DNA of 64,000 nucleotides from Halobaculum sp. XH14 (GTDB lineage Archaea; Halobacteriota; Halobacteria; Halobacteriales; Haloferacaceae), in contig NZ_CP134949.1 in assembly GCF_032116555.1 (NCBI RefSeq), forward strand, positions 2,108,001 to 2,172,000. Direction: 5' to 3'. The position numbers were made by a program, and so were the translations under genes. Each line of letters opens with the position of its first letter. Position 1 is the first letter of the stretch. Below are positions 1 to 64,000 of the stretch, piece after piece. The notes beneath the pieces are model-generated. The model searched no databases. It saw nothing but the letters and a program-made list of their open reading frames with translations, and was not told the DNA's origin.

Positions 1-685
1 CGACCCCGAGGATGGCCGGAAGCCCTCGGCCCGGCGCGCCGAACGCGACGGCGACACGCTTGTCGCGCAGTCGCGCGCGGAGGTCGCCCAGTCCTGACAC
101 GGACAGCGGTCGTCCGTGCCGTGACGTGGCGACCCCCACGTCGGCGGCGGCGAGGGCGTCCGAGATGTCCTCGCCCGCGACGCGGAACCCCGGCGAGGGG
201 CCCTCGACGACGCGGGCGCGGACGGGTTCTCGCGAAGAGACCCTGACGGTGACGCGCTCCCCCTCCGTCGCCTCCCGTTCGGGAGGCAGGCGAAGGGAGA
301 TCGGGTGTTGCAGTCCGCAATTGACCCGAACGCGGCCTTCAGGTCCGACCTCGGTCACGATTCCGTCTCGCAACTCCGACCCGTCGGGGCCGGAGGTGTC
401 GGGCCGCATGGGTGGAAGCACGCCGACGTGCCGGAGCTCGTCGCGCATCCCCCAGACCTCCTTCCGGAGGTAGGGGGGCGTCGCGCAGTACTCCAGCACC
501 GTGGTGACGTACTCGCCGCCCCAGCGGCGTTCGCCTTCCCCGTCGGGGAAGACGACCAACCGGTCGGCCCGGAAGATCGTCGCCGCGCGGGCGACGTAAC
601 CGAGTTTTCGCGTGGCCTCGCGGCCGTCCTCGGCCTCCCGGACGAGCGACGACGGCACGAGGACGTCGAGTCTCGTGTCGTCCAT
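1..685 (-). CDS. SPOUT-class RNA methyltransferase (DUF171 type), 3' end outside window
   Basis: The reading frame starts at an ATG at 685 (MDDTRLDVLVPSS) and stays open to the window edge, so the C-terminus is missing. The pattern of an N-terminal SPOUT half, an inserted small beta domain (VTEVGPEGRVRVNCG, Gln-His-Pro) and a return to the SPOUT fold (VGVATSRHGRPLSVSGLGDL) matches archaeal DUF171 proteins, which are putative S-adenosylmethionine-dependent RNA methyltransferases. From family knowledge, this gene normally precedes the ribosomal protein uL3 gene in haloarchaea, so rpl3 is expected just left of the window (inference). A TATA-like box, CTTTTAGG on the minus strand near 727-738, lies about 45 nt upstream, implying a short leader. 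An upstream ATG at 713 is in another frame and was not used. Confidence 0.8.
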   Translation of the reverse strand, partial: MDDTRLDVLVPSSLVREAEDGREATRKLGYVARAATIFRADRLVVFPDGEGERRWGGEYVTTVLEYCATPPYLRKEVWGMRDELRHVGVLPPMRPDTSGPDGSELRDGIVTEVGPEGRVRVNCGLQHPISLRLPPEREATEGERVTVRVSSREPVRARVVEGPSPGFRVAGEDISDALAAADVGVATSRHGRPLSVSGLGDLRARLRDKRVAVAFGAPGRGLPAILGV

Positions 686-726
686 GTCGCTCACACCGGA
701 CTGTATCGTACATCTCCTCAGCCACG

Positions 727-738
727 CCCTAAAAGAAC
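727..738 (-). promoter_or_regulatory. TATA-like box of the SPOUT methyltransferase gene
   Basis: The minus strand reads GTTCTTTTAGGG, an A/T-rich block in GC-rich surroundings, 42-53 nt upstream of the start at 685. This is a visual call only. Confidence 0.4.
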
Positions 739-880
739 ATCGGAACGCTGTGGGCGAGTGACGGCCTCTCACACCCGATTACGGGCGATTTGCATGTGAG
801 GTGGTGTCGTGGGCCAGTGGCGGCCGTGTGTGAGAAACCCCCACGCCCGCGTGCGGTTATTCGGATTCCATCCGACAGCG

Positions 881-887
881 TTAAGTT
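881..887 (+). promoter_or_regulatory. TATA-like box upstream of tRNA-Gly
   Basis: TTAAGTT lies 31-37 nt before the first base of the tRNA gene, a typical distance for a haloarchaeal box A of a tRNA promoter. Confidence 0.4.
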
Positions 888-917
888 GGTCCCTCGGGAA
901 TCGTTGGGTGTAGCAGG

Positions 918-988
918 GCGCTGGTAGTGTAGTGGTATCACGTGACCTTGCCATGGTCACAACCTGGGTTCAAATCCCAGCCAGCGCA
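918..988 (+). tRNA. tRNA-Gly (anticodon GCC)
   Basis: A complete cloverleaf can be drawn. The acceptor stem GCGCTGG (918-924) pairs with CCAGCGC (981-987), followed by discriminator A988. The anticodon stem TGACC/GGTCA encloses loop TTGCCAT with anticodon GCC at 950-952. The T arm is CTGGG-TTCAAAT-CCCAG. The length of 71 nt is usual for tRNA-Gly and there is no intron. CCA is not encoded. It decodes GGC and GGU. Confidence 0.97.
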
Positions 989-1019
989 GTTCTGTCGCGT
1001 CCAATTCGGGAGCCGAGCG

Positions 1020-1298
1020 TCACTCCATATCCTCTCCCGAGTCGCCGCCGTATCCGACCGCGTTCTCCGTCTCGACCGTCTTCAGCCCGTCCAGCTCACA
1101 GAACTGGTCGACGGCAGTCTGGGGAAGCCGGAGCCGGTAGGAGTCGAACCGGAGCTCCGCCTCGACCTCGCCGTTCAGGTCAGCCACTGCGTCCCGGAGG
1201 TCGTCCGCAGAGAGCGACCCCAGTTCGACGACCAGCACGACGTCCTCCTCGGGGTGCGGGTCCGTTCGGAGCCGTCGGACCGGATGACTCAGGTACAT
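1020..1298 (-). CDS. small conserved haloarchaeal protein, function unknown
   Basis: This is a 92-residue acidic protein (MYLSHPVRRLRTDPHPEEDVV...) with no cysteines expected for zinc binding, no membrane segment and no recognised domain. The central part (VLVVELGSLSADDLRDAVADL) suggests a small alpha/beta fold with an N-terminal beta strand. It is convergent with the preceding tRNA and separated from the next gene by a repeat-bearing intergenic region. Codon use is that of a normal haloarchaeal gene. No function can be assigned. Confidence 0.65.
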   Translation of the reverse strand: MYLSHPVRRLRTDPHPEEDVVLVVELGSLSADDLRDAVADLNGEVEAELRFDSYRLRLPQTAVDQFCELDGLKTVETENAVGYGGDSGEDME

Positions 1299-1791
1299 AC
1301 TCTAGGGGTCGGGTGGACGACCAAGCCCGTTTCGACTCCGCTACTGAGTCGGTGGAACGCTAGCGAGTCGTGTGTGCCAGCTCGGTGGGACGACCCCGAG
1401 AGCCCCGCCGACGTTCGATTCGATATCGGCTCGGCCGTCGGGGCCCAGTCCTCGAAAGCCCCCGCGGCCCCGTTCAGTCCCACCCACACCGCAACCACAC
1501 GGCAAACCGCAGTCCCACGCCTCTCTTCCCTCGGAGCACATTCCTCGGAACTCTCCCTCGCATCGCTCGCGTGAGCAGCCGATTCGGTCGGCTCGCTCCC
1601 TTCGGTCGCTCCCCCACTCATCCCTCGCGCGACGGGTGGCCGCACACGAGGCGCGGCCGCCGCGCGCCTGAGAACGGGGTTCGCAGTTGATTTGCGACGG
1701 TTCGAAACGCAGCGAGCGCCCGCACCGAGGACCACGCGCCCGCGAACCTACGGGCCCCACAGTTAGGTGGCCGCGCGCCGAAACGGCAGCC
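1299..1791. other. gene-free interval carrying dispersed repeat copy A
   Basis: No convincing gene is present in 493 nt. Most of the interval is the dispersed repeat described separately (1451-1672). Open frames here have poor composition and no counterpart on a conserved start. Confidence 0.7.
1451..1672 (+). repeat. dispersed haloarchaeal intergenic repeat, copy A (short-core form)
   Basis: The core CTCGAAAGCCCCCGC continues directly into GGCCCC-TTCAGTCCCACCC (1451-1485). A tail containing CTCGGAGCACATTCCTCGGA, TCGCTCGCGTGAGCAGCCGA and CATCCCTCGCGCG follows and ends in CCGCCGCGCGCC near 1672. The same ends and tail recur at 10126-10402 and, inverted, at 18340-18657. The internal hairpin segment found in those copies is absent here. 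Confidence 0.7.
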
Positions 1792-2127
1792 ATGACAGTC
1801 ATCGCGCTCTTGAGCGTCGCACCGGTCACCGAGGGAAGCATGGCCGGCGAAGTCGCCAGGGCCGTCGCCGCGCTCGACGATTTCGAGGTGGGCTACGAGA
1901 CGAACCCGATGGGGACCGTGATCGAGGCCGACTCCATCGAGGAACTGATGGCCGCCGCCACCGCCGCCCACCAGGCCGTCGACGGCGACCGCGTGAGCAC
2001 GGTGCTGAAGATCGACGACAAGCGGACCAGCGACCAGCACGCGAACGAGAAGGTCGACGCCGTCGAACGGGAACTCGGCCGCCCGGCCAGAAGCGAGGGG
2101 GATGACGCGGTCGGCGACGACGACTGA
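1792..2127 (+). CDS. MTH1187-family thiamine-binding-type protein (UPF0045)
   Basis: This 111-residue protein starts at ATG 1792 with MTVIALLSVAPVTEGSMAGE, the characteristic start of the MTH1187/YkoF-like family. A ferredoxin-like fold follows, with ETNPMGTVIEAD in the middle and VSTVLKIDDKR near the end. Family members bind thiamine or a related pyrimidine, and the native protein is a small cytoplasmic oligomer. The length matches the family (about 100 residues) apart from an acidic C-terminal tail. The longer open frame back to 1687 was rejected because family similarity begins at this methionine. Confidence 0.85.
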   Translation: MTVIALLSVAPVTEGSMAGEVARAVAALDDFEVGYETNPMGTVIEADSIEELMAAATAAHQAVDGDRVSTVLKIDDKRTSDQHANEKVDAVERELGRPARSEGDDAVGDDD

Positions 2128-2207
2128 ACCACCACGAGGCGGTCGCCACCGACACCCCACAGCGGAACGAGCGGGTGTCGAGGTAGCGACGACCGACCTA
2201 CCGCCAC

Positions 2208-2243
2208 GGGTGGGACTGAAAGGCGCCGCGGGGGCTTTCGCGG
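2208..2243 (-). repeat. dispersed intergenic repeat, core only (copy B)
   Basis: GGGTGGGACTGAAAGG joined to CGCCGCGGGGGCTTTCG is the reverse complement of the copy A core. Only the two conserved ends, fused without the internal segment, are present. It sits in the 223-nt gap before mch. Confidence 0.6.
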
Positions 2244-2350
2244 TCATCACGGTGGAATCGAATTCCGCTGTCGCGTTGTGCCGTGTACACCCAACACATC
2301 GAACTCGCGAACTGACAAACTCTTTCCGTGGAACCGCCCAACCCCTCCGC

Positions 2351-3286
2351 ATGGACAGCCTCAATCGCATGGCGGTCGAACTCGTCGACGAGGCGCTCGA
2401 CTTCGCCGACGAGTTGAACCTGGCCGCCTACGAACTGGACTCGGGTGCGACCGTCATCGACTTCGGCGTCGAGGCGGACGGCGGCCTGGAGGCGGGCCTG
2501 CTGCTCGCCGAGATCCAGACCGCCGGGCTGGCGACCGTCCAGTCGCGGATGGACCGGGTCGCCGGCGCGCCGGTCCCGCACGTCGAACTGACGACCGACC
2601 ACCCGGGCATCGCGCTGCTCTGCTCGCAGAAGGCCGGCTGGGAGCTCGACATGGACGGCTTCGACGGCCTCGGCTCCGGCCCGGCCCGCGCCATCGTCGG
2701 GGAGGAGTCCGAGTTCGAGGCGGTCGGCTACTACGACGAGTTCGACCTCACCGTCCTGGGCGTCGAGAGCGTCGAACTCCCGGGCGACGCGGTCGCCGAA
2801 CACGTCGCCGAACGGACCGGCGTGAACGAGACCGCCGTCTACCTCCCGACCTGCGCGCTCGGCTCGACTGCCGGCAGCGTGACGACCGCGGCCCGCGCCG
2901 CGGAACTCGCCGTCTTCCGACTCTTCGAACTCGGCTACGATCCCCTGGACGTGCTCTCGGTCGCGGGCTCCGCCCCGGTCGCCCCCGTCAGCTACGACGA
3001 GACGGTGGCGATGGGGCGGACTAACGACGCGCTCGCGTACGGCGGCGAGGTCCACCTGACGGTCGCCGAGGACTTCGACCGGTTCGAGGAACTCCCCTCC
3101 AGCGCGGCCGACGAGTACGGCACCCCCTTCGCAGACATCTTCGCCCAGGCCGACTACGACTTCTACGAGGTGGACGAGTCCGTGTTTGCGCCCGCGTCCG
3201 TGACGGTGGACGTGGCGGACGGCCCGACGTACGCGCTCGGGGAGACGCGCGAGGACCTGCTCGCCGAGTCGTTCGGCCTCGCGTGA
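2351..3286 (+). CDS. mch: methenyltetrahydromethanopterin cyclohydrolase
   Basis: This 311-residue protein has family length and hallmark segments: MDSLNRMAVELVDEAL at the N-terminus, ALLCSQKAGW, the glycine-rich GLGSGPARA and VYLPTCALGSTAGSV. The enzyme converts methenyl-tetrahydropterin to the formyl form in the cytoplasm. Haloarchaea are not methanogens, so it most likely serves one-carbon metabolism with a folate-like pterin (inference). The start at 2351 follows family similarity. The gene is followed after 4 nt by a small hypothetical gene and then a HAD hydrolase that overlaps it, which suggests one transcript. Confidence 0.95.
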   Translation: MDSLNRMAVELVDEALDFADELNLAAYELDSGATVIDFGVEADGGLEAGLLLAEIQTAGLATVQSRMDRVAGAPVPHVELTTDHPGIALLCSQKAGWELDMDGFDGLGSGPARAIVGEESEFEAVGYYDEFDLTVLGVESVELPGDAVAEHVAERTGVNETAVYLPTCALGSTAGSVTTAARAAELAVFRLFELGYDPLDVLSVAGSAPVAPVSYDETVAMGRTNDALAYGGEVHLTVAEDFDRFEELPSSAADEYGTPFADIFAQADYDFYEVDESVFAPASVTVDVADGPTYALGETREDLLAESFGLA

Positions 3287-3290
3287 GTCC

Positions 3291-3857
3291 GTGAAGTTCA
3301 AACTCGTCCCGGAGCCGCCCTCGCCGACGGCAAACGGAGCGGATCCGGGTGAGGAGACCGGCGACGCCGGCGACGTGGAGTCGGTTCTCGCGGAGATGCA
3401 GGCCGCGGTGCCGCTCGTTCCGGGGAGCGAGGACGACTGCTGTGCCCGGCTGATGCGCCGCCGCGACCTGCCCTCCCGGGACGTCGCCCGGACGTGGCTC
3501 ACCTTCCTCCGGGCGCTCGGGCTGGCCGAGGAGACGCCCTCGGGGTTCAGACGCGTCCGCGAGTCCGCGAGCCTGGCGGACCTCCGGCGCGCGTTCATCG
3601 AGAGCGTGTACGGGGCCGACGTGGTCGCGGAGACGCTCGCTCAGGCGGACAGCGAAAACCCGCTGAGGGTCGAGGACGCGTTCGACGCGCTCCGCGACCG
3701 CGTGCCGACCTGGGAACGGAACCGGACCGACGACTGGGAGTCGGTGTGGCGCGAACGCGCCCGACGCCACCTCGACTGGTTCGTGTCCCTGGGCCTCGCC
3801 GAGCGACGCGGCGGGGGGTACGTGCCGACCGACGCGCTCGCCCCGGAGGAAGTGTGA
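3291..3857 (+). CDS. conserved haloarchaeal protein, function unknown
   Basis: This 188-residue protein starts with GTG (VKFKLVPEPPS) only 4 nt after the mch stop, so it is probably in the same operon. It is soluble. Two similar alpha-helical blocks end in LTFLRALGLAEETPSGFRRV and DWFVSLGLAERRGGGYVPT and look like a repeated winged-helix-type module. A short acidic linker and a CC pair (about residues 50-51) are present. It could be a DNA-binding or regulatory protein, but that is inference from the module shape only. Its last codons overlap the next gene. Confidence 0.7.
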   Translation: MKFKLVPEPPSPTANGADPGEETGDAGDVESVLAEMQAAVPLVPGSEDDCCARLMRRRDLPSRDVARTWLTFLRALGLAEETPSGFRRVRESASLADLRRAFIESVYGADVVAETLAQADSENPLRVEDAFDALRDRVPTWERNRTDDWESVWRERARRHLDWFVSLGLAERRGGGYVPTDALAPEEV

Positions 3858-4567
3858 CGCCGAACGCAGTCACGTTCGACCTCGACGGCACGCTCCTGGA
3901 CTACCGTCGGTCGCCCGGGGAGATCCTCGCCGTCGCCTTCGACTCGGCGGGCGTCGACCCGCTGTTCCCGGTGACCGCCTACTTCGACCGGTTCGACGAG
4001 TTCAACGACCGGACGGACAGGATGGGTGAGCTACGCGCCGAGTGCTTCGCCGCGCTGGCCGAGGATCGCGGCCACGACCCCGACATCGGCAGGGCCGTCG
4101 CGGCCGCCTTCGCCGACGCGCGCGATCACGCGAACGTCGAGTGGTGTCCCGGCGCAGAGCCGCTCCTCGACGCCCTGGACCGCGGGGGCGTCCCCTGGGC
4201 CGTCGTCACCAACGGCCCGCGGGACGCACAGTCCGAAAAGCTGTCCGCGGTGGGGCTCGACCGCCGTGCCGACGCCGTGGTGTACGCGGGCCACGACACG
4301 CCCGCGAAGCCCGACCGCGAACCGTTCGTTCGCGCGCTCGAGGCGCTCGGAGCCGACCCCGCGGACGCCGCTCACGTCGGGGACTCCCACGGGACGGACG
4401 TCGTCGGCGCGCGGGCGGTCGGGATGGGAGCCGTCCACGTCCGCGACGGCACCGCGGACGGGAGCGAGCCCGCTCCGGACCTGCGGGTCGAGACGCTGGA
4501 ACAGGTGATCGAGGAGGGCTGGCCGGCTCCATCGTCCGACCGCGACCCCGACTACTCGTCCGCGTAG
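3854..4567 (+). CDS. HAD-superfamily hydrolase
   Basis: This 237-residue protein starts with GTG at 3854, overlapping the previous stop codon by 4 nt (translational coupling likely). All four HAD motifs are visible: FDLDGT with nucleophile Asp9 and acid/base Asp11, Thr119 in VVTNG, Lys152 in KPDRE, and GDSHGTD (176-182). A helical cap of the class C1 type lies between motifs I and II. Haloarchaeal homologues are annotated as phosphatases or haloacid-dehalogenase-like, and the substrate cannot be told. Its 3' end overlaps the convergent GTPase gene by 16 nt. Confidence 0.88.
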   Translation: MTPNAVTFDLDGTLLDYRRSPGEILAVAFDSAGVDPLFPVTAYFDRFDEFNDRTDRMGELRAECFAALAEDRGHDPDIGRAVAAAFADARDHANVEWCPGAEPLLDALDRGGVPWAVVTNGPRDAQSEKLSAVGLDRRADAVVYAGHDTPAKPDREPFVRALEALGADPADAAHVGDSHGTDVVGARAVGMGAVHVRDGTADGSEPAPDLRVETLEQVIEEGWPAPSSDRDPDYSSA

Positions 4568-6177
4568 GTCACGTCGCTCACCGTGCCGACGCCCTTGCTG
4601 CGGCCCTCGCGGAACACGAACCGCTGGCCCTCCTCGACGAGGTACGGCCGGAACTTGAACTCGACCGTCGTCTCGCCGGTGTCGCCGGGCAGCAGCCTCC
4701 CGCCCTCGGGGTGGAACACCGCAGCCTCGCTCACGGTTTCGAGGTGGATGACCGGCTCGTACCCCTCCTGGATCCGGGTCGGGTGGTTGAGCACCATCAC
4801 CTCCGCCTCGAACGACCTGACTGGTCGGACGTCGGCGGTCCGGGGGACGAGCGCCATGCCGCGCTGGATCTCGGCCTCGCGGACGCCCTTCAGCGCGATG
4901 CCGACGATGCGGCCCGCCCTGGCCCTGTCGACCCGGTGGTAGTGCATCTCGATGGAGCGGACCTCCACCTCGCGGAACGAGCCGTCGGGCATCGGCCCGA
5001 GCAGGAGTTCGTCGCCCGCCTCGACCGTTCCGGCCTGGATGGTGCCCGAGGCGACCGCGCCGACGCCCTTCACGTCGTACGTCCGGTCGACGTACATCCG
5101 GAACGCCGCGTCGGCGTCGCTGGTGCGCTTCGGGAGCGCCTCCAGCAGGTCGTCGAGGTCGTCCAGTCCCTCGCGGGTGACCGCCGAGGTGGCGAACACC
5201 GGGACGACGCCGTCGCCGACCTCCTCGACGGCCGTCGGGACGCCGTGGCGCTCGGCCCGGAGCGGCGTCTGGTTGACGTCCCGGAGCATCGACTCGACCT
5301 CGTGTTCGACCTCGGCGGCGCGCTCGGCGGGGACGGCGTCGACCTTCGTCACCGCGACGAGCGTCGGGAGGTCCATCGCGAGCAGGATGCCGAGGTGCTC
5401 GCGCGTCGTCTTCGTCGGGCCGTCGTCGGCGGCGACGACGAGCAGTCCGTAGTCCAGTTTCTGCCCGACCAGCCCGCGGATGGTCGTCCGGAGCCACGGC
5501 TCGTGACCGACGGTGTCGACGAACGAGACGAGTCGGTCGGACTCCTGGACCACGCGGGCGCGGTCGGACTTGCGGTGCGGGTTGTCCATGCGGACCTGGC
5601 CGTCGTCGTCGAAGCCGTAGACGGCATACGAGAGGTCCGCCGAGAGGCCGCGTTCGACCTCGTGAGGCTGGACGTCGAGGAACGACCGGGTGCCGCCCTC
5701 GCCGTCGTCGGCCTCGCCCGTGACGAGCGAGCCGACGAGCGTCGACTTCCCGTGGTCGACGTGGCCGGCGGTGCCGACGACGATGTGCTCGTCGTCGGTT
5801 TCGAGCATCGCGCCCTCGCGGACGGTCGCAAGCCCGACCAGCCCCTCCTCGTCCGCGGGACCGGAACCGGCGCTCCAGGTCTCGACGTCGTGGATGTGCG
5901 CCTCCGCCTCCTCGGCCAGAAGCGACAGCACGTCCATGCTCTCGGAGAACTCGGCCGGCGAGATGCCGGCGACGCCGCCGTCGTCCCGGACGCCGACGAC
6001 GTACAGGGCCTCGCCCTCGCCGGAGAGGACGCGGTGGCGAAGTTGTGCGGCGAGACTCTCCAGGCGGCCGTCCGCGAGGTGGACGTCCCTGGAGAGGCGG
6101 GTCTTGAACTCGATGTGCCCGCCCTCCTCCTCGCCACGCTCGATTGCCCGTTCGAGCGCGGCGCGGTCAGCGCTCAT
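4552..6177 (-). CDS. GTPBP1-like translational GTPase
   Basis: This 541-residue protein has an N-terminal extra domain (1-130) of the kind found in archaeal/eukaryal GTPBP1 proteins. An EF-Tu-type G domain follows: G1 GHVDHGKS (138-145), G3 DTVGHE (221-226) and G4 TKVD (277-280). Two beta-barrel domains complete it (GTIQAGTVEAGDELLLG and a final barrel with KFRPYLVEEGQRFVFREG). GTPBP1 relatives resemble elongation factor 1A and are linked to translation and mRNA surveillance in eukaryotes, while the archaeal role is not established. The real EF1A is expected elsewhere. It is convergent with the HAD hydrolase. Confidence 0.88.
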   Translation of the reverse strand: MSADRAALERAIERGEEEGGHIEFKTRLSRDVHLADGRLESLAAQLRHRVLSGEGEALYVVGVRDDGGVAGISPAEFSESMDVLSLLAEEAEAHIHDVETWSAGSGPADEEGLVGLATVREGAMLETDDEHIVVGTAGHVDHGKSTLVGSLVTGEADDGEGGTRSFLDVQPHEVERGLSADLSYAVYGFDDDGQVRMDNPHRKSDRARVVQESDRLVSFVDTVGHEPWLRTTIRGLVGQKLDYGLLVVAADDGPTKTTREHLGILLAMDLPTLVAVTKVDAVPAERAAEVEHEVESMLRDVNQTPLRAERHGVPTAVEEVGDGVVPVFATSAVTREGLDDLDDLLEALPKRTSDADAAFRMYVDRTYDVKGVGAVASGTIQAGTVEAGDELLLGPMPDGSFREVEVRSIEMHYHRVDRARAGRIVGIALKGVREAEIQRGMALVPRTADVRPVRSFEAEVMVLNHPTRIQEGYEPVIHLETVSEAAVFHPEGGRLLPGDTGETTVEFKFRPYLVEEGQRFVFREGRSKGVGTVSDVTYADE

Positions 6178-6391
6178 GCCTCCGGGTCAGTATCGGGCGA
6201 GTATAACGTTTTTCACGGTAGGGAGACCCAACCACGCGTACGTTTCACACGGTGAGCGCGGGGAATCGGCGGGTTCGACGACACCACGTCCCGGCAGGAA
6301 ACACCCACGATGTGACGCGGTGTCCGTCAAGATGCCGGCCCACTACTGCCCGGAAGTCGACCACGGTTCTCGAGCGGTCCGGGCCCCGATC

Positions 6392-6949
6392 TCACTCCCT
6401 GAGAACGTCGTACGCGCGGTTCACGCGCTTGAACGCCTCCTCGTCGCCGCCCGAGTCGGGGTGGGTCTCCTTGACCCGCTCGCGGTACGCGTCCTTCACG
6501 TCCGCCTGCGACGCGCCGGGTGACAGGTCGAGTTCCCGGTAGGCGTCCGCCGGCGGCATCCCGGTCCGCATCGTCGGGGAGCCGGTCGGCCCGCCGCTCC
6601 CGCCCGGCCCGCGCGCACGTCCCGATCGGGCACCGTTCGCGCGTGCGTCACCCGATTCCGCCCACGCGCCGCCCGCCTCCGCCCGTTCCCGCGCCTCCCG
6701 GGCGAACCGTGACCGGGGATCACGGGGACCCCGGTTCGCTCCGAATCCCGGTTCCCGCCGGGCGTCGCTCTCGCGCATCCGTCGGGCCAGCCTGCCCGTC
6801 GCGTGCTCCCAGAGGATCCACGACATGATGCCGAACGGGAGCGCCACGACTAGCAGGAACGGCGAGGAGGTGAACGCCAGCACGCCCATGAGGACGGCGA
6901 TGCCGGCGAACACGGCGGCCACCCCCAGCAGCAGCGGATCGCGGTCCAC
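6392..6949 (-). CDS. membrane-anchored protein with C-terminal J domain
   Basis: This 185-residue protein carries two predicted membrane helices at the N-terminus (about 7-27 and 31-47). A long basic, glycine/arginine-rich linker follows (50-130), then a J domain at the extreme C-terminus (AYRELDLSPGAS onwards) with the HPD tripeptide at 163-165 and FKRVNRAYDVLRE as the last helix. J domains stimulate Hsp70/DnaK ATPase. The domain order resembles TIM14/DjlA-type membrane J proteins rather than DnaJ, so recruitment of DnaK to the membrane is plausible (inference). The zinc and C-terminal domains of DnaJ are absent. Confidence 0.85.
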   Translation of the reverse strand: MDRDPLLLGVAAVFAGIAVLMGVLAFTSSPFLLVVALPFGIMSWILWEHATGRLARRMRESDARREPGFGANRGPRDPRSRFAREARERAEAGGAWAESGDARANGARSGRARGPGGSGGPTGSPTMRTGMPPADAYRELDLSPGASQADVKDAYRERVKETHPDSGGDEEAFKRVNRAYDVLRE

Positions 6950-7163
6950 GCCGGGAACTGGGCGTCCCGCGACCGTAAACCTCCCGTCGCGTGACCGTCA
7001 CCGGCCGCGCTGCGGTGCCGATCATCGACCGAACTGAAGTGCCGTCACCAGCAAGAGTGGGGTGGCTGTCGTTTTCCCGTGTGGCGAGCCGACACGGACG
7101 GGTCGTCGCACGCCTGCAGTGCCCTGAAGGGGGCGCGCGCCGAACCCGAACCCGGGAGTTCAC

Positions 7164-7400
7164 ATGAGTGTCAGCGGCCTCTGCCAGATCTGCGAGGCGA
7201 AGGAGGGTCGGTTCACCTGTGACAACTGTGGCGCGTTCGTGTGTGAGGACCACTACGACAGGACGGAGGGGCTCTGTGCCGACTGTCTGCGTCTCGTCCG
7301 CGGCGGCGACGAGGACCGACCGGGTGGCCGCGACGGGCCGGACACGGCGGACGGCGAGGACGACGTCGGCGACGGCGACCCCGGACCAGTCTCCGACTAA
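7164..7400 (+). CDS. small HIT/B-box-like zinc-finger protein
   Basis: This 78-residue protein has cysteines 7, 10, 19, 22, 27, 38 and 41 and His30, spaced as CxxC-CxxC-C-H-CxxC. That is enough for two zinc sites and resembles HIT-type or B-box fingers. The second half is a disordered acidic tail (GGDEDRPGGRDGPD...). The start ATG 7164 follows GGGAGTTCAC. It is convergent with, and overlaps by 4 nt, the histidine kinase gene. Function unknown; small haloarchaeal zinc proteins of this kind have been linked to regulation, but no specific role can be read here. Confidence 0.8.
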   Translation: MSVSGLCQICEAKEGRFTCDNCGAFVCEDHYDRTEGLCADCLRLVRGGDEDRPGGRDGPDTADGEDDVGDGDPGPVSD

Positions 7401-9100
7401 TCGGTCCCGACCGTCTCGTTGGAGGCGGGAAGTCGAAGCTCCACCGCGGTCCCTCGCGGTTCCCGATCGGCGAAGGTCAGCGTCGCCCCGAGCGCGCGGG
7501 CAGCCCACTGGACCAGCCACAGTCCCAGCCCGCTGCCGTGTGAGAGCGCCGTCTCCCGCCCGGCGCTCAGCGCCTCCAGTTCGGCCTCCGGGATGCCGGG
7601 GCCGTCGTCCTCCACCCGGAGAACGACCTCGTCGCCCTCGGGTTCGGCCGTGAGCGTTATCGACGTGGTCTCCCGGTCGGCGTGCTCGACGGCGTTTTCC
7701 GCGAGGTTCTCCATCGCCGCCCGCACGACCGCCGGTCGCGTGGTGACGACGAGCGACTCGGGGGCGTCCACGGCGACCGCGACTGCCGTCCCGTCGTCGA
7801 GTGCCGCCGCGAGTTCGCGGACCAGCGCCGCCAGGTCGGCATCCCGCCGTTCGCGTCGCTCGCCCCCATCGCTGGTGACGAGGTCCTCGACGTCCCGGGC
7901 CTTCTCGCCGAGTTCCTGGAGGTCCCTGCCGCGCTCAACGACCGCGCTCGCCCAGTCGCTCTCGGGGCCCTCCAGCCGGTCTTCCAGCATCTCCGCGCGG
8001 CCGACGACGACGGTCATCCCGTTCCGGAGGTTGTGTCTGAGCACCCGGTTGAGCACCTCGAGGCGCTGTCTTCGCCCTTCCCGCTCGGTGACGTCGGTGA
8101 ACGTCACCGTGTTGCCGACGACCCTGTCGTGGTGGTCCTCGATGCTCGAGACCGTCACCTCGTAGGTCCGGTAGCCGTCGGCGTCCGCGAACTCGAGGAG
8201 CTGACCGCCGTCCGCGTCCAGGTCGACGTCCGGTGCGATGTCGTCGAGCCGGTCACGCACGACCGTCCCCGCGGACTCGCCGAACACCGCCGCGGCCGCG
8301 CTGTTCAGTTCGATGATCCGGCCGTCCGCGTCCACCACGACGACGCCCACGCCGACGTCCTCGATGGCCGCGCGCCTGCCGAGCGCCTGCGTCGCCGGAA
8401 CGAGCCCGAGCAGTTCGAAGCGGAACAGCGCGAACGCGAACGCGACCCCCGTCAGCGCCAGCGCGAGCGGCGTCGGGTCGAGCGCGGGCGCCGGCGGGAG
8501 GAAGAACACCGACTTGACGTGCGCGGCGAAGCTGACGACCGCACCAGCCAGCAGCGCGAGCCCCTGGTCACGGTAGAGCGCGCCGTAGGAGACGACCGTC
8601 TCGAGCAGCAGCAACAGTCCCGCGCCGATGATCGCCCAGCCGTACGCGGCGTGGACGTAGTGCCAGATCTCGGGGTCGTACAGCACCGTCGCCGCGCCGA
8701 ACGTCGGGGCGATCCGGTAGTTCGTCCACAGGAGGTCGTGCGAGCCGGTCGTCGCAACCAGCACGAGCGTCGCGGCGGGGACGAGACAGGTGGCGACGAC
8801 GACCCTGCGGGTGACGTACTCGCCCCGCCCGGTGTACCCCAGCGCGAAGAACAGCCAGGCGGGCGCGACGATGGCCTTGCCCACCTCCAGGGGAACCTCC
8901 ATCGCCTCGCGCAGCAACGGGTCGAAGGTGACGAGCGCGACCGCGTACGAGAGCGACCAGACGGCGACGCCGACCATCAACAACACGAACGACGGCGCGC
9001 CGGGTTCCGCGCGTTCGCGCCAGGTGTAGCTTCCCACGGCGACGGCCGTGCCGGCGGCCACCAGGGCGAAAAACACCAGCACGGAGCCGGTCAACATCAC
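7397..9100 (-). CDS. sensor histidine kinase with 7TM-like sensor and PAS domain
   Basis: This 567-residue protein has seven or eight hydrophobic helices in the first 230 residues (7TM histidine-kinase sensor type). A PAS domain follows at about 243-340 (VGVVVVDADGRIIELN). The phospho-accepting His356 is in VLRHNLRN. An HATPase_c domain carries the N box ENLAENAVEH (Asn469), DDGPGIP (G1) and GSGLGLWLV (G2, 522-530). It should autophosphorylate and pass the phosphate to a response regulator, but none is in the window. The TATA-like GCTTAAATC (9121-9129) lies 21-29 nt upstream, consistent with a leaderless ATG at 9100. The signal sensed is unknown. Confidence 0.92.
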   Translation of the reverse strand: MMLTGSVLVFFALVAAGTAVAVGSYTWRERAEPGAPSFVLLMVGVAVWSLSYAVALVTFDPLLREAMEVPLEVGKAIVAPAWLFFALGYTGRGEYVTRRVVVATCLVPAATLVLVATTGSHDLLWTNYRIAPTFGAATVLYDPEIWHYVHAAYGWAIIGAGLLLLLETVVSYGALYRDQGLALLAGAVVSFAAHVKSVFFLPPAPALDPTPLALALTGVAFAFALFRFELLGLVPATQALGRRAAIEDVGVGVVVVDADGRIIELNSAAAAVFGESAGTVVRDRLDDIAPDVDLDADGGQLLEFADADGYRTYEVTVSSIEDHHDRVVGNTVTFTDVTEREGRRQRLEVLNRVLRHNLRNGMTVVVGRAEMLEDRLEGPESDWASAVVERGRDLQELGEKARDVEDLVTSDGGERRERRDADLAALVRELAAALDDGTAVAVAVDAPESLVVTTRPAVVRAAMENLAENAVEHADRETTSITLTAEPEGDEVVLRVEDDGPGIPEAELEALSAGRETALSHGSGLGLWLVQWAARALGATLTFADREPRGTAVELRLPASNETVGTD

Positions 9101-9120
9101 CGGACCGATGGAGGCCAGGG

Positions 9121-9129
9121 GCTTAAATC
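9121..9129 (-). promoter_or_regulatory. TATA-like box of the histidine kinase gene
   Basis: GATTTAAGC on the minus strand, centred about 25 nt before the ATG at 9100. The gap to the convergently ending pyrF is only 57 nt. Confidence 0.5.
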
Positions 9130-9157
9130 GCCACCAAGGAGCCGGAGCCGGCCCGGT

Positions 9158-9982
9158 TCAGCCGTCGTCCCGTTTCCGGTGCTCGTTCAGGCGGTCACGG
9201 AGCCGCTTTGCGGCCTGGCCGGCGACCGTGGCGAACTCCTCGCCAGCCTCGGAGCCGGCGAAGATGATGCCCCGCGAGGAGTTCACCAGCCCGACCCCGT
9301 CCGCGAGGCCGTACTCGACGGCTGCCTCGGCGTCACCGCCCTGCGCGCCGACACCCGGGACGAGGAACGGCAGGTCCGGCACCGCCTCGCGGACGTCCGC
9401 GAGTTCGTCTGGCGTCGTCGCGCCGACCACCAGCCCGACGTTGCCGGCCTCGTTCCACAGGTCCGCCAGCGCGGCGACCCGCCTGTACAGCGGTTCCCCG
9501 GAGTCGAGTTCGAGGTCCTGGAGGTCCGCGCCGCCCGGGTTGGAGGTGCGACAGAGGACGAACACGCCCTTCTCGTGCCGGGAGAGGAACGGGGAGAGCG
9601 AGTCGCGCCCGAGATAGGGGTTCACGGTGATGGCGTCGGCGTGATCGAGCAGTTCCGCGTACTTGCGCGCGGTGTTTCCGATGTCGGCCCGCTTGGCGTC
9701 GAGCAGCACCGGCACGTCCTTCCCGTGCGCGTACGCGATGGTTTCCCGGAGCGACCGCCACCCGTCGGCGTCCTCGTAGAAGGCGACGTTCGGCTTGTAG
9801 CAGGCGGCGTACTCGTGGGTCGCGTCGATGATGCGTCGGTTGAACGCCCAGCGCGGGAGATCTCTGTCGTGGAGGTGCTCGGGGAGTTTGTCGAGGTCGG
9901 CGTCCAGGCCGACCGAGACGACGGTGTTCTTGGCGTGGATTCTGTCGGCGAGGTCGGAGAAGAAGGGGTTGAACTCGGGCAT
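9158..9982 (-). CDS. pyrF: orotidine 5'-phosphate decarboxylase
   Basis: This 274-residue protein belongs to the longer (group II) form of the enzyme, which performs the last step of UMP synthesis. The active-site block DAKRADIGNT (95-104) supplies the Asp-Lys-Asp set (Asp95, Lys97, Asp100), and the phosphate-binding loop is PGVGAQGGD near the C-terminus. It begins MPEFNPFFSDLADRI, as in the family. It is transcribed alone. A CTTAGC-type box about 30 nt upstream (10011-10017) may be its promoter. Confidence 0.95.
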   Translation of the reverse strand: MPEFNPFFSDLADRIHAKNTVVSVGLDADLDKLPEHLHDRDLPRWAFNRRIIDATHEYAACYKPNVAFYEDADGWRSLRETIAYAHGKDVPVLLDAKRADIGNTARKYAELLDHADAITVNPYLGRDSLSPFLSRHEKGVFVLCRTSNPGGADLQDLELDSGEPLYRRVAALADLWNEAGNVGLVVGATTPDELADVREAVPDLPFLVPGVGAQGGDAEAAVEYGLADGVGLVNSSRGIIFAGSEAGEEFATVAGQAAKRLRDRLNEHRKRDDG

Positions 9983-10073
9983 TCTTGAGTGGTGTGGGTG
10001 GTCGGGTGGGGCTAAGTGTTCCTGTTTTTCTTCTCGGGCGGTGTTGGATCGGTCCTGGTGTCGAACAGCTGGA

Positions 10074-10102
10074 AAGCCCCCTCGACCATCGGTTCAGGGG
10101 CT
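10074..10102. repeat. hairpin, degenerate half-copy of the dispersed repeat
   Basis: AGCCCC and GGGGCT flank a 17-nt spacer, and the sequence continues into TAGCTTCAATCCCCT, which resembles the repeat end CTTTCAGTCCC. It lies downstream of gltB, where a terminator could sit, but no long T-tract is present. Confidence 0.4.
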
Positions 10103-10125
10103 AGCTTCAATCCCCTGACGCACGC

Positions 10126-10402
10126 CTCGAAAGCCCCCCCGGCTGTCGGCTCGGTGCGGCCGCTGCGCTCCTCAGTCGCTCACTGCGTTCGCTCCTCATC
10201 GGTCGGCCTCCGGCCTCCCTCTTGCGGTGCTTGTCGGTCCGCGCCGTCGCCGACAGCCGCGGCCCCTTTCAGTCCCACCCGGACGGCACCGCAACCGCAC
10301 CGCACCCTCCCCAGCCTCCTGCGGTGCTCGGAACTCACCCTCGCTGCGCTCGCGTGAGCCACGCACGAGCGGCCGCGCTTCGCTTGGCCGCCGCGCGCCA
10401 TT
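10126..10402 (+). repeat. dispersed intergenic repeat, copy C (full form with internal hairpin)
   Basis: It starts CTCGAAAGCCCCCCC and continues to GCGGCCCCTTTCAGTCCCACCC at 10280. An internal segment begins with CGGCTGTCGGC (10140-10150) and ends with the exact complement GCCGACAGCCG (10249-10259). The tail with TCGCTGCGCTCGCGTGAGCC ends in GGCCGCCGCGCGCC near 10402, as in copy A. It carries no gene. Confidence 0.75.
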
Positions 10403-10460
10403 CGGCTAGTTCCGTTCGTGAATCACGCGCGAAAACAAGAAACTGCGAATCCGAACTCAC

Positions 10461-13400
10461 CTAGTCGTCGCCCGAGACCGCGCCGCGCTCGAAGCCCGGA
10501 ACCGCGTCGCCGCCCGCCACCGGCTCCGGCAGTTCGTCGCGCACGTCGTCGCCGCGGCCCTCCGCGATGACTTCCGCGTAGGCGTCGGGCAGCACGCGGA
10601 CGAACTCGCCGACGGCCTCCGACCAGTTCTCCAGCAGGGCGGCCGCGCGCTCGCTGTCGGTCCGGGCGAGGTGGTTCTCGACCAGGCGGCGCAGCATCGC
10701 CTCGTCGGCATCGGTCAGTTCCTGGGAGAGCGACACCATCCCGCGGTTCACCTTCGCCGGGAACTCGTCGTCCGGGTCGAACACGTACGCGACGCCGCCG
10801 GACATCCCCGCGCCGAAGTTCCGGCCCGTCTCGCCCAGCACCGCGACGGCGCCGCCGGTCATGTACTCACAGCCGTGGTCGCCCAGCCCCTCGACGACCG
10901 CCTTCGCGCCCGAGTTGCGGACCGCGAAGCGCTCGCCCGCGACGCCGTTGACGTACGCCTCGCCGCTCGTCGCGCCGTAGAGCGCGACGTTGCCGACGAC
11001 GATGTTCTCGCTCGGGTCGAACGACGCGTCCGCGGGCGTCTCGACGGCGAGCGTGCCGCCCGAGAGCCCCTTGCCGACGTAGTCGTTCGCCGCGCCGGTG
11101 AGGTGGCTGCTCACGCCGGGCGCGAGGAACGCGCCGAACGACTGGCCCGCGGTGCCGTCGAACTCCAGGCTGACCGTGTCCCGGGGGAGCCCTTCGCCGC
11201 CGTGTTCGGAGGCGACGCGGTTCGAGAGCGTCGCGCCGACTGCCCGGTCCGTGTTCCCGAGCGTCCGCGAGACGGCGACCGGTTCGCCCGACGAGAGCGC
11301 CTCGTCCGCCGCCTCGATGAGCTCCCGGTCGATGCCGTCCGCGACGTCGGCGTGGTCCTGCTCGCGCACCTTCGTCCGCGCGCCGGGCGCGGGGTCGGCG
11401 AGCACCGTCGAGAGGTCGAGTTTCGCGGCCTTCCCCTCCAGGTCGTCGCGCTGGGTGAGCACGTCGGGCCGGCCGATCATCTCCTCGACCGTGCGGAAGC
11501 CGAGGTCGGCCATGATCTCGCGGAGCTCCCGTGCGATGAACGTCATGTAGTTGATGACGTGCTCGGGCTCGCCGGGGAAGCGCTCGCGGAGGTCCTCCCG
11601 CTGGGTGGCGACGCCGACCGGGCAGGTGTTCTGGTGGCACTGCCGGGCCATCACACAGCCCGAGGAGACGAGCGAGGCGGTGCCGAAGGCGAACTCCTCG
11701 CCGCCCAGCAGCGCGCCGACCGCGACGTCGCGGCCGGTCTTCATCCCGCCGTCGACGGCGACGCGGATGCGGTCGCGCAGCCCCGTCGCGCGGAGCATCT
11801 GGTTCGTCTCCGCGAGGCCGAGTTCCCACGGGAGGCCGGCGTTCTTGATGCTCGTCTTCGGCGACGCGCCCGTCCCGCCCGAGTGGCCCGAGACGTGGAC
11901 GACGTCGGCCTCGGCCTTCGCGACGCCGGCCGCGATGGTGCCGATGCCGGCCTCCGAGACCAGCTTCACGTTGACGTCGGCCTCCGGGTTCGCGGACTTC
12001 AGGTCGTGAATGAGCTGTTTCAGGTCCTCGATGGAGTAGATGTCGTGTTGCGGGGGCGGCGAGATGAGGCCCACGCCCGGCGTCGAACACCGGACGTGCG
12101 CGATGTACTCGTTCACCTTCGCGCCGGGGAGATGACCGCCCTCGCCGGGCTTGGAGCCCTGCGCCATCTTGATCTGGAGTTCGTCCGCGCTCGCGAGGTA
12201 CTCCGCGGTGACGCCGAAGCGGCCCGAAGCGACCTGTTTCACGTCGCACTCGCGCTCGGTGCCGAACCGCTCGGGCGGCTCGCCGCCCTCGCCGGTGTTC
12301 GACTTGCCGCCGAGCCGCCGCATCGCGATGGAGTTGTTCTCGTGGGCCTCCGGCGAGAGGCTGCCGAGGCTCATCGCTGCCGTGGTGAAGCGCGTGGCGA
12401 TCTCCGAGACCGGCTCGACCTCCTCGACCGGGATCGGGTCGCGGTCGGAATCGAACTCAAGGAGGTTCCGGAGTTCGGCCGGTTCGTCGGCGTCGTTCAC
12501 CTGTTCTGCGAACGAGTCCCACGACTCGCGGTCGTCCCCACGGACGGCGGCGTGGAGGTCCCGCACCGAGTGGGGGTTCCAGCCGTGGTGGAGCCCCGAC
12601 GAGCGGTTCTCGTACTCGCCGTGGGTCTCCAGTTCGGGGTCGTCGCCGAAGCCGACCGCGTGGCGCTCGCGGACGTCGGCCGCGAGTTCGTCGACGCCGA
12701 TGCCCTCCGTGCGGATCTCGGTCCCCTCGAAGTACTCGCGGACGAACGCGGAGTCGAGCCCCACCGCCTCGAAGATCTGTGCGCCGCGGTAGGACTCGGC
12801 CGTCGAGATGCCCATCTTCGCCATCGTCTTGAGGAGCCCCTGTTCGAGCGCCGCGCGGTAGGTGGCGAGCGCCTCCACCTCGTCCGCGCCGTCGGGGCCG
12901 GCGACGAGGTCCCGGACCGTCTCGTACGCGAGGTACGGACAGACCGCGCCCGCGCCGTAGCCGACGAGCGTGGCGACGTGGTGGACCTCGCGCGGGTCGC
13001 CCGACTCGACCACGAGGCCACAGCGGGCGCGCAGGCCCTCGCGGACGAGCGCGTGGTGGACCGCCGCGGTGGCGAGCAGGCTCGGGATGGGCGCGCGGTC
13101 GGCGTCGACCGCGCGGTCCGAGAGAACGAGCACGTCGGCGCCGTCGCGGACGGCCGCGACCGCCTCCTCGCGGAGGGCCTCGACCGCGGCCTCCATGTCG
13201 CCCTCGGGGTCCCAGGTCGTCTCCAGCGTCGTCGACGTCAGGTCGCCGTCGGTCCGGCCCGCGAGGTCGCGGAGCCCGGCCGTCTCGGCCTCGGTGAGGA
13301 TCGGCGAGTCGCAGACGACCTGCCGGGCGTGTTCGGGCGACTCGTCGAGCAGGTTCCGCTGGGGGCCGAGTCTGGCCTCGAGCGAGGTGACGAGTTCCTC

Positions 13401-15044
13401 GCGGATGTAGTCGATCGGCGGGTTCGACACCTGCGCGAACAGTTGCTTGAAGTAGGTGAACAGCGGCCGGTTGTACTCCGAGAGCACCGACAGCGGCGTG
13501 TCGTCGCCCATCGAACCGACGGGGTCCTTCCCGTCGTGGGTCATCGGCTCGATCATGTGGTTCAGCTGGTCGGTCGTGTAGCCGAACGTCGCCTGGAGCC
13601 CGCGGAGGTTCTCGGGAGCCTCGCCGGCGTTCGGAACCGTCCTCACCGCGTCGGCGTCACCCGGCCGGCCGTCCGCGTCCGTCTCGACCGCCACGGCGTC
13701 GAGTTCGCGCTGCTCGGCGTCGACGAACTCACCGTACCTGTCGTCGACGAGGTCCGCGAAGACGGCCTCGTCGGGGACGACCTCGCCGGCCTCGCGGTCC
13801 GCGACGAACACCTCGCCGGGCTGGAGCCGGCCGCGCTCGGCGACCGCGCTCGGCTCGTGGTCGAGCGCGCCGACCTCGCTGGCCATCACGAGCCGGTTGT
13901 CGGTCGTCACGTCGTATCGGCACGGACGCAGGCCGTTCCGGTCGAGCACGCCCGCGACGCGCTCGCCGTCGAAGCCGATGACCAGTGCGGGGCCGTCCCA
14001 CGGCTCCACGAGCGAGGCGTGGAAGTCGTAGAACTCCCGGCGCTCCTCGCTCATCGCGTCGTCCCCGCGGTACGCTTCGGGGATGAGCATCCGGAGCGCG
14101 TGCGGGAGCTCGCGGCCGCCCCGGAGCAGCAAGTCGAGCGTCTCGTCGACTGAGGCGGTGTCGGACTGGTCCGGATCGGAGATGACCGGCGTCACCGTCT
14201 CCAGTTCCGCGTCGGTGAAGCCGCCGTCCGCGAGGTCGGCCTCGCGGGCGCGCATCCAGTTCACGTTCCCCCGGATGGTGTTGAACTCGCCGTTGTGGAC
14301 GATGTTCCGGTACGGGTGCGCGAGGTGCCACGCGCCGAGCGTGTTCGTCGAGAAGCGCGCGTGGACGAGCGCGACGCCGGATTCGAGCCGGTCGTCGCGA
14401 AGGTCCGGGAAGTACGTCCCGAGCTGGCTCGCCTTCAGAAGGCCCTTGTAGACGAGGCGCTCGCGGTCGAGCGAGCAGACGTAGAATCGCCCCGCACCCT
14501 CCACGTCCGCGGCCGCCTTCTCCAGTTCGCGCCGGCCGACGTACAGTCGCCGGTCGAAGTCGTCGGTCGAGAGTTCCCCGTCGGGCGCGACGAACGCCTG
14601 CCAGACGGACGGCTCCGAGTCCAGCGCAGTCTCGCCCAGGTCCGCCGCATCCGCGTCCGTGGGAACCTCCCGCCACGCGACCGTCTCGACCCCGTAGGAG
14701 GCGAACGTCGTCTCGAACAGGTCCCGGAGCTCCGCCCGTACCCCCTCGTCGGTCGGCATGAACAGCGATCCGACCGCGTAGGTGTCCGGGAGGTCGCCGA
14801 CGACCGCCTCGAAGAAGCCGTCCGGCCGCTGGAGCATGACGCCCGCCCCGTCGCCCGTGTTCGGTTCCGCGCCCGTCGCACCCCGGTGTTCGAGGTTCTC
14901 CAGGAGTTCGATGCCATCCTCGATTACTGCGTGTGACCGACCGCCGTCGAGGTCGACGACGGCACCTACACCGCAGTTCGAACGCTCGTCCGCGGGGTCC
15001 GCCAGGCCCGCGGCCGGGCGCTCGCGCGCGTCCGGCTGAGTCAT
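10461..15044 (-). CDS. gltB: glutamate synthase large subunit (ferredoxin- or NADPH-dependent type)
   Basis: This 1527-residue protein has the full domain set of the family. It comprises an N-terminal glutamine amidotransferase with nucleophile Cys24 in SNCGVGAV after a short propeptide, a central domain, the FMN-binding synthase barrel (GKSNTGEGGE, QIKMAQGSKPGEGG), the 3Fe-4S cysteine cluster (CVMARQCHQNTCPVG, about residues 1130-1142) and the C-terminal GXGXG beta-helix (AVLGETGRNFGAGMSGG). It makes two glutamates from 2-oxoglutarate and glutamine in the cytoplasm. No small subunit (gltD) is adjacent, so ferredoxin may be the donor (inference). A TATA-like box, GCTTTATG, lies 23-30 nt upstream. 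Confidence 0.96.
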   Translation of the reverse strand: MTQPDARERPAAGLADPADERSNCGVGAVVDLDGGRSHAVIEDGIELLENLEHRGATGAEPNTGDGAGVMLQRPDGFFEAVVGDLPDTYAVGSLFMPTDEGVRAELRDLFETTFASYGVETVAWREVPTDADAADLGETALDSEPSVWQAFVAPDGELSTDDFDRRLYVGRRELEKAAADVEGAGRFYVCSLDRERLVYKGLLKASQLGTYFPDLRDDRLESGVALVHARFSTNTLGAWHLAHPYRNIVHNGEFNTIRGNVNWMRAREADLADGGFTDAELETVTPVISDPDQSDTASVDETLDLLLRGGRELPHALRMLIPEAYRGDDAMSEERREFYDFHASLVEPWDGPALVIGFDGERVAGVLDRNGLRPCRYDVTTDNRLVMASEVGALDHEPSAVAERGRLQPGEVFVADREAGEVVPDEAVFADLVDDRYGEFVDAEQRELDAVAVETDADGRPGDADAVRTVPNAGEAPENLRGLQATFGYTTDQLNHMIEPMTHDGKDPVGSMGDDTPLSVLSEYNRPLFTYFKQLFAQVSNPPIDYIREELVTSLEARLGPQRNLLDESPEHARQVVCDSPILTEAETAGLRDLAGRTDGDLTSTTLETTWDPEGDMEAAVEALREEAVAAVRDGADVLVLSDRAVDADRAPIPSLLATAAVHHALVREGLRARCGLVVESGDPREVHHVATLVGYGAGAVCPYLAYETVRDLVAGPDGADEVEALATYRAALEQGLLKTMAKMGISTAESYRGAQIFEAVGLDSAFVREYFEGTEIRTEGIGVDELAADVRERHAVGFGDDPELETHGEYENRSSGLHHGWNPHSVRDLHAAVRGDDRESWDSFAEQVNDADEPAELRNLLEFDSDRDPIPVEEVEPVSEIATRFTTAAMSLGSLSPEAHENNSIAMRRLGGKSNTGEGGEPPERFGTERECDVKQVASGRFGVTAEYLASADELQIKMAQGSKPGEGGHLPGAKVNEYIAHVRCSTPGVGLISPPPQHDIYSIEDLKQLIHDLKSANPEADVNVKLVSEAGIGTIAAGVAKAEADVVHVSGHSGGTGASPKTSIKNAGLPWELGLAETNQMLRATGLRDRIRVAVDGGMKTGRDVAVGALLGGEEFAFGTASLVSSGCVMARQCHQNTCPVGVATQREDLRERFPGEPEHVINYMTFIARELREIMADLGFRTVEEMIGRPDVLTQRDDLEGKAAKLDLSTVLADPAPGARTKVREQDHADVADGIDRELIEAADEALSSGEPVAVSRTLGNTDRAVGATLSNRVASEHGGEGLPRDTVSLEFDGTAGQSFGAFLAPGVSSHLTGAANDYVGKGLSGGTLAVETPADASFDPSENIVVGNVALYGATSGEAYVNGVAGERFAVRNSGAKAVVEGLGDHGCEYMTGGAVAVLGETGRNFGAGMSGGVAYVFDPDDEFPAKVNRGMVSLSQELTDADEAMLRRLVENHLARTDSERAAALLENWSEAVGEFVRVLPDAYAEVIAEGRGDDVRDELPEPVAGGDAVPGFERGAVSGDD

Positions 15045-15066
15045 GTGGGAGGGTGCGCGTGACCCA

Positions 15067-15074
15067 CATAAAGC
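15067..15074 (-). promoter_or_regulatory. TATA-like box of gltB
   Basis: GCTTTATG on the minus strand, 23-30 nt upstream of the ATG at 15044. Further upstream (15098-15122) lies an A/T-rich block with TGGTATTGGTAC and CTATTATTCCC that may hold activator or TFB sites. Confidence 0.5.
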
Positions 15075-15313
15075 CGTGACCCTGAAGGACTAAGGGCGTA
15101 CCAATACCATACAAGGGAATAATAGGTCAAGGATGTACGGAATCGAGTAGTCAATTGACGATCAGCGTCCGATTACGACTCGGATAGTCGTGATAGCTGC
15201 AAATTTTCCTCTGATCGTCCAGCCCGAAAATCGTTCGGAATTTCGGTGGACGTTCGTCCAGTTCCAATCGGCGGTTCCCGTCCGATCGGACCCCCCGAGT
15301 TCGGACGGCGCGG

Positions 15314-16798
15314 TCAGTAGGACTTCGCGAAGTACGCGGTTCGTTCCGCGCGCTCCCCACAGACCGCACACGTCTCCTCGTCCTCGCCGCCGACGAGGTC
15401 GTCCTCGTCCTCGAACGGGACCATGACGATCTCGGCGGCGATCTGCTCTTTGATCTCGTCCTCGCAGCCCTCCTCGCCACACCACGGCGCATTGACGTAG
15501 CCGCCGTGCTGGCCGATGGTGCCCAGGATCTCCGCGCGATCCGACGCCTCGCGCACCTCGCCCTCGAGGTTCTCCTCGGCGGCGGCGTACAGCTTTGCGA
15601 ACACCTCGTCGAGGTGGACCCGCGCGGCGTCCGCGATGCCCTCGCGCTCGGCGGTCGCCTCCTCGCCGTCCGGGCGGTGGACGACCGTCACCTCGTCGTC
15701 CTCGACCTCGTGGGGGCCGATCTCGAACCGGACGGGGACGCCGTTGAGTTCGTGCTCGTTGAACTTGAAGCCGGGATTGCGCGTGTCGCGGTCGTCGAGT
15801 TCGACGCGGATGCCCGCCTCCTCGAGTTCCTCTGCGATGCCCTGGGCGTACGAGAGCACGTCCTCCTTCGTGTCGGCCTGCCAGATGGGGACGATGACGA
15901 CCTGCTCGGGCGCGACCGTCGGGGGGAGCACGAGCCCCTGATCGTCCGAGTGGGTCATGATGAGCGCGCCGAGCGCGCGCCAGGAGAGCCCCCAGGAGGT
16001 GGTGTGGGCGACCTGCTCCTCCTCGTCCTCGTCCGAGTAGTGGATGTCGAACGCCTCGGCGAACGAGGTGCCGAGGTGGTGGGACGTCCCGCCCTGGACG
16101 GACTTGCCGTCGGGCATCAGCGCCTCGACGGTCGTCGTGGTGTCCGCGCCGGGGAACTTGTCGTGGTCGGGCTTCTGGCCGCGGAGGACGGGCATCGCGA
16201 AGAACTCCTCGTACACCGACTCGTACTGATCGAGCCGGCGCATCGTCTCGTCCCAGGCGTCCTCGTGGGTGGCGTGGGCCGTGTGGCCCTCCTGCCAGAG
16301 GAACTCCTTCGTGCGGAAGAACGGCTTCGTCTCCGTCGCCTCCCAGCGCACGACCGAGCACCACTGGTTGACGCGCAGCGGCAGGTCGCGGTGGCTCCGC
16401 ACCCAGCGGGCGATGTACGGGGTGATGATGGACTCGGAGGTGGGCCGCACGGCGAGCCGTTCCTCGAGTTCGTCGTTGCCCGCGTGGGTCACCCACGCCA
16501 CCTCGGGGTCGAACCCCTCGACGATGTCCTTCTCGCGCTCGAGGTACGACTCGGGGATGAACATGGGGAAGTAGGCGTTCCGGACGCCCGTCTCCTTGAA
16601 CTTCGAGTCGAGGAACGCCTGCATGCGCTCCCAGAGCTCGTAGCCGCGGGGCCGGGTCACGATGAACCCGGACATGTTCTCGGGGCCGTAGTTCGCCAGG
16701 CCCGCCTTCTGGACTACCTCGGCGTACCACTCGCCGGTCTCATACTCCTTGGATTTCGTGACGCCGAGGTCCTGCTCGGCGCCGTCGTCGTCGTTCAT
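15314..16798 (-). CDS. proS: prolyl-tRNA synthetase (archaeal/eukaryal type)
   Basis: This 494-residue class II synthetase charges tRNA-Pro. Motif 1 (SGFIVTRPRGYELWERM), motif 2 (RWEATETKPFFRTKEFLW) and motif 3 (GLSWRALGALIMTHSDDQG) are visible. An anticodon-binding domain follows (VVIVPIWQADT), then the C-terminal zinc domain typical of the archaeal type (Cys-containing PWCGEEGCED and CAVCG) ending in Tyr. There is no bacterial editing insert. A TATA-like TCTTAAAC (16821-16828) is about 26 nt upstream, so the message is probably leaderless. Confidence 0.97.
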   Translation of the reverse strand: MNDDDGAEQDLGVTKSKEYETGEWYAEVVQKAGLANYGPENMSGFIVTRPRGYELWERMQAFLDSKFKETGVRNAYFPMFIPESYLEREKDIVEGFDPEVAWVTHAGNDELEERLAVRPTSESIITPYIARWVRSHRDLPLRVNQWCSVVRWEATETKPFFRTKEFLWQEGHTAHATHEDAWDETMRRLDQYESVYEEFFAMPVLRGQKPDHDKFPGADTTTTVEALMPDGKSVQGGTSHHLGTSFAEAFDIHYSDEDEEEQVAHTTSWGLSWRALGALIMTHSDDQGLVLPPTVAPEQVVIVPIWQADTKEDVLSYAQGIAEELEEAGIRVELDDRDTRNPGFKFNEHELNGVPVRFEIGPHEVEDDEVTVVHRPDGEEATAEREGIADAARVHLDEVFAKLYAAAEENLEGEVREASDRAEILGTIGQHGGYVNAPWCGEEGCEDEIKEQIAAEIVMVPFEDEDDLVGGEDEETCAVCGERAERTAYFAKSY

Positions 16799-16820
16799 AC
16801 TCGTTGGTTTCGGACTGCGG

Positions 16821-16828
16821 TCTTAAAC
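16821..16828 (-). promoter_or_regulatory. TATA-like box of proS
   Basis: GTTTAAGA on the minus strand, 23-30 nt upstream of the ATG at 16798. Confidence 0.5.
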
Positions 16829-17050
16829 GCGGTGCGTTTCGGTCGCGCCGGGAGAAGTGATGGTGGGTGGCCTAGGCGCCACCCGGCGGGAGCGGGACTG
16901 GGACGGCGCGCTGGGCGGACTCACGTGCGTGACCCCGGCGCCGTGTCATGGTCGCCACTGGGATCGGCCCCCACAAGAACGTACCGGGGGGTCGTCACCG
17001 GCTGGCACGAACGACCAACGGTTATGCCCCTCCCAGCACAGCCGCGACGC

Positions 17051-17518
17051 ATGGACGCAGCCGACCTGGACGTGGTCGACCTCGACCGGAGCGACGCCGA
17101 GGAACTGCTGTCGCGCTACCGCGAGTACGGCTGGTGGGACGAGCGCGAACGCGAGGCGGTGGCCGAGGCGCTGGCACACACGGACCTCGCGATCGGACTC
17201 CGGGACGGGACGACCCTCGTCGCCTCGGCACGGGTGATCACCGACTTCGTCTACTACGCCCGGGTGTACGACGTCATCGTCGCCGCGGACCGGCGCGGCG
17301 AGGGGCTCGGCCGAAAACTCCTCTCGGCCATTCTCGCGGACGACCGACTCGCCGACGTGAACCCCGTTCTGCTGTGCCGGGACGGGCTCGTTCCGTTCTA
17401 CGAGTCGGTGGGCTTCGAGCCGTACCCGGAGACGGTCGATGCGCCCGAGGGCGAGGACGTCGAACTCCGGCAGCTGATCCACGTCGACGGTGAACTGGAG
17501 GACGCCGGGGGCGAGTGA
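17051..17518 (+). CDS. GNAT-family N-acetyltransferase
   Basis: This 155-residue protein has the acetyl-CoA pyrophosphate loop RRGEGLG (81-87), preceded by the beta strand VYDVIVAAD and followed by LLSAILAD and the C-terminal PFYESVGFE block. It transfers an acetyl group from acetyl-CoA to an unknown amine. An in-frame upstream ATG at 17024 was rejected because GGTTATGCC there fits a TATA-like box about 27 nt before the ATG at 17051, giving a leaderless start. It is convergent with the Nudix gene. Confidence 0.85.
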   Translation: MDAADLDVVDLDRSDAEELLSRYREYGWWDEREREAVAEALAHTDLAIGLRDGTTLVASARVITDFVYYARVYDVIVAADRRGEGLGRKLLSAILADDRLADVNPVLLCRDGLVPFYESVGFEPYPETVDAPEGEDVELRQLIHVDGELEDAGGE

Positions 17519-17529
17519 AGAGCCGTGAG

Positions 17530-17988
17530 TCAGTCGAGGGCGACGTCGCGCTCGACCTCGACCAGTCGGGGTTCGCCGTCGTGGTAGACGAACCGGCCGC
17601 GGAACGTCCCGCCCGCGAGCACCGTGGGGAGCCAGTCGCGGTCCGTCTGCCACATCTCCGCGAGCGGAAGGTCCCTGACCGGGAACCACTCCGGGACGGC
17701 CTCCTCGCTTTCGGTCGGTTCGCCGTCGTACGCGGTCGCGCGGTAGACGTGGACGAGCGCGTTCCAGTCCTCGGAGTAGTACTCGAACTCGCCGAGCTTT
17801 TCGGGGTCGCGCACCTCGATGCCGACCTCCTCCCGGACCTCGCGGACGACGCACTCGCGGGGCGTCTCGCCCGGTTCGACCTTGCCGCCGGGGCCGACGT
17901 ACTGGTCGCTGCCCACGCCGCGCTTCTTGTGGATGAGTAGCGTCCGGTCGTCGTCGGTGACGAGGTGACACAGCGTCGCGTCGCGCAT
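17530..17988 (-). CDS. Nudix hydrolase, MutT/MTH1-like
   Basis: This 152-residue protein has an exact Nudix box at 35-57 (GKVEPGE, seven residues, REVREEVGI). The N-terminus [19 protein letters not shown] and [17 protein letters not shown] resemble 8-oxo-dGTP diphosphatases of the MTH1 type, so nucleotide-pool cleaning is likely, although Nudix substrates are hard to predict. It is a cytoplasmic, Mg-dependent enzyme. Its upstream region is the repeat cluster at 18085-18657, so its promoter lies near 18010-18030. Confidence 0.88.
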
Positions 17989-18155
17989 CTCGTTGGGTTC
18001 CGGTTGGCCGGTGGTGAGTAAACGATGTCGGCCTCTCTGCTAGTTCGGTCGTCGCCTGGAACTGGTCGGTCGTCGCTTCGACCGCCTCGAAAGCTTTCGT
18101 GGCGGTCGACTCGGTGCGGCCGCTGTCGTTCGAAAATCGAAGAGTTTCGTGATGT

Positions 18156-18180
18156 GGTCGGATTCCGCCGGAATCCGACC
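18156..18180. repeat. perfect 11-bp hairpin
   Basis: GGTCGGATTCC (18156-18166) pairs with GGAATCCGACC (18170-18180) across a 3-nt loop. Confidence 0.85.
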
Positions 18181-18185
18181 GCGGA

Positions 18186-18206
18186 CGGGAAACCGACGGT
18201 TTCCCG
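18186..18206. repeat. perfect 9-bp hairpin
   Basis: CGGGAAACC (18186-18194) pairs with GGTTTCCCG (18198-18206) across the loop GAC. Confidence 0.85.
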
Positions 18207-18287
18207 TACTGACGAACGACGCGAGCGCCTTTCGAACCACGCTCCTCGCTCCCTCCGGTCGCGCTGTGGTGCTCGTCGGTCCGCGCC

Positions 18288-18316
18288 GTTCACGAGAGGC
18301 ACGGCGTCTCGTGAAC
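18288..18316. repeat. perfect 10-bp hairpin
   Basis: GTTCACGAGA (18288-18297) pairs with TCTCGTGAAC (18307-18316) across a 9-nt loop. Confidence 0.85.
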
Positions 18317-18339
18317 GCCGCGCGCTACGTGGATTGACT

Positions 18340-18657
18340 GGTCAAATGCGGTCGGCGCGCGGCTGGCGGACCTCCGTGTCCGCCGCCGGCGCGCGAGGGA
18401 TGAGACAGCGACGGCGAGCGCAGCGAGCCGAGCGAACGAATCGGCTGCTCACACGAGCGGAGCGAGGGTGATTCCGAGGAGCGTGCTCCGAGGTAAGGGA
18501 GGCTTGTGGCTGCCGTGCGGTGCGGGGCGGTGGGTGGGACTGAAAGGGGCCGCGGCGGTCGGCGAACCCCGAACTCGCAAGCACCACAGCGCGACCGCAG
18601 GGAGCGCGAGGAGCGCAGCGCGGTTCGCGGGAGCCGAGCGCCGCGGGGGCTTTCGAG
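18340..18657 (-). repeat. dispersed intergenic repeat, copy D2 (full form, inverted)
   Basis: In reverse complement it runs from CTCGAAAGCCCCCGC (18657 leftward) through an internal segment bounded by complementary GCGAACC/GGTTCGC blocks, to GGCCCCTTTCAGTCCCACCC (near 18532). The tail with CTCGGAGCACGCTCCTCGGA, GAGCAGCCGATTCG and CATCCCTCGCGCGCC follows. It matches copy A and copy C over its length. Confidence 0.75.
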
Positions 18658-18709
18658 CCGTTAGCACCAGTGAACGCCCCCCAGTTCCGGAAAAGGACTA
18701 CTCGAAACC

Positions 18710-18889
18710 CTACTCCGACGAAGCCCGAGCACGACGGCGATACTCCCCGTACGGGTCCTCGGGCGAGAACGGCGCGGGCGCGGAGTTCACCGCCTCTGCC
18801 CCGCACTCGGGACACGTCGAAGCGAGCGTGTACACCGGGCGCTCGTGACGCCCCTTCCACGCCGAACACTCCTTGATGTCCGATTTCAT
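18710..18889 (-). CDS. nop10: H/ACA ribonucleoprotein subunit Nop10
   Basis: This 59-residue protein starts MKSDIKECSAW. It contains TCPECGAEAVNSAPAPFSPE and ends DPYGEYRRRARASSE, the classical Nop10 C-terminus. Nop10 is a core subunit of the H/ACA pseudouridylation complex. One zinc pair (Cys26, Cys29) is intact, while only Cys8 of the first pair is seen. It follows the eIF2-alpha gene by 37 nt, the order known from other archaea. A PAC2-type chaperone gene, often next in haloarchaea, does not follow. Confidence 0.93.
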   Translation of the reverse strand: MKSDIKECSAWKGRHERPVYTLASTCPECGAEAVNSAPAPFSPEDPYGEYRRRARASSE

Positions 18890-18926
18890 GAATTTCTCCT
18901 CCGGCTCCCGGCCAGCGAGATCGGCC

Positions 18927-19727
18927 CTACTCGTCCTCGGTCTCGCGCTCGCGGTGGAACGCCCCCACGCCGCCCGCGGTCTCGATGGACTGCCGGGCGC
19001 GGTCGGCCGACGCCTCCAGTTCGTTCTCGGCGGTCTTGTAGTCGGGCGCGCGGACGCGGATGCGGTACTCGGGCGCGCCGACGTACGAGACCTCCAGTTC
19101 GACCTCCTCGGGCACCTCGCCGTTGCCCTCGGCGGCCTCCAGGGCTGCCTTCACGTCGTCGACGCCGTCGGCCTCCGCGGACTCGAGGTCAACGTAGCCC
19201 GTGACGTTGACGTACGGGACCGAGACGTTCTCGCGGGCGGCCTCCACGATGGCGTCGATCTCGTCGTCGTCGAGGTCCGTGTCCGAAAGCGCCTCCTCGC
19301 CGTGGATGGCCGCCTCCTCGAAGCCGTCGTACATCGAGCCGAACGCCGAGTAGAGCGCCTCCGCGACGCGGGTGTACTGCTCGTCGCTCACGTCCTCGCC
19401 GAACGCGATGGTCATCCAGTTGTCCGCCTTGCGCTCGTTCTTCCACTCCTGGATCTTGTCCGAGCGCTGGTGGTCGTTGACGTCCTTGATCGAGAGGTCG
19501 ATCTGCTGGGACGACTCGTCGACGTCGAGCACCTTCGCCACGACGCGCTCGCCGACGCTCACGTGGTCCCGGATGTTCTTGATCCACCCGCTCGCGACCT
19601 CGCTGACGTGGGTCAGGCCGCGCTTGTCCTCGTACTCGTCCAGGTCCACGAACACGCCGAAGTCGGTGATCTCGTCGACCTCGCCGACGACGAGTTCGCC
19701 CTTCTCGGGCCAGCCGCTGAATTTCAT
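18927..19727 (-). CDS. eif2a: translation initiation factor aIF2 subunit alpha
   Basis: This 266-residue protein starts [17 protein letters not shown]. An S1 RNA-binding domain occupies about 8-83 ([49 protein letters not shown]). A helical middle domain and a C-terminal alpha/beta domain follow ([25 protein letters not shown]). The aIF2 trimer brings initiator Met-tRNA to the ribosome. The longer open frame up to 19943 was rejected because the family start is here. It sits downstream of the eL44 and eS27 genes. Confidence 0.96.
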
Positions 19728-19851
19728 GGTCGGGGATAACGGGCGGAGCGTAATACGGTTTCCCTCTCGGGGCGGCGGAGCGGTGGCCGTGGACGACGCT
19801 GCTGCTCGGTCGTGACCCGGCTGGACGGAAAAACGGGAGGGGCGGACCGGT

Positions 19852-20028
19852 TCAGGCGCGCTGCTCGACGGTCTCGACGACCTCGCCGGCGAACGCGGCG
19901 TCGCCGCCGGTCGGCGACGCGAGCGTCGTCCCGCAGACCGCACAGTTCACCACGGAGGACGCCTTGCCGAAGACGACCTGCTCGTTCTCACAGTCCGGAC
20001 ACCGGACGCGGTAGAAGGCTCCTGCCAT
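19852..20028 (-). CDS. rps27e: ribosomal protein eS27
   Basis: This 58-residue zinc-ribbon protein has Cys10, Cys13, Cys29 and Cys32 ([16 protein letters not shown]), the full set of metal ligands. The start ATG at 20028 lies 2 nt after the stop of eL44, and the length is normal for archaeal eS27. It is a small-subunit ribosomal protein in one operon with eL44, aIF2-alpha and Nop10. Confidence 0.96.
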
Positions 20029-20030
20029 CC

Positions 20031-20312
20031 TTACTCCTGGAAGGTGAGTCGGCCGGCGCGCCAGCCCTCGCGCATGTGGGCCTTGCCGCACTCGCCACAG
20101 CGGTACTTCAGGTGGGTCTTCTTCGTCGGCTTGTCGCCGCCGGGCACCTTCGAGAACTTGCCGGCGTTCCCGATGACCGACGTGCCGCGGGCCTGCTGGC
20201 GGTCGGTCCACTTCATGCCGGTCTCGCGGCCCTTCCGGACCTTCTCGACCTCGACCTCGTGGTGTTCGTTACAGTGCGGACAGTACGTGTTCATGCGTCG
20301 TGGCATCTCCAT
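20031..20312 (-). CDS. rpl44e: ribosomal protein eL44
   Basis: This 93-residue protein starts [20 protein letters not shown]. Its zinc ligands are Cys11, Cys14, Cys72 and Cys75, and it has the conserved [20 protein letters not shown] block. It is a large-subunit protein near the E site. It is the first gene of the four-gene translation operon, with a TATA-like box at 20350-20358. Confidence 0.97.
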
Positions 20313-20349
20313 GGCGAGATCTCCTCTTGGCCACGACTACTGGTCGGGT

Positions 20350-20358
20350 GCTTAAAAC
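20350..20358 (-). promoter_or_regulatory. TATA-like box of the eL44-eS27-aIF2alpha-nop10 operon
   Basis: GTTTTAAGC on the minus strand lies 38-46 nt before the eL44 start, which implies a leader of roughly 15 nt. Confidence 0.5.
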
Positions 20359-20454
20359 GCATTTGGTCCGGCGACGCCGTGCGGGAGCGTCACGCGCGGC
20401 CCGCCCGGGTGTGGTCGGTCGCCCCGGCGCGTCCGGGTCCCCGTGAAACGACGC

Positions 20455-21450
20455 TCAGGCCAGCGGGGTCCGCTCGACGACCGTGCCGTCGTAGGTGGGG
20501 TACTGCTCGACGAGTTCCCCGTCCTGTAGGTCCCCCTCCTCGACCATCTCCTCGAGCAGCCACCAGGCCACCTCGACGTGGTCCGCCTTGACGGTGTAGA
20601 ACTCCTCGGGGACGCCGAGGTCGACGAGGCGCGCGGCGTCGGCGTACGTCTTCCCGTACACCAGGGTCCCGTCCTCGGTCACGTCGTCGAACGGCCGGCG
20701 GACGTTCTTCGCCATTCGCTTCAGCCGGTTCCGGTGCTGGGCGGCGTCCTTGAACACGCTCGTACAGAAGTAGACGCGCTCGTGGTCGCCCATCGCGTCG
20801 AGGATCTCCGCCTTCGAGCCGTCGACCGCCGACATGTGGCCCTCCTGGAGTTCGAACCCCTCCTGTTGCATCCGGCGGTAGTTCCCCTGGCTCATCTCGA
20901 ACTCGTTGACGTTACAGAAGTCCGCGGCACCCTCGTCGAGGAACTCGAGGAACTCCTCCTCGGCGCGGATGCCCGGAATCTCGAACGCGGGCGTGAGCCC
21001 CTCCTCGCGCGCGACGTGGAGGATCTCCTCCCACTCCGTGCCGTGCATCTCGCCCCACAGCTCGTAGGGCGGGTGGAAGCGAATCTCGTCGAGCCCCGCC
21101 TCGGAGAGCCGTCGCATGTTCTCCCGGCCGCCGGTGATGCCGGTGTACAGGTGCGTGTGGTGGTCCTCGCCGAACTCGTCTTTCAGCAGCGAGAGGTAGC
21201 GGCAGGTTCGGTCCATCGCCTCCTGTGGTTCTCCGCCGGTGATGGAGGTGCCCAGCGCGTCCATCCGGTGGGCCTCCTCCAGGACGTCCTCCTCGCAGGT
21301 GACCTCGCGCTCGTTGGCGTACACCGTGTTCACGTTCTTCCGGTTCTCGCCGAGCGGGCAGTAAAAGCAGTCGCGCTGGTCGCAGTAGCCGTAGACGAAG
21401 AGCACCATCTTGCCCCCCATCGCGCACTGTTCACAGCCCTTCGAGATCAT
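20455..21450 (-). CDS. radical SAM protein related to PFL-activating enzymes (COG2108 type)
   Basis: This 331-residue protein has the cluster motif YCDQRDCFYCP (Cys23, Cys28, Cys31), which is CX4CX2C rather than the usual CX3CX2C. GYGYC-type entry strands precede it and a GGEP motif (SITGGEPQEAM) follows. The N-terminus carries an extra CEQC pair (Cys6, Cys9). It is an archaeal family of unknown substrate that should bind a 4Fe-4S cluster and cleave S-adenosylmethionine. It is a single-gene unit with no clear pathway partner nearby. Confidence 0.85.
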   Translation of the reverse strand: MISKGCEQCAMGGKMVLFVYGYCDQRDCFYCPLGENRKNVNTVYANEREVTCEEDVLEEAHRMDALGTSITGGEPQEAMDRTCRYLSLLKDEFGEDHHTHLYTGITGGRENMRRLSEAGLDEIRFHPPYELWGEMHGTEWEEILHVAREEGLTPAFEIPGIRAEEEFLEFLDEGAADFCNVNEFEMSQGNYRRMQQEGFELQEGHMSAVDGSKAEILDAMGDHERVYFCTSVFKDAAQHRNRLKRMAKNVRRPFDDVTEDGTLVYGKTYADAARLVDLGVPEEFYTVKADHVEVAWWLLEEMVEEGDLQDGELVEQYPTYDGTVVERTPLA

Positions 21451-21630
21451 TTCGGTACCCGACGTTCGCCGCGGAACGGCAAAAACGCCCCGACTCGCAC
21501 CCGCGCACGTGGGTCACAGCCACGGTCACGGCGAGTGGACCCGTGAACGGGGAGTGCGTCCCGCGAAGACGCCGGGTCGAGCCGCACACACCACGAAACT
21601 CATTACGTTCGACCGCATCCGGTCACCAAC

Positions 21631-22287
21631 ATGAACAGACGAACGGTCCTTCGGACGGCCGGCATGATCGGCGTCGCCAGCGCGAGCGCGGGCTGTCTCG
21701 GCGTTCTTACCGGATCGCAGCCTGCCGAGTTCGCCTCGGGCACCGCGACCGTCTCCGGGTCGGCCCTCGAGGAGACCGGCTACGAGTCGGTCGGCGTGGA
21801 GTCGCTGGAGGTCGATCGGACGATCTCGGTCGCGGGCCAGGAGCGGCGGGTGATCGTGACGAACCGGCTGGCACAGTACGACAAGAGCGTCGATCTGCCG
21901 ACGGGCGACAGCTACCGCGGCGCGCTGTTCGCCCTGCTGGCGACGCCGGCGGTCGAGGTGCTGGGCCGGTCAGTGAACCCGGTGGCCGAACTCGGCACCG
22001 GCGAACTCGCCCGTCGCGTCCTGTCCCAGTACGAGGGCTTCGGCAGCCTCGACGAGGAGGGGACCGAGACGGTCTCCATCCTCGGGACGGACACGGAAGT
22101 CGGGCTGTTTCTCACCGAGGCCGAAGTCACCTCCGACGTGACGACCGAGGTCCGCATTCACGTCGCGGAGGCGGTTCGCGTCGAGGACGACTTCGTCGTC
22201 GCCGTCGGCGCGTACCCGACGCTCATGTCCGAGGAGGGCGACGCGGTGGGGACGCTGATGGAGTCCGTCGAACACGAACCCAACTGA
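21631..22287 (+). CDS. Tat-exported haloarchaeal lipoprotein (DUF6517-like)
   Basis: This 218-residue protein starts MNRRTVLRTAGMIGVASAS, a twin-arginine signal followed by the lipobox SAGC with Cys21 as the lipid-modified residue. The mature part begins with an acidic, threonine-rich strand pattern (FASGTATVSGSALEETGYES) and contains LEVDRTISVAGQERRVIVTN. From memory this resembles DUF6517, a haloarchaeal surface lipoprotein family of unknown role. It should be anchored on the outer face of the cell membrane. An ATTACG box about 28 nt upstream supports the start. Confidence 0.8.
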   Translation: MNRRTVLRTAGMIGVASASAGCLGVLTGSQPAEFASGTATVSGSALEETGYESVGVESLEVDRTISVAGQERRVIVTNRLAQYDKSVDLPTGDSYRGALFALLATPAVEVLGRSVNPVAELGTGELARRVLSQYEGFGSLDEEGTETVSILGTDTEVGLFLTEAEVTSDVTTEVRIHVAEAVRVEDDFVVAVGAYPTLMSEEGDAVGTLMESVEHEPN

Positions 22288-22380
22288 GCCGCACGAGCGC
22301 CCAAACGGCCCGCGTGACACGAACTGAACCGCACCGAACCCGTCCGCCCGGGCGCGACGACTGCGACCCGTCCCCGAAAA

Positions 22381-22391
22381 CAGATATACCC
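22381..22391 (+). promoter_or_regulatory. TATA-like box of the DUF373 gene
   Basis: AGATATACCC upstream of the ATG at 22413, at the right spacing for leaderless transcription. Confidence 0.5.
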
Positions 22392-22412
22392 GGAACGTCC
22401 TAGCGCACCACG

Positions 22413-23546
22413 ATGCTGCTGGTCCTCCCAGTCGACCTCGACGACGACCTCGGTCGCAAGACCGGGCGGTCAACGCCCGTCATCGGGCGTGACGAGGTCG
22501 AGGACGCCGCAGTCGCGCTGGCGACGGCCGACCCGGAGGACTCCGACGTGAACGTGCTCTTCCAGGCGGTCCACACGTACGACGAACTCGTCGCGGACGA
22601 GTCCGTCGAGGAGGAAGTCGCCGTCGCCGCGGTGACGGGCGTCGACGGGGGGGACGTCCAGGCCAACCGCGCCGTCGGCGACGAGGTCGACACGGTGCTC
22701 GCGGCGCTGGCGACCGGCGAGGACGTGCGCGCCATCGTCATCACGGACGGCGCCCAGGACGAGTCGGTGCTGCCGGTCATCCGTTCTCGCGTCCCGCTCG
22801 ACGGCGTCCGGCGCGTCGTCGTCCGGCAGGCACAGGACCTCGAATCGATCTACTACACGATGAAGCAGGTGCTCGCGGACCCGGAGACGCGGGGGACCGT
22901 GCTCGTGCCGCTGGGCGTGCTGTTGCTCATCTACCCGTTCTCGGTCATCGCCGGCATCCTCGACATTCCCGGTGCGGTCGTGCTGGGGCTCGTCTCGGCG
23001 CTGCTCGGGCTCTACACCCTCTTTCGGGGGCTCGGCCTGGAGCGCGCCGTGGACTCGACGGTCGAGCAGGTGCGCAACAGCCTCTACGCCGGGCGGGTGA
23101 CGTTCATCACGTACGTCGTCGCGCTGGCGCTGCTGGTCGTCGGCAGCGTGCAGGGGTTCGAGACGCTGTCGAGGGTCGAATCGGCGACCGGACCGCTCCG
23201 GCTCGAGACCGAGGTCGCGGTGTTCGTCCATGCGGCGGTCCAGTGGGCCGCGGCAGCGGGGATCACCTCGTCGCTCGGCCAGGTGACCGACGAGTACCTG
23301 AACGACAGCTTCCACTGGCGCTACCTCAACGCGCCGTTCTACGTCGCCGCCATCGCCATCGTCCTGTACGGCCTCTCGGGCTACTTCGCACCCCCGGGTG
23401 CCGGCGACGTCCTCGTGCGCCTCACGCTACAGGAGCTGGCGATGGCGCTGACGGTCGGCACGCTGCTCGGGGTGCTCTCGACGCTCACGTTCGCCATCGC
23501 CGAGTCGCGCGAGGAGGGGGAAGAGGAGACGGCAAAGCCCGCATGA
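22413..23546 (+). CDS. DUF373 family membrane protein
   Basis: This 377-residue protein starts MLLVLPVDLDDDLGRKTG, the signature start of archaeal DUF373. The cytoplasmic N-terminal domain (1-150) holds AVATGVDGGDVQANR- and VIVITDGAQDE-like segments. The C-terminal half has about six membrane helices (LVPLGVLLLIYPFSVIAGI onwards) ending in an acidic tail. Function unknown across archaea. The TATA-like AGATATACCC (22381-22391) lies 22-32 nt upstream of the start, so it is probably leaderless. Confidence 0.92.
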   Translation: MLLVLPVDLDDDLGRKTGRSTPVIGRDEVEDAAVALATADPEDSDVNVLFQAVHTYDELVADESVEEEVAVAAVTGVDGGDVQANRAVGDEVDTVLAALATGEDVRAIVITDGAQDESVLPVIRSRVPLDGVRRVVVRQAQDLESIYYTMKQVLADPETRGTVLVPLGVLLLIYPFSVIAGILDIPGAVVLGLVSALLGLYTLFRGLGLERAVDSTVEQVRNSLYAGRVTFITYVVALALLVVGSVQGFETLSRVESATGPLRLETEVAVFVHAAVQWAAAAGITSSLGQVTDEYLNDSFHWRYLNAPFYVAAIAIVLYGLSGYFAPPGAGDVLVRLTLQELAMALTVGTLLGVLSTLTFAIAESREEGEEETAKPA

Positions 23547-23587
23547 GGACCCATCGCGGTCGCGGCGAAGGGGTCCGGGAGGACGAC

Positions 23588-24052
23588 TCACTCCCCCAGC
23601 GTGACGCTCTCGTCTGCCGCGTTCCGGAGGGCGTCCGAACGGCCGTACGTCCCGGGCGCGATGGCGAGCGTCCGAAGGCCGCGCTCGTTAGCGACCTCCA
23701 GTGCAGGCTTGAAGTCCGTGTCGCGGGACGCGACCGCGACGGTGCCGGCGCGGCCGGTGACCGCGAACGTGGCGACGTCGACCGCGAGCTTCACGTCGAC
23801 GTCGCCACTCGTCACGACGACCTGGAAGCCGCGGGCCTCCGCGGCCTGGATGAGTCCCGGCGTCGCGTGCTCGTCGAGGTAGAGCCGGGCCGTGACCAGG
23901 TCGCCGGCGTCGGCCGCGGCCGCCCGAATGTCGTCGAGGTCGACGTCGAACTCCTCCCGGAGGACGTTGGGGCCGTCGACGAACAGCGCGACGCCGCCAT
24001 CGGCGCCGACGCTTCCGCCGAGTCGGTCCCGAAGCCGCTCCAGCAGTTCCAT
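23588..24052 (-). CDS. NYN-domain (PIN-like) putative RNase
   Basis: This 154-residue protein has FVDGPN at 24-29, the first acidic motif of NYN nucleases. Middle acidic residues lie in VTSGDVDVKLAVD, and SRDTDFKPAL is the third motif. It resembles the archaeal TIGR00288 family. NYN proteins are metal-dependent RNases of the PIN superfamily, with target RNA unknown. Start at 24052 was chosen from family similarity, and the open frame upstream to 24166 is ignored. It is convergent with DUF373. Confidence 0.85.
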   Translation of the reverse strand: MELLERLRDRLGGSVGADGGVALFVDGPNVLREEFDVDLDDIRAAAADAGDLVTARLYLDEHATPGLIQAAEARGFQVVVTSGDVDVKLAVDVATFAVTGRAGTVAVASRDTDFKPALEVANERGLRTLAIAPGTYGRSDALRNAADESVTLGE

Positions 24053-24240
24053 GGCCGGAGGTCCGCTCGTGACCCGATACGCCTTCCGGTTCGAGGCTCC
24101 ACACGGCTCTGCTGGCCGCGACAGCGCAGTGCTGGGACGGGGCGACGGTGGCAACTGACGGCACACGGCGGGACACGGTCCACGTTCGGCGGTGGCGTGA
24201 GAGGGAAATTGACATACCCCAGGCCCACCATCGGTCGGGT

Positions 24241-24687
24241 ATGAGCGACTGGACCGACGCGATCGTCGGCGACAGGATGGCCGTGGACCGCGAGTTCACC
24301 GAGCGGGTCCGTGAATCCCGGTTCTCGAACCAGGAGTGGGGACTCATCATGACCGCCACGGAGTTCGAGATCGAGGACTCGGACGACCCGGAATCGGCAC
24401 GCATCGTCGCCGATACGAGCGATCTGCCGGGCATCATCCCGGAGCTGGACAACATCTCGAACCAGATGAACGCGATGGCGGGCGGCGGGTCGTCGGACGG
24501 CGGCGTGTTCGGCGGCATCCTCGAGGACATCAGGAGCCTCTTCGACGGCGCCTCCGGCGGCGGCGGCGTCGACCGGGAGAAGCTCCAGGCAGCGGAGCGA
24601 CTCACGGGCGAGTACGCCGACGAACTGCAGCGGCACCTCGAATCGAAGGGCACCTGGGAACAGGTCAGGATCGCCTACCAGGAGTAG
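24241..24687 (+). CDS. conserved haloarchaeal protein (DUF5799-like)
   Basis: This 148-residue protein starts MSDWTDAIVGDRMAVDREF. A characteristic FSNQEWGLIMTATEFEIED block and a glycine-rich loop (MAGGGSSDGGVFGG) follow, then a helical end (EYADELQRHLESKGTWEQV). From memory it matches the haloarchaea-specific DUF5799 family of unknown function. It is soluble and acidic. The ATG at 24241 is preceded by GACATACCCC near 24211-24220, a plausible TATA-like box. Confidence 0.75.
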   Translation: MSDWTDAIVGDRMAVDREFTERVRESRFSNQEWGLIMTATEFEIEDSDDPESARIVADTSDLPGIIPELDNISNQMNAMAGGGSSDGGVFGGILEDIRSLFDGASGGGGVDREKLQAAERLTGEYADELQRHLESKGTWEQVRIAYQE

Positions 24688-24739
24688 CCGTTCCCGGACG
24701 GGTCGGCTCCGGGAGGCGACCGGGATCGGACGGCCGTGC

Positions 24740-24889
24740 TCACGGCACGTCGCCCGAGTGGAACATCGTCAGCTCCTCGGCCTCGTAGATGTTGATGAGC
24801 TCCTCGACCAGTTCGTCGTAGCTTTCGCCGTTCTCGCGGAGACCCTTCAGCCGTTCGAGCGTCTCCTCGCTCACCTCGATCTGGGGCAT
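24740..24889 (-). CDS. small RHH-like/antitoxin-like haloarchaeal protein
   Basis: This 49-residue protein, MPQIEVSEETLERLKGLREN onwards, has a beta strand plus two helices, as in ribbon-helix-helix or VapB-like proteins. The helix SYDELVEELINIYEAEEL is conserved-looking. No toxin gene is adjacent. Convergent with DUF5799 and upstream of leuB, reading the same way. The frame is open much further upstream, but only this short version has a sensible start and composition. Confidence 0.65.
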   Translation of the reverse strand: MPQIEVSEETLERLKGLRENGESYDELVEELINIYEAEELTMFHSGDVP

Positions 24890-24921
24890 GTCGGGTGAAG
24901 TTCGACTCGCAGGCGTAAAAA

Positions 24922-25902
24922 CTACAGGCGAGCCAGCACCGCGTCGGTCACCTCGTCGGTGCCGGCGTCGCCGCCCAGGTCCGGCGTCCGCGGGCCCTCC
25001 GAGAGCACGACCTCGACCGCCTCGCGGACCGATTCCCCCGCCGCGTCGTACCCGAGCGACTCCAGGAGCATCGCGGCCGAGAGGATCGTCGCCGCGGGGT
25101 TGGCGACGCCCTCGCCGGCGATGTCGGGCGCGGTGCCGTGGACCGGCTCGAACACGCCGCGATCGGGGCCGACGTTCGCCGACGGGAGCAGGCCGAGCCC
25201 GCCGACCAGTCCCGCCGCGAGATCCGAGAGCACGTCCCCGGCGAGGTTCGGACAGACGACGACGTCGAACTGCGCGGGGTCGAGACACACCTTCGTCGCG
25301 AACGCGTCCATCAGCACCTCCTCGGCCGCGACGCCGCGCTCGTCGGCGACGCCGACGACGGCGTCGCGGAACCGGCCGTCCGTCTCGCGCATCACGTTCG
25401 CCTTGTGCGCGACGTGGAACCCGCCCGTCCCGCGCTCGGCGACGAACTCGCAGGCGAACTCGGCCAGCCGTTCGGACGCCGACGTGGTGACGACGCGCGT
25501 CAGCGTCGAGAGGTCCTCCGAAAGTCGGTCCTCGTGGCCCGAATACACGCCCTCGGTGTTCTCGCGGAGGAACACGAGGTCCGTCTCCGGCCGGACCGCG
25601 TCGACGCCGGGGTAGGCCCGCGCGGGCCGCACGTTGACGAACGAGTCAACGGCCTCTCGCAGCGGGAGGATAACGTCAGCCGCGGTCTCGCCGGCCGCGC
25701 CGAACAGCGTCGCGTCCGCGGACGCGACGCGGTCGTACGTCTCCGCCGGCAACGCTTCGCCGGTTTCCTCGGCCACCGCGTCGCCCGCGTCGGCCTCGAC
25801 GAACTCGAACTCGCCGACGTGATCGAGCACACGTCGCGCCGCCGGGACGACCTCCGTCCCGATGCCGTCGCCCGGAATCACGACGATCTCCTCGCCCGCC
25901 AT
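24922..25902 (-). CDS. leuB: 3-isopropylmalate dehydrogenase
   Basis: This 326-residue protein belongs to the beta-decarboxylating dehydrogenase family. It has [11 protein letters not shown] near the N-terminus, [12 protein letters not shown] with the substrate Arg/Glu set, [14 protein letters not shown] with catalytic Lys, [20 protein letters not shown] with the metal aspartates, and [19 protein letters not shown] for cofactor binding. It oxidises 3-isopropylmalate in leucine synthesis. It is the last gene of the ilvB-to-leuB run, 1 nt after leuD. Related homologues can act on isocitrate or tartrate, but context fixes leucine. Confidence 0.95.
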
Positions 25903-25903
25903 C

Positions 25904-26584
25904 TCAGTCGCTTGCCTCCGGAAGCTGGTCGTCGCACACGTACGGGAGCGACGCCGCGGTCTCGCGGACCGCGCCCGCGTTCGCGCCCATCAGCGCGGTC
26001 GTGTCCCACTCGCCCTCGACGAGCGCGCGCCGCTGGGCCTCGTCCACGGTGGCGTCGACGGTCGTACCGCCGTACGTTACCGTCTCGGCGGCGACGTCGA
26101 CGTCGATCTCGCCGTCGGGATGCTCGTCGATCCAGTCCTGCAGGGCCGTGAGCTCCTCGTGGCTCGCGGTCAGCGTCGGGACGCCGAGCGCGAGGCAGTT
26201 GCCCGCGAAGATCTCCGCGAACGACTCGCCGACGACCGCGTCGATCCCCCAGCGCATCAGCGCCTGCGGGGCGTGCTCGCGCGAGGAGCCGCAGCCGAAG
26301 TTCGCGTTCACCGCGAGCACGCTCGCCTCCCGGAACCGGTCCTCGTTGAACGGGTGATCCTTCTCCTCGTCGTCCTCGTCGAACCGCAGGTCGAAGAACG
26401 CGAACTGTCCGAGGCCGTCGAACGTGACCACCTTCATGAAGCGCGCGGGGATGATCTGGTCGGTGTCGACGTCGTTCCCGCGCACCGGGACGCCGGTGCC
26501 CGAGACGGACGTCACCGTCTCGGCGGGCCCGCCGCCGCCGTCGCCGTCGCTCCGTGGGGCGTCGCCGTTCGCGTTCGAACTCAC
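25904..26584 (-). CDS. leuD: 3-isopropylmalate dehydratase small subunit
   Basis: This 226-residue protein starts at GTG 26584, overlapping the leuC stop as GTGA. The core begins at [21 protein letters not shown], with [15 protein letters not shown], the swivelling-domain motif of LeuD. A low-complexity N-terminal extension of about 30 residues (Ser/Asn/Gly/Asp) precedes it and may be partly non-coding if translation starts inside. It forms the aconitase-like isomerase with LeuC. Confidence 0.92.
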
Positions 26585-28008
26585 GCCTCCACCTCCGGAC
26601 GCTCCTCCAGGTCGCGCACGTCGGTCACCTCGCCCGTGACGGCCGCGGCTGCGACCATCCGGGGGTTCATCAGCACGGTGCGGCCGTCCTTCGAGCCCTG
26701 CCGGCCGACGAAGTTCCGATTCGAGGAGGACGCACACGCCTCGTCGCCCTCGAGCTGGTCCTCGTTCATTCCGAGACACATCGAACAGCCCGCGTTGCGC
26801 CACTGGAAGCCGGCCTCGCGGAAGGTGTCGGCCAGGCCCTCCTCCTCGGCGGCCCGCTGGACGCGCTGGCTGCCCGGGACGACGAGCGCCCGGACGTCCT
26901 CGTGGACTTCGCGGCCGCGCACGACCGCGGCGGCCCGCCGCAGGTCCGGCAGGCGCGCGTTCGTACACGAGCCGAGGAACGCCACGTCCACCCGATAGCC
27001 CGCCATCGTGTCGCCGGGGTCGACGCGCATATGTTCCTGTGCGCGTCGCGCGGAGTCCTGCTTGTCCGGGTCGAGATCCTCTGGGGCCGGAATCGGCTCC
27101 GTGATGCCGACGCCCTGGCCCGGCGTCGTCCCCCAGGTGACCGTCGGTTCGAGCGCGTCGCCGTCGATCGTGACGACGTCGTCGTACTCGGCGTCCCCGT
27201 CGGAGGCGACCGACTCCCAGTACGGCTTCAGCCGCTCGAACTCCTCGGGGTCGTCGACGAACGCCTGCGCGTCGGCGAGCCACTCGAAGGTGGTCTCGTC
27301 GGGGTTGACGTAGCCGGCGCGCGCGCCGCCCTCGATCGACATGTTGCAGATGGACATCCGCCCCTCCATGTCGAGCGACTCGACCGCCTCGCCCCCGTAC
27401 TCGTACACGTAGCCGACGCCGCCGTCGGTGCCGAGCTTCCGGATGATCTGGAGGATGACGTCCTTCGCCTCGACGCCCTCGCCGAGTTCGCCCGTCACCT
27501 CGATGCGGCGGACGTCCTTCTTCTCCATGGCGATACAGCCGGTCGCTAGCACGTCCCGGATCTGCGAGGTGCCGATGCCGAACGCCAGCGCGCCGAACGC
27601 GCCGTGGGTCGAGGTGTGCGAGTCGCCACAGACGACGGTCTTTCCTGGCTGGGTCAGGCCCTGCTCGGGGCCGACGACGTGGACGATGCCCTGGTCGCCC
27701 GAGGACGGGTCCGAAAAGTCGATGCCCGCCTCGCGGACGTTCCGCTCCAGCTCGCTCATCATCTCCTCGGCCGCGTCGTCGCCGTAGGGGCGCGATTGGT
27801 CGGCCGTCGGGAGGATGTGGTCCACCGTCGCGTGGGTCAGGCCGGGGTAGGCGACCTCGACGTCGCGCTCGCGGAGCATCCCGAACGCCTGCGGACTCGT
27901 CACCTCGTGGACGAGGTGGAGCCCGACGAACAGCTGGTCCTGCCCGGTCGGCAGCGTCGTCACCCGGTGTCGGTCCCACACCTTGTCGTACAGGGTTCCC
28001 TCGCTCAT
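26581..28008 (-). CDS. leuC: 3-isopropylmalate dehydratase large subunit
   Basis: This 475-residue protein starts [14 protein letters not shown]. Iron-sulfur ligands are visible in [12 protein letters not shown] and [11 protein letters not shown], plus [13 protein letters not shown] at the active site. It isomerises 2-isopropylmalate to 3-isopropylmalate. Start 28008 overlaps the stop of the small upstream gene by 4 nt (ATGA). An in-frame methionine 14 codons upstream was rejected because of its arginine-rich, non-family sequence. Confidence 0.95.
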
Positions 28009-28391
28009 CCGTCGGCTCCCCCGTCGCCGGACCCTTCGTCGCCGGACCACTCGTCACTCGACCCTCCGTCGCCGGACCACTCGTCACTCGACCCTCCGTC
28101 GCCTGGCCGTTCGACGCCGCGCGTCCAGACGCGGTTCGTCTCCTCGTAGGGCGGGTCGTGGCTCACGTCCGCGAGGGTCCCGTCGGCCGCCGTCCCGCGC
28201 CCGCCGCCCGCCCCGCCGCGTCCGTCCTCACCCGTCCCGGCCGTCGACGCCGACGAGGTACCGTTCCGCCGGGCTCGTCGCTCCCCGCCGTCGGCCATCG
28301 CCGGCCCGCGGCGGTAGACGTCCCAGAACGTCTCGCTCGTCTCCGGGTGGACGTGGCTCACGTCCGCCAGCGTGTCGCTGCCGTCGGTCAT
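28005..28391 (-). CDS. small acidic protein encoded between ilvC and leuC, function unknown
   Basis: This 128-residue protein is coupled to both neighbours by 4-nt overlaps (with ilvC upstream and leuC downstream). The motif TLADVSH occurs twice (near residue 8 and near residue 74), followed by [17 protein letters not shown] and [15 protein letters not shown], so the protein looks like an internal duplication. The C-terminus is low-complexity and contains two exact [10 protein letters not shown] repeats. I do not recognise a family with a known function. Its fixed place suggests a role linked to branched-chain amino acid synthesis (inference). Confidence 0.75.
28041..28100. repeat. 30-bp tandem direct repeat (2 exact copies) inside a gene
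   Basis: The unit running GCCGGACCAC-TCGTCACTCG-ACCCTCCGTC occurs exactly twice, at 28041-28070 and 28071-28100. A partial degenerate unit precedes it. It keeps the reading frame. Confidence 0.95.
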
Positions 28392-29449
28392 TCTCGCATC
28401 CCTACCTTCGATTTGTCGTCGTCCTCGCGCTCCGTGTTCTCGGCGTCGTCCCAGGCGAACAGGCTCCGGAGCTCCGCGCCGACGGCCTCGATGTCGTGGT
28501 TCTTCTCCGCGGTACGCAGCTGCGTGTAGGAGGGACGGCCGGCCTGGTTCTCGGCGATCCACTCGCGGGCGAACGTGCCCTCCTGGACCTCGGCAAGCAC
28601 CTCCTCCATCCTGGCGCGTGCCTCCTCGTTCACCACGTCGTCGCCGCGGGTGAGCCCGCCGTACTCGGCCGTGTCAGACACCGAGTCCCACATGCCGCCG
28701 AGCCCGCCCTCGTACATCAGGTCGACGATGAGTTTCAGCTCGTTCAGGCACTCGAAGTACGCCATCTCGCGGCTGTAGCCGGCGTCGACGAGCGTCTCGT
28801 ACGCCTGCTTCACCAGGGCGGTGACGCCGCCACACAGCACAGCCTGCTCGCCGAACAGGTCCGTCTCGGTCTCCTCGCGGAACGTCGTCTCGATGACGCC
28901 CGCGCGGGTACAGCCGATCGCCTGGGCGTAGGCGAGGCCCTCCTCCCGTGCGCGACCGCTCTCGTCCTGATAGATCGCGAGCAGGCCGGGAGTGCCCTCG
29001 CCCGCCTCGTAGTTGCGGCGGACGAGGTGGCCCGGCGACTTGGGCGCGACCATCGTGACGTCGACGCCCTCGGGGGGCTGGATCTGGTTGTAGTGGATGT
29101 TGAACCCGTGGGCGAACTGGAGCGTGTCGCCCTCGTCGAGTTCCTCCCGGATCGCCTCGAACACGTCCGGCTGGACGGTGTCGGGCACGAGCATCGAGAC
29201 GATGTCGGCCGCGGCGGCCGCCTCGACCGGCGTCGCCACGTTGAGCCCGTCGGCTTCGGCGGCCGCACGCGAAGAGGAGCCCTCGCGCAGACCCACGACC
29301 ACGTCGACCCCGCTGTCCGCGAGGTTCTGGGCGTGGGCGTGGCCCTGGCTGCCGTAGCCGAGCACGGCGACCGTCTTGTTGTCGATGTAGCTTCGGTTCG
29401 CGTCGTCGTCGTAGTATACCGGGGAGTCGAAGGTGTCGTCGTCAGTCAT
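28388..29449 (-). CDS. ilvC: ketol-acid reductoisomerase
   Basis: This 353-residue class I enzyme has the NADPH-binding loop GYGSQG (31-36), the conserved [10 protein letters not shown] and [12 protein letters not shown], and the C-terminal knotted domain with metal residues in [14 protein letters not shown] and [16 protein letters not shown]. It makes dihydroxy-isovalerate or dihydroxy-methylvalerate. It overlaps ilvN by 8 nt upstream and the small gene by 4 nt downstream. The acidic C-terminal tail is halophile-like. Confidence 0.96.
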
Positions 29450-30275
29450 CGTAGTTGGGTGTGGATTCGTCGGTTGTCGTCTCGTCGTCGGTCGGTTCGT
29501 CGGTCGCGGAGCCGCCGGCCGAGTGGCCGGGCTCCTCGCCGGGCGTCGTCGGGGAGTCGCCGCGTTCGAGCGCCGTCTGGCCGGTCCGGGCGATCTCGAT
29601 GATGCCGAACTGCCGGAACGCGTCGACCGCGTCGTCGATCTTCCGCTCGTCGCCCGTGATCTGGACGGTGATGGTTCGCGGCCCGGCGTCGAGCGTCCGG
29701 CCCTCGTACATCTCGGTGATGGCGTGGACCTTGTCCGGCTCGGTTCCGCGGACCTTCAGCAGCACCAGTTCCGCACGCACCGCGTCGGACTCGAGTTCGC
29801 CGACCGCGATGACGGGCGTGAGCTTCAGGAGCTGTTTTTTCGCCTGGTCGATGCCCGGATCCGTCTCCTCGACGACCAGCGTGATTCGGGCGTGTCCCTC
29901 GACGGTCGTCGGGCCGACCGTCAGGCTCTCGATGTTGAACTGCCGCCGGGAGAACAGCCCGGAGACGCGCGAGAGCACGCCGGGTTCGTGTTCGACGAGC
30001 GCGGAGATGACGGCCGTCCGTCGGCGGTGTTCGGCCCCCGCGTCGGGGTCGACCTTGATTCCCTGCGCGTTGCGCCGGGCGGTCGGCTGCGGGCGCTCGT
30101 CGGGCCGGGGGCCGGCCATCCCGCGCCGGGGAACCGGCCCGCCGTCGTCGCTCGGGGTGGCGTGTTCGGCCGCGGGCGCGTCCGCCGGGTGGGCGTCGAA
30201 CGTCGCGCCGCCCGCGTCGCCGCGGCCGGTTCCGTCCGTGGACGCCTCGCTTCCGGTGCCGTCCGCGTCGCTCAT
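29442..30275 (-). CDS. ilvN: acetolactate synthase regulatory (small) subunit
   Basis: This 277-residue protein has an ACT domain at about 85-160 ([29 protein letters not shown]), followed by the second ferredoxin-like half typical of IlvN ([24 protein letters not shown]). Long disordered N- and C-terminal extensions (about 75 and 40 residues) are unlike bacterial IlvN and rich in Asp, Gly and Thr. It binds valine and regulates IlvB. ATG overlaps the ilvB stop (ATGA). Confidence 0.93.
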
Positions 30276-32059
30276 AGCTGGTCCTCCGTGAGCGCGAACT
30301 CCCCGTTCGCGCCGCCGCTCGACACCATCGGGTAGACGTTCTCGCGCGGGTCGACGTGGACGTCGACGACCGAGGGGCCGTCGTACGCCAGCGACTCCGC
30401 GACGACGTCCGCGACCTCGTCGTACTCGTCGACCCGGAAGCCGCGCGCGCCGAACGCCTCGGCGAGCTTGTCGAACTCCGGCATCCAGTCGTACTCCGAG
30501 GCCATGTGCCGGCCCTCGAAGAACGCGTCCTGCCACTGGCGGACCATCCCGATGTACTCGTTGTTGAGCACGACGACCGTGACGTCGAGGTTCTCGCGGA
30601 CGGCGACCGAGAGCTCCTGGATCGTCATCAGGAACGAGCCGTCGCCGTCGAAACAGACCACGTCGCGGTCGTCGTCGGCCGCCAGGCGCGCGCCGATGGC
30701 TCCGGGCAGGCCGTAGCCCATCGTGCCGAGGCCGTGTGAGGAGACGAACGTCCGCGGCTCGGTGTACGTCCAGTACTGGGCGGCCCACATCTGGTGCTGG
30801 CCGACGCCCGTCGTCACGATCGCGTCGTCGTCGGTGGCGGCGTCGTACGCCTCCACGACGAACTGTGGCTTCACCGGTTCGTCCGGGTCGACCGCGTAGT
30901 CCATCGGGTACTGGTCGCGCCAGGTCGTACACTGCTCGCGCCACTCGCCGGCGTCGGGCGAACGGTCCAGAGCCGCGTCGATCTGGTCCAGGACCGTCCC
31001 CGCGTCGCCGACGACCGGGTAGTCCGCCTGGACGTTCTTCGAGATCTCCGCGGGGTCGATGTCGACGTGGACGACGTCCGCGCCGGGCGCGAACGTCTCG
31101 ACGCCGCCGGTCAGGCGGTCGTCGAACCGCGTCCCGACCGCGATCAGGCAGTCGGTGTGGCTGATCGCCATGTTCGCGTAGCCGGTGCCGTGCATGCCCG
31201 CCCACGAGAGACAGAGGTCGTCGTCCTCGGGGAACGAGCCGATTCCCGGCATCGTCGTCACCACGGGAATCCCGTGTTCGCGGGCGAACGCCCGCGCCTC
31301 GTCGGTCGCGTTCCCCTTGATGACGCCGCCGCCGAACAGGCAGAGCGGCTTTTCCGCGCGCGCGATGGTCCGGGCGGCCGCATCGACCGACTCGGGGTCG
31401 GCCTCGGGATCCGGCTTCGAACGCGCCGGGGGTTCGGGCGGCTTCGGCGCGCGATCGGTCTCGCCGAAGGAGACGTCCTTCGGGAGGTCGACGAGCGTCG
31501 GGCCGGGACGACCGGTCTCCGAGAGTGCGAACGCCTCGCCGACGACGTCGCCGACGGTCGTCGAGTCGCTCGCGAAGTAGTTGTGCTTCGTGATGGGCGC
31601 GGTGACGCCGGTCGTGTCGGTCTCCTGGAACGCGTCGGAGCCGACCATGTCGCTGGGCACCTGGCCCGTCAGGGCGAGCATCGCGTCCGAGTCCATCGAG
31701 GCGTCGGCGATGCCGGTGACGAGGTTCGTCGCGCCCGGCCCCGAGGTGGCGAGACAGACGCCGGGCGTGCCGGTCACGACGCCGTACGCGTCGGCGGCGT
31801 GGGCCGCGCCCTGCTCGTGGGCCATGGTCACGTGATCGATGCTGGAACCGTACAGCGCGTCGTAGACGGGCATGATCGCGCCCCCCTGGACGCCGAAGGC
31901 CGTCTCGACGCCCGCGGATTCGAGGGCGGCGACGACGGCTGCCGCGCCGTTTTCGGGGATCGCCGCGGCGGTCGCGGCCCCCGCTTCCCCGGTCGCGTCC
32001 GGGTCGGGGTCGACCTCCTCATCGGTCGCGTCGACGGCGGGTTCGGCTGACTCGCTCAT
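30272..32059 (-). CDS. ilvB: acetolactate synthase catalytic (large) subunit
   Basis: This 595-residue thiamine-diphosphate enzyme has catalytic Glu82 in AHEQGAAHAADAY, FAD-related central domain segments (GGGVIKGNAT, MGTRFDDRLTGG-type), and the ThDP motif GDGSFLMTIQEL ending in NNEYIGMVRQWQ. It joins two pyruvates, or pyruvate with 2-oxobutyrate. A 35-residue acidic extension precedes the catalytic fold. It is the first gene of the ilvBNC-X-leuCDB run, behind a promoter at about 32280 and a leader of about 200 nt. Confidence 0.96.
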   Translation of the reverse strand: MSESAEPAVDATDEEVDPDPDATGEAGAATAAAIPENGAAAVVAALESAGVETAFGVQGGAIMPVYDALYGSSIDHVTMAHEQGAAHAADAYGVVTGTPGVCLATSGPGATNLVTGIADASMDSDAMLALTGQVPSDMVGSDAFQETDTTGVTAPITKHNYFASDSTTVGDVVGEAFALSETGRPGPTLVDLPKDVSFGETDRAPKPPEPPARSKPDPEADPESVDAAARTIARAEKPLCLFGGGVIKGNATDEARAFAREHGIPVVTTMPGIGSFPEDDDLCLSWAGMHGTGYANMAISHTDCLIAVGTRFDDRLTGGVETFAPGADVVHVDIDPAEISKNVQADYPVVGDAGTVLDQIDAALDRSPDAGEWREQCTTWRDQYPMDYAVDPDEPVKPQFVVEAYDAATDDDAIVTTGVGQHQMWAAQYWTYTEPRTFVSSHGLGTMGYGLPGAIGARLAADDDRDVVCFDGDGSFLMTIQELSVAVRENLDVTVVVLNNEYIGMVRQWQDAFFEGRHMASEYDWMPEFDKLAEAFGARGFRVDEYDEVADVVAESLAYDGPSVVDVHVDPRENVYPMVSSGGANGEFALTEDQL

Positions 32060-32168
32060 CCGTCCGCTCCATGCTGGTGTCGTGTCATTTCTGGTGTGCT
32101 GGCTGGGTCGCTGTCGGGTGAACTGTCGGGCGTCGATACGGTCGAACCGGGTCGTGAGAACGGTGTGG

Positions 32169-32192
32169 TGTAGGGGTGGCTAGACCCCTACA
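32169..32192 (-). promoter_or_regulatory. hairpin in the ilvB leader
   Basis: On the minus strand TGTAGGGGT pairs with ACCCCTACA (9 bp) around the loop CTAGCC. It would lie about 65-90 nt into the predicted transcript. It is a candidate regulatory RNA element, but no known riboswitch class is recognised. Confidence 0.5.
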
Positions 32193-32278
32193 ATGATCGA
32201 GACGGCGGGCGCTACGCCGGGACCGCCGACGCGAGCGACCGGAGCTGTCTTCATCTCGACCGACCGTATCGGGGCCAC

Positions 32279-32288
32279 GTATAAAATC
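32279..32288 (-). promoter_or_regulatory. TATA-like box of the ilvB operon
   Basis: GATTTTATAC on the minus strand. The transcript would start near 32255, leaving a leader of about 200 nt, unusual in a genome where most genes look leaderless. Confidence 0.55.
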
Positions 32289-32377
32289 CTGTCCCGGACG
32301 GCAACGGTTGCATCCGGGAGACCTGTCGCGGCCGCGATTCACCCGTCGCTGGCCGCGGGTGGCCGACGCGGCGGGCG

Positions 32378-33673
<1,296 letters not shown>

Positions 33674-33752
33674 CCGATCGGTCGTCCCGTCGACCCCGGA
33701 CGTAACGACCCGAAAACCGCAGGAGGGCGTCGACTATCATCCGGACGTAACA

Positions 33753-33763
33753 CCTTATACAGA
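33753..33763 (-). promoter_or_regulatory. TATA-like box upstream of leuA
   Basis: TCTGTATAAGG on the minus strand, about 85 nt upstream of the annotated leuA start, inside an A/T-rich patch (33753-33772). Confidence 0.45.
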
Positions 33764-33944
33764 ATAATACTCTTGTCAGGGTCCGGTTCGTGTTCGTCCA
33801 GTTTTCGGTTCCCCGGGCGCTCGTTTGCGGCCGACGGCCGGTTCCGTGCGGAGCGGATCCGACGAACTCGTCCGACAGGCGTCGACAGACGCGCGTCGGA
33901 CGGAGTACCGAACCCTTTTGCCCGGTCACTCCGAGTGACGCCGT

Positions 33945-34235
33945 ATGACCGACTTCGGCCTCGACCTCCAGGACGCCGAGGAACTGCTGGACGAGGAGGT
34001 CGCGGGCGAGGTCGTGCTCGGGCTCCTCGACGGGAGCACGGATCCGACCGAGTGGATCCGCACGGTCGAGTACGGCAACGTGCTGATCCTCTCGGTCGAG
34101 GGCGACCTGAACGAGCTGGCGGCCGGGTTCGCACGAGAGATCAACGACATGGGCGGGGAGCTCTCGCACTTCCGTGGGTTTCTGATCGTCTCCCCGCCGA
34201 ACGTCCCGATCAACACGGACCGGCTCGGCGACTGA
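33945..34235 (+). CDS. conserved haloarchaeal protein (DUF5779-like)
   Basis: This 96-residue acidic protein starts MTDFGLDLQDAEELLDEEV, then has VVLGLLDGSTDPTEWIRTV, VLILSVEGDLNELAAGFARE and a final strand FRGFLIVSPPNVPI. From memory this matches the haloarchaea-restricted DUF5779 family of unknown function. The strand-helix pattern is that of a small alpha/beta protein. It is convergent with the VOC gene downstream. Confidence 0.8.
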   Translation: MTDFGLDLQDAEELLDEEVAGEVVLGLLDGSTDPTEWIRTVEYGNVLILSVEGDLNELAAGFAREINDMGGELSHFRGFLIVSPPNVPINTDRLGD

Positions 34236-34267
34236 CGGCGAGCCTCCACCCGTCGACGGCTGGACGG

Positions 34268-35035
34268 TCACGTCCGTCGCGGCGACGCCGGTGAGAGAAC
34301 GAGGTGGTGACCGTCGGGGTCGTACAGTTCGACGCTGCCGTCCTCGCGTTCCAGAATCCGGACCGAGGGCAGGTCGCCGAACGCGCGCTCGGCCGCCGCG
34401 AGCGGCTCCGCGAGCCTGATTCCGAAATCGACGTGGACGCCGCCGCGTGCGCCCGCGAGACCGAGCTGTGGCTCCCAGAGTTCCAGGTCGAACGGGAGGG
34501 GGGCGTCCGGCCGTGAGTCGGCGGCGGCCCGCTCCCCGCCCTCGTCGTCCGGGACCGGCCCGCGAAGTCGCACCCGCCGGCGCTCGATGCCGCGGTCGAC
34601 TTCCACGAAGCCGAGTTCCCGATACGCCCGCTCGGCCGCATCGACGTTCGCCACCTCCAGGACGACCTCGAAGACGCCCACGAGCCCCCGGCCGCCGTCC
34701 GCGAGGCCGGCGATCTCCGGGCAGTGGCCGTCCCCGTCGAACGGGTACACCGAGCGGAACGAGTCGAACGCCACTTCCTCGGCGTCGGGGAAGCGAGCCC
34801 GCCAGGCATCGTACTCCCCGCCGGTCGTCTCGAACGCGAAGTGGACGTGGAGCCCGCCGCGCGGGACCGATTCCGGGCGACGACACACGAGTTCGGTGCC
34901 GCCCACGTCGAACGCGAGCTCCGTTTCGCTCCGCCGTCCGGGGACGAGGCCGAGCCGGTCGGCGTAGAAGCCGGCGGCCCGGTCGAGGTCCTCCACCTCC
35001 AGGGCGAGATGGGCGAGCGCGGGGGTCCGTGTCAC
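34268..35035 (-). CDS. VOC-superfamily protein (two glyoxalase-like modules)
   Basis: This 255-residue protein starts with GTG at 35035 (VTRTPALAHLALEVEDLDRA). Two vicinal-oxygen-chelate modules are visible: residues 1-130 (LAHLALEV, GLHVHFAFE, YPFDGDGHCPEIAG) and 135-255 (VFEVVLEVANVDAAERAY, GVHVDFGIR, ELYDPDGHHLVL). Metal-ligand His and Glu positions are present, so it may be a ring-cleaving dioxygenase, glyoxalase or resistance protein; the substrate is unknown. It is divergent from the next gene. Confidence 0.85.
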   Translation of the reverse strand: MTRTPALAHLALEVEDLDRAAGFYADRLGLVPGRRSETELAFDVGGTELVCRRPESVPRGGLHVHFAFETTGGEYDAWRARFPDAEEVAFDSFRSVYPFDGDGHCPEIAGLADGGRGLVGVFEVVLEVANVDAAERAYRELGFVEVDRGIERRRVRLRGPVPDDEGGERAAADSRPDAPLPFDLELWEPQLGLAGARGGVHVDFGIRLAEPLAAAERAFGDLPSVRILEREDGSVELYDPDGHHLVLSPASPRRT

Positions 35036-35060
35036 GTCCGAGGCTGCGCGTCGCCGGCAC

Positions 35061-35065
35061 TTAAG
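35061..35065 (+). promoter_or_regulatory. TATA-like TTAAG between divergent genes
   Basis: TTAAG lies 25-29 nt before the ATG at 35090, so that gene is probably leaderless. The divergent VOC start is only 55 nt away. Confidence 0.45.
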
Positions 35066-35089
35066 CCCGCGGCGTTCCTCGGTCCGAGC

Positions 35090-35770
35090 ATGTCGATGAA
35101 AGGGTCCGACGGGACCGACCTGCAGGAGATCGACGAGTTCGACGGCGGCGTCGGCTGGCTCGCGTACCCGGCCGAAAGCATGCGACGAGCGAGCCACGCG
35201 CTGTCGGTCGACGGGGAAATCTGGGTGCTCGACCCGGTGGACGCGCCCGGCGTCGACGAACTGCTCGCGGACCTCGAGGGCGACGTCGCCGGCACGGTCG
35301 TCTGTCTCGACCGGCACGGGCGTGACGCGGCCGCCGTCGCGCGACGCCACGACGTCCCGGTCCACGTCCCCGACTGGATGACCGGCGTCGCGTCGGAACT
35401 CGACGCGCCGGTCGAGCGGTTCGGGAGCGAACTGGGCGGGCTGACGGCGATCCGCGTCCGTGACTCGTCGATCCCGCCGTGGCAGGAGGTCGCGCTCGCC
35501 GACGAGGATCGCGGGACCCTGTACGTTCCCGAGGCCCTGGGGACGGGATCCTACTTCCTGGCGAACGACGAACGGCTCGGCGTACACCCGATGTTGCGTC
35601 TCATCCCCCCACGCCGTGCACTCGGGGGACGGTCGCCCGAGCGCGTCCTCGTCGGGCACGGTGCGGGCGTCCACGAGCGGGCGAGCGAGGCCCTGGAGAC
35701 GGCGCTCCGTCGGTCGCGGGGGAACGCCCCACGGCTGTACCTGGGGACCATCGCGTCGCTGATACGCTGA
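35090..35770 (+). CDS. conserved haloarchaeal protein, metallo-beta-lactamase-like without clear metal motif
   Basis: This 226-residue soluble protein has a strand-turn pattern (WVLDPVDAPGVDELLADLEGD, VVCLDRHGRDAAAVARRH, VHVPDWM) that recalls a metallo-beta-lactamase fold, with LDRHGRD where HxHxDH would be expected. A late YFLANDERLGVHP and a final VLVGHGAGVHE with a histidine are also seen. Catalysis is therefore uncertain. Start 35090 fits the TATA spacing, and ATG 35096 is an alternative two codons later. Confidence 0.65.
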   Translation: MSMKGSDGTDLQEIDEFDGGVGWLAYPAESMRRASHALSVDGEIWVLDPVDAPGVDELLADLEGDVAGTVVCLDRHGRDAAAVARRHDVPVHVPDWMTGVASELDAPVERFGSELGGLTAIRVRDSSIPPWQEVALADEDRGTLYVPEALGTGSYFLANDERLGVHPMLRLIPPRRALGGRSPERVLVGHGAGVHERASEALETALRRSRGNAPRLYLGTIASLIR

Positions 35771-35896
35771 GTCCCCGCGAACTGTCGTCTCGCTACACGC
35801 CGAGTCGCGCCCGCTCGAACTGCTTCCCGCCGCGGCGAGGGAGCGTTTCGCCGGCTCGTCCGCGGGTTTTTGGTCGGTGAACCCCACGTAATACCC

Positions 35897-36325
35897 GTGG
35901 TACTGCTCACGCGCGGCCTCGTCACGGTGTTGCTCGAACGCGCCAGCGAGGCCGAACCGGGTGGGGTGAACGTGCTGCTCGATACGACGCCGGCCGGCGA
36001 ACTCGCCGGAGAAACGGCCGGCATCGACCCGGACTCGCCCGTGCTCACGCACTTTTACTTTCCCGAGGCCGGCGGGTCGGTCAGGGCCGTCTTCGGGATG
36101 GACATCGGGACCCCGGCCGGTCGGGCACGGTTCCTCTCGCACCCCGACGGCGACTCGACGTTGCGACAGACGGACGACCTCGCCGGCGTCGTGCTCGTCG
36201 CGGTGCCGCCGTTCGGGGAGTCGGACGTGTCGGCGTACGACCGGCGGGGACGCGAACTGGACCTGCAGGTCCTCGACGCCGAGCCGCCGGAAGAACACAT
36301 CGGGGAAGCTCGGACCGACGAGTGA
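35897..36325 (+). CDS. conserved haloarchaeal protein, function unknown
   Basis: A 142-residue protein if GTG 35897 is the start (VVLLTRGLVTVLLERASEAE); 151 residues from ATG 35870. It contains VNVLLDTTPAGELAG, FTYFPEAGGSVRAVFGMD-like and DLAGVVLVAVPP segments, which look like a JAB/Mov34-like or other alpha/beta fold but without a clear JAMM motif. It is probably cytoplasmic. No operon partner is evident, as it is followed by a convergent RHH gene. Confidence 0.65.
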   Translation: MVLLTRGLVTVLLERASEAEPGGVNVLLDTTPAGELAGETAGIDPDSPVLTHFYFPEAGGSVRAVFGMDIGTPAGRARFLSHPDGDSTLRQTDDLAGVVLVAVPPFGESDVSAYDRRGRELDLQVLDAEPPEEHIGEARTDE

Positions 36326-36393
36326 TCGGGGAGGCGGGCGATCGGGCGCTATCGTCCCGAATCCTCCCCCGTGCCCGGTGACTCCCGAGCCTG

Positions 36394-36603
36394 CTACTCC
36401 AGATAGCCCAGGTCGCGCAACTGGTCGGTGATCTCGCCGAACTCCGCCTCCGTCAGTTCGCCCTGTTTCTGGTGCTGGATGACGATGCTGCGCAGGAGGA
36501 ACCTGACGAGGTCGCTCGTCGAGGAGAAGCTCGTCCCCTCGATGGTCTCTTCGACCCGTTCGGCGAGGTCCTTGGGGATGGAGACGGTGGTGTACTCGGT
36601 CAC
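36394..36603 (-). CDS. CopG-type ribbon-helix-helix regulator
   Basis: This 69-residue protein starts with GTG (VTEYTTVSIPKDLAERVEE). The N-terminal strand TTVSIPKDL and the two helices to LVRFLLRSIVIQ make a MetJ/Arc ribbon-helix-helix DNA-binding fold. The C-terminal tail FGEITDQLRDLGYLE could mediate oligomerisation. It should bind DNA as a dimer. The start lies 132 nt from the divergent gene at 36736, so it may autoregulate or regulate that gene (inference). Confidence 0.8.
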   Translation of the reverse strand: MTEYTTVSIPKDLAERVEETIEGTSFSSTSDLVRFLLRSIVIQHQKQGELTEAEFGEITDQLRDLGYLE

Positions 36604-36735
36604 GGTTCCCGATGTGGCCGACACGGGGATAAACGCGACGCCTCCGCGGGTCGAATCCCACGTCGAGCCAGCTCCCACCGCCCGGCCTCGTGTGCTCCCC
36701 CGTGTTTTAGGAGCCGGGGGAGTAACGAACCTCTC

Positions 36736-37062
36736 ATGGCCATCAGACCGCCACGAGGGGACTCCGGGGAGCGCGAGTCCGTCGAGTTCGGCATCGCGGC
36801 GCTGAACGCCCGGCTCGACGACGCGGGGGTGGCGTTCCCGGCGACGACCGACGAGATCCTCGCGGCGCTCGGGGAGACCGAGGTTCCCTACGACGCCGCC
36901 GGTCACACGCTCGACCTGCGTGACGTACTCCACGACGCCGAGACGGACAGCTTCGAGACCGAGACGGAACTGCTCGACGCGCTGTATCCCGCCTTCGAAG
37001 CGCGCCGCCAGGGGCGGGCCGACACGCTGTTCAACCGGATCCGATCCCTTCTCCCGGTGTAA
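36736..37062 (+). CDS. conserved haloarchaeal protein (DUF5789/DUF2795-like)
   Basis: This 108-residue protein has VEFGIAALNARLDDAGVAFP, then LGETEVPYDAAGHTLDLRDVL and ETETELLDALYPAFEARRQG. The order 'small helical domain followed by target strand' resembles DUF2795/DUF5789, where a short module is often found in stress-related haloarchaeal proteins. Function unknown. The TATA-like GTTTTAGG (36702-36710) about 26 nt upstream suggests a leaderless transcript. Confidence 0.7.
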   Translation: MAIRPPRGDSGERESVEFGIAALNARLDDAGVAFPATTDEILAALGETEVPYDAAGHTLDLRDVLHDAETDSFETETELLDALYPAFEARRQGRADTLFNRIRSLLPV

Positions 37063-37085
37063 CTGGTCCCGTCGGGCTCAGCTCC

Positions 37086-37997
37086 CTACTCGTCCCGCTC
37101 GATCCGGTCGAGCGTCTCCGCGTGGAGCGTGACGATGAGATCCGAGAGCACGCCGAAGATGAGCAGCTGGACGCCGAGGATGAGCGCGACGCCCGCGACG
37201 ACGGCGAGTACGTTGTGGGAGATCCCCCTGATGAACCACTCGTACGCGACGTAGGCGGCGATCATCACGCCGACCAGTCCCGAGAGGCCGCCCGCGCTCC
37301 CGAAGTAAAAGAGCGGGTTGGACGTCTTCGCCTGCCGGTAGATCGCCATGAGGATGATGCCCCCGTCCTTCACCGGATGGAGGTTCGTGTTCGACCCGTC
37401 GGGACGCGGGAGGTACGTCACCGGGACGACCGCCGTGGGGACGCCGTGGCGAGCACACTCGACCGAGAGCTCGGTCTCGATGCCGAACCCGTCGGCCGAG
37501 AGGGTGAGCCGCCGGAAGGAGTCCCGCGAGAAGGCTCGATAGCCCGAGAGGATGTCGCCGAAGTCCTCGCGGTGGATGAGATCGAACAGCCAGTTGAAGG
37601 CGCGGTTTCCGACCCTGTTGAACCCCGTCATCGCCCCCTCGCGCATGTCGGCGAACCGATCGCCGACGACGTGCTCGGCCCCGCCGTCGAACAGCGGTTC
37701 GAGCATGGCCTCGGCGTCTTCCGCGCGGTAGGTCCCGTCCGCGTCGGCCATCAGCACGTACTCGGTCTCGATGTGGTCACGGACGGCCTCGCGGATGGCC
37801 TGGCCCTTGCCGGTTCCCGTCTGGGTGACGACGCGCGCACCGGCGGCTTCGGCGAGTTCCCGCGTGTCGTCGGTGGAGTTGCCGTCGATGACGAGGACGT
37901 TCGAGAAGCCGTGGTCTCGAAAGTCGGTGACGACGTCCGCGACCGTCTCGGACTCGTCGTAGGTCGGAAGGAGTACGCAGACGGCGTCCCTGTTCAT
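37086..37997 (-). CDS. aglJ: dolichyl-phosphate glycosyltransferase AglJ
   Basis: This 303-residue GT2 enzyme of the DPM1 kind has VLLPTYDESETVADV, IDGNSTDDT and the DADGT metal motif (85-89). Two membrane helices occupy the last 80 residues (GLVGVMIAAYVAYEWF and VAGVALILGVQLLIFGV). In Haloferax volcanii AglJ adds the first hexose to dolichyl phosphate on the cytoplasmic side, starting the S-layer N-glycan. Start 37997 fits GTTTATCC about 27 nt upstream. It marks one end of the glycosylation region, with aglB at the other. Confidence 0.9.
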   Translation of the reverse strand: MNRDAVCVLLPTYDESETVADVVTDFRDHGFSNVLVIDGNSTDDTRELAEAAGARVVTQTGTGKGQAIREAVRDHIETEYVLMADADGTYRAEDAEAMLEPLFDGGAEHVVGDRFADMREGAMTGFNRVGNRAFNWLFDLIHREDFGDILSGYRAFSRDSFRRLTLSADGFGIETELSVECARHGVPTAVVPVTYLPRPDGSNTNLHPVKDGGIILMAIYRQAKTSNPLFYFGSAGGLSGLVGVMIAAYVAYEWFIRGISHNVLAVVAGVALILGVQLLIFGVLSDLIVTLHAETLDRIERDE

Positions 37998-38113
37998 TAC
38001 AGGGTTGGTTATATGGGTGGGGGATAAACGGTTCGGGACCGCGCCACGTGGGACGCCTGGTTCGCCGGGGAAACTACACTGACGACCGATCACGTTCTGT
38101 TCGACGCCGGCGG

Positions 38114-38935
38114 CTAGCTGCACGGGACGGTCCCGTGACCCGGTCGCTCGAGGGCGACGGTCGAGCCGTATTCAACCTGGACGGCGTCCTCTGCGAGCAG
38201 CAAGTTGCCGTCGAGTCGACGTACGAGAACGCGCCGGTGCCGGCGACGACGTGCGCGCTGGCGTGGATGCCCAGCGCGGACTCCAGCATGCATTTGACCA
38301 TCAGTTCCAGGTTGGCCGCCTCGGCGATGGCGGCGATCTCCACGGCGGCGAGCGGCCCGGACTTGCTGAGCTTCATATTGGGAACGTCGGCCATGTACAC
38401 CTGCACGACCGCCAGCGCGTCAGCCGGGGTCAACACCGCCTCGTCGACAGCCACCGGGACCGTCACCTCGTCACAGACTCGCGCTAGGCCGGCGAGGTCG
38501 TCGGCACGCACGGGCTGTTCGAGCAGCACCAGGTAGACGCCGCGCTTCCGGACCGCACGTGCGAACTGGATCGGCTCGTGTACCGTCCACTTCTGTTGGC
38601 GTCGACCTTGACCACGGCGTCCAAGGTGATCTCGACGACGGCGACGACACGGTCCACGTCGCTCCCGGCCTTTTACCTTCTGGTGCTCGAACCCTGCCGC
38701 GGCGGCCGCTTGAGTCGTCTCTGCGGCCTCGTCAGGCGAGACGATTGGGACGGTGAGGTCGGTCTCCATCAGCGTGGAGGGACAGCCGAACAGGTCGCTC
38801 AGCGCGAAGTCCTCGGCCCCAGCAGTAGGAGTCGAGCAGCGTCGTCTCGACCGTGAACGGCGCCGACATCACATGGCGAACCGCCTCGGCCGCAGCATCG
38901 ACCGCCCGCGCAACCTCGCCAAGAGCGTCACCGTC
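38114..38935 (-). pseudogene. enolase-superfamily (dipeptide epimerase/muconate cycloisomerase-like) pseudogene
   Basis: All catalytic signatures of the MLE subgroup can be read, but in different frames. They are KVK in FEHQKVK (catalytic Lys), KVDANR (first metal Asp), LLEQPV (Glu), VAVDEAV (Asp) and LMVKCMLESALG. At least four frame changes are needed: after the SYCWG region, after HQKVKG, before TVHEPIQ, and before LDGNLLLAED. The N-terminal capping domain is largely missing. The final part VEYGSTVALERPGHG ends at a stop at 38114. It is a relic, not an expressed enzyme. Confidence 0.8.
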
Positions 38936-38940
38936 GAATG

Positions 38941-39791
38941 AGTTCGTCCAGGAGGTCAGATTCTCGATTATTTGGTTTGAACAGTTCCGGTCAAACTCCG
39001 AACACGACTCGCTGCTTCGAGTTTGTCTATCTGGGGAGTGGGTGTCATCGAACTTCTCGAACCTCCGCTACACAGACAGTCACAGTTCCAAACTCGGTAC
39101 GAGGCCATCCAAACCGGCTGGAGGTCTTCTCAAGCGGTTTCAGGGACTCACTTGGCTTCCAAAATCACTGTTCTCGTCCGCAAGGATAGCCGTGTGCCAC
39201 TTTGGGAACGAACTTCGGAACTGGAAGATGGACGTCGACAGCTTGAATGGAAACCATGTATCGCCCGAACGAACGCGTCTCGGGCCATCTTTCACCACTT
39301 GAGGTTCGTTCTGACTCGCGGGGACCTGTCCCATTTCGCATTCGAAGTTCCAAAATCGGTTCCCTGCGTGCGGTTCCCCTCGTCAGTCCAGGGATGAAGT
39401 GAGGAGGGTCTATACCCTGAACTGGCATACGATGGAAACCGATCCACTCCCGCGTTGCTTCTGGAAGGTGAGTCGATGTTCAGGATTCGAGCGCGCCTGA
39501 TTGTCCCGAACCCGTGGCGAACCGCGATCCTTGCGGAACTAAGGACAAACTTGGATAGCCTGTCACTGATTCTCCGACCAGCAGATGTCGTCTCGTCCCC
39601 TCTGTGCTAGTCAGACCGGTTTTGGATTTGGACGGATCTTGGCCCGGAGTACTGATATAACGCGCTTGAAACGGTGCGTCACACCCTTCACACAGTTCAT
39701 CCGGGATCTGGGCGCTCCATCCTCGAAGGAACTTCGACTTGGAGATTGACAGTAGTTCCGATCCCTGTGTCTATCCATTCGGAAGACCCTG
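38941..39791. other. gene-free, lower-G+C interval at the left edge of the glycan region
   Basis: About 850 nt without a supported gene. Open frames exist on both strands, but none has a credible start, composition or family similarity. I looked for transposase or other remnants and found none I could name. A TATA-like GATATAAC occurs near 39652. The drop in G+C begins here. Confidence 0.6.
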
Positions 39792-41084
39792 CTACCAGCA
39801 GAGTCCCTCGTACACGTCCAGTGCCCCGGTATCGACGTCGACACGGCGACCGTCGATAACCACCGAGCGGTCCATTCCGTCGAACGAGAGACCGTCGAAC
39901 TCCGGCCATTCGGTCGTGAGCAGTGCCGCGTCAGCCCCTGACAGGGCCCCGGACACCGAGTCAGCATACTCGATGTCGACCTCCAGTGCGGTTCGTGCGT
40001 TCTCGGCCGCCACGGGATCGTAGGCGACGACGTCGGCACCTGCATCGTCGAGCTGTTCGATCACGTCGAGCGCGCGGGAGTTTCGAACGTCGTCGGTTCC
40101 GGGTTTGAACGCGAGCCCCAGGACGGCGACGCGAGCGCCGTCGGGATCGACGTGTTCGCGGAGAAGTCCGACCATCCGTTCGGGCTGGCGGTCGTTCACG
40201 TCGACGGCGGCGTCGAGGAGTTCGGGGGGGTACTCTTGCTGGCGGGCGAACGCTCGCAGTGCGTCGACGTCTTTCGGGAAGCAAGAGCCGCCCCAGCCAA
40301 GTCCGGATCGCATGAACGCCGCACAGATACGGTCGTCGAGGCCGAGTGCGTCCGCAACCTCGTAGGAGTCGATGTCGGCCCGTTTGCAGACGTTCCCCAG
40401 TTCGTTCACGAGCGACACCTTCGCGGCGAGGAACGCGTTGTTCGCGTACTTGATCATCTCGCCGGTCCGGACGTCCGTCTCCACGACCGGGACGTCCGCG
40501 AGTCGCTCGTCCGCGTGGTAGAGATCGCGCACGGTTGCTGCCGCTGACGGCTCGCTCGTGCCGACGACGATCTTGTCCGCGTTCCAGAAGTCCGAGACAG
40601 CGGTCCCTTCGCTCAGGAACTCCGGGTTGGCGACGAATCCGATCTCCTCCGTCCCGGTTCGTTCGGCGGCCCCGCGTACCGCCGGGACGACGACGTCCTC
40701 GATCGTACCGGGCAACACGGTGCTCTTGACCGCGACGACGTGTGCGTCCGTTTTGCCTCCGAGTGCCTCGCCCGTCATCTCAGCGGCGGCCTCCACGTAC
40801 GAGTAGTCGAGGCTTCCGTCTTCCCGGGACGGTGTCTGAACGGTGATGAACGTCACGTCCGTCTCCGGGACGGCGTCGTAGGATGTCGTCGCCCGCAGGT
40901 TGTCACCGGCGTGTTCGGCGACGAGTTCCGGGAGACCCTCCTCGTGTATGGGGGATTCGCCCGCGTTGATGGCGGCGACGACGTCTTCGTCGATGTCGAC
41001 GTTCACCACGTCGTGGCCGACCGCCGCGAGACAGGCCGCGAGCGTCGTGCCGACGTAGCCGCTACCCACGACTGAGACGTTCAT
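39792..41084 (-). CDS. aglM: UDP-glucose 6-dehydrogenase (AglM-type)
   Basis: This 430-residue protein has the NAD-binding start VSVVGSGYVGTTLAACLA, EFLSEGTAVSDFWNADKIVVG, catalytic Cys268 in GWGGSCFPKD with Lys271/Asp272, Lys212 in IKYANN, and LGLAFKPGTDDVRNS. It oxidises UDP-glucose to UDP-glucuronate, the donor for AglG-type transferases. In Haloferax AglM works in N-glycosylation. The close link to AglF (109 nt upstream, same direction) supports that role here. Confidence 0.9.
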   Translation of the reverse strand: MNVSVVGSGYVGTTLAACLAAVGHDVVNVDIDEDVVAAINAGESPIHEEGLPELVAEHAGDNLRATTSYDAVPETDVTFITVQTPSREDGSLDYSYVEAAAEMTGEALGGKTDAHVVAVKSTVLPGTIEDVVVPAVRGAAERTGTEEIGFVANPEFLSEGTAVSDFWNADKIVVGTSEPSAAATVRDLYHADERLADVPVVETDVRTGEMIKYANNAFLAAKVSLVNELGNVCKRADIDSYEVADALGLDDRICAAFMRSGLGWGGSCFPKDVDALRAFARQQEYPPELLDAAVDVNDRQPERMVGLLREHVDPDGARVAVLGLAFKPGTDDVRNSRALDVIEQLDDAGADVVAYDPVAAENARTALEVDIEYADSVSGALSGADAALLTTEWPEFDGLSFDGMDRSVVIDGRRVDVDTGALDVYEGLCW

Positions 41085-41193
41085 TCGTACACCGTCCCCG
41101 GGAGGCGGCCACTCTCGAAGGCGAGTTCTACGGTTACTGTGAGCGAGGGCATGAGATAACCATGTTCAGCGTCGAATTTGTCGGTTCTGGTCG

Positions 41194-41928
41194 TCACTCG
41201 GAGTCCGCTGGTTGAGCCGTCCCCGCGAGTCGCTCCTCCGCACGGTCCCGATCCTCGGGGAAGCCGATGTCCATTCGCCATCCGTCGATCGGGATGGCGT
41301 CGATGGTCCGACCACTTTCGATCAGCAGTCCAACCGCGTCCGATATTTCGTACTCGTTTCGATTGGACGGCTGAACCAGATGACACGCATGGAAGATAGC
41401 CGGTGTGAACGTGTAGAATCCGGTCATTACTAGATTCGACGGGGGATCCCCCGGTTTCTCGATGACGTCGACGATTTCCCCGTAGTCGTTCGTATCACAA
41501 ACGCCGTATCTCGATGCCTCATCCCAGGGGACTTCCTCCACGAGGAACGCAGCGTCCGCACGATCTTCTTGCTGACGCTGAACTACGTCCTCGAGGTTCG
41601 CCGCAAAGATGTTGTCCCCCAGGATGAGCATGAAGTCGTCGTCAATGTGGTCTTCAACGGTGAGTAGTGCATGGGCTAGCCCCTTTTGTTCACGTTGGTG
41701 TGCATAGGTGATGGGGACGCCTTCGTACTCGTCACCGTAATGTTCGATGATGTCTTGCTTTTTGTAGCCGACGACGACGATGAGTTCGGTCGCACCGAGT
41801 TCGATTAGTTCGTCGAAACACCGGGTGAGAATCGGTGCGCCTGCCACTTCGACCATCCCTTTCGGTTTATCGTCGGTAAGTGGTCGCAGTCTTGTTCCCT
41901 GCCCAGCTGCGAGGACAACCGCTTTCAT
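41194..41928 (-). CDS. aglF: sugar-1-phosphate nucleotidyltransferase (AglF-type)
   Basis: This 244-residue protein has the nucleotidyltransferase signature AAGQGTRLRPLTDDKPKGM at the N-terminus, LILGDNIFAANL with the metal Asp, and VIEKPGDPPSNLVMTGFYTF. In Haloferax AglF is a glucose-1-phosphate uridylyltransferase supplying UDP-glucose to AglM. The pairing with aglM here gives a two-step route to UDP-glucuronate. A CTTTAGTATCC box about 26 nt upstream supports the start. A thymidylyltransferase activity cannot be excluded. Confidence 0.85.
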   Translation of the reverse strand: MKAVVLAAGQGTRLRPLTDDKPKGMVEVAGAPILTRCFDELIELGATELIVVVGYKKQDIIEHYGDEYEGVPITYAHQREQKGLAHALLTVEDHIDDDFMLILGDNIFAANLEDVVQRQQEDRADAAFLVEEVPWDEASRYGVCDTNDYGEIVDVIEKPGDPPSNLVMTGFYTFTPAIFHACHLVQPSNRNEYEISDAVGLLIESGRTIDAIPIDGWRMDIGFPEDRDRAEERLAGTAQPADSE

Positions 41929-42119
41929 AGATACGCAACTCGATGATGGATACTAAAGCCTACGTATCGCTCATCAGTGATCCTGAGCAAGTTTACTCAG
42001 GAGAGAGTTACCGAATCCCTCCGGTGTGTCACTATGAATGCAGAGGCATCCAAAGGGTAAAGATGCGATCATGGGGCCTCGATGAACGAGTTCTACTGCA
42101 CCCTGTGATCCAGATCGGT

Positions 42120-43562
42120 CTACTGAACCGGAATGTTCTCGGTTACCTTCAACCTGAACCTTCCCGAGATCAAGAAGAGGAGACCGAAATATACCGTAGC
42201 ACCGAAGGTCACCGCCGGGATGACGATCCTGACCTCGAACGGACTTGCTCCGATAGTCTTAGAGGAGTACAGTACGGCCTTTACCAGCAATCCCATGATG
42301 ATTGCGGCGACCACTTGCTTCCGAATCTCTTTCCAGGGAATAGTGAAGGTGAGAATCCTCCCGAGGAGGAAGTAGGCGAAAACGAACCCACAAACCACCG
42401 AGACGAGGGTTGCTACAGCAGCACCAAGCCATCCAAAGTAGAAGACTAAGAGGAAGTTCAACACGATGTTCGACCCGACGAAGAGGATGTTCGCCTGGAA
42501 GGAAAGGTCCGGTCTGTCGAGGGCATCAATCGTGCTAACTACCTGTCGGTAGTAACTGTGAACGAGAATGGATGCGACCAGCAACACCAAAATGGCGTAC
42601 CCTTGCCTGAATTCGCTGCCATACAGGTTCAGAACCCCTTCACCAACGACTACCGATCCGACGAAACCGGGGATCACGAACAGTCCGGAAAAAGCGAGGG
42701 TGTCATCGAGGTAGTTGACGATCCTCGGCCGGCCGGCTTCACCCGATAGCCTGCTCATTTCGGGGAAGAACGTACTGCTCAACGATTTCGAAAAGATCCC
42801 CATGACCGTCGCGATATTCCAGCAGATCGAATATATCCCGATCAGACTGGATGAGACGAAAAACCCAAGCACTAATTTGTCCATTAAGCTATATGTTCCG
42901 CCCTTCGCCCGCTCCAACCAGGAATACTTCGCAAAGTTAGTGATACTAGAAAAATGGCTCCTATCCGGCACTGTCATACCCAATGAACGGCCGAAAAGAG
43001 TGGGGAGGAGGATGATCGCGGCCAACCCGACCGAAATAAAACTCACAATTTCGCCGCCGAGTAACGCAAAGATCGAAAGACCAGCGGCTACACCTGCAAC
43101 CTGAAGTGTGATACGAGATACGCTCTGAGAGATTCCAAGCGCAGCTTCTATGTGAACGAGGTGGTCGCCTCGGAACACGGCCATCACCACGGAGAAACCG
43201 ATCCGCCCAAAAAGCAGTAAGATCACCACCCAATACAGCGGTGCCCCCAGATATTGGTTGATCTGACCGCGAAACAGGAAGATTCCAGTCGACGTCGCCG
43301 AGGTAAGAGCGAGGATCAAAACCGCTCCGGCGACGATGTGTTGACTCTTATCGACGCCTTCGCTCACACGTTTCGTGATGGACTTGGTGATCCCTGCCTT
43401 TGCGACGATGGTCAACCAACCGACGACGGCAAGCACGAGAAAGTAGTCACCGAGTATTGCTGATCCGAGTTCACGTGCGAAATAGACCGTCGCAAAGAAC
43501 CCCAGTACTGAGGAACCGATCTTCGAGGCGAAGAATATCGCAGACTTTTGACCGAGTCGCAC
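42120..43562 (-). CDS. polysaccharide flippase (Wzx/MATE-like, AglR-type)
   Basis: This 480-residue protein has 12-14 predicted membrane helices. It starts MRLGQKSAIFFASKIGSSV with FATVYFARELG, the usual start of RfbX/Wzx proteins, and has an internal YSLMDKLVLGFFVSSSLIG that marks the second half. It should move a lipid-linked glycan or lipid-linked sugar across the membrane. In Haloferax AglR serves this role for mannose-charged dolichyl phosphate. G+C is visibly lower than in flanking housekeeping genes. Confidence 0.85.
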   Translation of the reverse strand: MRLGQKSAIFFASKIGSSVLGFFATVYFARELGSAILGDYFLVLAVVGWLTIVAKAGITKSITKRVSEGVDKSQHIVAGAVLILALTSATSTGIFLFRGQINQYLGAPLYWVVILLLFGRIGFSVVMAVFRGDHLVHIEAALGISQSVSRITLQVAGVAAGLSIFALLGGEIVSFISVGLAAIILLPTLFGRSLGMTVPDRSHFSSITNFAKYSWLERAKGGTYSLMDKLVLGFFVSSSLIGIYSICWNIATVMGIFSKSLSSTFFPEMSRLSGEAGRPRIVNYLDDTLAFSGLFVIPGFVGSVVVGEGVLNLYGSEFRQGYAILVLLVASILVHSYYRQVVSTIDALDRPDLSFQANILFVGSNIVLNFLLVFYFGWLGAAVATLVSVVCGFVFAYFLLGRILTFTIPWKEIRKQVVAAIIMGLLVKAVLYSSKTIGASPFEVRIVIPAVTFGATVYFGLLFLISGRFRLKVTENIPVQ

Positions 43563-43697
43563 GGTTTAGCGGGCGCCCGGCGAACACATATCCTTTTCTG
43601 TCTACACGGGGACCGAGCCAGAATCCAGCCCGCGATCGGGGCAACCGACCGAAAGTATCAATCCCTTGGAATCATTCGAGTCGTTCACCCATCTCGC

Positions 43698-44498
43698 TCA
43701 TCTGCTGGCGACGATGTGGTGCGTGTTGAGTTCATCGAGCTTCCGTCCTGGCCAGCTCTGCTGGTAATGTTCTCGGATCCGTGTCACATTATATCCATAG
43801 TCCTGAAATAGATCTTCGATTTCTTCGGGGGAGCGACCTTCTGCCGCCTGCACGTCCACGTCGTGGTGAAGCTCTATGATCCACGTGCAGTCAGTGTTCA
43901 GCAATTCCTCCGAGGACGGCAGCACTTCATACTCCCAGCCATCGATATCCATCAGGACTACGTTCGGAGTACCGAACTGGTCGACGTAGTCGTCGAGGGA
44001 CAGGACCGATTCCTCGACGATCGAAATGTTGTCGAAGTCGTTCCGGTCAATCGACCTGCGAAGAAGCTCTGTCCGCGACTCATCCGGGTCGAACGCAACC
44101 GCTCTGTTTATCGATTCGCTCAGTAAAAGAGAATGATAACCCCACCCTGCACCGACTTCCCAGAAGTCGTCTTGCTCGTCCAGATTCGCGATCAGTTCTT
44201 CAACTACCTCCGTTTCGTACTCGCCAAGCACTCGGTGATGAATGTGGGGCGAATCAAGTTCGTACCAGAAACTGAACGCGGGAGTATTCTCGATGACGGG
44301 CGAGACGTTATACAGCGCGGTATATCCGATCGCCAAGGGCGATGAAACCATCCGCCCAGCATACCAGTCAGCGAATTTGTAATAAACGAGTTGAAGCTCT
44401 TTGAGAAGGAAGATCAAAGCACGAACGACGAGCCGAGAGAACCCTTTATCGCGGCGGATCCGACGAGCTTCCCTTGTTAATGAGAGTTCGGTGTCCAT
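43698..44498 (-). CDS. FkbM-family methyltransferase
   Basis: This 266-residue protein has the SAM-binding loop VGAGWGYHSLLLS, then VAFDPDESRTELLRRS and VLMDIDGWEYEVL, as in FkbM-type O-methyltransferases. It probably methylates a sugar or lipid-linked glycan. Start 44498 was chosen because the TATA-like GATTTTATC (44522-44531) lies about 26 nt upstream. The open frame continues upstream without support. It is divergently arranged with the sulfatase-like gene at 44716. Confidence 0.85.
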   Translation of the reverse strand: MDTELSLTREARRIRRDKGFSRLVVRALIFLLKELQLVYYKFADWYAGRMVSSPLAIGYTALYNVSPVIENTPAFSFWYELDSPHIHHRVLGEYETEVVEELIANLDEQDDFWEVGAGWGYHSLLLSESINRAVAFDPDESRTELLRRSIDRNDFDNISIVEESVLSLDDYVDQFGTPNVVLMDIDGWEYEVLPSSEELLNTDCTWIIELHHDVDVQAAEGRSPEEIEDLFQDYGYNVTRIREHYQQSWPGRKLDELNTHHIVASR

Positions 44499-44521
44499 GG
44501 GTCGAACGGACAATCGAAGAT

Positions 44522-44531
44522 TGATAAAATC
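44522..44531 (-). promoter_or_regulatory. TATA-like box of the FkbM gene
   Basis: GGATTTTATC on the minus strand, 24-33 nt before the ATG at 44498. Confidence 0.55.
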
Positions 44532-44681
44532 CCGCCCCCGGAAATCAGGATTGAGAACCAGGCCATCGAGAACTATAAGGATGATTCTGCATGTGATTTT
44601 GAAGTTATACTCGTTCGTTCTTTTCAGTCTTAGTCGTGGCGCTGGCCGGTGGGATGTACTAGGTCCGGAAGAGCTAACCGT

Positions 44682-44692
44682 ATTTTTAAGCA
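44682..44692 (+). promoter_or_regulatory. TATA-like box of the sulfatase-like gene
   Basis: ATTTTTAAGCA, 24-34 nt before the ATG at 44716. It decides between this start and the long upstream open frame. Confidence 0.6.
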
Positions 44693-44715
44693 TATGGGCG
44701 GACTGCTGCAGTTCA

Positions 44716-45693
44716 ATGGCCCGTCATTACACACTCTCCAATCTGTCTCGTGTGCTGCAGGACCCAAGTCTGCTCCAAAACGAGTTTCGCCGAATCAATC
44801 GAAAACTCAACTCCACGTTGTTTCGAAACCGACAACAGAACGGTTTCGACGTGTTGAGCGCGGACTGGGACAACCTGATAATTCTTGACGGGTGCCGCTA
44901 CGAGGTTTTCGAGGACCATCATACGTTCTCGGGAGATCTTTCTCCCATCTATTCGCAAGGGGCTCATAGCAACGAGTTCATGCAGGCAACGTTCGCTGAT
45001 CGACAACTCCACGATACGATTTACATCACGTCCAACCCGTGGTCGGAACAACTCAGTGATGACACGTTCTTTCTCACGAGGACAACATACACGGAGAGCG
45101 AACAGGGTGGCGAGGCGAGACTTCCCGAGGACGTTGCCAAACTAACACTTGAGACGTTTGAGGAGTACCCGAACAAGCGGTACATCATCCACTTCATGCA
45201 ACCGAACAACCCGTACGTTGGACCGATTGCGGAGGAACTTCGGGAGAAATTATTGACGAGGAACGGCGTCCTCTGTACTGAACTTGGCCTGACGAGTGCG
45301 AACACAACTACGACCATAACCGATGAAGTCCCCCACCTCAGGCGTGCGCTCAGGAAAGGATACATCACTCGACAGCAGATGCTTGAAGTGTATACTGAAA
45401 ACTTGAAGGAAGTCACTCGACACTCGAAGCGCGTCATCAACGAATTGGGTGGGAAAACAACACTAACGAGTGACCATGGAGACATGTTCGGAGAACGCCT
45501 CCCCCCGCTCTATCTGAAGGACTACTCTCACTGGGAAGGGGTCCACAGCGACGTGTTACGGCGTGTCCCATGGTTCGAAATGGACTCACAGAATCGCCGG
45601 GACATCGAGGGCGGTGAGCCGATTCGAGAGGAACGAATCGGGGCGAGTGGTGTCGAAGAACACTTGAAGAGCATGGGATATCTCGCGGATTGA
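44716..45693 (+). CDS. alkaline-phosphatase/sulfatase superfamily protein (short form)
   Basis: This 325-residue protein has the first metal aspartate in LIILDGCRYEVFE (Asp58), the second metal site TSDHGDMFGE, and ends VEEHLKSMGYLAD as sulfatase relatives do. The nucleophile position is replaced: SQGAHSNEF stands where C/S-x-P-S-R is expected, so the residue may be Ser or the protein may be inactive. There is no signal peptide or membrane segment, so it is cytoplasmic. A role as glycan sulfo/phospho-transferase or hydrolase is inference. Confidence 0.75.
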   Translation: MARHYTLSNLSRVLQDPSLLQNEFRRINRKLNSTLFRNRQQNGFDVLSADWDNLIILDGCRYEVFEDHHTFSGDLSPIYSQGAHSNEFMQATFADRQLHDTIYITSNPWSEQLSDDTFFLTRTTYTESEQGGEARLPEDVAKLTLETFEEYPNKRYIIHFMQPNNPYVGPIAEELREKLLTRNGVLCTELGLTSANTTTTITDEVPHLRRALRKGYITRQQMLEVYTENLKEVTRHSKRVINELGGKTTLTSDHGDMFGERLPPLYLKDYSHWEGVHSDVLRRVPWFEMDSQNRRDIEGGEPIREERIGASGVEEHLKSMGYLAD

Positions 45694-45846
45694 TTGTGAT
45701 CAACAAGACGATCGTAGTGAAACAAGAGAGACCAGCCAGAGAAGACCCATGAGAAGAACTAAATCGACCATCGAGACGACCACGGAGAGTCACATCGGGA
45801 GAGTACAACAGCGAAGTGCGATCCGGCATCATTCCAGTGCTCAGAA

Positions 45847-46914
45847 ATGTTAGACATCCGTAGCCAGCTGGCGAAATCCGATCTGATCAAGCGAACATTC
45901 GAAGGGAGCCGGGAGAAAGTATCTCAACTCTATCGAGCTCTACACGAGAGCGATAGTATGGAAGAGTACAGATCACTTCGCACCGAGTCTAGCATTGGAC
46001 TGAAACCGTTAGAATCCGAGGAAGGAGTATTCCGGAAAGGAGCTAATTTGAAGCCACACCCTGACGCTCCGAATCCAGTGTTGACCAAGGATGACGTTGA
46101 CGACGTCCTCACTCGGTTCGTCGCCGATCCATTCATTGTTTATGAAAGTGGCGTGTACAATCTCTTTTTCGAAATAAAATCAATTGGTGGAAACGTCTTT
46201 ATCGGTCACGCCTTCAGCGAAGACGGACTCGAGTACACTTACAATCAAGTCGTTATTGAACCCGAGTTTGCTCAGCACACCTACCCATATGTCTTTAAGT
46301 TGGATGGGCAGTGGATGATGGTTCCGTCCCCAGGAGCCAACGTCAATGGTCAGTTTCGCGTCTACGAAGCAGTCGATTTTCCCATTGAATGGCGACTGAG
46401 AGCCGTACCAATTCAAGAACGTGTGCGACAGGATCCCACACCGATCTTCCACGACGACAGATGGTTCCTTATATACCAAGATACAGACACATGGGACGTC
46501 GAACTGAAGCATTCCGATTCCCTTTTTGCGGACGAATGGAACACCCATCCGGCCAGTCCAATATTCGAAAACGACCCAAAGGAGATAGCAAACTGTTCAA
46601 TCGGTGGTGCCGAGATGGTTCCTTCGGGGCGACCGATTTACAACGGCGATTCCGTCGATCTATTTTACAGATCCCACATCAATCGAGAGGTCTACCACTA
46701 CCGGATTACAGCGCTAACTGAGGACACGTTCGAGCAGCACCGGTTCTCCGACTCGACCGTTTTTGAAGGCTTGAAAACGAACGAGTGGAACCGACGGTTC
46801 ATGCACACGGTGAATCCAGTTTACCCGTGGATGTCTGATGAGCCCAGAGTTGCCGTCGACGGGCTCAAAGCCGATAGCTACGAGTGGAGCATCGGGATAT
46901 ATACCATCGATTGA
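45847..46914 (+). CDS. five-bladed beta-propeller glycan protein (GIPC-transferase/GH43-like)
   Basis: This 355-residue soluble protein has FVADPFIVYESGVYNLFFE, YPYVFKLDGQWMMVPSPGAN and DPTPIFHDDRWFLIYQDTD, the repeated blades found in glycosyl hydrolase 43/32 propellers. They also occur in the C-terminal part of plant glucosamine inositolphosphorylceramide transferase and bacterial capsule proteins. A catalytic role as glycosyltransferase is possible, but no active site can be assigned. Low G+C. It stands before the NeuB gene in the same direction, with 109 nt between. Confidence 0.65.
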   Translation: MLDIRSQLAKSDLIKRTFEGSREKVSQLYRALHESDSMEEYRSLRTESSIGLKPLESEEGVFRKGANLKPHPDAPNPVLTKDDVDDVLTRFVADPFIVYESGVYNLFFEIKSIGGNVFIGHAFSEDGLEYTYNQVVIEPEFAQHTYPYVFKLDGQWMMVPSPGANVNGQFRVYEAVDFPIEWRLRAVPIQERVRQDPTPIFHDDRWFLIYQDTDTWDVELKHSDSLFADEWNTHPASPIFENDPKEIANCSIGGAEMVPSGRPIYNGDSVDLFYRSHINREVYHYRITALTEDTFEQHRFSDSTVFEGLKTNEWNRRFMHTVNPVYPWMSDEPRVAVDGLKADSYEWSIGIYTID

Positions 46915-46986
46915 CTTCGGGAACGATTGGCAGTGAATCTGTAATGTACTGACCTTGAACCATGACGCAGGCCCAATACTGAGAAA

Positions 46987-46997
46987 GGATTAAATCC
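46987..46997 (+). promoter_or_regulatory. TATA-like box of the NeuB-type gene
   Basis: GGATTAAATCC, 27-37 nt before the ATG at 47024, consistent with a leaderless transcript. Confidence 0.5.
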
Positions 46998-47023
46998 TAA
47001 CGAGCACGGGCCTTTGCATAGAC

Positions 47024-48046
47024 ATGGTTGGCCAAATTGAATTTCTCAACGGGAACGAACCCTACATAATAGCGGAGGTCGGCGGAAACCACGGCGGCAG
47101 CGTAGACAAGGCGAAAGACTATGCAACTGCCGCTGCGGAGGCCGGTGTCGATTCGGTCAAGTTTCAGCTCTATCAGGCAGAGAACTTGATAACGAAGGAT
47201 GAACCTCCGCTTCCACTTGCCGGTGACGAGTACGAGTCGCAGTACGAACGGTTCAAAGAACTGGAGTTGACGCGGTCGGAATGGCGGGACGTTATCGATC
47301 ACTGTTACTCCCTCGGGGTCGATTTTTCCGCTAGCGTCTTCGATGCCGAAATGCTCGAATTTGCGATAGACGATATGCCGTTTATTAAAATCGCATCGGG
47401 TGACCTCACAAATCTTCCGCTCCTACGAAAGGTACAAGAAACTGGGAAGCCGATCGTGCTCTCTACCGGATTTTCGACCTTCGAAGAGATTCGGCGAACG
47501 ATGACCCTCCTTTCCGACGCCAGCGTCGTCCTCCTCCACTGTATGGGGTCGTACCCGACATCCGATGAGGACGCGAACCTCATGATGGTTGAAGCCCTCC
47601 AGAATGAGTTCGACACACCGACCGGATATTCCGATCATACGGTGGGGATACTTGCCCCGATCGCTGCCGTAGCTAGGGGGGCGCAAGTCGTTGAGAAACA
47701 TTTCACACTGGATAAATCCAAGAAGGTAGGTGACCACCGCCTATCGGCAACACCTGAACAGATGGAGGAACTGGTGGACGAAAGTCGGCGCGTTGCCAGG
47801 ATGAGCGGTCGGGCACGCGATAATGAGGTATATCTCCCGGAAAAGGAGATACGTAACGATATGCGTCGGAGCCTGGCGACGAAAAAATCAATTAAAGAAG
47901 GAAAAACGATCACTGAGGAGGACTTGACAGCGTTGCGCCCTTCCGACGGCGTCTCACCGATGCGTCTGGATGAGGTCATCGGTACTTCCGCGACGAGGAA
48001 CATCAACGCCAATCAGATCCTCCAAGAGTCCGATTTCGGGGGCTAA
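47024..48046 (+). CDS. NeuB-family nonulosonic (sialic-acid-like) acid synthase
   Basis: This 340-residue protein has the synthase barrel start PYIIAEVGGNHGGSVDKA, VDSVKFQLY, FIKIASGDLTNLPLL, SDHTVG with the conserved His, and VEKHFTLDKSKKVGDH. An antifreeze-like SAF domain follows (about 280-340, RRSLATKKSIKEGK, ITEEDLTALRP). The family condenses phosphoenolpyruvate with an N-acyl hexosamine to form neuraminic, legionaminic or pseudaminic acid. The upstream genes for the hexosamine substrate are not in the window, so they must lie elsewhere or the acceptor is different. Confidence 0.88.
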   Translation: MVGQIEFLNGNEPYIIAEVGGNHGGSVDKAKDYATAAAEAGVDSVKFQLYQAENLITKDEPPLPLAGDEYESQYERFKELELTRSEWRDVIDHCYSLGVDFSASVFDAEMLEFAIDDMPFIKIASGDLTNLPLLRKVQETGKPIVLSTGFSTFEEIRRTMTLLSDASVVLLHCMGSYPTSDEDANLMMVEALQNEFDTPTGYSDHTVGILAPIAAVARGAQVVEKHFTLDKSKKVGDHRLSATPEQMEELVDESRRVARMSGRARDNEVYLPEKEIRNDMRRSLATKKSIKEGKTITEEDLTALRPSDGVSPMRLDEVIGTSATRNINANQILQESDFGG

Positions 48047-48102
48047 CTCGGTTAGAACGGACGGAACACAGTTCCAGAACAAAAGCACGATATAAATACT
48101 CA

Positions 48103-49545
48103 ATGACAGGTACAAAGGTCAGCGTCATCATCACTGCACACAACTATGCAGAATATCTGGAAGAGTCGATAGATAGCGTCATAAACCAAACATACGACGA
48201 ATTCGAATTAGTAGTCGTTGATGACGGTTCTACGGACGAGACACCACAGATACTCCGAGAATACACTTTTGAATACCCCGAGAAGATCAAGGTAGTTACA
48301 TTAGGTGGGGAGGGCCTCCCGACTGCCTGTAATCGAGGTATCGAGGCTGCGGATGGAGACTACATTATCCGGCTCGACGCAGACGATTACTTCGACGAAA
48401 ACGTACTGACTGTTGAGGCATCGTACCTCGATGCCAACCCCGACGTCGATCTGGTCTACCCTGATTACTACACGGTCGACGAAACCGGCGATCTCATCGA
48501 TCACGTAAGACTTCCTAAAGTTGGTGACGAAGTGAAACTGCTCGACAGATCACCGCTGGCAGCAGGTGCGATGTATCGCCGCGAATCCTGGGAGAAACTC
48601 GGAGGATACAATGAATCACTCAGTTATCAAGAGGATTACGATTTTTGGATTAAATTCGTAACAGAGTTTGAAGTCCGTAACGTCAACTTGCCACTCATGT
48701 ACTATCGCCAACACGGCGAGAGTATGTCGACAAATTTCGCCGAACGGATGAACGCTCGTCGGAACGTCAAGCGTGATTTCGTCGAGGAAAACGTCGACTA
48801 TGGTGACATCGAAGTGTTAGCGATGATTCCAGCAAGAAGGGAGAAACGAGTCGATTTACCTGACGGAGGGACAGATTCGCTCGCCCTGAAAGAATTGGCT
48901 GGACGGCGATTGATCGAGTATACCATAAAGGAAGCACAGAGTTCGAACCACATAGATCGCTTGATCGTCTCCACCGAGGACGAGGAGATAGCAAGCGTAG
49001 CGAAAGCAATAGGTTCAGAGGTTCCATTCCTTCGTGACTCTGAGCTAAGCTCACCAACTACACAGCTCTCAGAAGTCACCGCTTCACTTCTCGAGAGACT
49101 ACGACGTGAGGAAGGATATGATCCCGACGTTATTGTCGTTCTTCCGTACGTTTCTCCACTTCGGTCCACAGACCACATCGACGAAGCAGTTGACACTAAG
49201 GTTATGTTTTCAGTGGATTCAGTTATCAGTGTTTACGAGAATAACGAGTTCCTCTGGCGACCCGGAAAGTACGGATTGGAGCCTCTGTTCGAGGAACGCC
49301 TCCTCCGGCGGGAGCGGGAGACAACTTACCATGAAAACGGTGCCATCTACGTTACGACACCGAACGTTGTCCTCAACCAAGACGACCTGATCGGCCGACA
49401 CGTGGGACACGTCCTCATGCAAGAAAGCGTCTCGGTTCACATCGACTCCGTGTTCGATTATCGTACATGTGAGAATATTATAATGTCCGGCGAGATGACC
49501 ACGTTCTCGAATACCGAACTCGACGGATCCGGTGAGGACTCCTAA
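48103..49545 (+). CDS. fusion: GT2 glycosyltransferase + CMP-sialate synthetase-like domain
   Basis: This 480-residue protein has two domains. Residues 1-230 are a GT-A family 2 glycosyltransferase (SVIITAHNYAEYLEESIDSV, DDGST at 40-44, metal DAD at 92-94). Residues about 237-475 resemble acylneuraminate cytidylyltransferase: LAMIPARREKR (242-249) in place of IPARGGSKR, LIEYTIKEAQSS, VSTEDEEIASVA, VVLPYVSPLRS and a final NGAIYVTTP. It starts 56 nt after the NeuB gene. The loop is altered, so activity of the second domain is not certain. No frameshift separates the domains. Confidence 0.8.
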   Translation: MTGTKVSVIITAHNYAEYLEESIDSVINQTYDEFELVVVDDGSTDETPQILREYTFEYPEKIKVVTLGGEGLPTACNRGIEAADGDYIIRLDADDYFDENVLTVEASYLDANPDVDLVYPDYYTVDETGDLIDHVRLPKVGDEVKLLDRSPLAAGAMYRRESWEKLGGYNESLSYQEDYDFWIKFVTEFEVRNVNLPLMYYRQHGESMSTNFAERMNARRNVKRDFVEENVDYGDIEVLAMIPARREKRVDLPDGGTDSLALKELAGRRLIEYTIKEAQSSNHIDRLIVSTEDEEIASVAKAIGSEVPFLRDSELSSPTTQLSEVTASLLERLRREEGYDPDVIVVLPYVSPLRSTDHIDEAVDTKVMFSVDSVISVYENNEFLWRPGKYGLEPLFEERLLRRERETTYHENGAIYVTTPNVVLNQDDLIGRHVGHVLMQESVSVHIDSVFDYRTCENIIMSGEMTTFSNTELDGSGEDS

Positions 49546-50261
49546 TCCATATTGTGCTCACCTAACTCAGTATTATCTACGTATGTAACTGCATCCGTGA
49601 TGTCCAAGAGACCGTCGTAGTCGACGTTGGCATACACTTCTTCGAACAGTTGGAAGTCATCGGGAGTATCAAGAGTGAAACGGAGATCAGTCCTATTTTG
49701 CATATATCTCTCGTCAAACACCTGATCGGAGGACACGTTCGATGTTGTGAACGAATCGGAGGACCGGTAGTATGGCGTGACGTGCTCCCGCTCGTGTGGA
49801 GTTTTAGCTTCCTTGTTGACACGTTTGAAACTCTCGTACGTGAACACCTCCACGTCCAGACCCGCAGGAAACGTTCGTTCGATCTTGTTCGAAACATAGT
49901 CCACTTGGTCCTCGCGTGCCAATTGGATGGCGACATCGAGCACTTCGGGCGATAGTAGTGGGTTATCCGCCGTTATCCGCACGATCAGATCCGCTTCGTT
50001 CACCGTCGCTGACTCGAAAACACGGCCAAGAACGTCCGTTTCCTCTCCCCGATACACTTTCACCTCTTCTCTACGTGCGTGGCGTGCCACGATGTCGTCA
50101 CGACTATTGTTTGACGTCGCGACGACGACATCGTCGACATCGCTTGCACTGGTCCGCCGAATCACGTGCTGAATGATCGGAAGACAATTCAGCGAGATCA
50201 TGACCTTTCCGGGGAGTCGTGAGGAGCCCATTCGGGCCTGTATAACGGCAACGACGTTCAT
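49542..50261 (-). CDS. SpsF-type cytidylyltransferase
   Basis: This 239-residue protein has the motif QARMGSSRLPGKVM (8-21), VVATSNNSRDD, VYRGEETDVLGRV, DLIVRITADNPLLSP with the metal Asp, and VDYVSNKIERTFPAGLDVEVF. SpsF proteins belong to the CMP-sialate-synthetase-related group and activate sugars in glycan clusters. It may supply the CMP- or CDP-sugar used locally. It ends by overlapping the convergent fusion gene by 4 nt and follows the GT-B gene by 25 nt on the minus strand, hence a two-gene transcript. Confidence 0.85.
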   Translation of the reverse strand: MNVVAVIQARMGSSRLPGKVMISLNCLPIIQHVIRRTSASDVDDVVVATSNNSRDDIVARHARREEVKVYRGEETDVLGRVFESATVNEADLIVRITADNPLLSPEVLDVAIQLAREDQVDYVSNKIERTFPAGLDVEVFTYESFKRVNKEAKTPHEREHVTPYYRSSDSFTTSNVSSDQVFDERYMQNRTDLRFTLDTPDDFQLFEEVYANVDYDGLLDITDAVTYVDNTELGEHNMD

Positions 50262-50286
50262 TGTGGGTAACGAAAACTCACACCAC

Positions 50287-51714
50287 CTACGTCTTATAAC
50301 CGTCCTCTCGCGCTTCCCCGAGATCGTTGATAGACTTAACGAAGTCTCCAGGAGATTTGCTCGCAAAGAAGTAATCGGTCTCAAAGGAGTTGACATTCGT
50401 CTCCTGCCTGGTAGCGTAGTCTGCTGGGTCCGAGATCAGTTTTGCACAGCCAAGTTCCAGAAGTGGACCCAGATATTCGTGCCCCGGCAGGTCCAGTACG
50501 TACGTGTCCAGATCGAAATAGAGACCTTCGAACAGAGCCGTGGAGTACACACCGATTTGGGCGGACGATTCGGAGAGGAGTTGATAGAGCGGAACTTCGT
50601 CACTCACTACCTCTACGTCCGCGGTTTGAAGCCAGGGGTACTCCTTGGTCCACGTGTCATACTCCTTCGGGTGGAGTTTATAGACGATGTGCTGGTGATG
50701 GTCGTCCCGGTCGGCCAAGGCAACTGCAAATCGCGAGAGCTCCTCCGCGATCACCGATTGGGAGATGAAGACGACCTGTTCCGTTTCACGTTCGTCGGCA
50801 TACTCCTTGGCCCTCTGTTCGAGGAAGGGGTATCCAACCGAGTGAATGCGTCCGTCCGGCAACGGAAAGTCGACCGTCTCCCTCCAGAAATCACCGAAGG
50901 CGAAAAAGTAGTCGGGGAAGACGCGCTTCGTCCCTCCAGGGTAAGAGTACCCGAGGTGGTACTTTGTTATCACGCCGTGCTGCAGTTCGACGACGGGGAT
51001 ATCCTCAAGGTGACAAGCTTCGACGAACGTTTCCCGCCCATTGTAGCTGGTTACGAGAAATGCGATTTCTGGCGAAAGGCGGCCAAGCAGTTGGCGGAAC
51101 ATTGGGAGACGCACACGTCGTCGAGACAAGTCGCGTCTCACTAGATTCGTCAGCGGGATTTCGACGCCAAATCGGGAGTCAATCTCTGCTGCGATGTCTG
51201 CCAGGAAGGTGGAGTCCTCACGAGATAGCAACACCGTACCGACCCCTAGTTTCTCACACAGTGTTCCAGTGTACTCTATGAGATCCGTGTATCGGAGGTT
51301 CTCGGTCTTGGCTGGTTTTCGGTGAGATATTTGATAGGGGCGTTCCAGGCACTCGTAGCTCTTATCAACGCGTTCAATGATGGGGTCCAGATAGATGTCC
51401 CACCAGAGCCCATCGTCCAGCTGCTTTCGACGTCCAGTCCCGTAGAAGACTAATTCCGTATCGGCCCCGAGGTACGGGTTTCTGAACAATGCGTTCCTGA
51501 GGAGAAGACCGGCACCCGAGAGGTACTCGTCGATTCCATCACCCGAGTCACCGCCTCCCTCGTTGGGGTGGAGTTTCTCGACCAATCGTTGATGGATTCT
51601 GAACCGGACTCGTTCCCAAAAGTACACGCCACATATCTTCCTGTCCAAAAGCTCCTTCTCGTCTTCCAGACGGATGAACTCCTCATAGAGATTCCCGAAG
51701 CTCTGTCCGCTCAT
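50287..51714 (-). CDS. GT-B-type glycosyltransferase, capsule/polysialyltransferase-like
   Basis: This 475-residue soluble protein has VVELQHGVITKYHLGYSYPG, HSVGYPFLEQR, QVVFISQSVIAEELSRFA, VYKLHPKEYDTW and AQIGVYSTALFEGLYF. That is the GT-B pattern shared by CDP-glycerol glycerophosphotransferases, sialyltransferases and capsule enzymes. Next to NeuB- and SpsF-type genes it is a candidate transferase for a CMP-activated acidic sugar (inference). Start 51714 was preferred over 51837 because of the TATA-like AAATATGAG about 28 nt upstream. Confidence 0.72.
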   Translation of the reverse strand: MSGQSFGNLYEEFIRLEDEKELLDRKICGVYFWERVRFRIHQRLVEKLHPNEGGGDSGDGIDEYLSGAGLLLRNALFRNPYLGADTELVFYGTGRRKQLDDGLWWDIYLDPIIERVDKSYECLERPYQISHRKPAKTENLRYTDLIEYTGTLCEKLGVGTVLLSREDSTFLADIAAEIDSRFGVEIPLTNLVRRDLSRRRVRLPMFRQLLGRLSPEIAFLVTSYNGRETFVEACHLEDIPVVELQHGVITKYHLGYSYPGGTKRVFPDYFFAFGDFWRETVDFPLPDGRIHSVGYPFLEQRAKEYADERETEQVVFISQSVIAEELSRFAVALADRDDHHQHIVYKLHPKEYDTWTKEYPWLQTADVEVVSDEVPLYQLLSESSAQIGVYSTALFEGLYFDLDTYVLDLPGHEYLGPLLELGCAKLISDPADYATRQETNVNSFETDYFFASKSPGDFVKSINDLGEAREDGYKT

Positions 51715-51882
51715 TGTCGTCGGATGGACGATCGTATGCTCATATTTCGCTCTGACGATCCTGTAGCCTGATCGTACATTTGACGGATCCTTTGGGGAGT
51801 TCGTTACCGCACTGTCCTCAGATGCTGCCGACAACACTTATAACTCCCCGATAACGAACCATATCACCAACTCCAAACTCAG

Positions 51883-52428
51883 ATGATATCGAAGCTCCTT
51901 GCGGACTCATACGATGTATTCTACACGATCCGAACGTGGTTGGAGAGAGAATATTACACGTTCAAACTCACTCAACAAGCTCAGGAAGTCGGGGACGATT
52001 TTATCGTGAACGGCCCCAGCCGACTCTCCCCGAACTCGGTGATCGGAACCAACGTGAAGTTCAACGGAATGGAAGTACGTGGTGACGGCTACCTGAAAAT
52101 CGGCGATAACTTTCGGTCAGCTCCAGGGTGTAAGATCGTCACCAGAAATCACGACTACGATGACAGCGATGCCGTTCCCTATGACCATTCCTACGTGCGG
52201 AAGGACGTGGAAATCGGAGACAACGTCTGGTTCGGTGTCAACGTCATCGTGGTTCCGGGAGTGGAAATCGGGGAAGGTGCGATCATCCAGGCGGGGTCAG
52301 TGGTAACTCAGGACGTTCCAAAGGGAGCAATCGCGGGTGGCCACCCTGCTGAAGTTTTCTCTTACAGGGACATGGAGCATTACGAACGGCTGAAAGAGGA
52401 AGGGAAGTTCGTTCCACCTTCCGCATAA
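51883..52428 (+). CDS. LbH (left-handed beta-helix) acyltransferase
   Basis: This 181-residue protein has a hexapeptide-repeat region ([44 protein letters not shown]) and the catalytic His90 in TRNHDYDDS, as in WbbJ/maltose-type O-acetyltransferases. It probably acetylates a sugar of the glycan. The short N-terminal helix (1-30) may be amphipathic. It is divergent from the GT-B gene, and an ATATCACC box about 20 nt upstream could be its promoter. Confidence 0.85.
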
Positions 52429-52434
52429 CCCGAC

Positions 52435-53946
52435 CTACAGATACCCCAGCGCTTCGAGCCTGGAAACGTCTTCCTCGGACATCGGTCCGTCCCCGTCCCG
52501 GTCCCGCAGTTCGGACAAGTGTTGCTCCGCGGTCTCGGTCAGCAGGTCCGGTGCATCGGCGTAGGGTCGTTCCTCCCGGGCAGTACCGGCCCAGCGTGCA
52601 CCGGTCGATTCAGCGATCACCTTCCACGAGGCGTCGTACGTGACCACGGAGTGTTCCGCGACCCGGTGATCGATCGTCTCCTCAGCGACGTCCGGGTGCC
52701 GTTCGTAGAACTTCTGTCCACCCGTCGCTGGATAGTGACTCTCCGTCACCCCTTCGAACGGCAACAGGCCAGGGATCACGGAGCCGCCCGTCCCGATCAG
52801 TTCCGAGGTTCCCGTCAGGAACAGGTGGTAGAGATCCTTCAGTGACACCGGCTCGGAGACGGTCCGTTGTTCGAGCGAAGGGTGAGCAAGGAGCAGCGGG
52901 ACGTGGAGAACGGCGTCGCTCACGGACGCCTCGTGTCCCATCCGTCGCCACCCCCGCTCGTCAGTCTCGCCGAGGTTCTCGCCGTGGTCGCTCGTCACGA
53001 CGACGAGCGTGTCTTCGAGAACGCCCGCCTCATCGAGCGAGTCTCGAACCCGCTTCAACTGTTCGTCGGCGGTTTCGACCTCGCCGGCGTACAGGCCGCG
53101 GACTGTTTCGACGTCCTCCTCGTCGATCGACCCGTTCTGTAGTTCGTCCGCGAATTCCCAGGGATACGCGACGTGTTCGTTCAACCGGCGAATCTCCGAG
53201 AACGAGAGTCGTCTTCCGAGATGTTTTTCCTGCAGTTCCGGACGGGGCTTGTACGGCCTGTGGGTGTCCATGAAGTTCATGAACACGAAGAACGGGGAGT
53301 CGCCGTGTCGATCCAGCACGGTCCGCAACCGACGAGTGTTTCGTTCGGGCGAGTAACAGTACCCGCTATCGGGCGAAACGATCGGATGGGGGATGCGCTG
53401 AACGACGTCGAACTCGGTAGCGACCTCGCCGATACCGACCGAGAGGAGGTTCGCGGCGCTCCGGAACGGGCGTCGATGGTCGGCGATCGCTTTGAGCGTG
53501 TCGACCAGAACGTCAACCCTGGAGTTGTCGGCGGAGTCGAGCTGTCGTTGGGCGAACCCGGAGACGTCCATCCCGTCGGCGTACAACTCCCGACCACCCG
53601 TGTAGTAGAACTCGTCGAAACCCTCATGGAACCCCGTGCGCTGGCTCGCGAAGCCGTTCGCCGAGATTCCGTACGTGCTGAATCCGCGTTCTGAAAGCTC
53701 GACGGCGAGCCTGGCGTCGATCGTTCCATCTAGTCGATGACAGCCGTGCTCGTGGGGATACTGGCCGGTGAACAGGGACGCGTGGGACGGCAACGACCAG
53801 GGACTCGGCGCGATCGCCCGTTCGAACCAGACGTTCTCGGACGCGAGTTCGCGGAGTTCGGACGCGTGTTCGCGGGCGTAGTCGAACCGGCACGCGTCCA
53901 GGGTAACCAGAACGATGTTAGGTGGAGATTCGCTGCTGGAGTTCAC
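52435..53946 (-). CDS. sulfatase-superfamily protein with Ser in the nucleophile site
   Basis: This 503-residue protein has Asp17 in IVLVTLDACRFD (metal), SPWSLPSHASLFTG (48-61) with Ser51 where formylglycine-Cys occurs in other sulfatases, VVTSDHGENLGE (metal Asp/His) and a C-terminus SRLEALGYL. No signal peptide or membrane segment. A Ser/Cys-type sulfatase needs a maturase, and none is in the window. An alternative is a phosphotransferase as in phosphoglycerol transferase. The GTTCATAGTC box near 53968-53977 supports the start. Confidence 0.85.
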   Translation of the reverse strand: MNSSSESPPNIVLVTLDACRFDYAREHASELRELASENVWFERAIAPSPWSLPSHASLFTGQYPHEHGCHRLDGTIDARLAVELSERGFSTYGISANGFASQRTGFHEGFDEFYYTGGRELYADGMDVSGFAQRQLDSADNSRVDVLVDTLKAIADHRRPFRSAANLLSVGIGEVATEFDVVQRIPHPIVSPDSGYCYSPERNTRRLRTVLDRHGDSPFFVFMNFMDTHRPYKPRPELQEKHLGRRLSFSEIRRLNEHVAYPWEFADELQNGSIDEEDVETVRGLYAGEVETADEQLKRVRDSLDEAGVLEDTLVVVTSDHGENLGETDERGWRRMGHEASVSDAVLHVPLLLAHPSLEQRTVSEPVSLKDLYHLFLTGTSELIGTGGSVIPGLLPFEGVTESHYPATGGQKFYERHPDVAEETIDHRVAEHSVVTYDASWKVIAESTGARWAGTAREERPYADAPDLLTETAEQHLSELRDRDGDGPMSEEDVSRLEALGYL

Positions 53947-54027
53947 GCACCGGAGAGTGCAGACGAGAAGACTATGAACCCTTCGCTCCCGCCCTCGAGA
54001 GCCGGCGTGGAGGAACTCGGAGGGCGC

Positions 54028-55398
54028 TCACTTGTACCCCAGATCCTCCAGTCGCTGCTGGGTTTCGTCGTCGATCGCCACCTCCGCGACCGACCTGTCA
54101 GTTTCTTCCAGGGTCCGCTTGTGGGCCAGCACGGCGTCCCGGAACTCGCTCGCCCGCCCCGGAACCGCCTCGACGACGTTTTCTCGTTCTTCAGGGTCCT
54201 CGACGAGATCGTACAGCTCCTCCTCGGGCTTTGCGTCCGCCCGTTTGTGGTCCCCACCCCGGATGTACTTCCAGGAGTCGGTTCGGTACGCACAGCGGAA
54301 CTCCTCGTCCGCGAGGGTCCCCGATTCGGCGATCACCGCGTCCTTGTTCCAGTCGCCGTGCTCCACCAACGAAACCAGGCTGTCACCGACGAACGTCTCG
54401 GGAACGTCCACGCCGGCGTAGTCGAGGAGGGTCGGTGCGAGATCCAGCAAGCTCACGAGTTCGTCGTATCGACCGCTTCCGTCCGCGTCGATCACCAGCG
54501 GAACGTGAAGGAGTTCGTCGTAGAACGTGTCGTAGTGTGCGAACCCGTGGTGATCGTTGAACTCGTCGCCGTGGTCGGAGGTGATGGCGACGACCGTCTC
54601 CCCCGACAGGGAAGCCCTCGTCTCCCGGATGAGCCTGTCCATCTGCTCGTCGAAGAACCTGACCTCCCCGTCGTAGATGTCCAGGATCGTCTGCAGTTCC
54701 CCGTCCGTGATCTCGTCGGGGGCCTCGAGCATTTTCCGGCGGAGTTTCACCGACTCACGCTTCGAGACTACCGAGTCCCTGAACTCGAGCTGATGTTCCG
54801 CCGGCGGGTGGTACGGGTGATGAACGTCCATGTAGTGGACCCAGAGGAACGCGGGCTCGCTGACGTCACTGACCCATTCGAGCGCCTTGTCGGTCTTCAC
54901 GTCGGCGGGGACCGACGATTCTCCGGGGTTGTAGCCCAGCGCCCGTTCGCTGAAATCGAACGCCGACTTGAGAAGCTGGAACGCGGCGCCATCCTCGTCG
55001 AACGACTGTTTCACGAACTGGCGGAGCTTCGACGTCGAGGACGCCTCGGCGTTCGAACCGAAGTAGTGGTCGTAGCCACGCCCGTACCCGAACTCCGCCA
55101 GGAGGAACGGGTTCGACTGGAACCCGCCGGTCTCGTATCCTTGTTCGGCAAGCGCTTCGGAGATCAACGTCCGGTCCTCGGTGATCCGTTCGAATCCGCC
55201 GTGCATGAGCGGGTACGTCGAGGACAGGATCGAGGGGAACGACCGGCGTGTACTACATCCGTTGGAGAACGCGTTCGAGAAGACGTGGGCGGACTCGGCC
55301 CGTCGATCAAGGTTCGGCGTCGTGTCACGGTCGTACCCGTGATAGCCGACGTGGTCGGCCCGCAGGGAGTCGACGGTGACGAGAAGGACGTTCTTCAT
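54028..55398 (-). CDS. sulfatase-superfamily protein with Cys in the nucleophile site
   Basis: This 456-residue protein has Asp10 in LLVTVDSLRADH, and Cys48 in GCSTRRSFPS fits C-x-x-x-R but has Thr instead of Pro. The second metal site is ITSDHGDEFNDHHGF. It ends QQRLEDLGYK, like its paralogue at 52435, and the two run in the same direction with an 81-nt gap. The N-terminal half is highly similar in order, so a tandem duplication is likely. Cytoplasmic. The AATATTC box about 28 nt upstream of the ATG at 55398 supports that start. Confidence 0.85.
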   Translation of the reverse strand: MKNVLLVTVDSLRADHVGYHGYDRDTTPNLDRRAESAHVFSNAFSNGCSTRRSFPSILSSTYPLMHGGFERITEDRTLISEALAEQGYETGGFQSNPFLLAEFGYGRGYDHYFGSNAEASSTSKLRQFVKQSFDEDGAAFQLLKSAFDFSERALGYNPGESSVPADVKTDKALEWVSDVSEPAFLWVHYMDVHHPYHPPAEHQLEFRDSVVSKRESVKLRRKMLEAPDEITDGELQTILDIYDGEVRFFDEQMDRLIRETRASLSGETVVAITSDHGDEFNDHHGFAHYDTFYDELLHVPLVIDADGSGRYDELVSLLDLAPTLLDYAGVDVPETFVGDSLVSLVEHGDWNKDAVIAESGTLADEEFRCAYRTDSWKYIRGGDHKRADAKPEEELYDLVEDPEERENVVEAVPGRASEFRDAVLAHKRTLEETDRSVAEVAIDDETQQRLEDLGYK

Positions 55399-55549
55399 TA
55401 CGGCAAGGTCCCAACCGTCACCGAATATTCTTTTCGACCTCGCACCGGCCCACGTTCGTCGCTCCGCACCCGGACCCGGCGGTGGCTGACCCGGTTTCGG
55501 CGGTGGAATGGTGTCGTAACGGCAACTGGCGTCTCGTGCGTCCCAGCAG

Positions 55550-56599
55550 TTAATGTGGCGCGTCGTGGGCACGAGAACCTCCGTACCTGCGAGAAATGTC
55601 CGAGAATAGCTCGTCGTACCCGTCCGCGATCTCCGCCCAGCTCCAGCGCCGCGCGATCGACTCGCCGGCGTTTGCGTACGATTCCCGCAACTCCTCGTCG
55701 TCCTCGAGGCGAGAGAGCGCGTCCGCGATCGCGTCCGGTTCGGGCTCGACGAAGAGCAGTTCGTCGGACCCGTACCACTTCGAGAGGTTCCCGGGGCGGA
55801 CGATGATCGGGAGCCCGGCCGCCCCGTACTCCTTGAGTTTCAACGGCTGTTCCCCGTCCTTGAAACAGAAGCCGACGTCGGCGTGCGCGAGGAACCCCGG
55901 CATCAACTCGTACTCGAACGCCCCGGGATAGTACACGTTCTCGTGCGTGTCCGCGGCACGGCGGACTTGGTCCTCGAGTTCCCCCTCTCCGACGAAGAGG
56001 AACTCCCACCCGGGAGCGGCGTCAGCGGTGGCGAGTATCTCCTCGATCTCGTATCTCGATGAGAAGACGCCGATGTAGATGGCGACGGGCCCGTCCAGCG
56101 TGACTCCCTCGCGTTCGAGGACCTGCCGGGACTCCCGAACGGCGTCCTCGTCCGGCTCCGCGAAGAACTCGTAGTTCACCGCGTTCGGCAACCGCGCTGC
56201 CTCCTCGATCCCGCGTTCCATCGCCTCCTCGTGTGAGGATTCGTAGACGAACACGGTCGCGTCTGCTCGACGCAGAACCTGCCATTCGTACCACTCGAAG
56301 AACCGAAACAGCGGTCCGGACAGGTAGTCGATGTCGGAGATGGGGTCGCTCACGTCGCCGAGAAACGGCTTTCCGAGCAGTTTGGAGAGCGGGTACCCTA
56401 TGTAGAGGCCGATCCTCACGTTGCCCGCGATGACGTCGTACTCGCCGGTGATCGCCCGCCGAACGGCCCGGAGGGCATCGAGTCCGCTGGCGTCCTGAAT
56501 GTCGATCTCGTACCCCGCAGCTTCGAGTTCCTCGGCGATGCGTTCACGACGAACGCTGATGTTGTCCCCCTTCGAGGGTCGGAGCCACAGTATTCTCAT
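55550..56599 (-). CDS. GT4 family glycosyltransferase
   Basis: This 349-residue GT-B protein has MRILWLRPSKGDNISVRRER, PNAVNYEFFAEPDEDAVRES (linker), GPVAIYIGVFSSRYEI, EFLFVGEGELEDQVRRAA, YYPGAFEYELMPGFLAHADVGF and EQPLKLKEYGAAGLPIIV, the EX7E-type donor site of family 4. It uses a nucleotide-sugar donor of unknown identity and probably extends the dolichol-linked glycan on the cytoplasmic face. The upstream frame to 56821 is rejected as having no family similarity. Confidence 0.85.
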   Translation of the reverse strand: MRILWLRPSKGDNISVRRERIAEELEAAGYEIDIQDASGLDALRAVRRAITGEYDVIAGNVRIGLYIGYPLSKLLGKPFLGDVSDPISDIDYLSGPLFRFFEWYEWQVLRRADATVFVYESSHEEAMERGIEEAARLPNAVNYEFFAEPDEDAVRESRQVLEREGVTLDGPVAIYIGVFSSRYEIEEILATADAAPGWEFLFVGEGELEDQVRRAADTHENVYYPGAFEYELMPGFLAHADVGFCFKDGEQPLKLKEYGAAGLPIIVRPGNLSKWYGSDELLFVEPEPDAIADALSRLEDDEELRESYANAGESIARRWSWAEIADGYDELFSDISRRYGGSRAHDAPH

Positions 56600-56830
56600 C
56601 CTCTCACACCCCAGTTTTCCGGAGACTCCCTTCAATGCCGATGATGGGCTCCCCCGCGGTTCGCCCCGTCGCTGCCGTGGCGCGTGGACCGGTCCGGAAC
56701 AGACTCCGGTCGTCCCGATGGTTACGGACTGGCCGCCGTGCCGCCGCGCGAAGCTCCCCCGTCCTCCGCATGATCGAACCGATAACGGAAAGTGCGAAAC
56801 GGGGGAGCGATGGCGGCGCACGCGTGGGAA

Positions 56831-57790
56831 TCACGACCGATCACCACCGGGGGTGGCTCCCGGCGTAAACGTCCACTTACACAGCCCGTAGACGTAGCCG
56901 AGCCCGACAGCGCCGGTAAAGACGAAGATCGCGGCGAGCCTCCCGGCACTCGTCGGCGAGCGGGCCTCGACGAGATCGTTCACCCTGGCAGGGACGGCAT
57001 CCGAAGCGAGCGTCCCCAGATACGACGCCTCCTCGTCGCCCCCGGCACCCGACACCAGTTTCTCGAAGAGGAGCTTCGAGTACCCCTGCCAGAACGCCCG
57101 ATCCAGCAACCACCAGAACCCGGTCCGGTACTCGAACACCTTGTGTTCCACCTCCGCTTCCGGCACGTACCACACGCCCTGTCCGTACTCCTCGCGCACG
57201 CGAACGGCGAGCTCAGTCTCGCCGCCCTGCATGTTCACGTCGCCCTTTCGGCCGCCGATCTCGACGTCGAACCCACCGAGCTCCAGAAAGACGTCCCGCC
57301 GGAACGAGATGTTCGACCCGAAGGTGTTGCGAACCTCACCTTCACCATCGGCGAAACCGCGGTGGGTCACTCCCACCAGCCAGTCGAACTCGGCGGGCAG
57401 GTACGCCGGCCGGCCCGCGACCCAGCGGCCGGTCATCTTCCCGCCGACGGCCACACGGTCGTGCTCCTCGTACGCCCCGACCAGCAGTTCCACCCAGTCC
57501 GGGGCCGGCACCGCGTCGTCGTCGATGAACGCGACGACGTCGCCAGTCGAAAGCTCCCCACCGGTGTTTCGGCTCTCCAGCAGCCCGACGTTCTCGTCGT
57601 TACAGTGGAGCACGACGTCTTCCCGGTCGCCGTAGTCGTCCCGGACCCGCTCGAACACCGCCTCCGTCCCGTCGACCACAACCACCAGCTCCACGTCGTC
57701 GTACGTCTGGTCGAGGACGGCGTCCGCGGCCTCGCGGAAGTCGTCGTACATCGACTCGGCGTACGTACAGAGGACGACGGAGACGCGCAT
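56831..57790 (-). CDS. aglG: glucuronosyltransferase-type GT2 (AglG-like)
   Basis: This 319-residue protein starts MRVSVVLCTYAESMYDDFRE. It has VVVVDGTEAV, AFIDDDAVPAPDWV (metal aspartates 90-92), FGSNISFRRDVFLELGGFD and a C-terminal membrane segment (AIFVFTGAVGLGYVYGL). In Haloferax AglG transfers glucuronate to the dolichol-linked disaccharide and sits next to aglB, exactly as here. The UDP-glucuronate would come from AglF/AglM. An upstream ATG at 57817 is inside a TATA-like GGTATGAC, so 57790 is preferred. Confidence 0.85.
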   Translation of the reverse strand: MRVSVVLCTYAESMYDDFREAADAVLDQTYDDVELVVVVDGTEAVFERVRDDYGDREDVVLHCNDENVGLLESRNTGGELSTGDVVAFIDDDAVPAPDWVELLVGAYEEHDRVAVGGKMTGRWVAGRPAYLPAEFDWLVGVTHRGFADGEGEVRNTFGSNISFRRDVFLELGGFDVEIGGRKGDVNMQGGETELAVRVREEYGQGVWYVPEAEVEHKVFEYRTGFWWLLDRAFWQGYSKLLFEKLVSGAGGDEEASYLGTLASDAVPARVNDLVEARSPTSAGRLAAIFVFTGAVGLGYVYGLCKWTFTPGATPGGDRS

Positions 57791-57867
57791 GCTCCGGGTA
57801 TGAGATGCGACGGTCATACCTGTTTCCGTCTCGCCCGAGTGCCGACCGCCGAGTCACACTTCACAAG

Positions 57868-57877
57868 GCTTATTCAC
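57868..57877 (+). promoter_or_regulatory. TATA-like box of aglB
   Basis: GCTTATTCAC, 23-32 nt before the ATG at 57900. Confidence 0.5.
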
Positions 57878-57899
57878 GCTTTCCGAATCCTACACCGTA

Positions 57900-60800
57900 A
57901 TGAGTAACGGCAGCGATAGTGACGCGAGCGCCGGGGACGTCCCCTCCCGCCTCGGCCTCGACTACGACTTCGAGGGGAAGTCGGTCCTCGACGTCGCCCG
58001 GGACGTCTACCACGTCCCGGCGCTCCTCGTCGTCGTCGCCACGATGCTGTGGATCCGCCTCCAGTCGTACGATCGCTTCACCCGGGGCGGCGAGATCTAC
58101 TTCAACGGCAACGACGCCTGGTACCACCTCCGCGAGACGACCTACGCCGTCCAGCACTGGCCGTTCACGATGCCGTTCGACCCCTGGACCGGGTTCCCGC
58201 TGGGGAACGCCTCGGGCGGCCAGTTCGGGAGCCTGTTCGACCAGCTCGTCGCGCTCGCCGCGCTCGTGCTCGGCCTCGGTAACCCGTCGCCGGAGCTGAT
58301 CACGCGAACGCTGCTCGTCTCGCCGGCCGTCTTCGGCGCGCTGACGGCGATCCCGGTGTACCTGCTCGGGAAGCGACTCGGCGGCCGCATCGGCGGCGTG
58401 TTCGCGGCGGTCGTCCTGATGCTGCTCCCGGGGACGTTCCTGCGGCGCACGCTCGTCGGGTTCGCCGACCACAACGGCGCGGAGCCGTTCTTCCAGGCGT
58501 TCGCCGTCGTGGCAATCATGATCGCGCTGGCGGTTGCCCAGCGCGACCGACCCATCTGGGAACTCGTCGAGGCACGCGAGTGGGACGCGCTCCGGTCGTC
58601 CGCGAAGTGGAGCGCGCTGGCCGGCGTCGCACTCGGCCTCTACCTCTGGGTGTGGCCGCCGGGCATCCTCCTGATCGGCGTGTTCGCGGTGTACCTCACC
58701 CTCCAGTCGGTGAGCGACTACGTCGGCGGCCGGTCCCCCGACCACGTCGCCTTCGTCGCGGCCGTCTCGATGGCGGTCACGCTGCTGTTTGCCGTCGTCG
58801 GCTTCGACGGCGCATCGTTCAGCCCCTCCCGTATCAGCCTCCTCCATCTCACGTTCATTCCGGGCGTCGCGCTCGGGGCCGCCGGGCTGGCCTGGCTCGC
58901 GCGCCAGTTCGACGCGCGCGACTTCTCGGACGACCGACTCGATTCCCACGGGTTCCCGCTCGCGGTCGTCGGGCTGGGATCGTTGGCGGTTCTCGCCGTG
59001 ATCTTCGTCGACGCGGAGCCGTTCTCGACGATCAGTTCGAACCTGCTCCGCTTCATCGGCTTCTCGGCGAACGCACAGGCACGGACCATCGGCGAAGCCC
59101 AGCCGTTCCTCCAGTCCGCGCTCGCCCAGTACTACTCCGCCACGGGCGTCGTGCTGGCCGAGTACGGGTTCGCGTTCGTCACCGCGCTCGTCGGCGCCGT
59201 CTGGCTGCTGGCCAAGCCGCTCTGGCAGCGCGGCGAGGACGACGACTACCTGCTGCTTGGCGGTAGCGCGTTCGTGATCCTGTTCATGTTCCTCGGCAGG
59301 GGCATCTACAACGGCTTCGCGGGCGCGATCGGCGTCGACCCGCAGCTTCTCGGGCTTGCCATCGTCGCCGTGCTCGTGTTCCTCGCGGTCGTCCGGGTCC
59401 GCTACGAGGCCGAGTACCTGTTCGCGTTCGTCTGGGTCGCGTTCATCACGAGCGCGGCGTTCACCCAGGTCCGCTTCAACTACTACCTCGCGGTCGGGGT
59501 GGCGGCGTTCAACGCCTACTTCCTCCGCGAGGTGCTCCGCGCGCTCGACGTGAACCTCTCCCGGGAGACGGTTCCCGACGTGGAGACGTACCAGCTGATC
59601 GCGGTTGCGATGGCCATGATGGTCGTGCTCGTCCCGGTCCTGATGCTCCCGCTGTCGCTTGGCAACACCGGAAACCAGGGGATCGATCAGACGAGCACCG
59701 CCTGGCAGACCGGCAACAACACTGGCCCGGGCGCGGTCGTCCAGTGGGACGGGAGCCTGGACTGGATGTCGGACAACACGCCCCCACAGGGGACGCTCGG
59801 CGGCGCGAACAACGCCGATGAACTCGAGTACTACGGAACGTACGACCGACCGCCCGAAGCCGACTACGACTACCCGAGCGGCGCGTACGGGACGATGTCC
59901 TGGTGGGACTACGGCCACTGGATCACCGTCCAGGGCGAGCGCATCCCGAACGCCAACCCGTTCCAGCAGAACGCCCGCGACGCGGCGAACTACCTCCTCG
60001 CGCCGAACGCCTCGCAGGCCGACGCCGTTCTCGAGGAGAACAGCGAGGACGACGCCTCCACCCGCTACGTGATGGTCGACTGGGAGATGGTGACGCCGGG
60101 CGCGAAGCTGAGCGCCCCGGCCGTATTCTACTCCGAGGGCAACGTCTCCGCCGAGGACCTGTACGCGCGGAACCACCCCGTCCTGCAGCAGACCGAGCAG
60201 GGGTACTCGTTCGCCTTCTACGAGCACCCGCAGCGGTACTACGACAGCCAGATGATCCGGCTGTATCTCCACCACGGGAGCCGGGCCGACCCGACCATCA
60301 ACACCGTGTTCGGCGAGCGAGTCGTCGTGTTCGACTACGAAGCGGTCCCGCAGGCGCCCGACTACAAGGCCCTGCCGACGGGACAGAACGCCACCGCGGT
60401 CCGGACGTTCGCGAACATGAGCGCCGCCGAGCAGTTCGTGGAGGAGGACGGCACCGCCCAGATCGGCGGCATCGGGGCGTTCCCGCGCGAACCCGTGCCG
60501 GCGCTCCAGCACTACCGCCTCGTGCAGGCGAGCCAGTCGTCCGCGTACAGTTCGAGCCAGTACGCACAGTCCGTGCTCCGTGAGTCGCGCGCCCTGGGGG
60601 TCTCCCCGCAGGTGCTCCAGCGGAACTCGCCGCGCTGGGTGAAGACGTTCGAGCGCGTGCCGGGCGCGACCGTGAGCGGGTCGGGCGCGGACCCGAACGA
60701 GACGGTCACCGCGACCGTTCGGATGGAGATGCCGGTCGATGGCGGCAACGCGTCGACGTTCACCTACGAACAGCAGACGACCGCCGACGCGAGCGGGAAC

Positions 60801-61247
60801 TTCGAGTTCGTGCTCCCGTACTCGACGACGGGCTACGACGAGTACGGCCCCGAGAACGGGTACACGAACGTCAGCGTCCGGGCGTCCGGTCCCTACCGGA
60901 TCACCGGCGAGGCGGAGTCGAACGAGAGCGCTTACGTCCTCCGGAACCAGGCGACGCTGAACGTGGCGGAGGGTGACGTCAACGGGGACGGTGACGGGAC
61001 GACCTCGGTCACCCTGGAAGAGCAGGTGATCCAGCAGCCGGAGGGCGCGAACGAGTCCGGCGGCGACGAGACCGCCGGAAACGAATCAGCCGGCAACGGA
61101 ACGACAGGAAACGAAAGCGGGGCCATCATCGGCACGGGCATCCAGTCCGCGACGGACGGTGGAGCCTCCGGTGACGCGTCGGCGCTCGGTTCTACCGAAG
61201 CCGCGCCGGCGGTCCGCGCCAGCGACGGCCGCTACGTGACGCCGTAG
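57900..61247 (+). CDS. aglB: dolichyl-phosphooligosaccharide-protein glycosyltransferase (oligosaccharyltransferase)
   Basis: This 1115-residue protein has an STT3-type N-terminal half with about 13 membrane helices. The metal-binding loop NGNDAWYHLRETTYAVQ is followed by a membrane region to about residue 600, and the signature WWDYG is at 668-672 (SWWDYGHWIT). A large extracellular beta-rich domain with DGDGDGTT-type calcium-like loops and an NGT/NES-rich tail ends it. It moves the glycan from dolichol carriers to Asn in N-x-S/T on the outer face. Its stop at 61247 directly abuts the next gene. Confidence 0.96.
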   Translation: MSNGSDSDASAGDVPSRLGLDYDFEGKSVLDVARDVYHVPALLVVVATMLWIRLQSYDRFTRGGEIYFNGNDAWYHLRETTYAVQHWPFTMPFDPWTGFPLGNASGGQFGSLFDQLVALAALVLGLGNPSPELITRTLLVSPAVFGALTAIPVYLLGKRLGGRIGGVFAAVVLMLLPGTFLRRTLVGFADHNGAEPFFQAFAVVAIMIALAVAQRDRPIWELVEAREWDALRSSAKWSALAGVALGLYLWVWPPGILLIGVFAVYLTLQSVSDYVGGRSPDHVAFVAAVSMAVTLLFAVVGFDGASFSPSRISLLHLTFIPGVALGAAGLAWLARQFDARDFSDDRLDSHGFPLAVVGLGSLAVLAVIFVDAEPFSTISSNLLRFIGFSANAQARTIGEAQPFLQSALAQYYSATGVVLAEYGFAFVTALVGAVWLLAKPLWQRGEDDDYLLLGGSAFVILFMFLGRGIYNGFAGAIGVDPQLLGLAIVAVLVFLAVVRVRYEAEYLFAFVWVAFITSAAFTQVRFNYYLAVGVAAFNAYFLREVLRALDVNLSRETVPDVETYQLIAVAMAMMVVLVPVLMLPLSLGNTGNQGIDQTSTAWQTGNNTGPGAVVQWDGSLDWMSDNTPPQGTLGGANNADELEYYGTYDRPPEADYDYPSGAYGTMSWWDYGHWITVQGERIPNANPFQQNARDAANYLLAPNASQADAVLEENSEDDASTRYVMVDWEMVTPGAKLSAPAVFYSEGNVSAEDLYARNHPVLQQTEQGYSFAFYEHPQRYYDSQMIRLYLHHGSRADPTINTVFGERVVVFDYEAVPQAPDYKALPTGQNATAVRTFANMSAAEQFVEEDGTAQIGGIGAFPREPVPALQHYRLVQASQSSAYSSSQYAQSVLRESRALGVSPQVLQRNSPRWVKTFERVPGATVSGSGADPNETVTATVRMEMPVDGGNASTFTYEQQTTADASGNFEFVLPYSTTGYDEYGPENGYTNVSVRASGPYRITGEAESNESAYVLRNQATLNVAEGDVNGDGDGTTSVTLEEQVIQQPEGANESGGDETAGNESAGNGTTGNESGAIIGTGIQSATDGGASGDASALGSTEAAPAVRASDGRYVTP

Positions 61248-62312
61248 ATGGTGACCGACCCGGCCGACGGCACCGACGCGGGCGAGGAAACCGACTCGGC
61301 TACCGCCGGCGATAGCGTCGGTCCGAGCGCGACCGCCGACGGAACCGGAACGGGTAGCGCTGTCGCCGACGGGGACCACGTCACGTCGCTCGGCGTCTTT
61401 CTCCGCGGGCTCTGCATGGGGACGGCAGACGCCGTGCCGGGCGTCTCGGGCGGCACCATCGCGCTCATCACGGGAATTTACGATCGGCTGATCGCGGCGG
61501 TGACGTCGCTGGACGTCGATCTCGCCCGGCGGGCGCTGGGCGGACTTGCGGGCGACCGCGAGGAGATACGGGACGCCTGGCGCGACGCGGATCTGACGTT
61601 CCTGCTGGTGCTGGGCGTCGGCATCTTCGCCGCGGTGCTCACGGTGACGCGGGTGCTCCACGTCGCCATCGAGACCAGACCGGCCCCGACGTTCGGCTTC
61701 TTCTTCGGGCTCATCGCGGCCTCGGCGCTCGTCCTCCGGGGGGAGCTCCACCTCGACTCCCGCCGGCGAATCGTGGCGGGGCTCGGCGGCGTCGTTCTCG
61801 CGTTCGTCGTCTCCGGCGAGGCGTCCGCGGTGTTGCCGGGCACCCCCCTGACGACCGCGTTCGCGGGTGCCTTCGCCGTGAGCGCGATGATCCTGCCCGG
61901 GATATCGGGCTCGCTGGTGCTCGTCATCCTCGGCCAGTACGAGCGGATGTCGGGCGCGCTCTCGGCGTTCCAGGACGCGCTCGTCGGCGTCGCCGGCGGC
62001 GCGGACCCCGCATCGGTCGTCGGCCCGGGCGTGACGGTCGTCTCGTTCATCGCGGGCGGCGTCGTCGGGCTGTTGACGGTCGCCCACCTGGTCCGGCGCG
62101 CGCTGACCAGGGACCGCGAGACGACGATGACGTTCCTCGTCGGGCTCATCGTCGGGGCGCTGCGCGCGCCGGTCGTGAGCACCGGGCAGCGGCTCGCGGA
62201 ACTCGGACGCGGCTGGACGCCGGAGGCGCTCGCGCTGTTCGGCGTGGCGGCGCTGGTCGGCGGGTTCGCCGTGCTTGCGCTCGACCGCGCTGCCGGCGGC
62301 ATCGAGCTGTAA
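61248..62312 (+). CDS. DUF368 family membrane protein (polyprenyl-phosphate translocase family)
   Basis: This 354-residue protein has a 45-residue acidic N-terminal tail, then about eight membrane helices. Two repeated motifs occur: DAVPGVSGGTIALITG (PGVSGG at 64-69) and ILPGISGSLVLVILG (PGISGS at 217-222), marking an internal duplication. DUF368 proteins were recently identified in bacteria as undecaprenyl-phosphate translocases. The ATG follows the aglB stop with no gap, so coupled expression and a role in returning dolichyl phosphate to the cytoplasm are likely (inference). Confidence 0.88.
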   Translation: MVTDPADGTDAGEETDSATAGDSVGPSATADGTGTGSAVADGDHVTSLGVFLRGLCMGTADAVPGVSGGTIALITGIYDRLIAAVTSLDVDLARRALGGLAGDREEIRDAWRDADLTFLLVLGVGIFAAVLTVTRVLHVAIETRPAPTFGFFFGLIAASALVLRGELHLDSRRRIVAGLGGVVLAFVVSGEASAVLPGTPLTTAFAGAFAVSAMILPGISGSLVLVILGQYERMSGALSAFQDALVGVAGGADPASVVGPGVTVVSFIAGGVVGLLTVAHLVRRALTRDRETTMTFLVGLIVGALRAPVVSTGQRLAELGRGWTPEALALFGVAALVGGFAVLALDRAAGGIEL

Positions 62313-62416
62313 GACCCGAGATGGCACCGTTCACCATCGAGGTGTGAGACCCGAGACGCCGCGATGGGCAGGCGGCGATCGGCGGGGCTTTCCCGGCCAC
62401 CGCCGTTGGTCAGGTC

Positions 62417-62836
62417 GTGACGCTGGAAGAGGTCGTCCGGGCGCGGGGTCACGAGCACGTGCGCGCCGAGCACGCGAGCACGTTCGAACTGACGACCGAC
62501 GGCTGGCTCACGCCGGCTGGCGACTGCATCCTCGCGGTCGAGGCCGATAGCACGCCGGCGGAGTTCGACGACGAGTTCGTGGCCGCCTGCCGCGACGCGG
62601 AGGCGACGATCACGGCGACGTTCGAGGCGGCAGGCGTCGAGGACGTGGTGACCGGGCGCGGCCACCCTGAGCTGACGTTCACGGGCGACCGGAGCCTGGT
62701 CGGCCGGACGAGCGAGTACGTCGACGGGCGGACCGTGATGGTCGATGCGGACGGGGCGGCCGCGGACCTCGACCGGAAGCTGGTGACCGCGCTCTCGCGG
62801 GGCGCGCCGCTGACGGCCACGTTCCGGGTGGAGTGA
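62417..62836 (+). CDS. DUF371 family archaeal protein
   Basis: This 139-residue protein starts with GTG at 62417 (VTLEEVVRARGHEHVRAEH). It has GWLTPAGDCILAVEAD, the conserved TGRGHPELTFTGDRSLVGR-type block and the end ADLDRKLVTAL, matching archaeal DUF371 along its length. It is a small soluble alpha/beta protein of unknown function. It is 104 nt after the DUF368 gene and could be on the same transcript. Confidence 0.85.
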   Translation: MTLEEVVRARGHEHVRAEHASTFELTTDGWLTPAGDCILAVEADSTPAEFDDEFVAACRDAEATITATFEAAGVEDVVTGRGHPELTFTGDRSLVGRTSEYVDGRTVMVDADGAAADLDRKLVTALSRGAPLTATFRVE

Positions 62837-63145
62837 ACCGCCACGACGCTTGACGACCCAATCGTGGTGCGGTGGCGGCGTGACGCGAGCCCCCTCGTGG
62901 GGCTCGCTCTCGCGCGCGAGGGATGAGCACCGGAGCGAGCCTGCGAGCGAGGAGCGCAATCGGTTGGGGAGGCTCGTGGGCTATACTCACCGCCAGCAGC
63001 AGCGGATACGTCCTATTCGGCCAGTCGGCCGAAGCATCGTGGTCAGTCATTCGTGACATCCGAATCGGTCGTCCGTACAGCGACGCGATCGACAGACACC
63101 CCCCGACCCCGACGGTTCTTGTAGCAAGCCGACCGAAGCGAACCC
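62837..63145. other. gene-free interval with a weak repeat relative
   Basis: 309 nt without a gene. Segment 62885-62990 contains GCGCGCGAGGGATGAG and GCGAGCGAGGAGCGCAATCGGTTG, which resemble the tail of the dispersed repeat in inverted orientation. Confidence 0.55.
62885..62990 (-). repeat. possible degenerate copy E of the dispersed repeat (tail only)
   Basis: GCGCGCGAGGGATGAG and neighbouring GAGCGAGC-rich sequence match the tail of copies A and D2. The core ends are missing, so this is a partial or decayed copy. Confidence 0.4.
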
Positions 63146-63973
63146 ATGAGCGACGACGAGCCGGACGTGAACATCAGCGGCGGCGCGGACGGCGGCGGCT
63201 CGGTCGCCGAGTTCGCGACCGACGAGGCCGACACACGCGCGGAGGCGGTCGTCGACGAGCTCGGCGAGCTGTACTGGCGGAAGGCGTACGGCGGCCAGGA
63301 CGCGTTCGAGTGTCTCGTCCGGACGATCCTCTCACAGAACACGAGCGACGTCGCCAGCCAGCCCGCACACGACGAGCTGATGGCGCGGTTCGGGCCGGGC
63401 GGCACCGCACCGGACGCCGGACCGGACCTGGCCGCGACGCTCGCGGACGCCGCGCAGGACGAGGTGGCCGAGACCATCTCGTCGGCGGGACTGTACAACC
63501 GGAAGTCCGAGACGATCGTCCGCCTCGCCGGGCGAGTCCGCGAGGAGTACGGCGGCGCGGCCGGGTTCGACGAGTTCGTCACACGGAAGGAGCCGGCGGC
63601 CGTCCGGGACGCGCTGCTCGAGATGAACGGCGTCGGGCCGAAGACCGCCGACTGCGTGCTGCTGTTCGCCGGCGGCCGCAGCGGGGTGTTCCCCGTCGAT
63701 ACGCACGTCCACCGGATCGCGCGCCGGCTGGGAATCGCACCCCCGGACGCCGATCACGAGACGGTGCGCGAGTGGATCGAGGCAGCCGTCCCCCCGGAAA
63801 AGTGCGGCTTCGGTCACACCGCGATGATCCAGTTCGGACGGGAGTACTGCACCGCTCGCGAGCCGAAGTGTCTCGACGGTCCGGAGGCCTGCCCGCTGTA
63901 CGACCTGTGTGACCGCGTCGGCGTCGACGAACTCGCCGGGGAGTTCGTGGACCCCGCCGAAACCGTCGAGTGA
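63146..63973 (+). CDS. nth: endonuclease III (DNA glycosylase/AP lyase)
   Basis: This 275-residue protein has the helix-hairpin-helix MNGVGPKTADCVLLFAGG with catalytic Lys166, the general-base Asp185 in PVDTHVHR, and a C-terminal Fe-S loop with Cys235, Cys242, Cys249 and Cys255. The spacing is CX6CX6CX5C, four residues longer than CX6CX2CX5C in the second gap. It removes oxidised pyrimidines and cuts abasic sites. A 25-residue acidic extension precedes the enzyme core. Confidence 0.94.
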   Translation: MSDDEPDVNISGGADGGGSVAEFATDEADTRAEAVVDELGELYWRKAYGGQDAFECLVRTILSQNTSDVASQPAHDELMARFGPGGTAPDAGPDLAATLADAAQDEVAETISSAGLYNRKSETIVRLAGRVREEYGGAAGFDEFVTRKEPAAVRDALLEMNGVGPKTADCVLLFAGGRSGVFPVDTHVHRIARRLGIAPPDADHETVREWIEAAVPPEKCGFGHTAMIQFGREYCTAREPKCLDGPEACPLYDLCDRVGVDELAGEFVDPAETVE

Positions 63974-64000
63974 GGGTCAGTCGACCGAACAGTTCGCCTC

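Follow-up and report, generated by a model that had tools for sequence, protein, structure and literature searches.

The joining of a glycosyltransferase to a CMP-sialate synthetase (NeuA) is itself already known, by the annotation of Campylobacter jejuni NeuA1 as a bifunctional beta-1,4-N-acetylgalactosaminyltransferase/CMP-Neu5Ac synthase (PMC8698899, PMC9978446). In the legionaminic acid (Leg) pathway of Bacillus subtilis, the family 2 glycosyltransferase (GT2) SpsA is not the CMP-Leg transferase. The putative cytidylyltransferase SpsF of the same pathway is required for Leg transfer and dispensable for Leg synthesis, and without it Leg is present in the mother cell and missing from the spore surface (PMC7439481).

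In canonical NeuA, Arg12, Ser15, Lys16 and Lys21 contact the phosphates and Asn22 contacts the ribose. The arm is the least conserved part of the enzyme and extends into the active site of the other subunit (PMC6580227). Mutation of the Neisseria enzyme gave no measurable activity for D209A, a 15,000-fold slower enzyme for D211A, and an inactive or nearly inactive enzyme for R165A (PMC2901514). Here we describe a gene of Halobaculum sp. XH14 whose product, on balance, appears to combine a GT2 with a catalytically dead pseudo-NeuA kept as a dimerisation or docking module in a nonulosonic acid pathway.

Results

The fusion gene and its neighbours

The gene lies in a window of 64,000 nucleotides, which is the whole stretch of DNA that was analysed (Table 1). 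The earlier note had described one uninterrupted frame joining a GT2 to a CMP-sialate-synthetase-like domain directly behind a NeuB-type synthase, and our analysis agreed with it: the frame contains no internal stop, both Pfam domains were detected, and NeuB ends 56 nt upstream. The Glycos_transf_2 match spans residues 7-127, and the profile of this half matches PDB chains of chondroitin synthase, TarF and SpsA. Residues 90-95 read RLDADD, and this DxD motif (RLDADD or RLDGDD) was present in 6/6 of the fusions described below. DxD is typical of NDP-sugar GT-A enzymes, and sialyltransferases usually lack it.

The second half, in which the NeuA-like domain proper covers about residues 236-460, was recognized by two families. 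CTP_transf_3 matched residues 262-329 (E 1.2e-9, above the curated cut-off), and NCBIfam PseF matched residues 261-457 (E 6.5e-22, 78.3 bits), with a score that fails the PseF equivalog cut-off (205.7 bits). Both matches start only past the nucleotide loop.

Table 1. Features of the fusion locus, with positions in the window.
Feature	Position	Strand	Basis or remark
NeuB-type nonulosonic acid synthase with SAF domain	47024..48046	+	E 3.8e-72
GT2 and NeuA-like (putative pseudo-cytidylyltransferase) fusion gene	48103..49545	+	480 aa; architecture recurs in five other genomes
GT2 (GT-A) domain, residues 1-232	48103..48798	+	Pfam PF00535 Glycos_transf_2, E 5.3e-35
NeuA-like domain, residues 233-480	48799..49542	+	AlphaFold2 and Foldseek
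Remodelled nucleotide-binding loop, residues 241-262 (MIPARREKRVDLPDGGTDSLAL)	48823..48888	+	Lys21-Asn22 replaced by Leu260-Ala261
Dimerisation-arm equivalent, residues 376-412, with Arg402 in the place of catalytic Arg165	49228..49338	+	most conserved part of the haloarchaeal fusions
His446 at the position of Mg-binding Asp209	49438..49440	+	1EYR alignment; His in 4/4 haloarchaeal fusions
SpsF-like cytidylyltransferase, loop intact (IQARMGSSRLPGKV)	49542..50396	-	PF02348, E 2.5e-32
Putative GT-B transferase	50287..51837	-	43% homologue of a gene adjoining the fusion in G418

The genome of Halobaculum sp. XH14 contains one NeuB. A CTP_transf_3 search of this genome returned exactly two proteins, the fusion and the SpsF-like protein, and no canonical NeuA. 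The SpsF-like gene is convergent with the fusion and overlaps it by 4 nt; its translation likely starts at residue 46, an ATG near 50261. Despite the NeuB, a genome search for NeuC (TIGR03568) gave no match.

The putative GT-B protein is a candidate CMP-nonulosonate transferase. Neither phmmer nor profile searches gave it a meaningful PDB match or a confident family, and a single-sequence structure model, made to address this transferase role, had a pLDDT of 32, too low to be of use. Its homologue in G418 gave a sub-threshold polysialyltransferase hint (E 0.25). Directly 5' of NeuB, 45847-46914 (+) encodes a protein that matches GINT1_N (E 5.5e-24), a domain from the N-terminus of glucosamine inositolphosphorylceramide transferase in plants. 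The glycan cluster at 42000-52000 has a G+C content of about 50%, compared with about 70% on both sides, which suggests horizontal acquisition.

The same fusion in other genomes

Searches covered the class, three haloarchaeal families and the phylum, and bacteria were covered by tblastn of plasmids. Three more haloarchaeal fusions were found, in G332 (L004), G371 (L005) and G418 (L085), with full-length identities of 57-62% to the Halobaculum sp. XH14 protein. The phylum-wide search added G589, an archaeon of another class (E 1.9e-82), and a search of that class gave no second copy. In bacteria, plasmid p6 of Azospirillum argentinense carries a fusion (WP_103041587.1) that is annotated simply as 'glycosyltransferase family 2 protein' and has both Pfam domains above cut-off. 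The occurrence in other archaea that the earlier note had suggested looking for was thus found four times, and once more in a bacterium. Because the same architecture occurs in six independent genomes, a sequencing or assembly artefact is excluded. The fusion was not found in the viral contigs or phages searched.

Two candidate relatives were rejected. A 494-aa frame in L010 (G313) joins NeuA to a histidine kinase through a run of N, which suggests a gap in the assembly or masked sequence rather than a fusion. The GT2 and NeuA of Rhodobacteraceae SC52 are two separate genes, with the loop intact. Fusions of another kind were also observed. In two haloarchaea (L049, L076), canonical NeuA is fused to a PseG-like half in frames of 549-579 aa. 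Adjoining a NeuB, L044:514-3168 (-) and L050:1366-3147 (+) encode NeuA-PseG fusions in which the loop is unusual (PARGTSPGLPKKHF) and departs once more from the standard NeuA loop.

A NeuB was present near the fusion in 6/6 genomes, and so was a separate loop-intact cytidylyltransferase, which is a NeuA in three of them and SpsF-like in the other three. The gene order in G332, G371 and G418 is fusion, canonical NeuA, NeuB. G589 has the order SpsF-like, NeuB, fusion, and in Halobaculum sp. XH14 the fusion comes after NeuB and faces the convergent SpsF-like gene. In Azospirillum the SpsF-like gene overlaps the fusion and a short NeuB lies a few genes upstream; this NeuB (L192:4973-5671) is 232 aa long and has no SAF domain. 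In 4/6 genomes, the stop codon of the fusion shares bases with the ATG of the live cytidylyltransferase.

The NeuA fold is predicted to be kept

The second half (residues 230-480) was modelled alone with AlphaFold2, because a full-length MAFFT alignment put the NeuA loop onto the GT2 domain. The input alignment also contained 37 canonical NeuA proteins, which came from viral contigs and from two bacterial genomes. The model reached a mean pLDDT of 90.2 and a pTM of 0.87, and the nucleotide loop was the least confident block within the folded core. Foldseek against the PDB ranked CMP-sialate synthetases first (best 6ifd, E 2.6e-22; further 9t4z, 9ftc, 1eyr and 1qwj). An alignment input of canonical NeuA biases the model toward the NeuA fold, and the Pfam, NCBIfam and phmmer matches are independent of the model. 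The predicted fold of the second half is that of CMP-sialate synthetase (NeuA) with its dimerisation arm. This result bears out the nucleotidyltransferase fold on which the earlier note had let its reading of the second half depend.

Catalytic residues are replaced

The nucleotide loop of the fusion reads IPARREKRVDLPDGGTDSLALKELAG, compared with PARGGSKG(I/V/L)PxKN in canonical NeuA. The earlier note had read IPARREKR here in place of the glycine-rich loop. That reading was correct, and the loss was clear against 72 canonical sequences (37 viral or bacterial and 35 haloarchaeal). The Lys-Asn pair was present in 72/72 canonical sequences and 0/6 fusions. Asp78 was found in 71/72 canonical sequences and in 0/4 of the haloarchaeal fusions scored; neither feature played any part in collecting the canonical set. 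GSK was absent from 6/6 fusions, and its perfect conservation in the canonical set is partly due to selection, since it formed part of the patterns used for the collection. The complete loop ARxGSKxxPxKN with Lys16, Lys21 and Asn22 occurs in 0/6 fusions.

Residues were mapped by phmmer alignment to the Neisseria CMP-sialate synthetase (1EYR). Lys21 corresponds to Leu260, Asn22 to Ala261, Gln104 to Pro348, Arg165 to Arg402, Asp209 to His446 and Asp211 to Asp448. Asp209 was replaced in 6/6 fusions (His in four, Gly and Phe in one each); the canonical sequences have Asp in 51/72 and mostly Glu or Asn in the remainder, and His in none. Asp211 was kept in 5/6 fusions, haloarchaeal copies included. 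The Mg-binding pair of Asp209 and Asp211 is thus incomplete in 6/6, through the loss of Asp209. The change from Gln104 to Pro was rejected as a mark of inactivation, since Pro also occurs in 6/37 canonical sequences.

Some residues of the pocket are retained. Arg71, which serves cytosine recognition in NeuA, has an equivalent (R311) in 5/5 archaeal fusions. The Arg12 equivalent is R245 in the Halobaculum sp. XH14 copy and is lost in G371 and G418. In place of the loop, the four haloarchaeal fusions share a new E-x-R motif, which is missing in G589 and Azospirillum. From these replacements we infer that the NeuA-like domain is very likely catalytically inactive. With their Arg71 and Asp211 equivalents, the haloarchaeal copies may still bind a nucleotide or sugar.

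Constraint on the fused domain has apparently shifted

Among the four haloarchaeal fusions, the NeuA-like half is 48-55% identical and the GT2 half 67-75%; in the haloarchaeal comparison, the neighbouring live NeuA is 53-59% and NeuB 52-60% identical. For the NeuA-like half, pN was 0.31-0.38 against a pS of 0.61-0.89, with synonymous sites largely saturated. In the tree, a single clade (100/100) with a long stem branch unites the four haloarchaeal fused domains, apart from the neighbouring NeuA. When G589 was included, the fusions grouped in 98% of bootstrap trees, with a very long branch and uncertain placement for G589. The tree did not support the idea that the domain arose when the neighbouring NeuA was duplicated in tandem, since the partner NeuAs fall elsewhere in it.

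The distribution of conservation within the domain differs from that in the canonical enzyme. Mean pairwise identity of the loop region was 49% in the four haloarchaeal fusions versus 67-81% in canonical clades, and that of the dimer arm was 75% versus 53-69%. Over stretches of 30 columns, conservation of the fused domain peaks at 384-413, within the arm; in 3/5 canonical clades it peaks in the loop. When positions were rotated within the fusion set by itself, the observed loop-to-arm contrast was equalled or exceeded in 10.5% of rotations. The evidential weight for shifted constraint is in the contrast with canonical clades rather than in the rotation test. Arg402 is kept in 5/6 fusions; the Azospirillum protein has no equivalent and its arm is not conserved.

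On these results, it is highly probable that the NeuA-like domain is maintained for some function. With its catalytic residues lost and the domain apparently maintained by selection, it would qualify as a pseudoenzyme.

Discussion

Possible roles of the NeuA-like domain

We consider it somewhat more probable than the alternatives taken together that the NeuA-like domain serves dimerisation or docking. The GT2 half probably uses an NDP-sugar and extends with it the same glycan to which the nonulosonic acid is attached. The pseudo-NeuA half would retain the NeuA fold and the dimerisation arm, give up CTP chemistry, and assemble the GT2 at the nonulosonic acid branch, either as a homodimer or with the live cytidylyltransferase of the pathway. 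The sugar made by NeuB would be activated by the adjoining SpsF-like protein, with no part for the fusion in this step. Since the partner alternates between NeuA-type and SpsF-type, one conserved hetero-interface is less likely, and a homodimer, loose docking or simple pathway linkage is favoured. A heterodimer is favoured, in the three NeuA-type genomes, by the conservation of the arm and by the overlaps of start and stop codons.

The partner enzyme could also be controlled directly, with the pseudo-NeuA arm pairing with live NeuA or SpsF, Arg402 acting in trans, and the GT2 thereby tethered to CMP-nonulosonate production. The arm is what the fusions conserve best, and Arg402 is kept in 5/6, while their own pocket is destroyed, and the overlap with the gene of the live enzyme fits such control. 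The live enzyme, however, is SpsF-like rather than NeuA-type in three genomes, including Halobaculum sp. XH14, and the Azospirillum fusion has no Arg402, so we regard this control as rather unlikely. We give slightly less credit to the broader idea that a mixed dimer, in which the dead NeuA-GT lends arm and Arg402 to a live cytidylyltransferase, is a principle common to archaea and bacteria. The domain might otherwise be a sensor regulating the GT2, able to bind CMP-nonulosonate or a nonulosonic acid but not to turn it over, as the R311 of archaeal fusions and the haloarchaeal E-x-R motif could indicate. The fusions have lost Asp78 and the residues that bind phosphate and ribose, though, and the motif does not extend to G589 or Azospirillum, and we find this role less probable again.

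An active bifunctional enzyme with an unusual loop, with the domain activating the product of NeuB for transfer by the GT2, seems improbable. It would agree with the intact fold, with R245, and with the lack of a canonical NeuA in the Halobaculum sp. XH14 genome. However, the equivalents of Lys16, Lys21, Asn22 and Asp209 are lost, as is Arg12 in G371 and G418, and a separate intact cytidylyltransferase is always present. A GT2 with DxD is also unlikely as a CMP-nonulosonate transferase: given this motif, its usual absence from sialyltransferases, and the finding that SpsA is not the CMP-Leg transferase, 'activate and transfer' is most likely wrong. The channelling of a freshly activated nonulosonic acid within one polypeptide, which the earlier note had considered, is unsupported on the same evidence, since the fused domain lacks the residues needed for activation, the separate enzyme occurs in 6/6 genomes and the GT2 carries DxD. 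Least probable is a neutral relic of an old fusion with a functionless second half. Lost catalytic residues and the long stem branch would suit it, but the frame is open in six genomes across large distances, identity is comparable to that of the live NeuA and NeuB neighbours, and non-synonymous differences are well below synonymous ones. Of the 'regulatory relic' that the note had offered as its other reading, the non-catalytic part probably stands; the relic part does not, as conservation of the domain reaches beyond genus, class and domain of life and its constraint has been redistributed.

Significance

Annotation pipelines would read the fusion as another bifunctional enzyme, and the evidence points instead to a maintained pseudoenzyme. 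To our knowledge, few enzymes are known for archaeal nonulosonic acid transfer. If confirmed, a sialic-acid-type pseudoenzyme would show how archaea organise this transfer. Halobaculum sp. XH14 should not be called NeuA-positive, as SpsF is the likelier activating enzyme, and we infer that its SpsF-like protein activates the NeuB product. Open PMC texts yielded no description of a pseudo-NeuA half that is maintained, in archaea and a bacterium, next to a live cytidylyltransferase.

Comparison with known systems

The fusion has the fold and the dimer arm in common with NeuA, LegF and PseF (CTP_transf_3; 6ifd, 1eyr, 9ftc), and its haloarchaeal copies also share the equivalents of Arg71, Arg165 and Asp211. 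Unlike these enzymes, it has the glycine-rich loop, Lys21-Asn22, Asp78 and Asp209 replaced, and it sits behind a GT2. C. jejuni NeuA1 resembles it as a natural joining of glycosyltransferase and NeuA in a sialic acid locus, and also in that the transferase, by annotation, adds GalNAc rather than sialic acid. Compared by annotation, NeuA1 is active, whereas the NeuA half of the fusion looks inactive and is accompanied by a separate intact enzyme. In the haloarchaeal NeuA-PseG fusions (L029/L049, L076), a NeuA domain is likewise joined to another pathway enzyme, but the loop is intact and the partner domain is a different one.

The sps legionaminic acid locus of B. subtilis has the same parts, namely SpsA (GT2), SpsE (NeuB) and SpsF (cytidylyltransferase); that study presents SpsA as a GT2 enzyme and mentions no NeuA-like extension such as the fusion has (PMC7439481). 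LegF of Halorubrum sp. PV6 likewise belongs to a pathway for nonulosonic acid that is encoded in the glycosylation cluster of a haloarchaeon. In the parts of that report available to us, LegF is a stand-alone enzyme shown to be active, and a fusion is not mentioned (PMC6137143).
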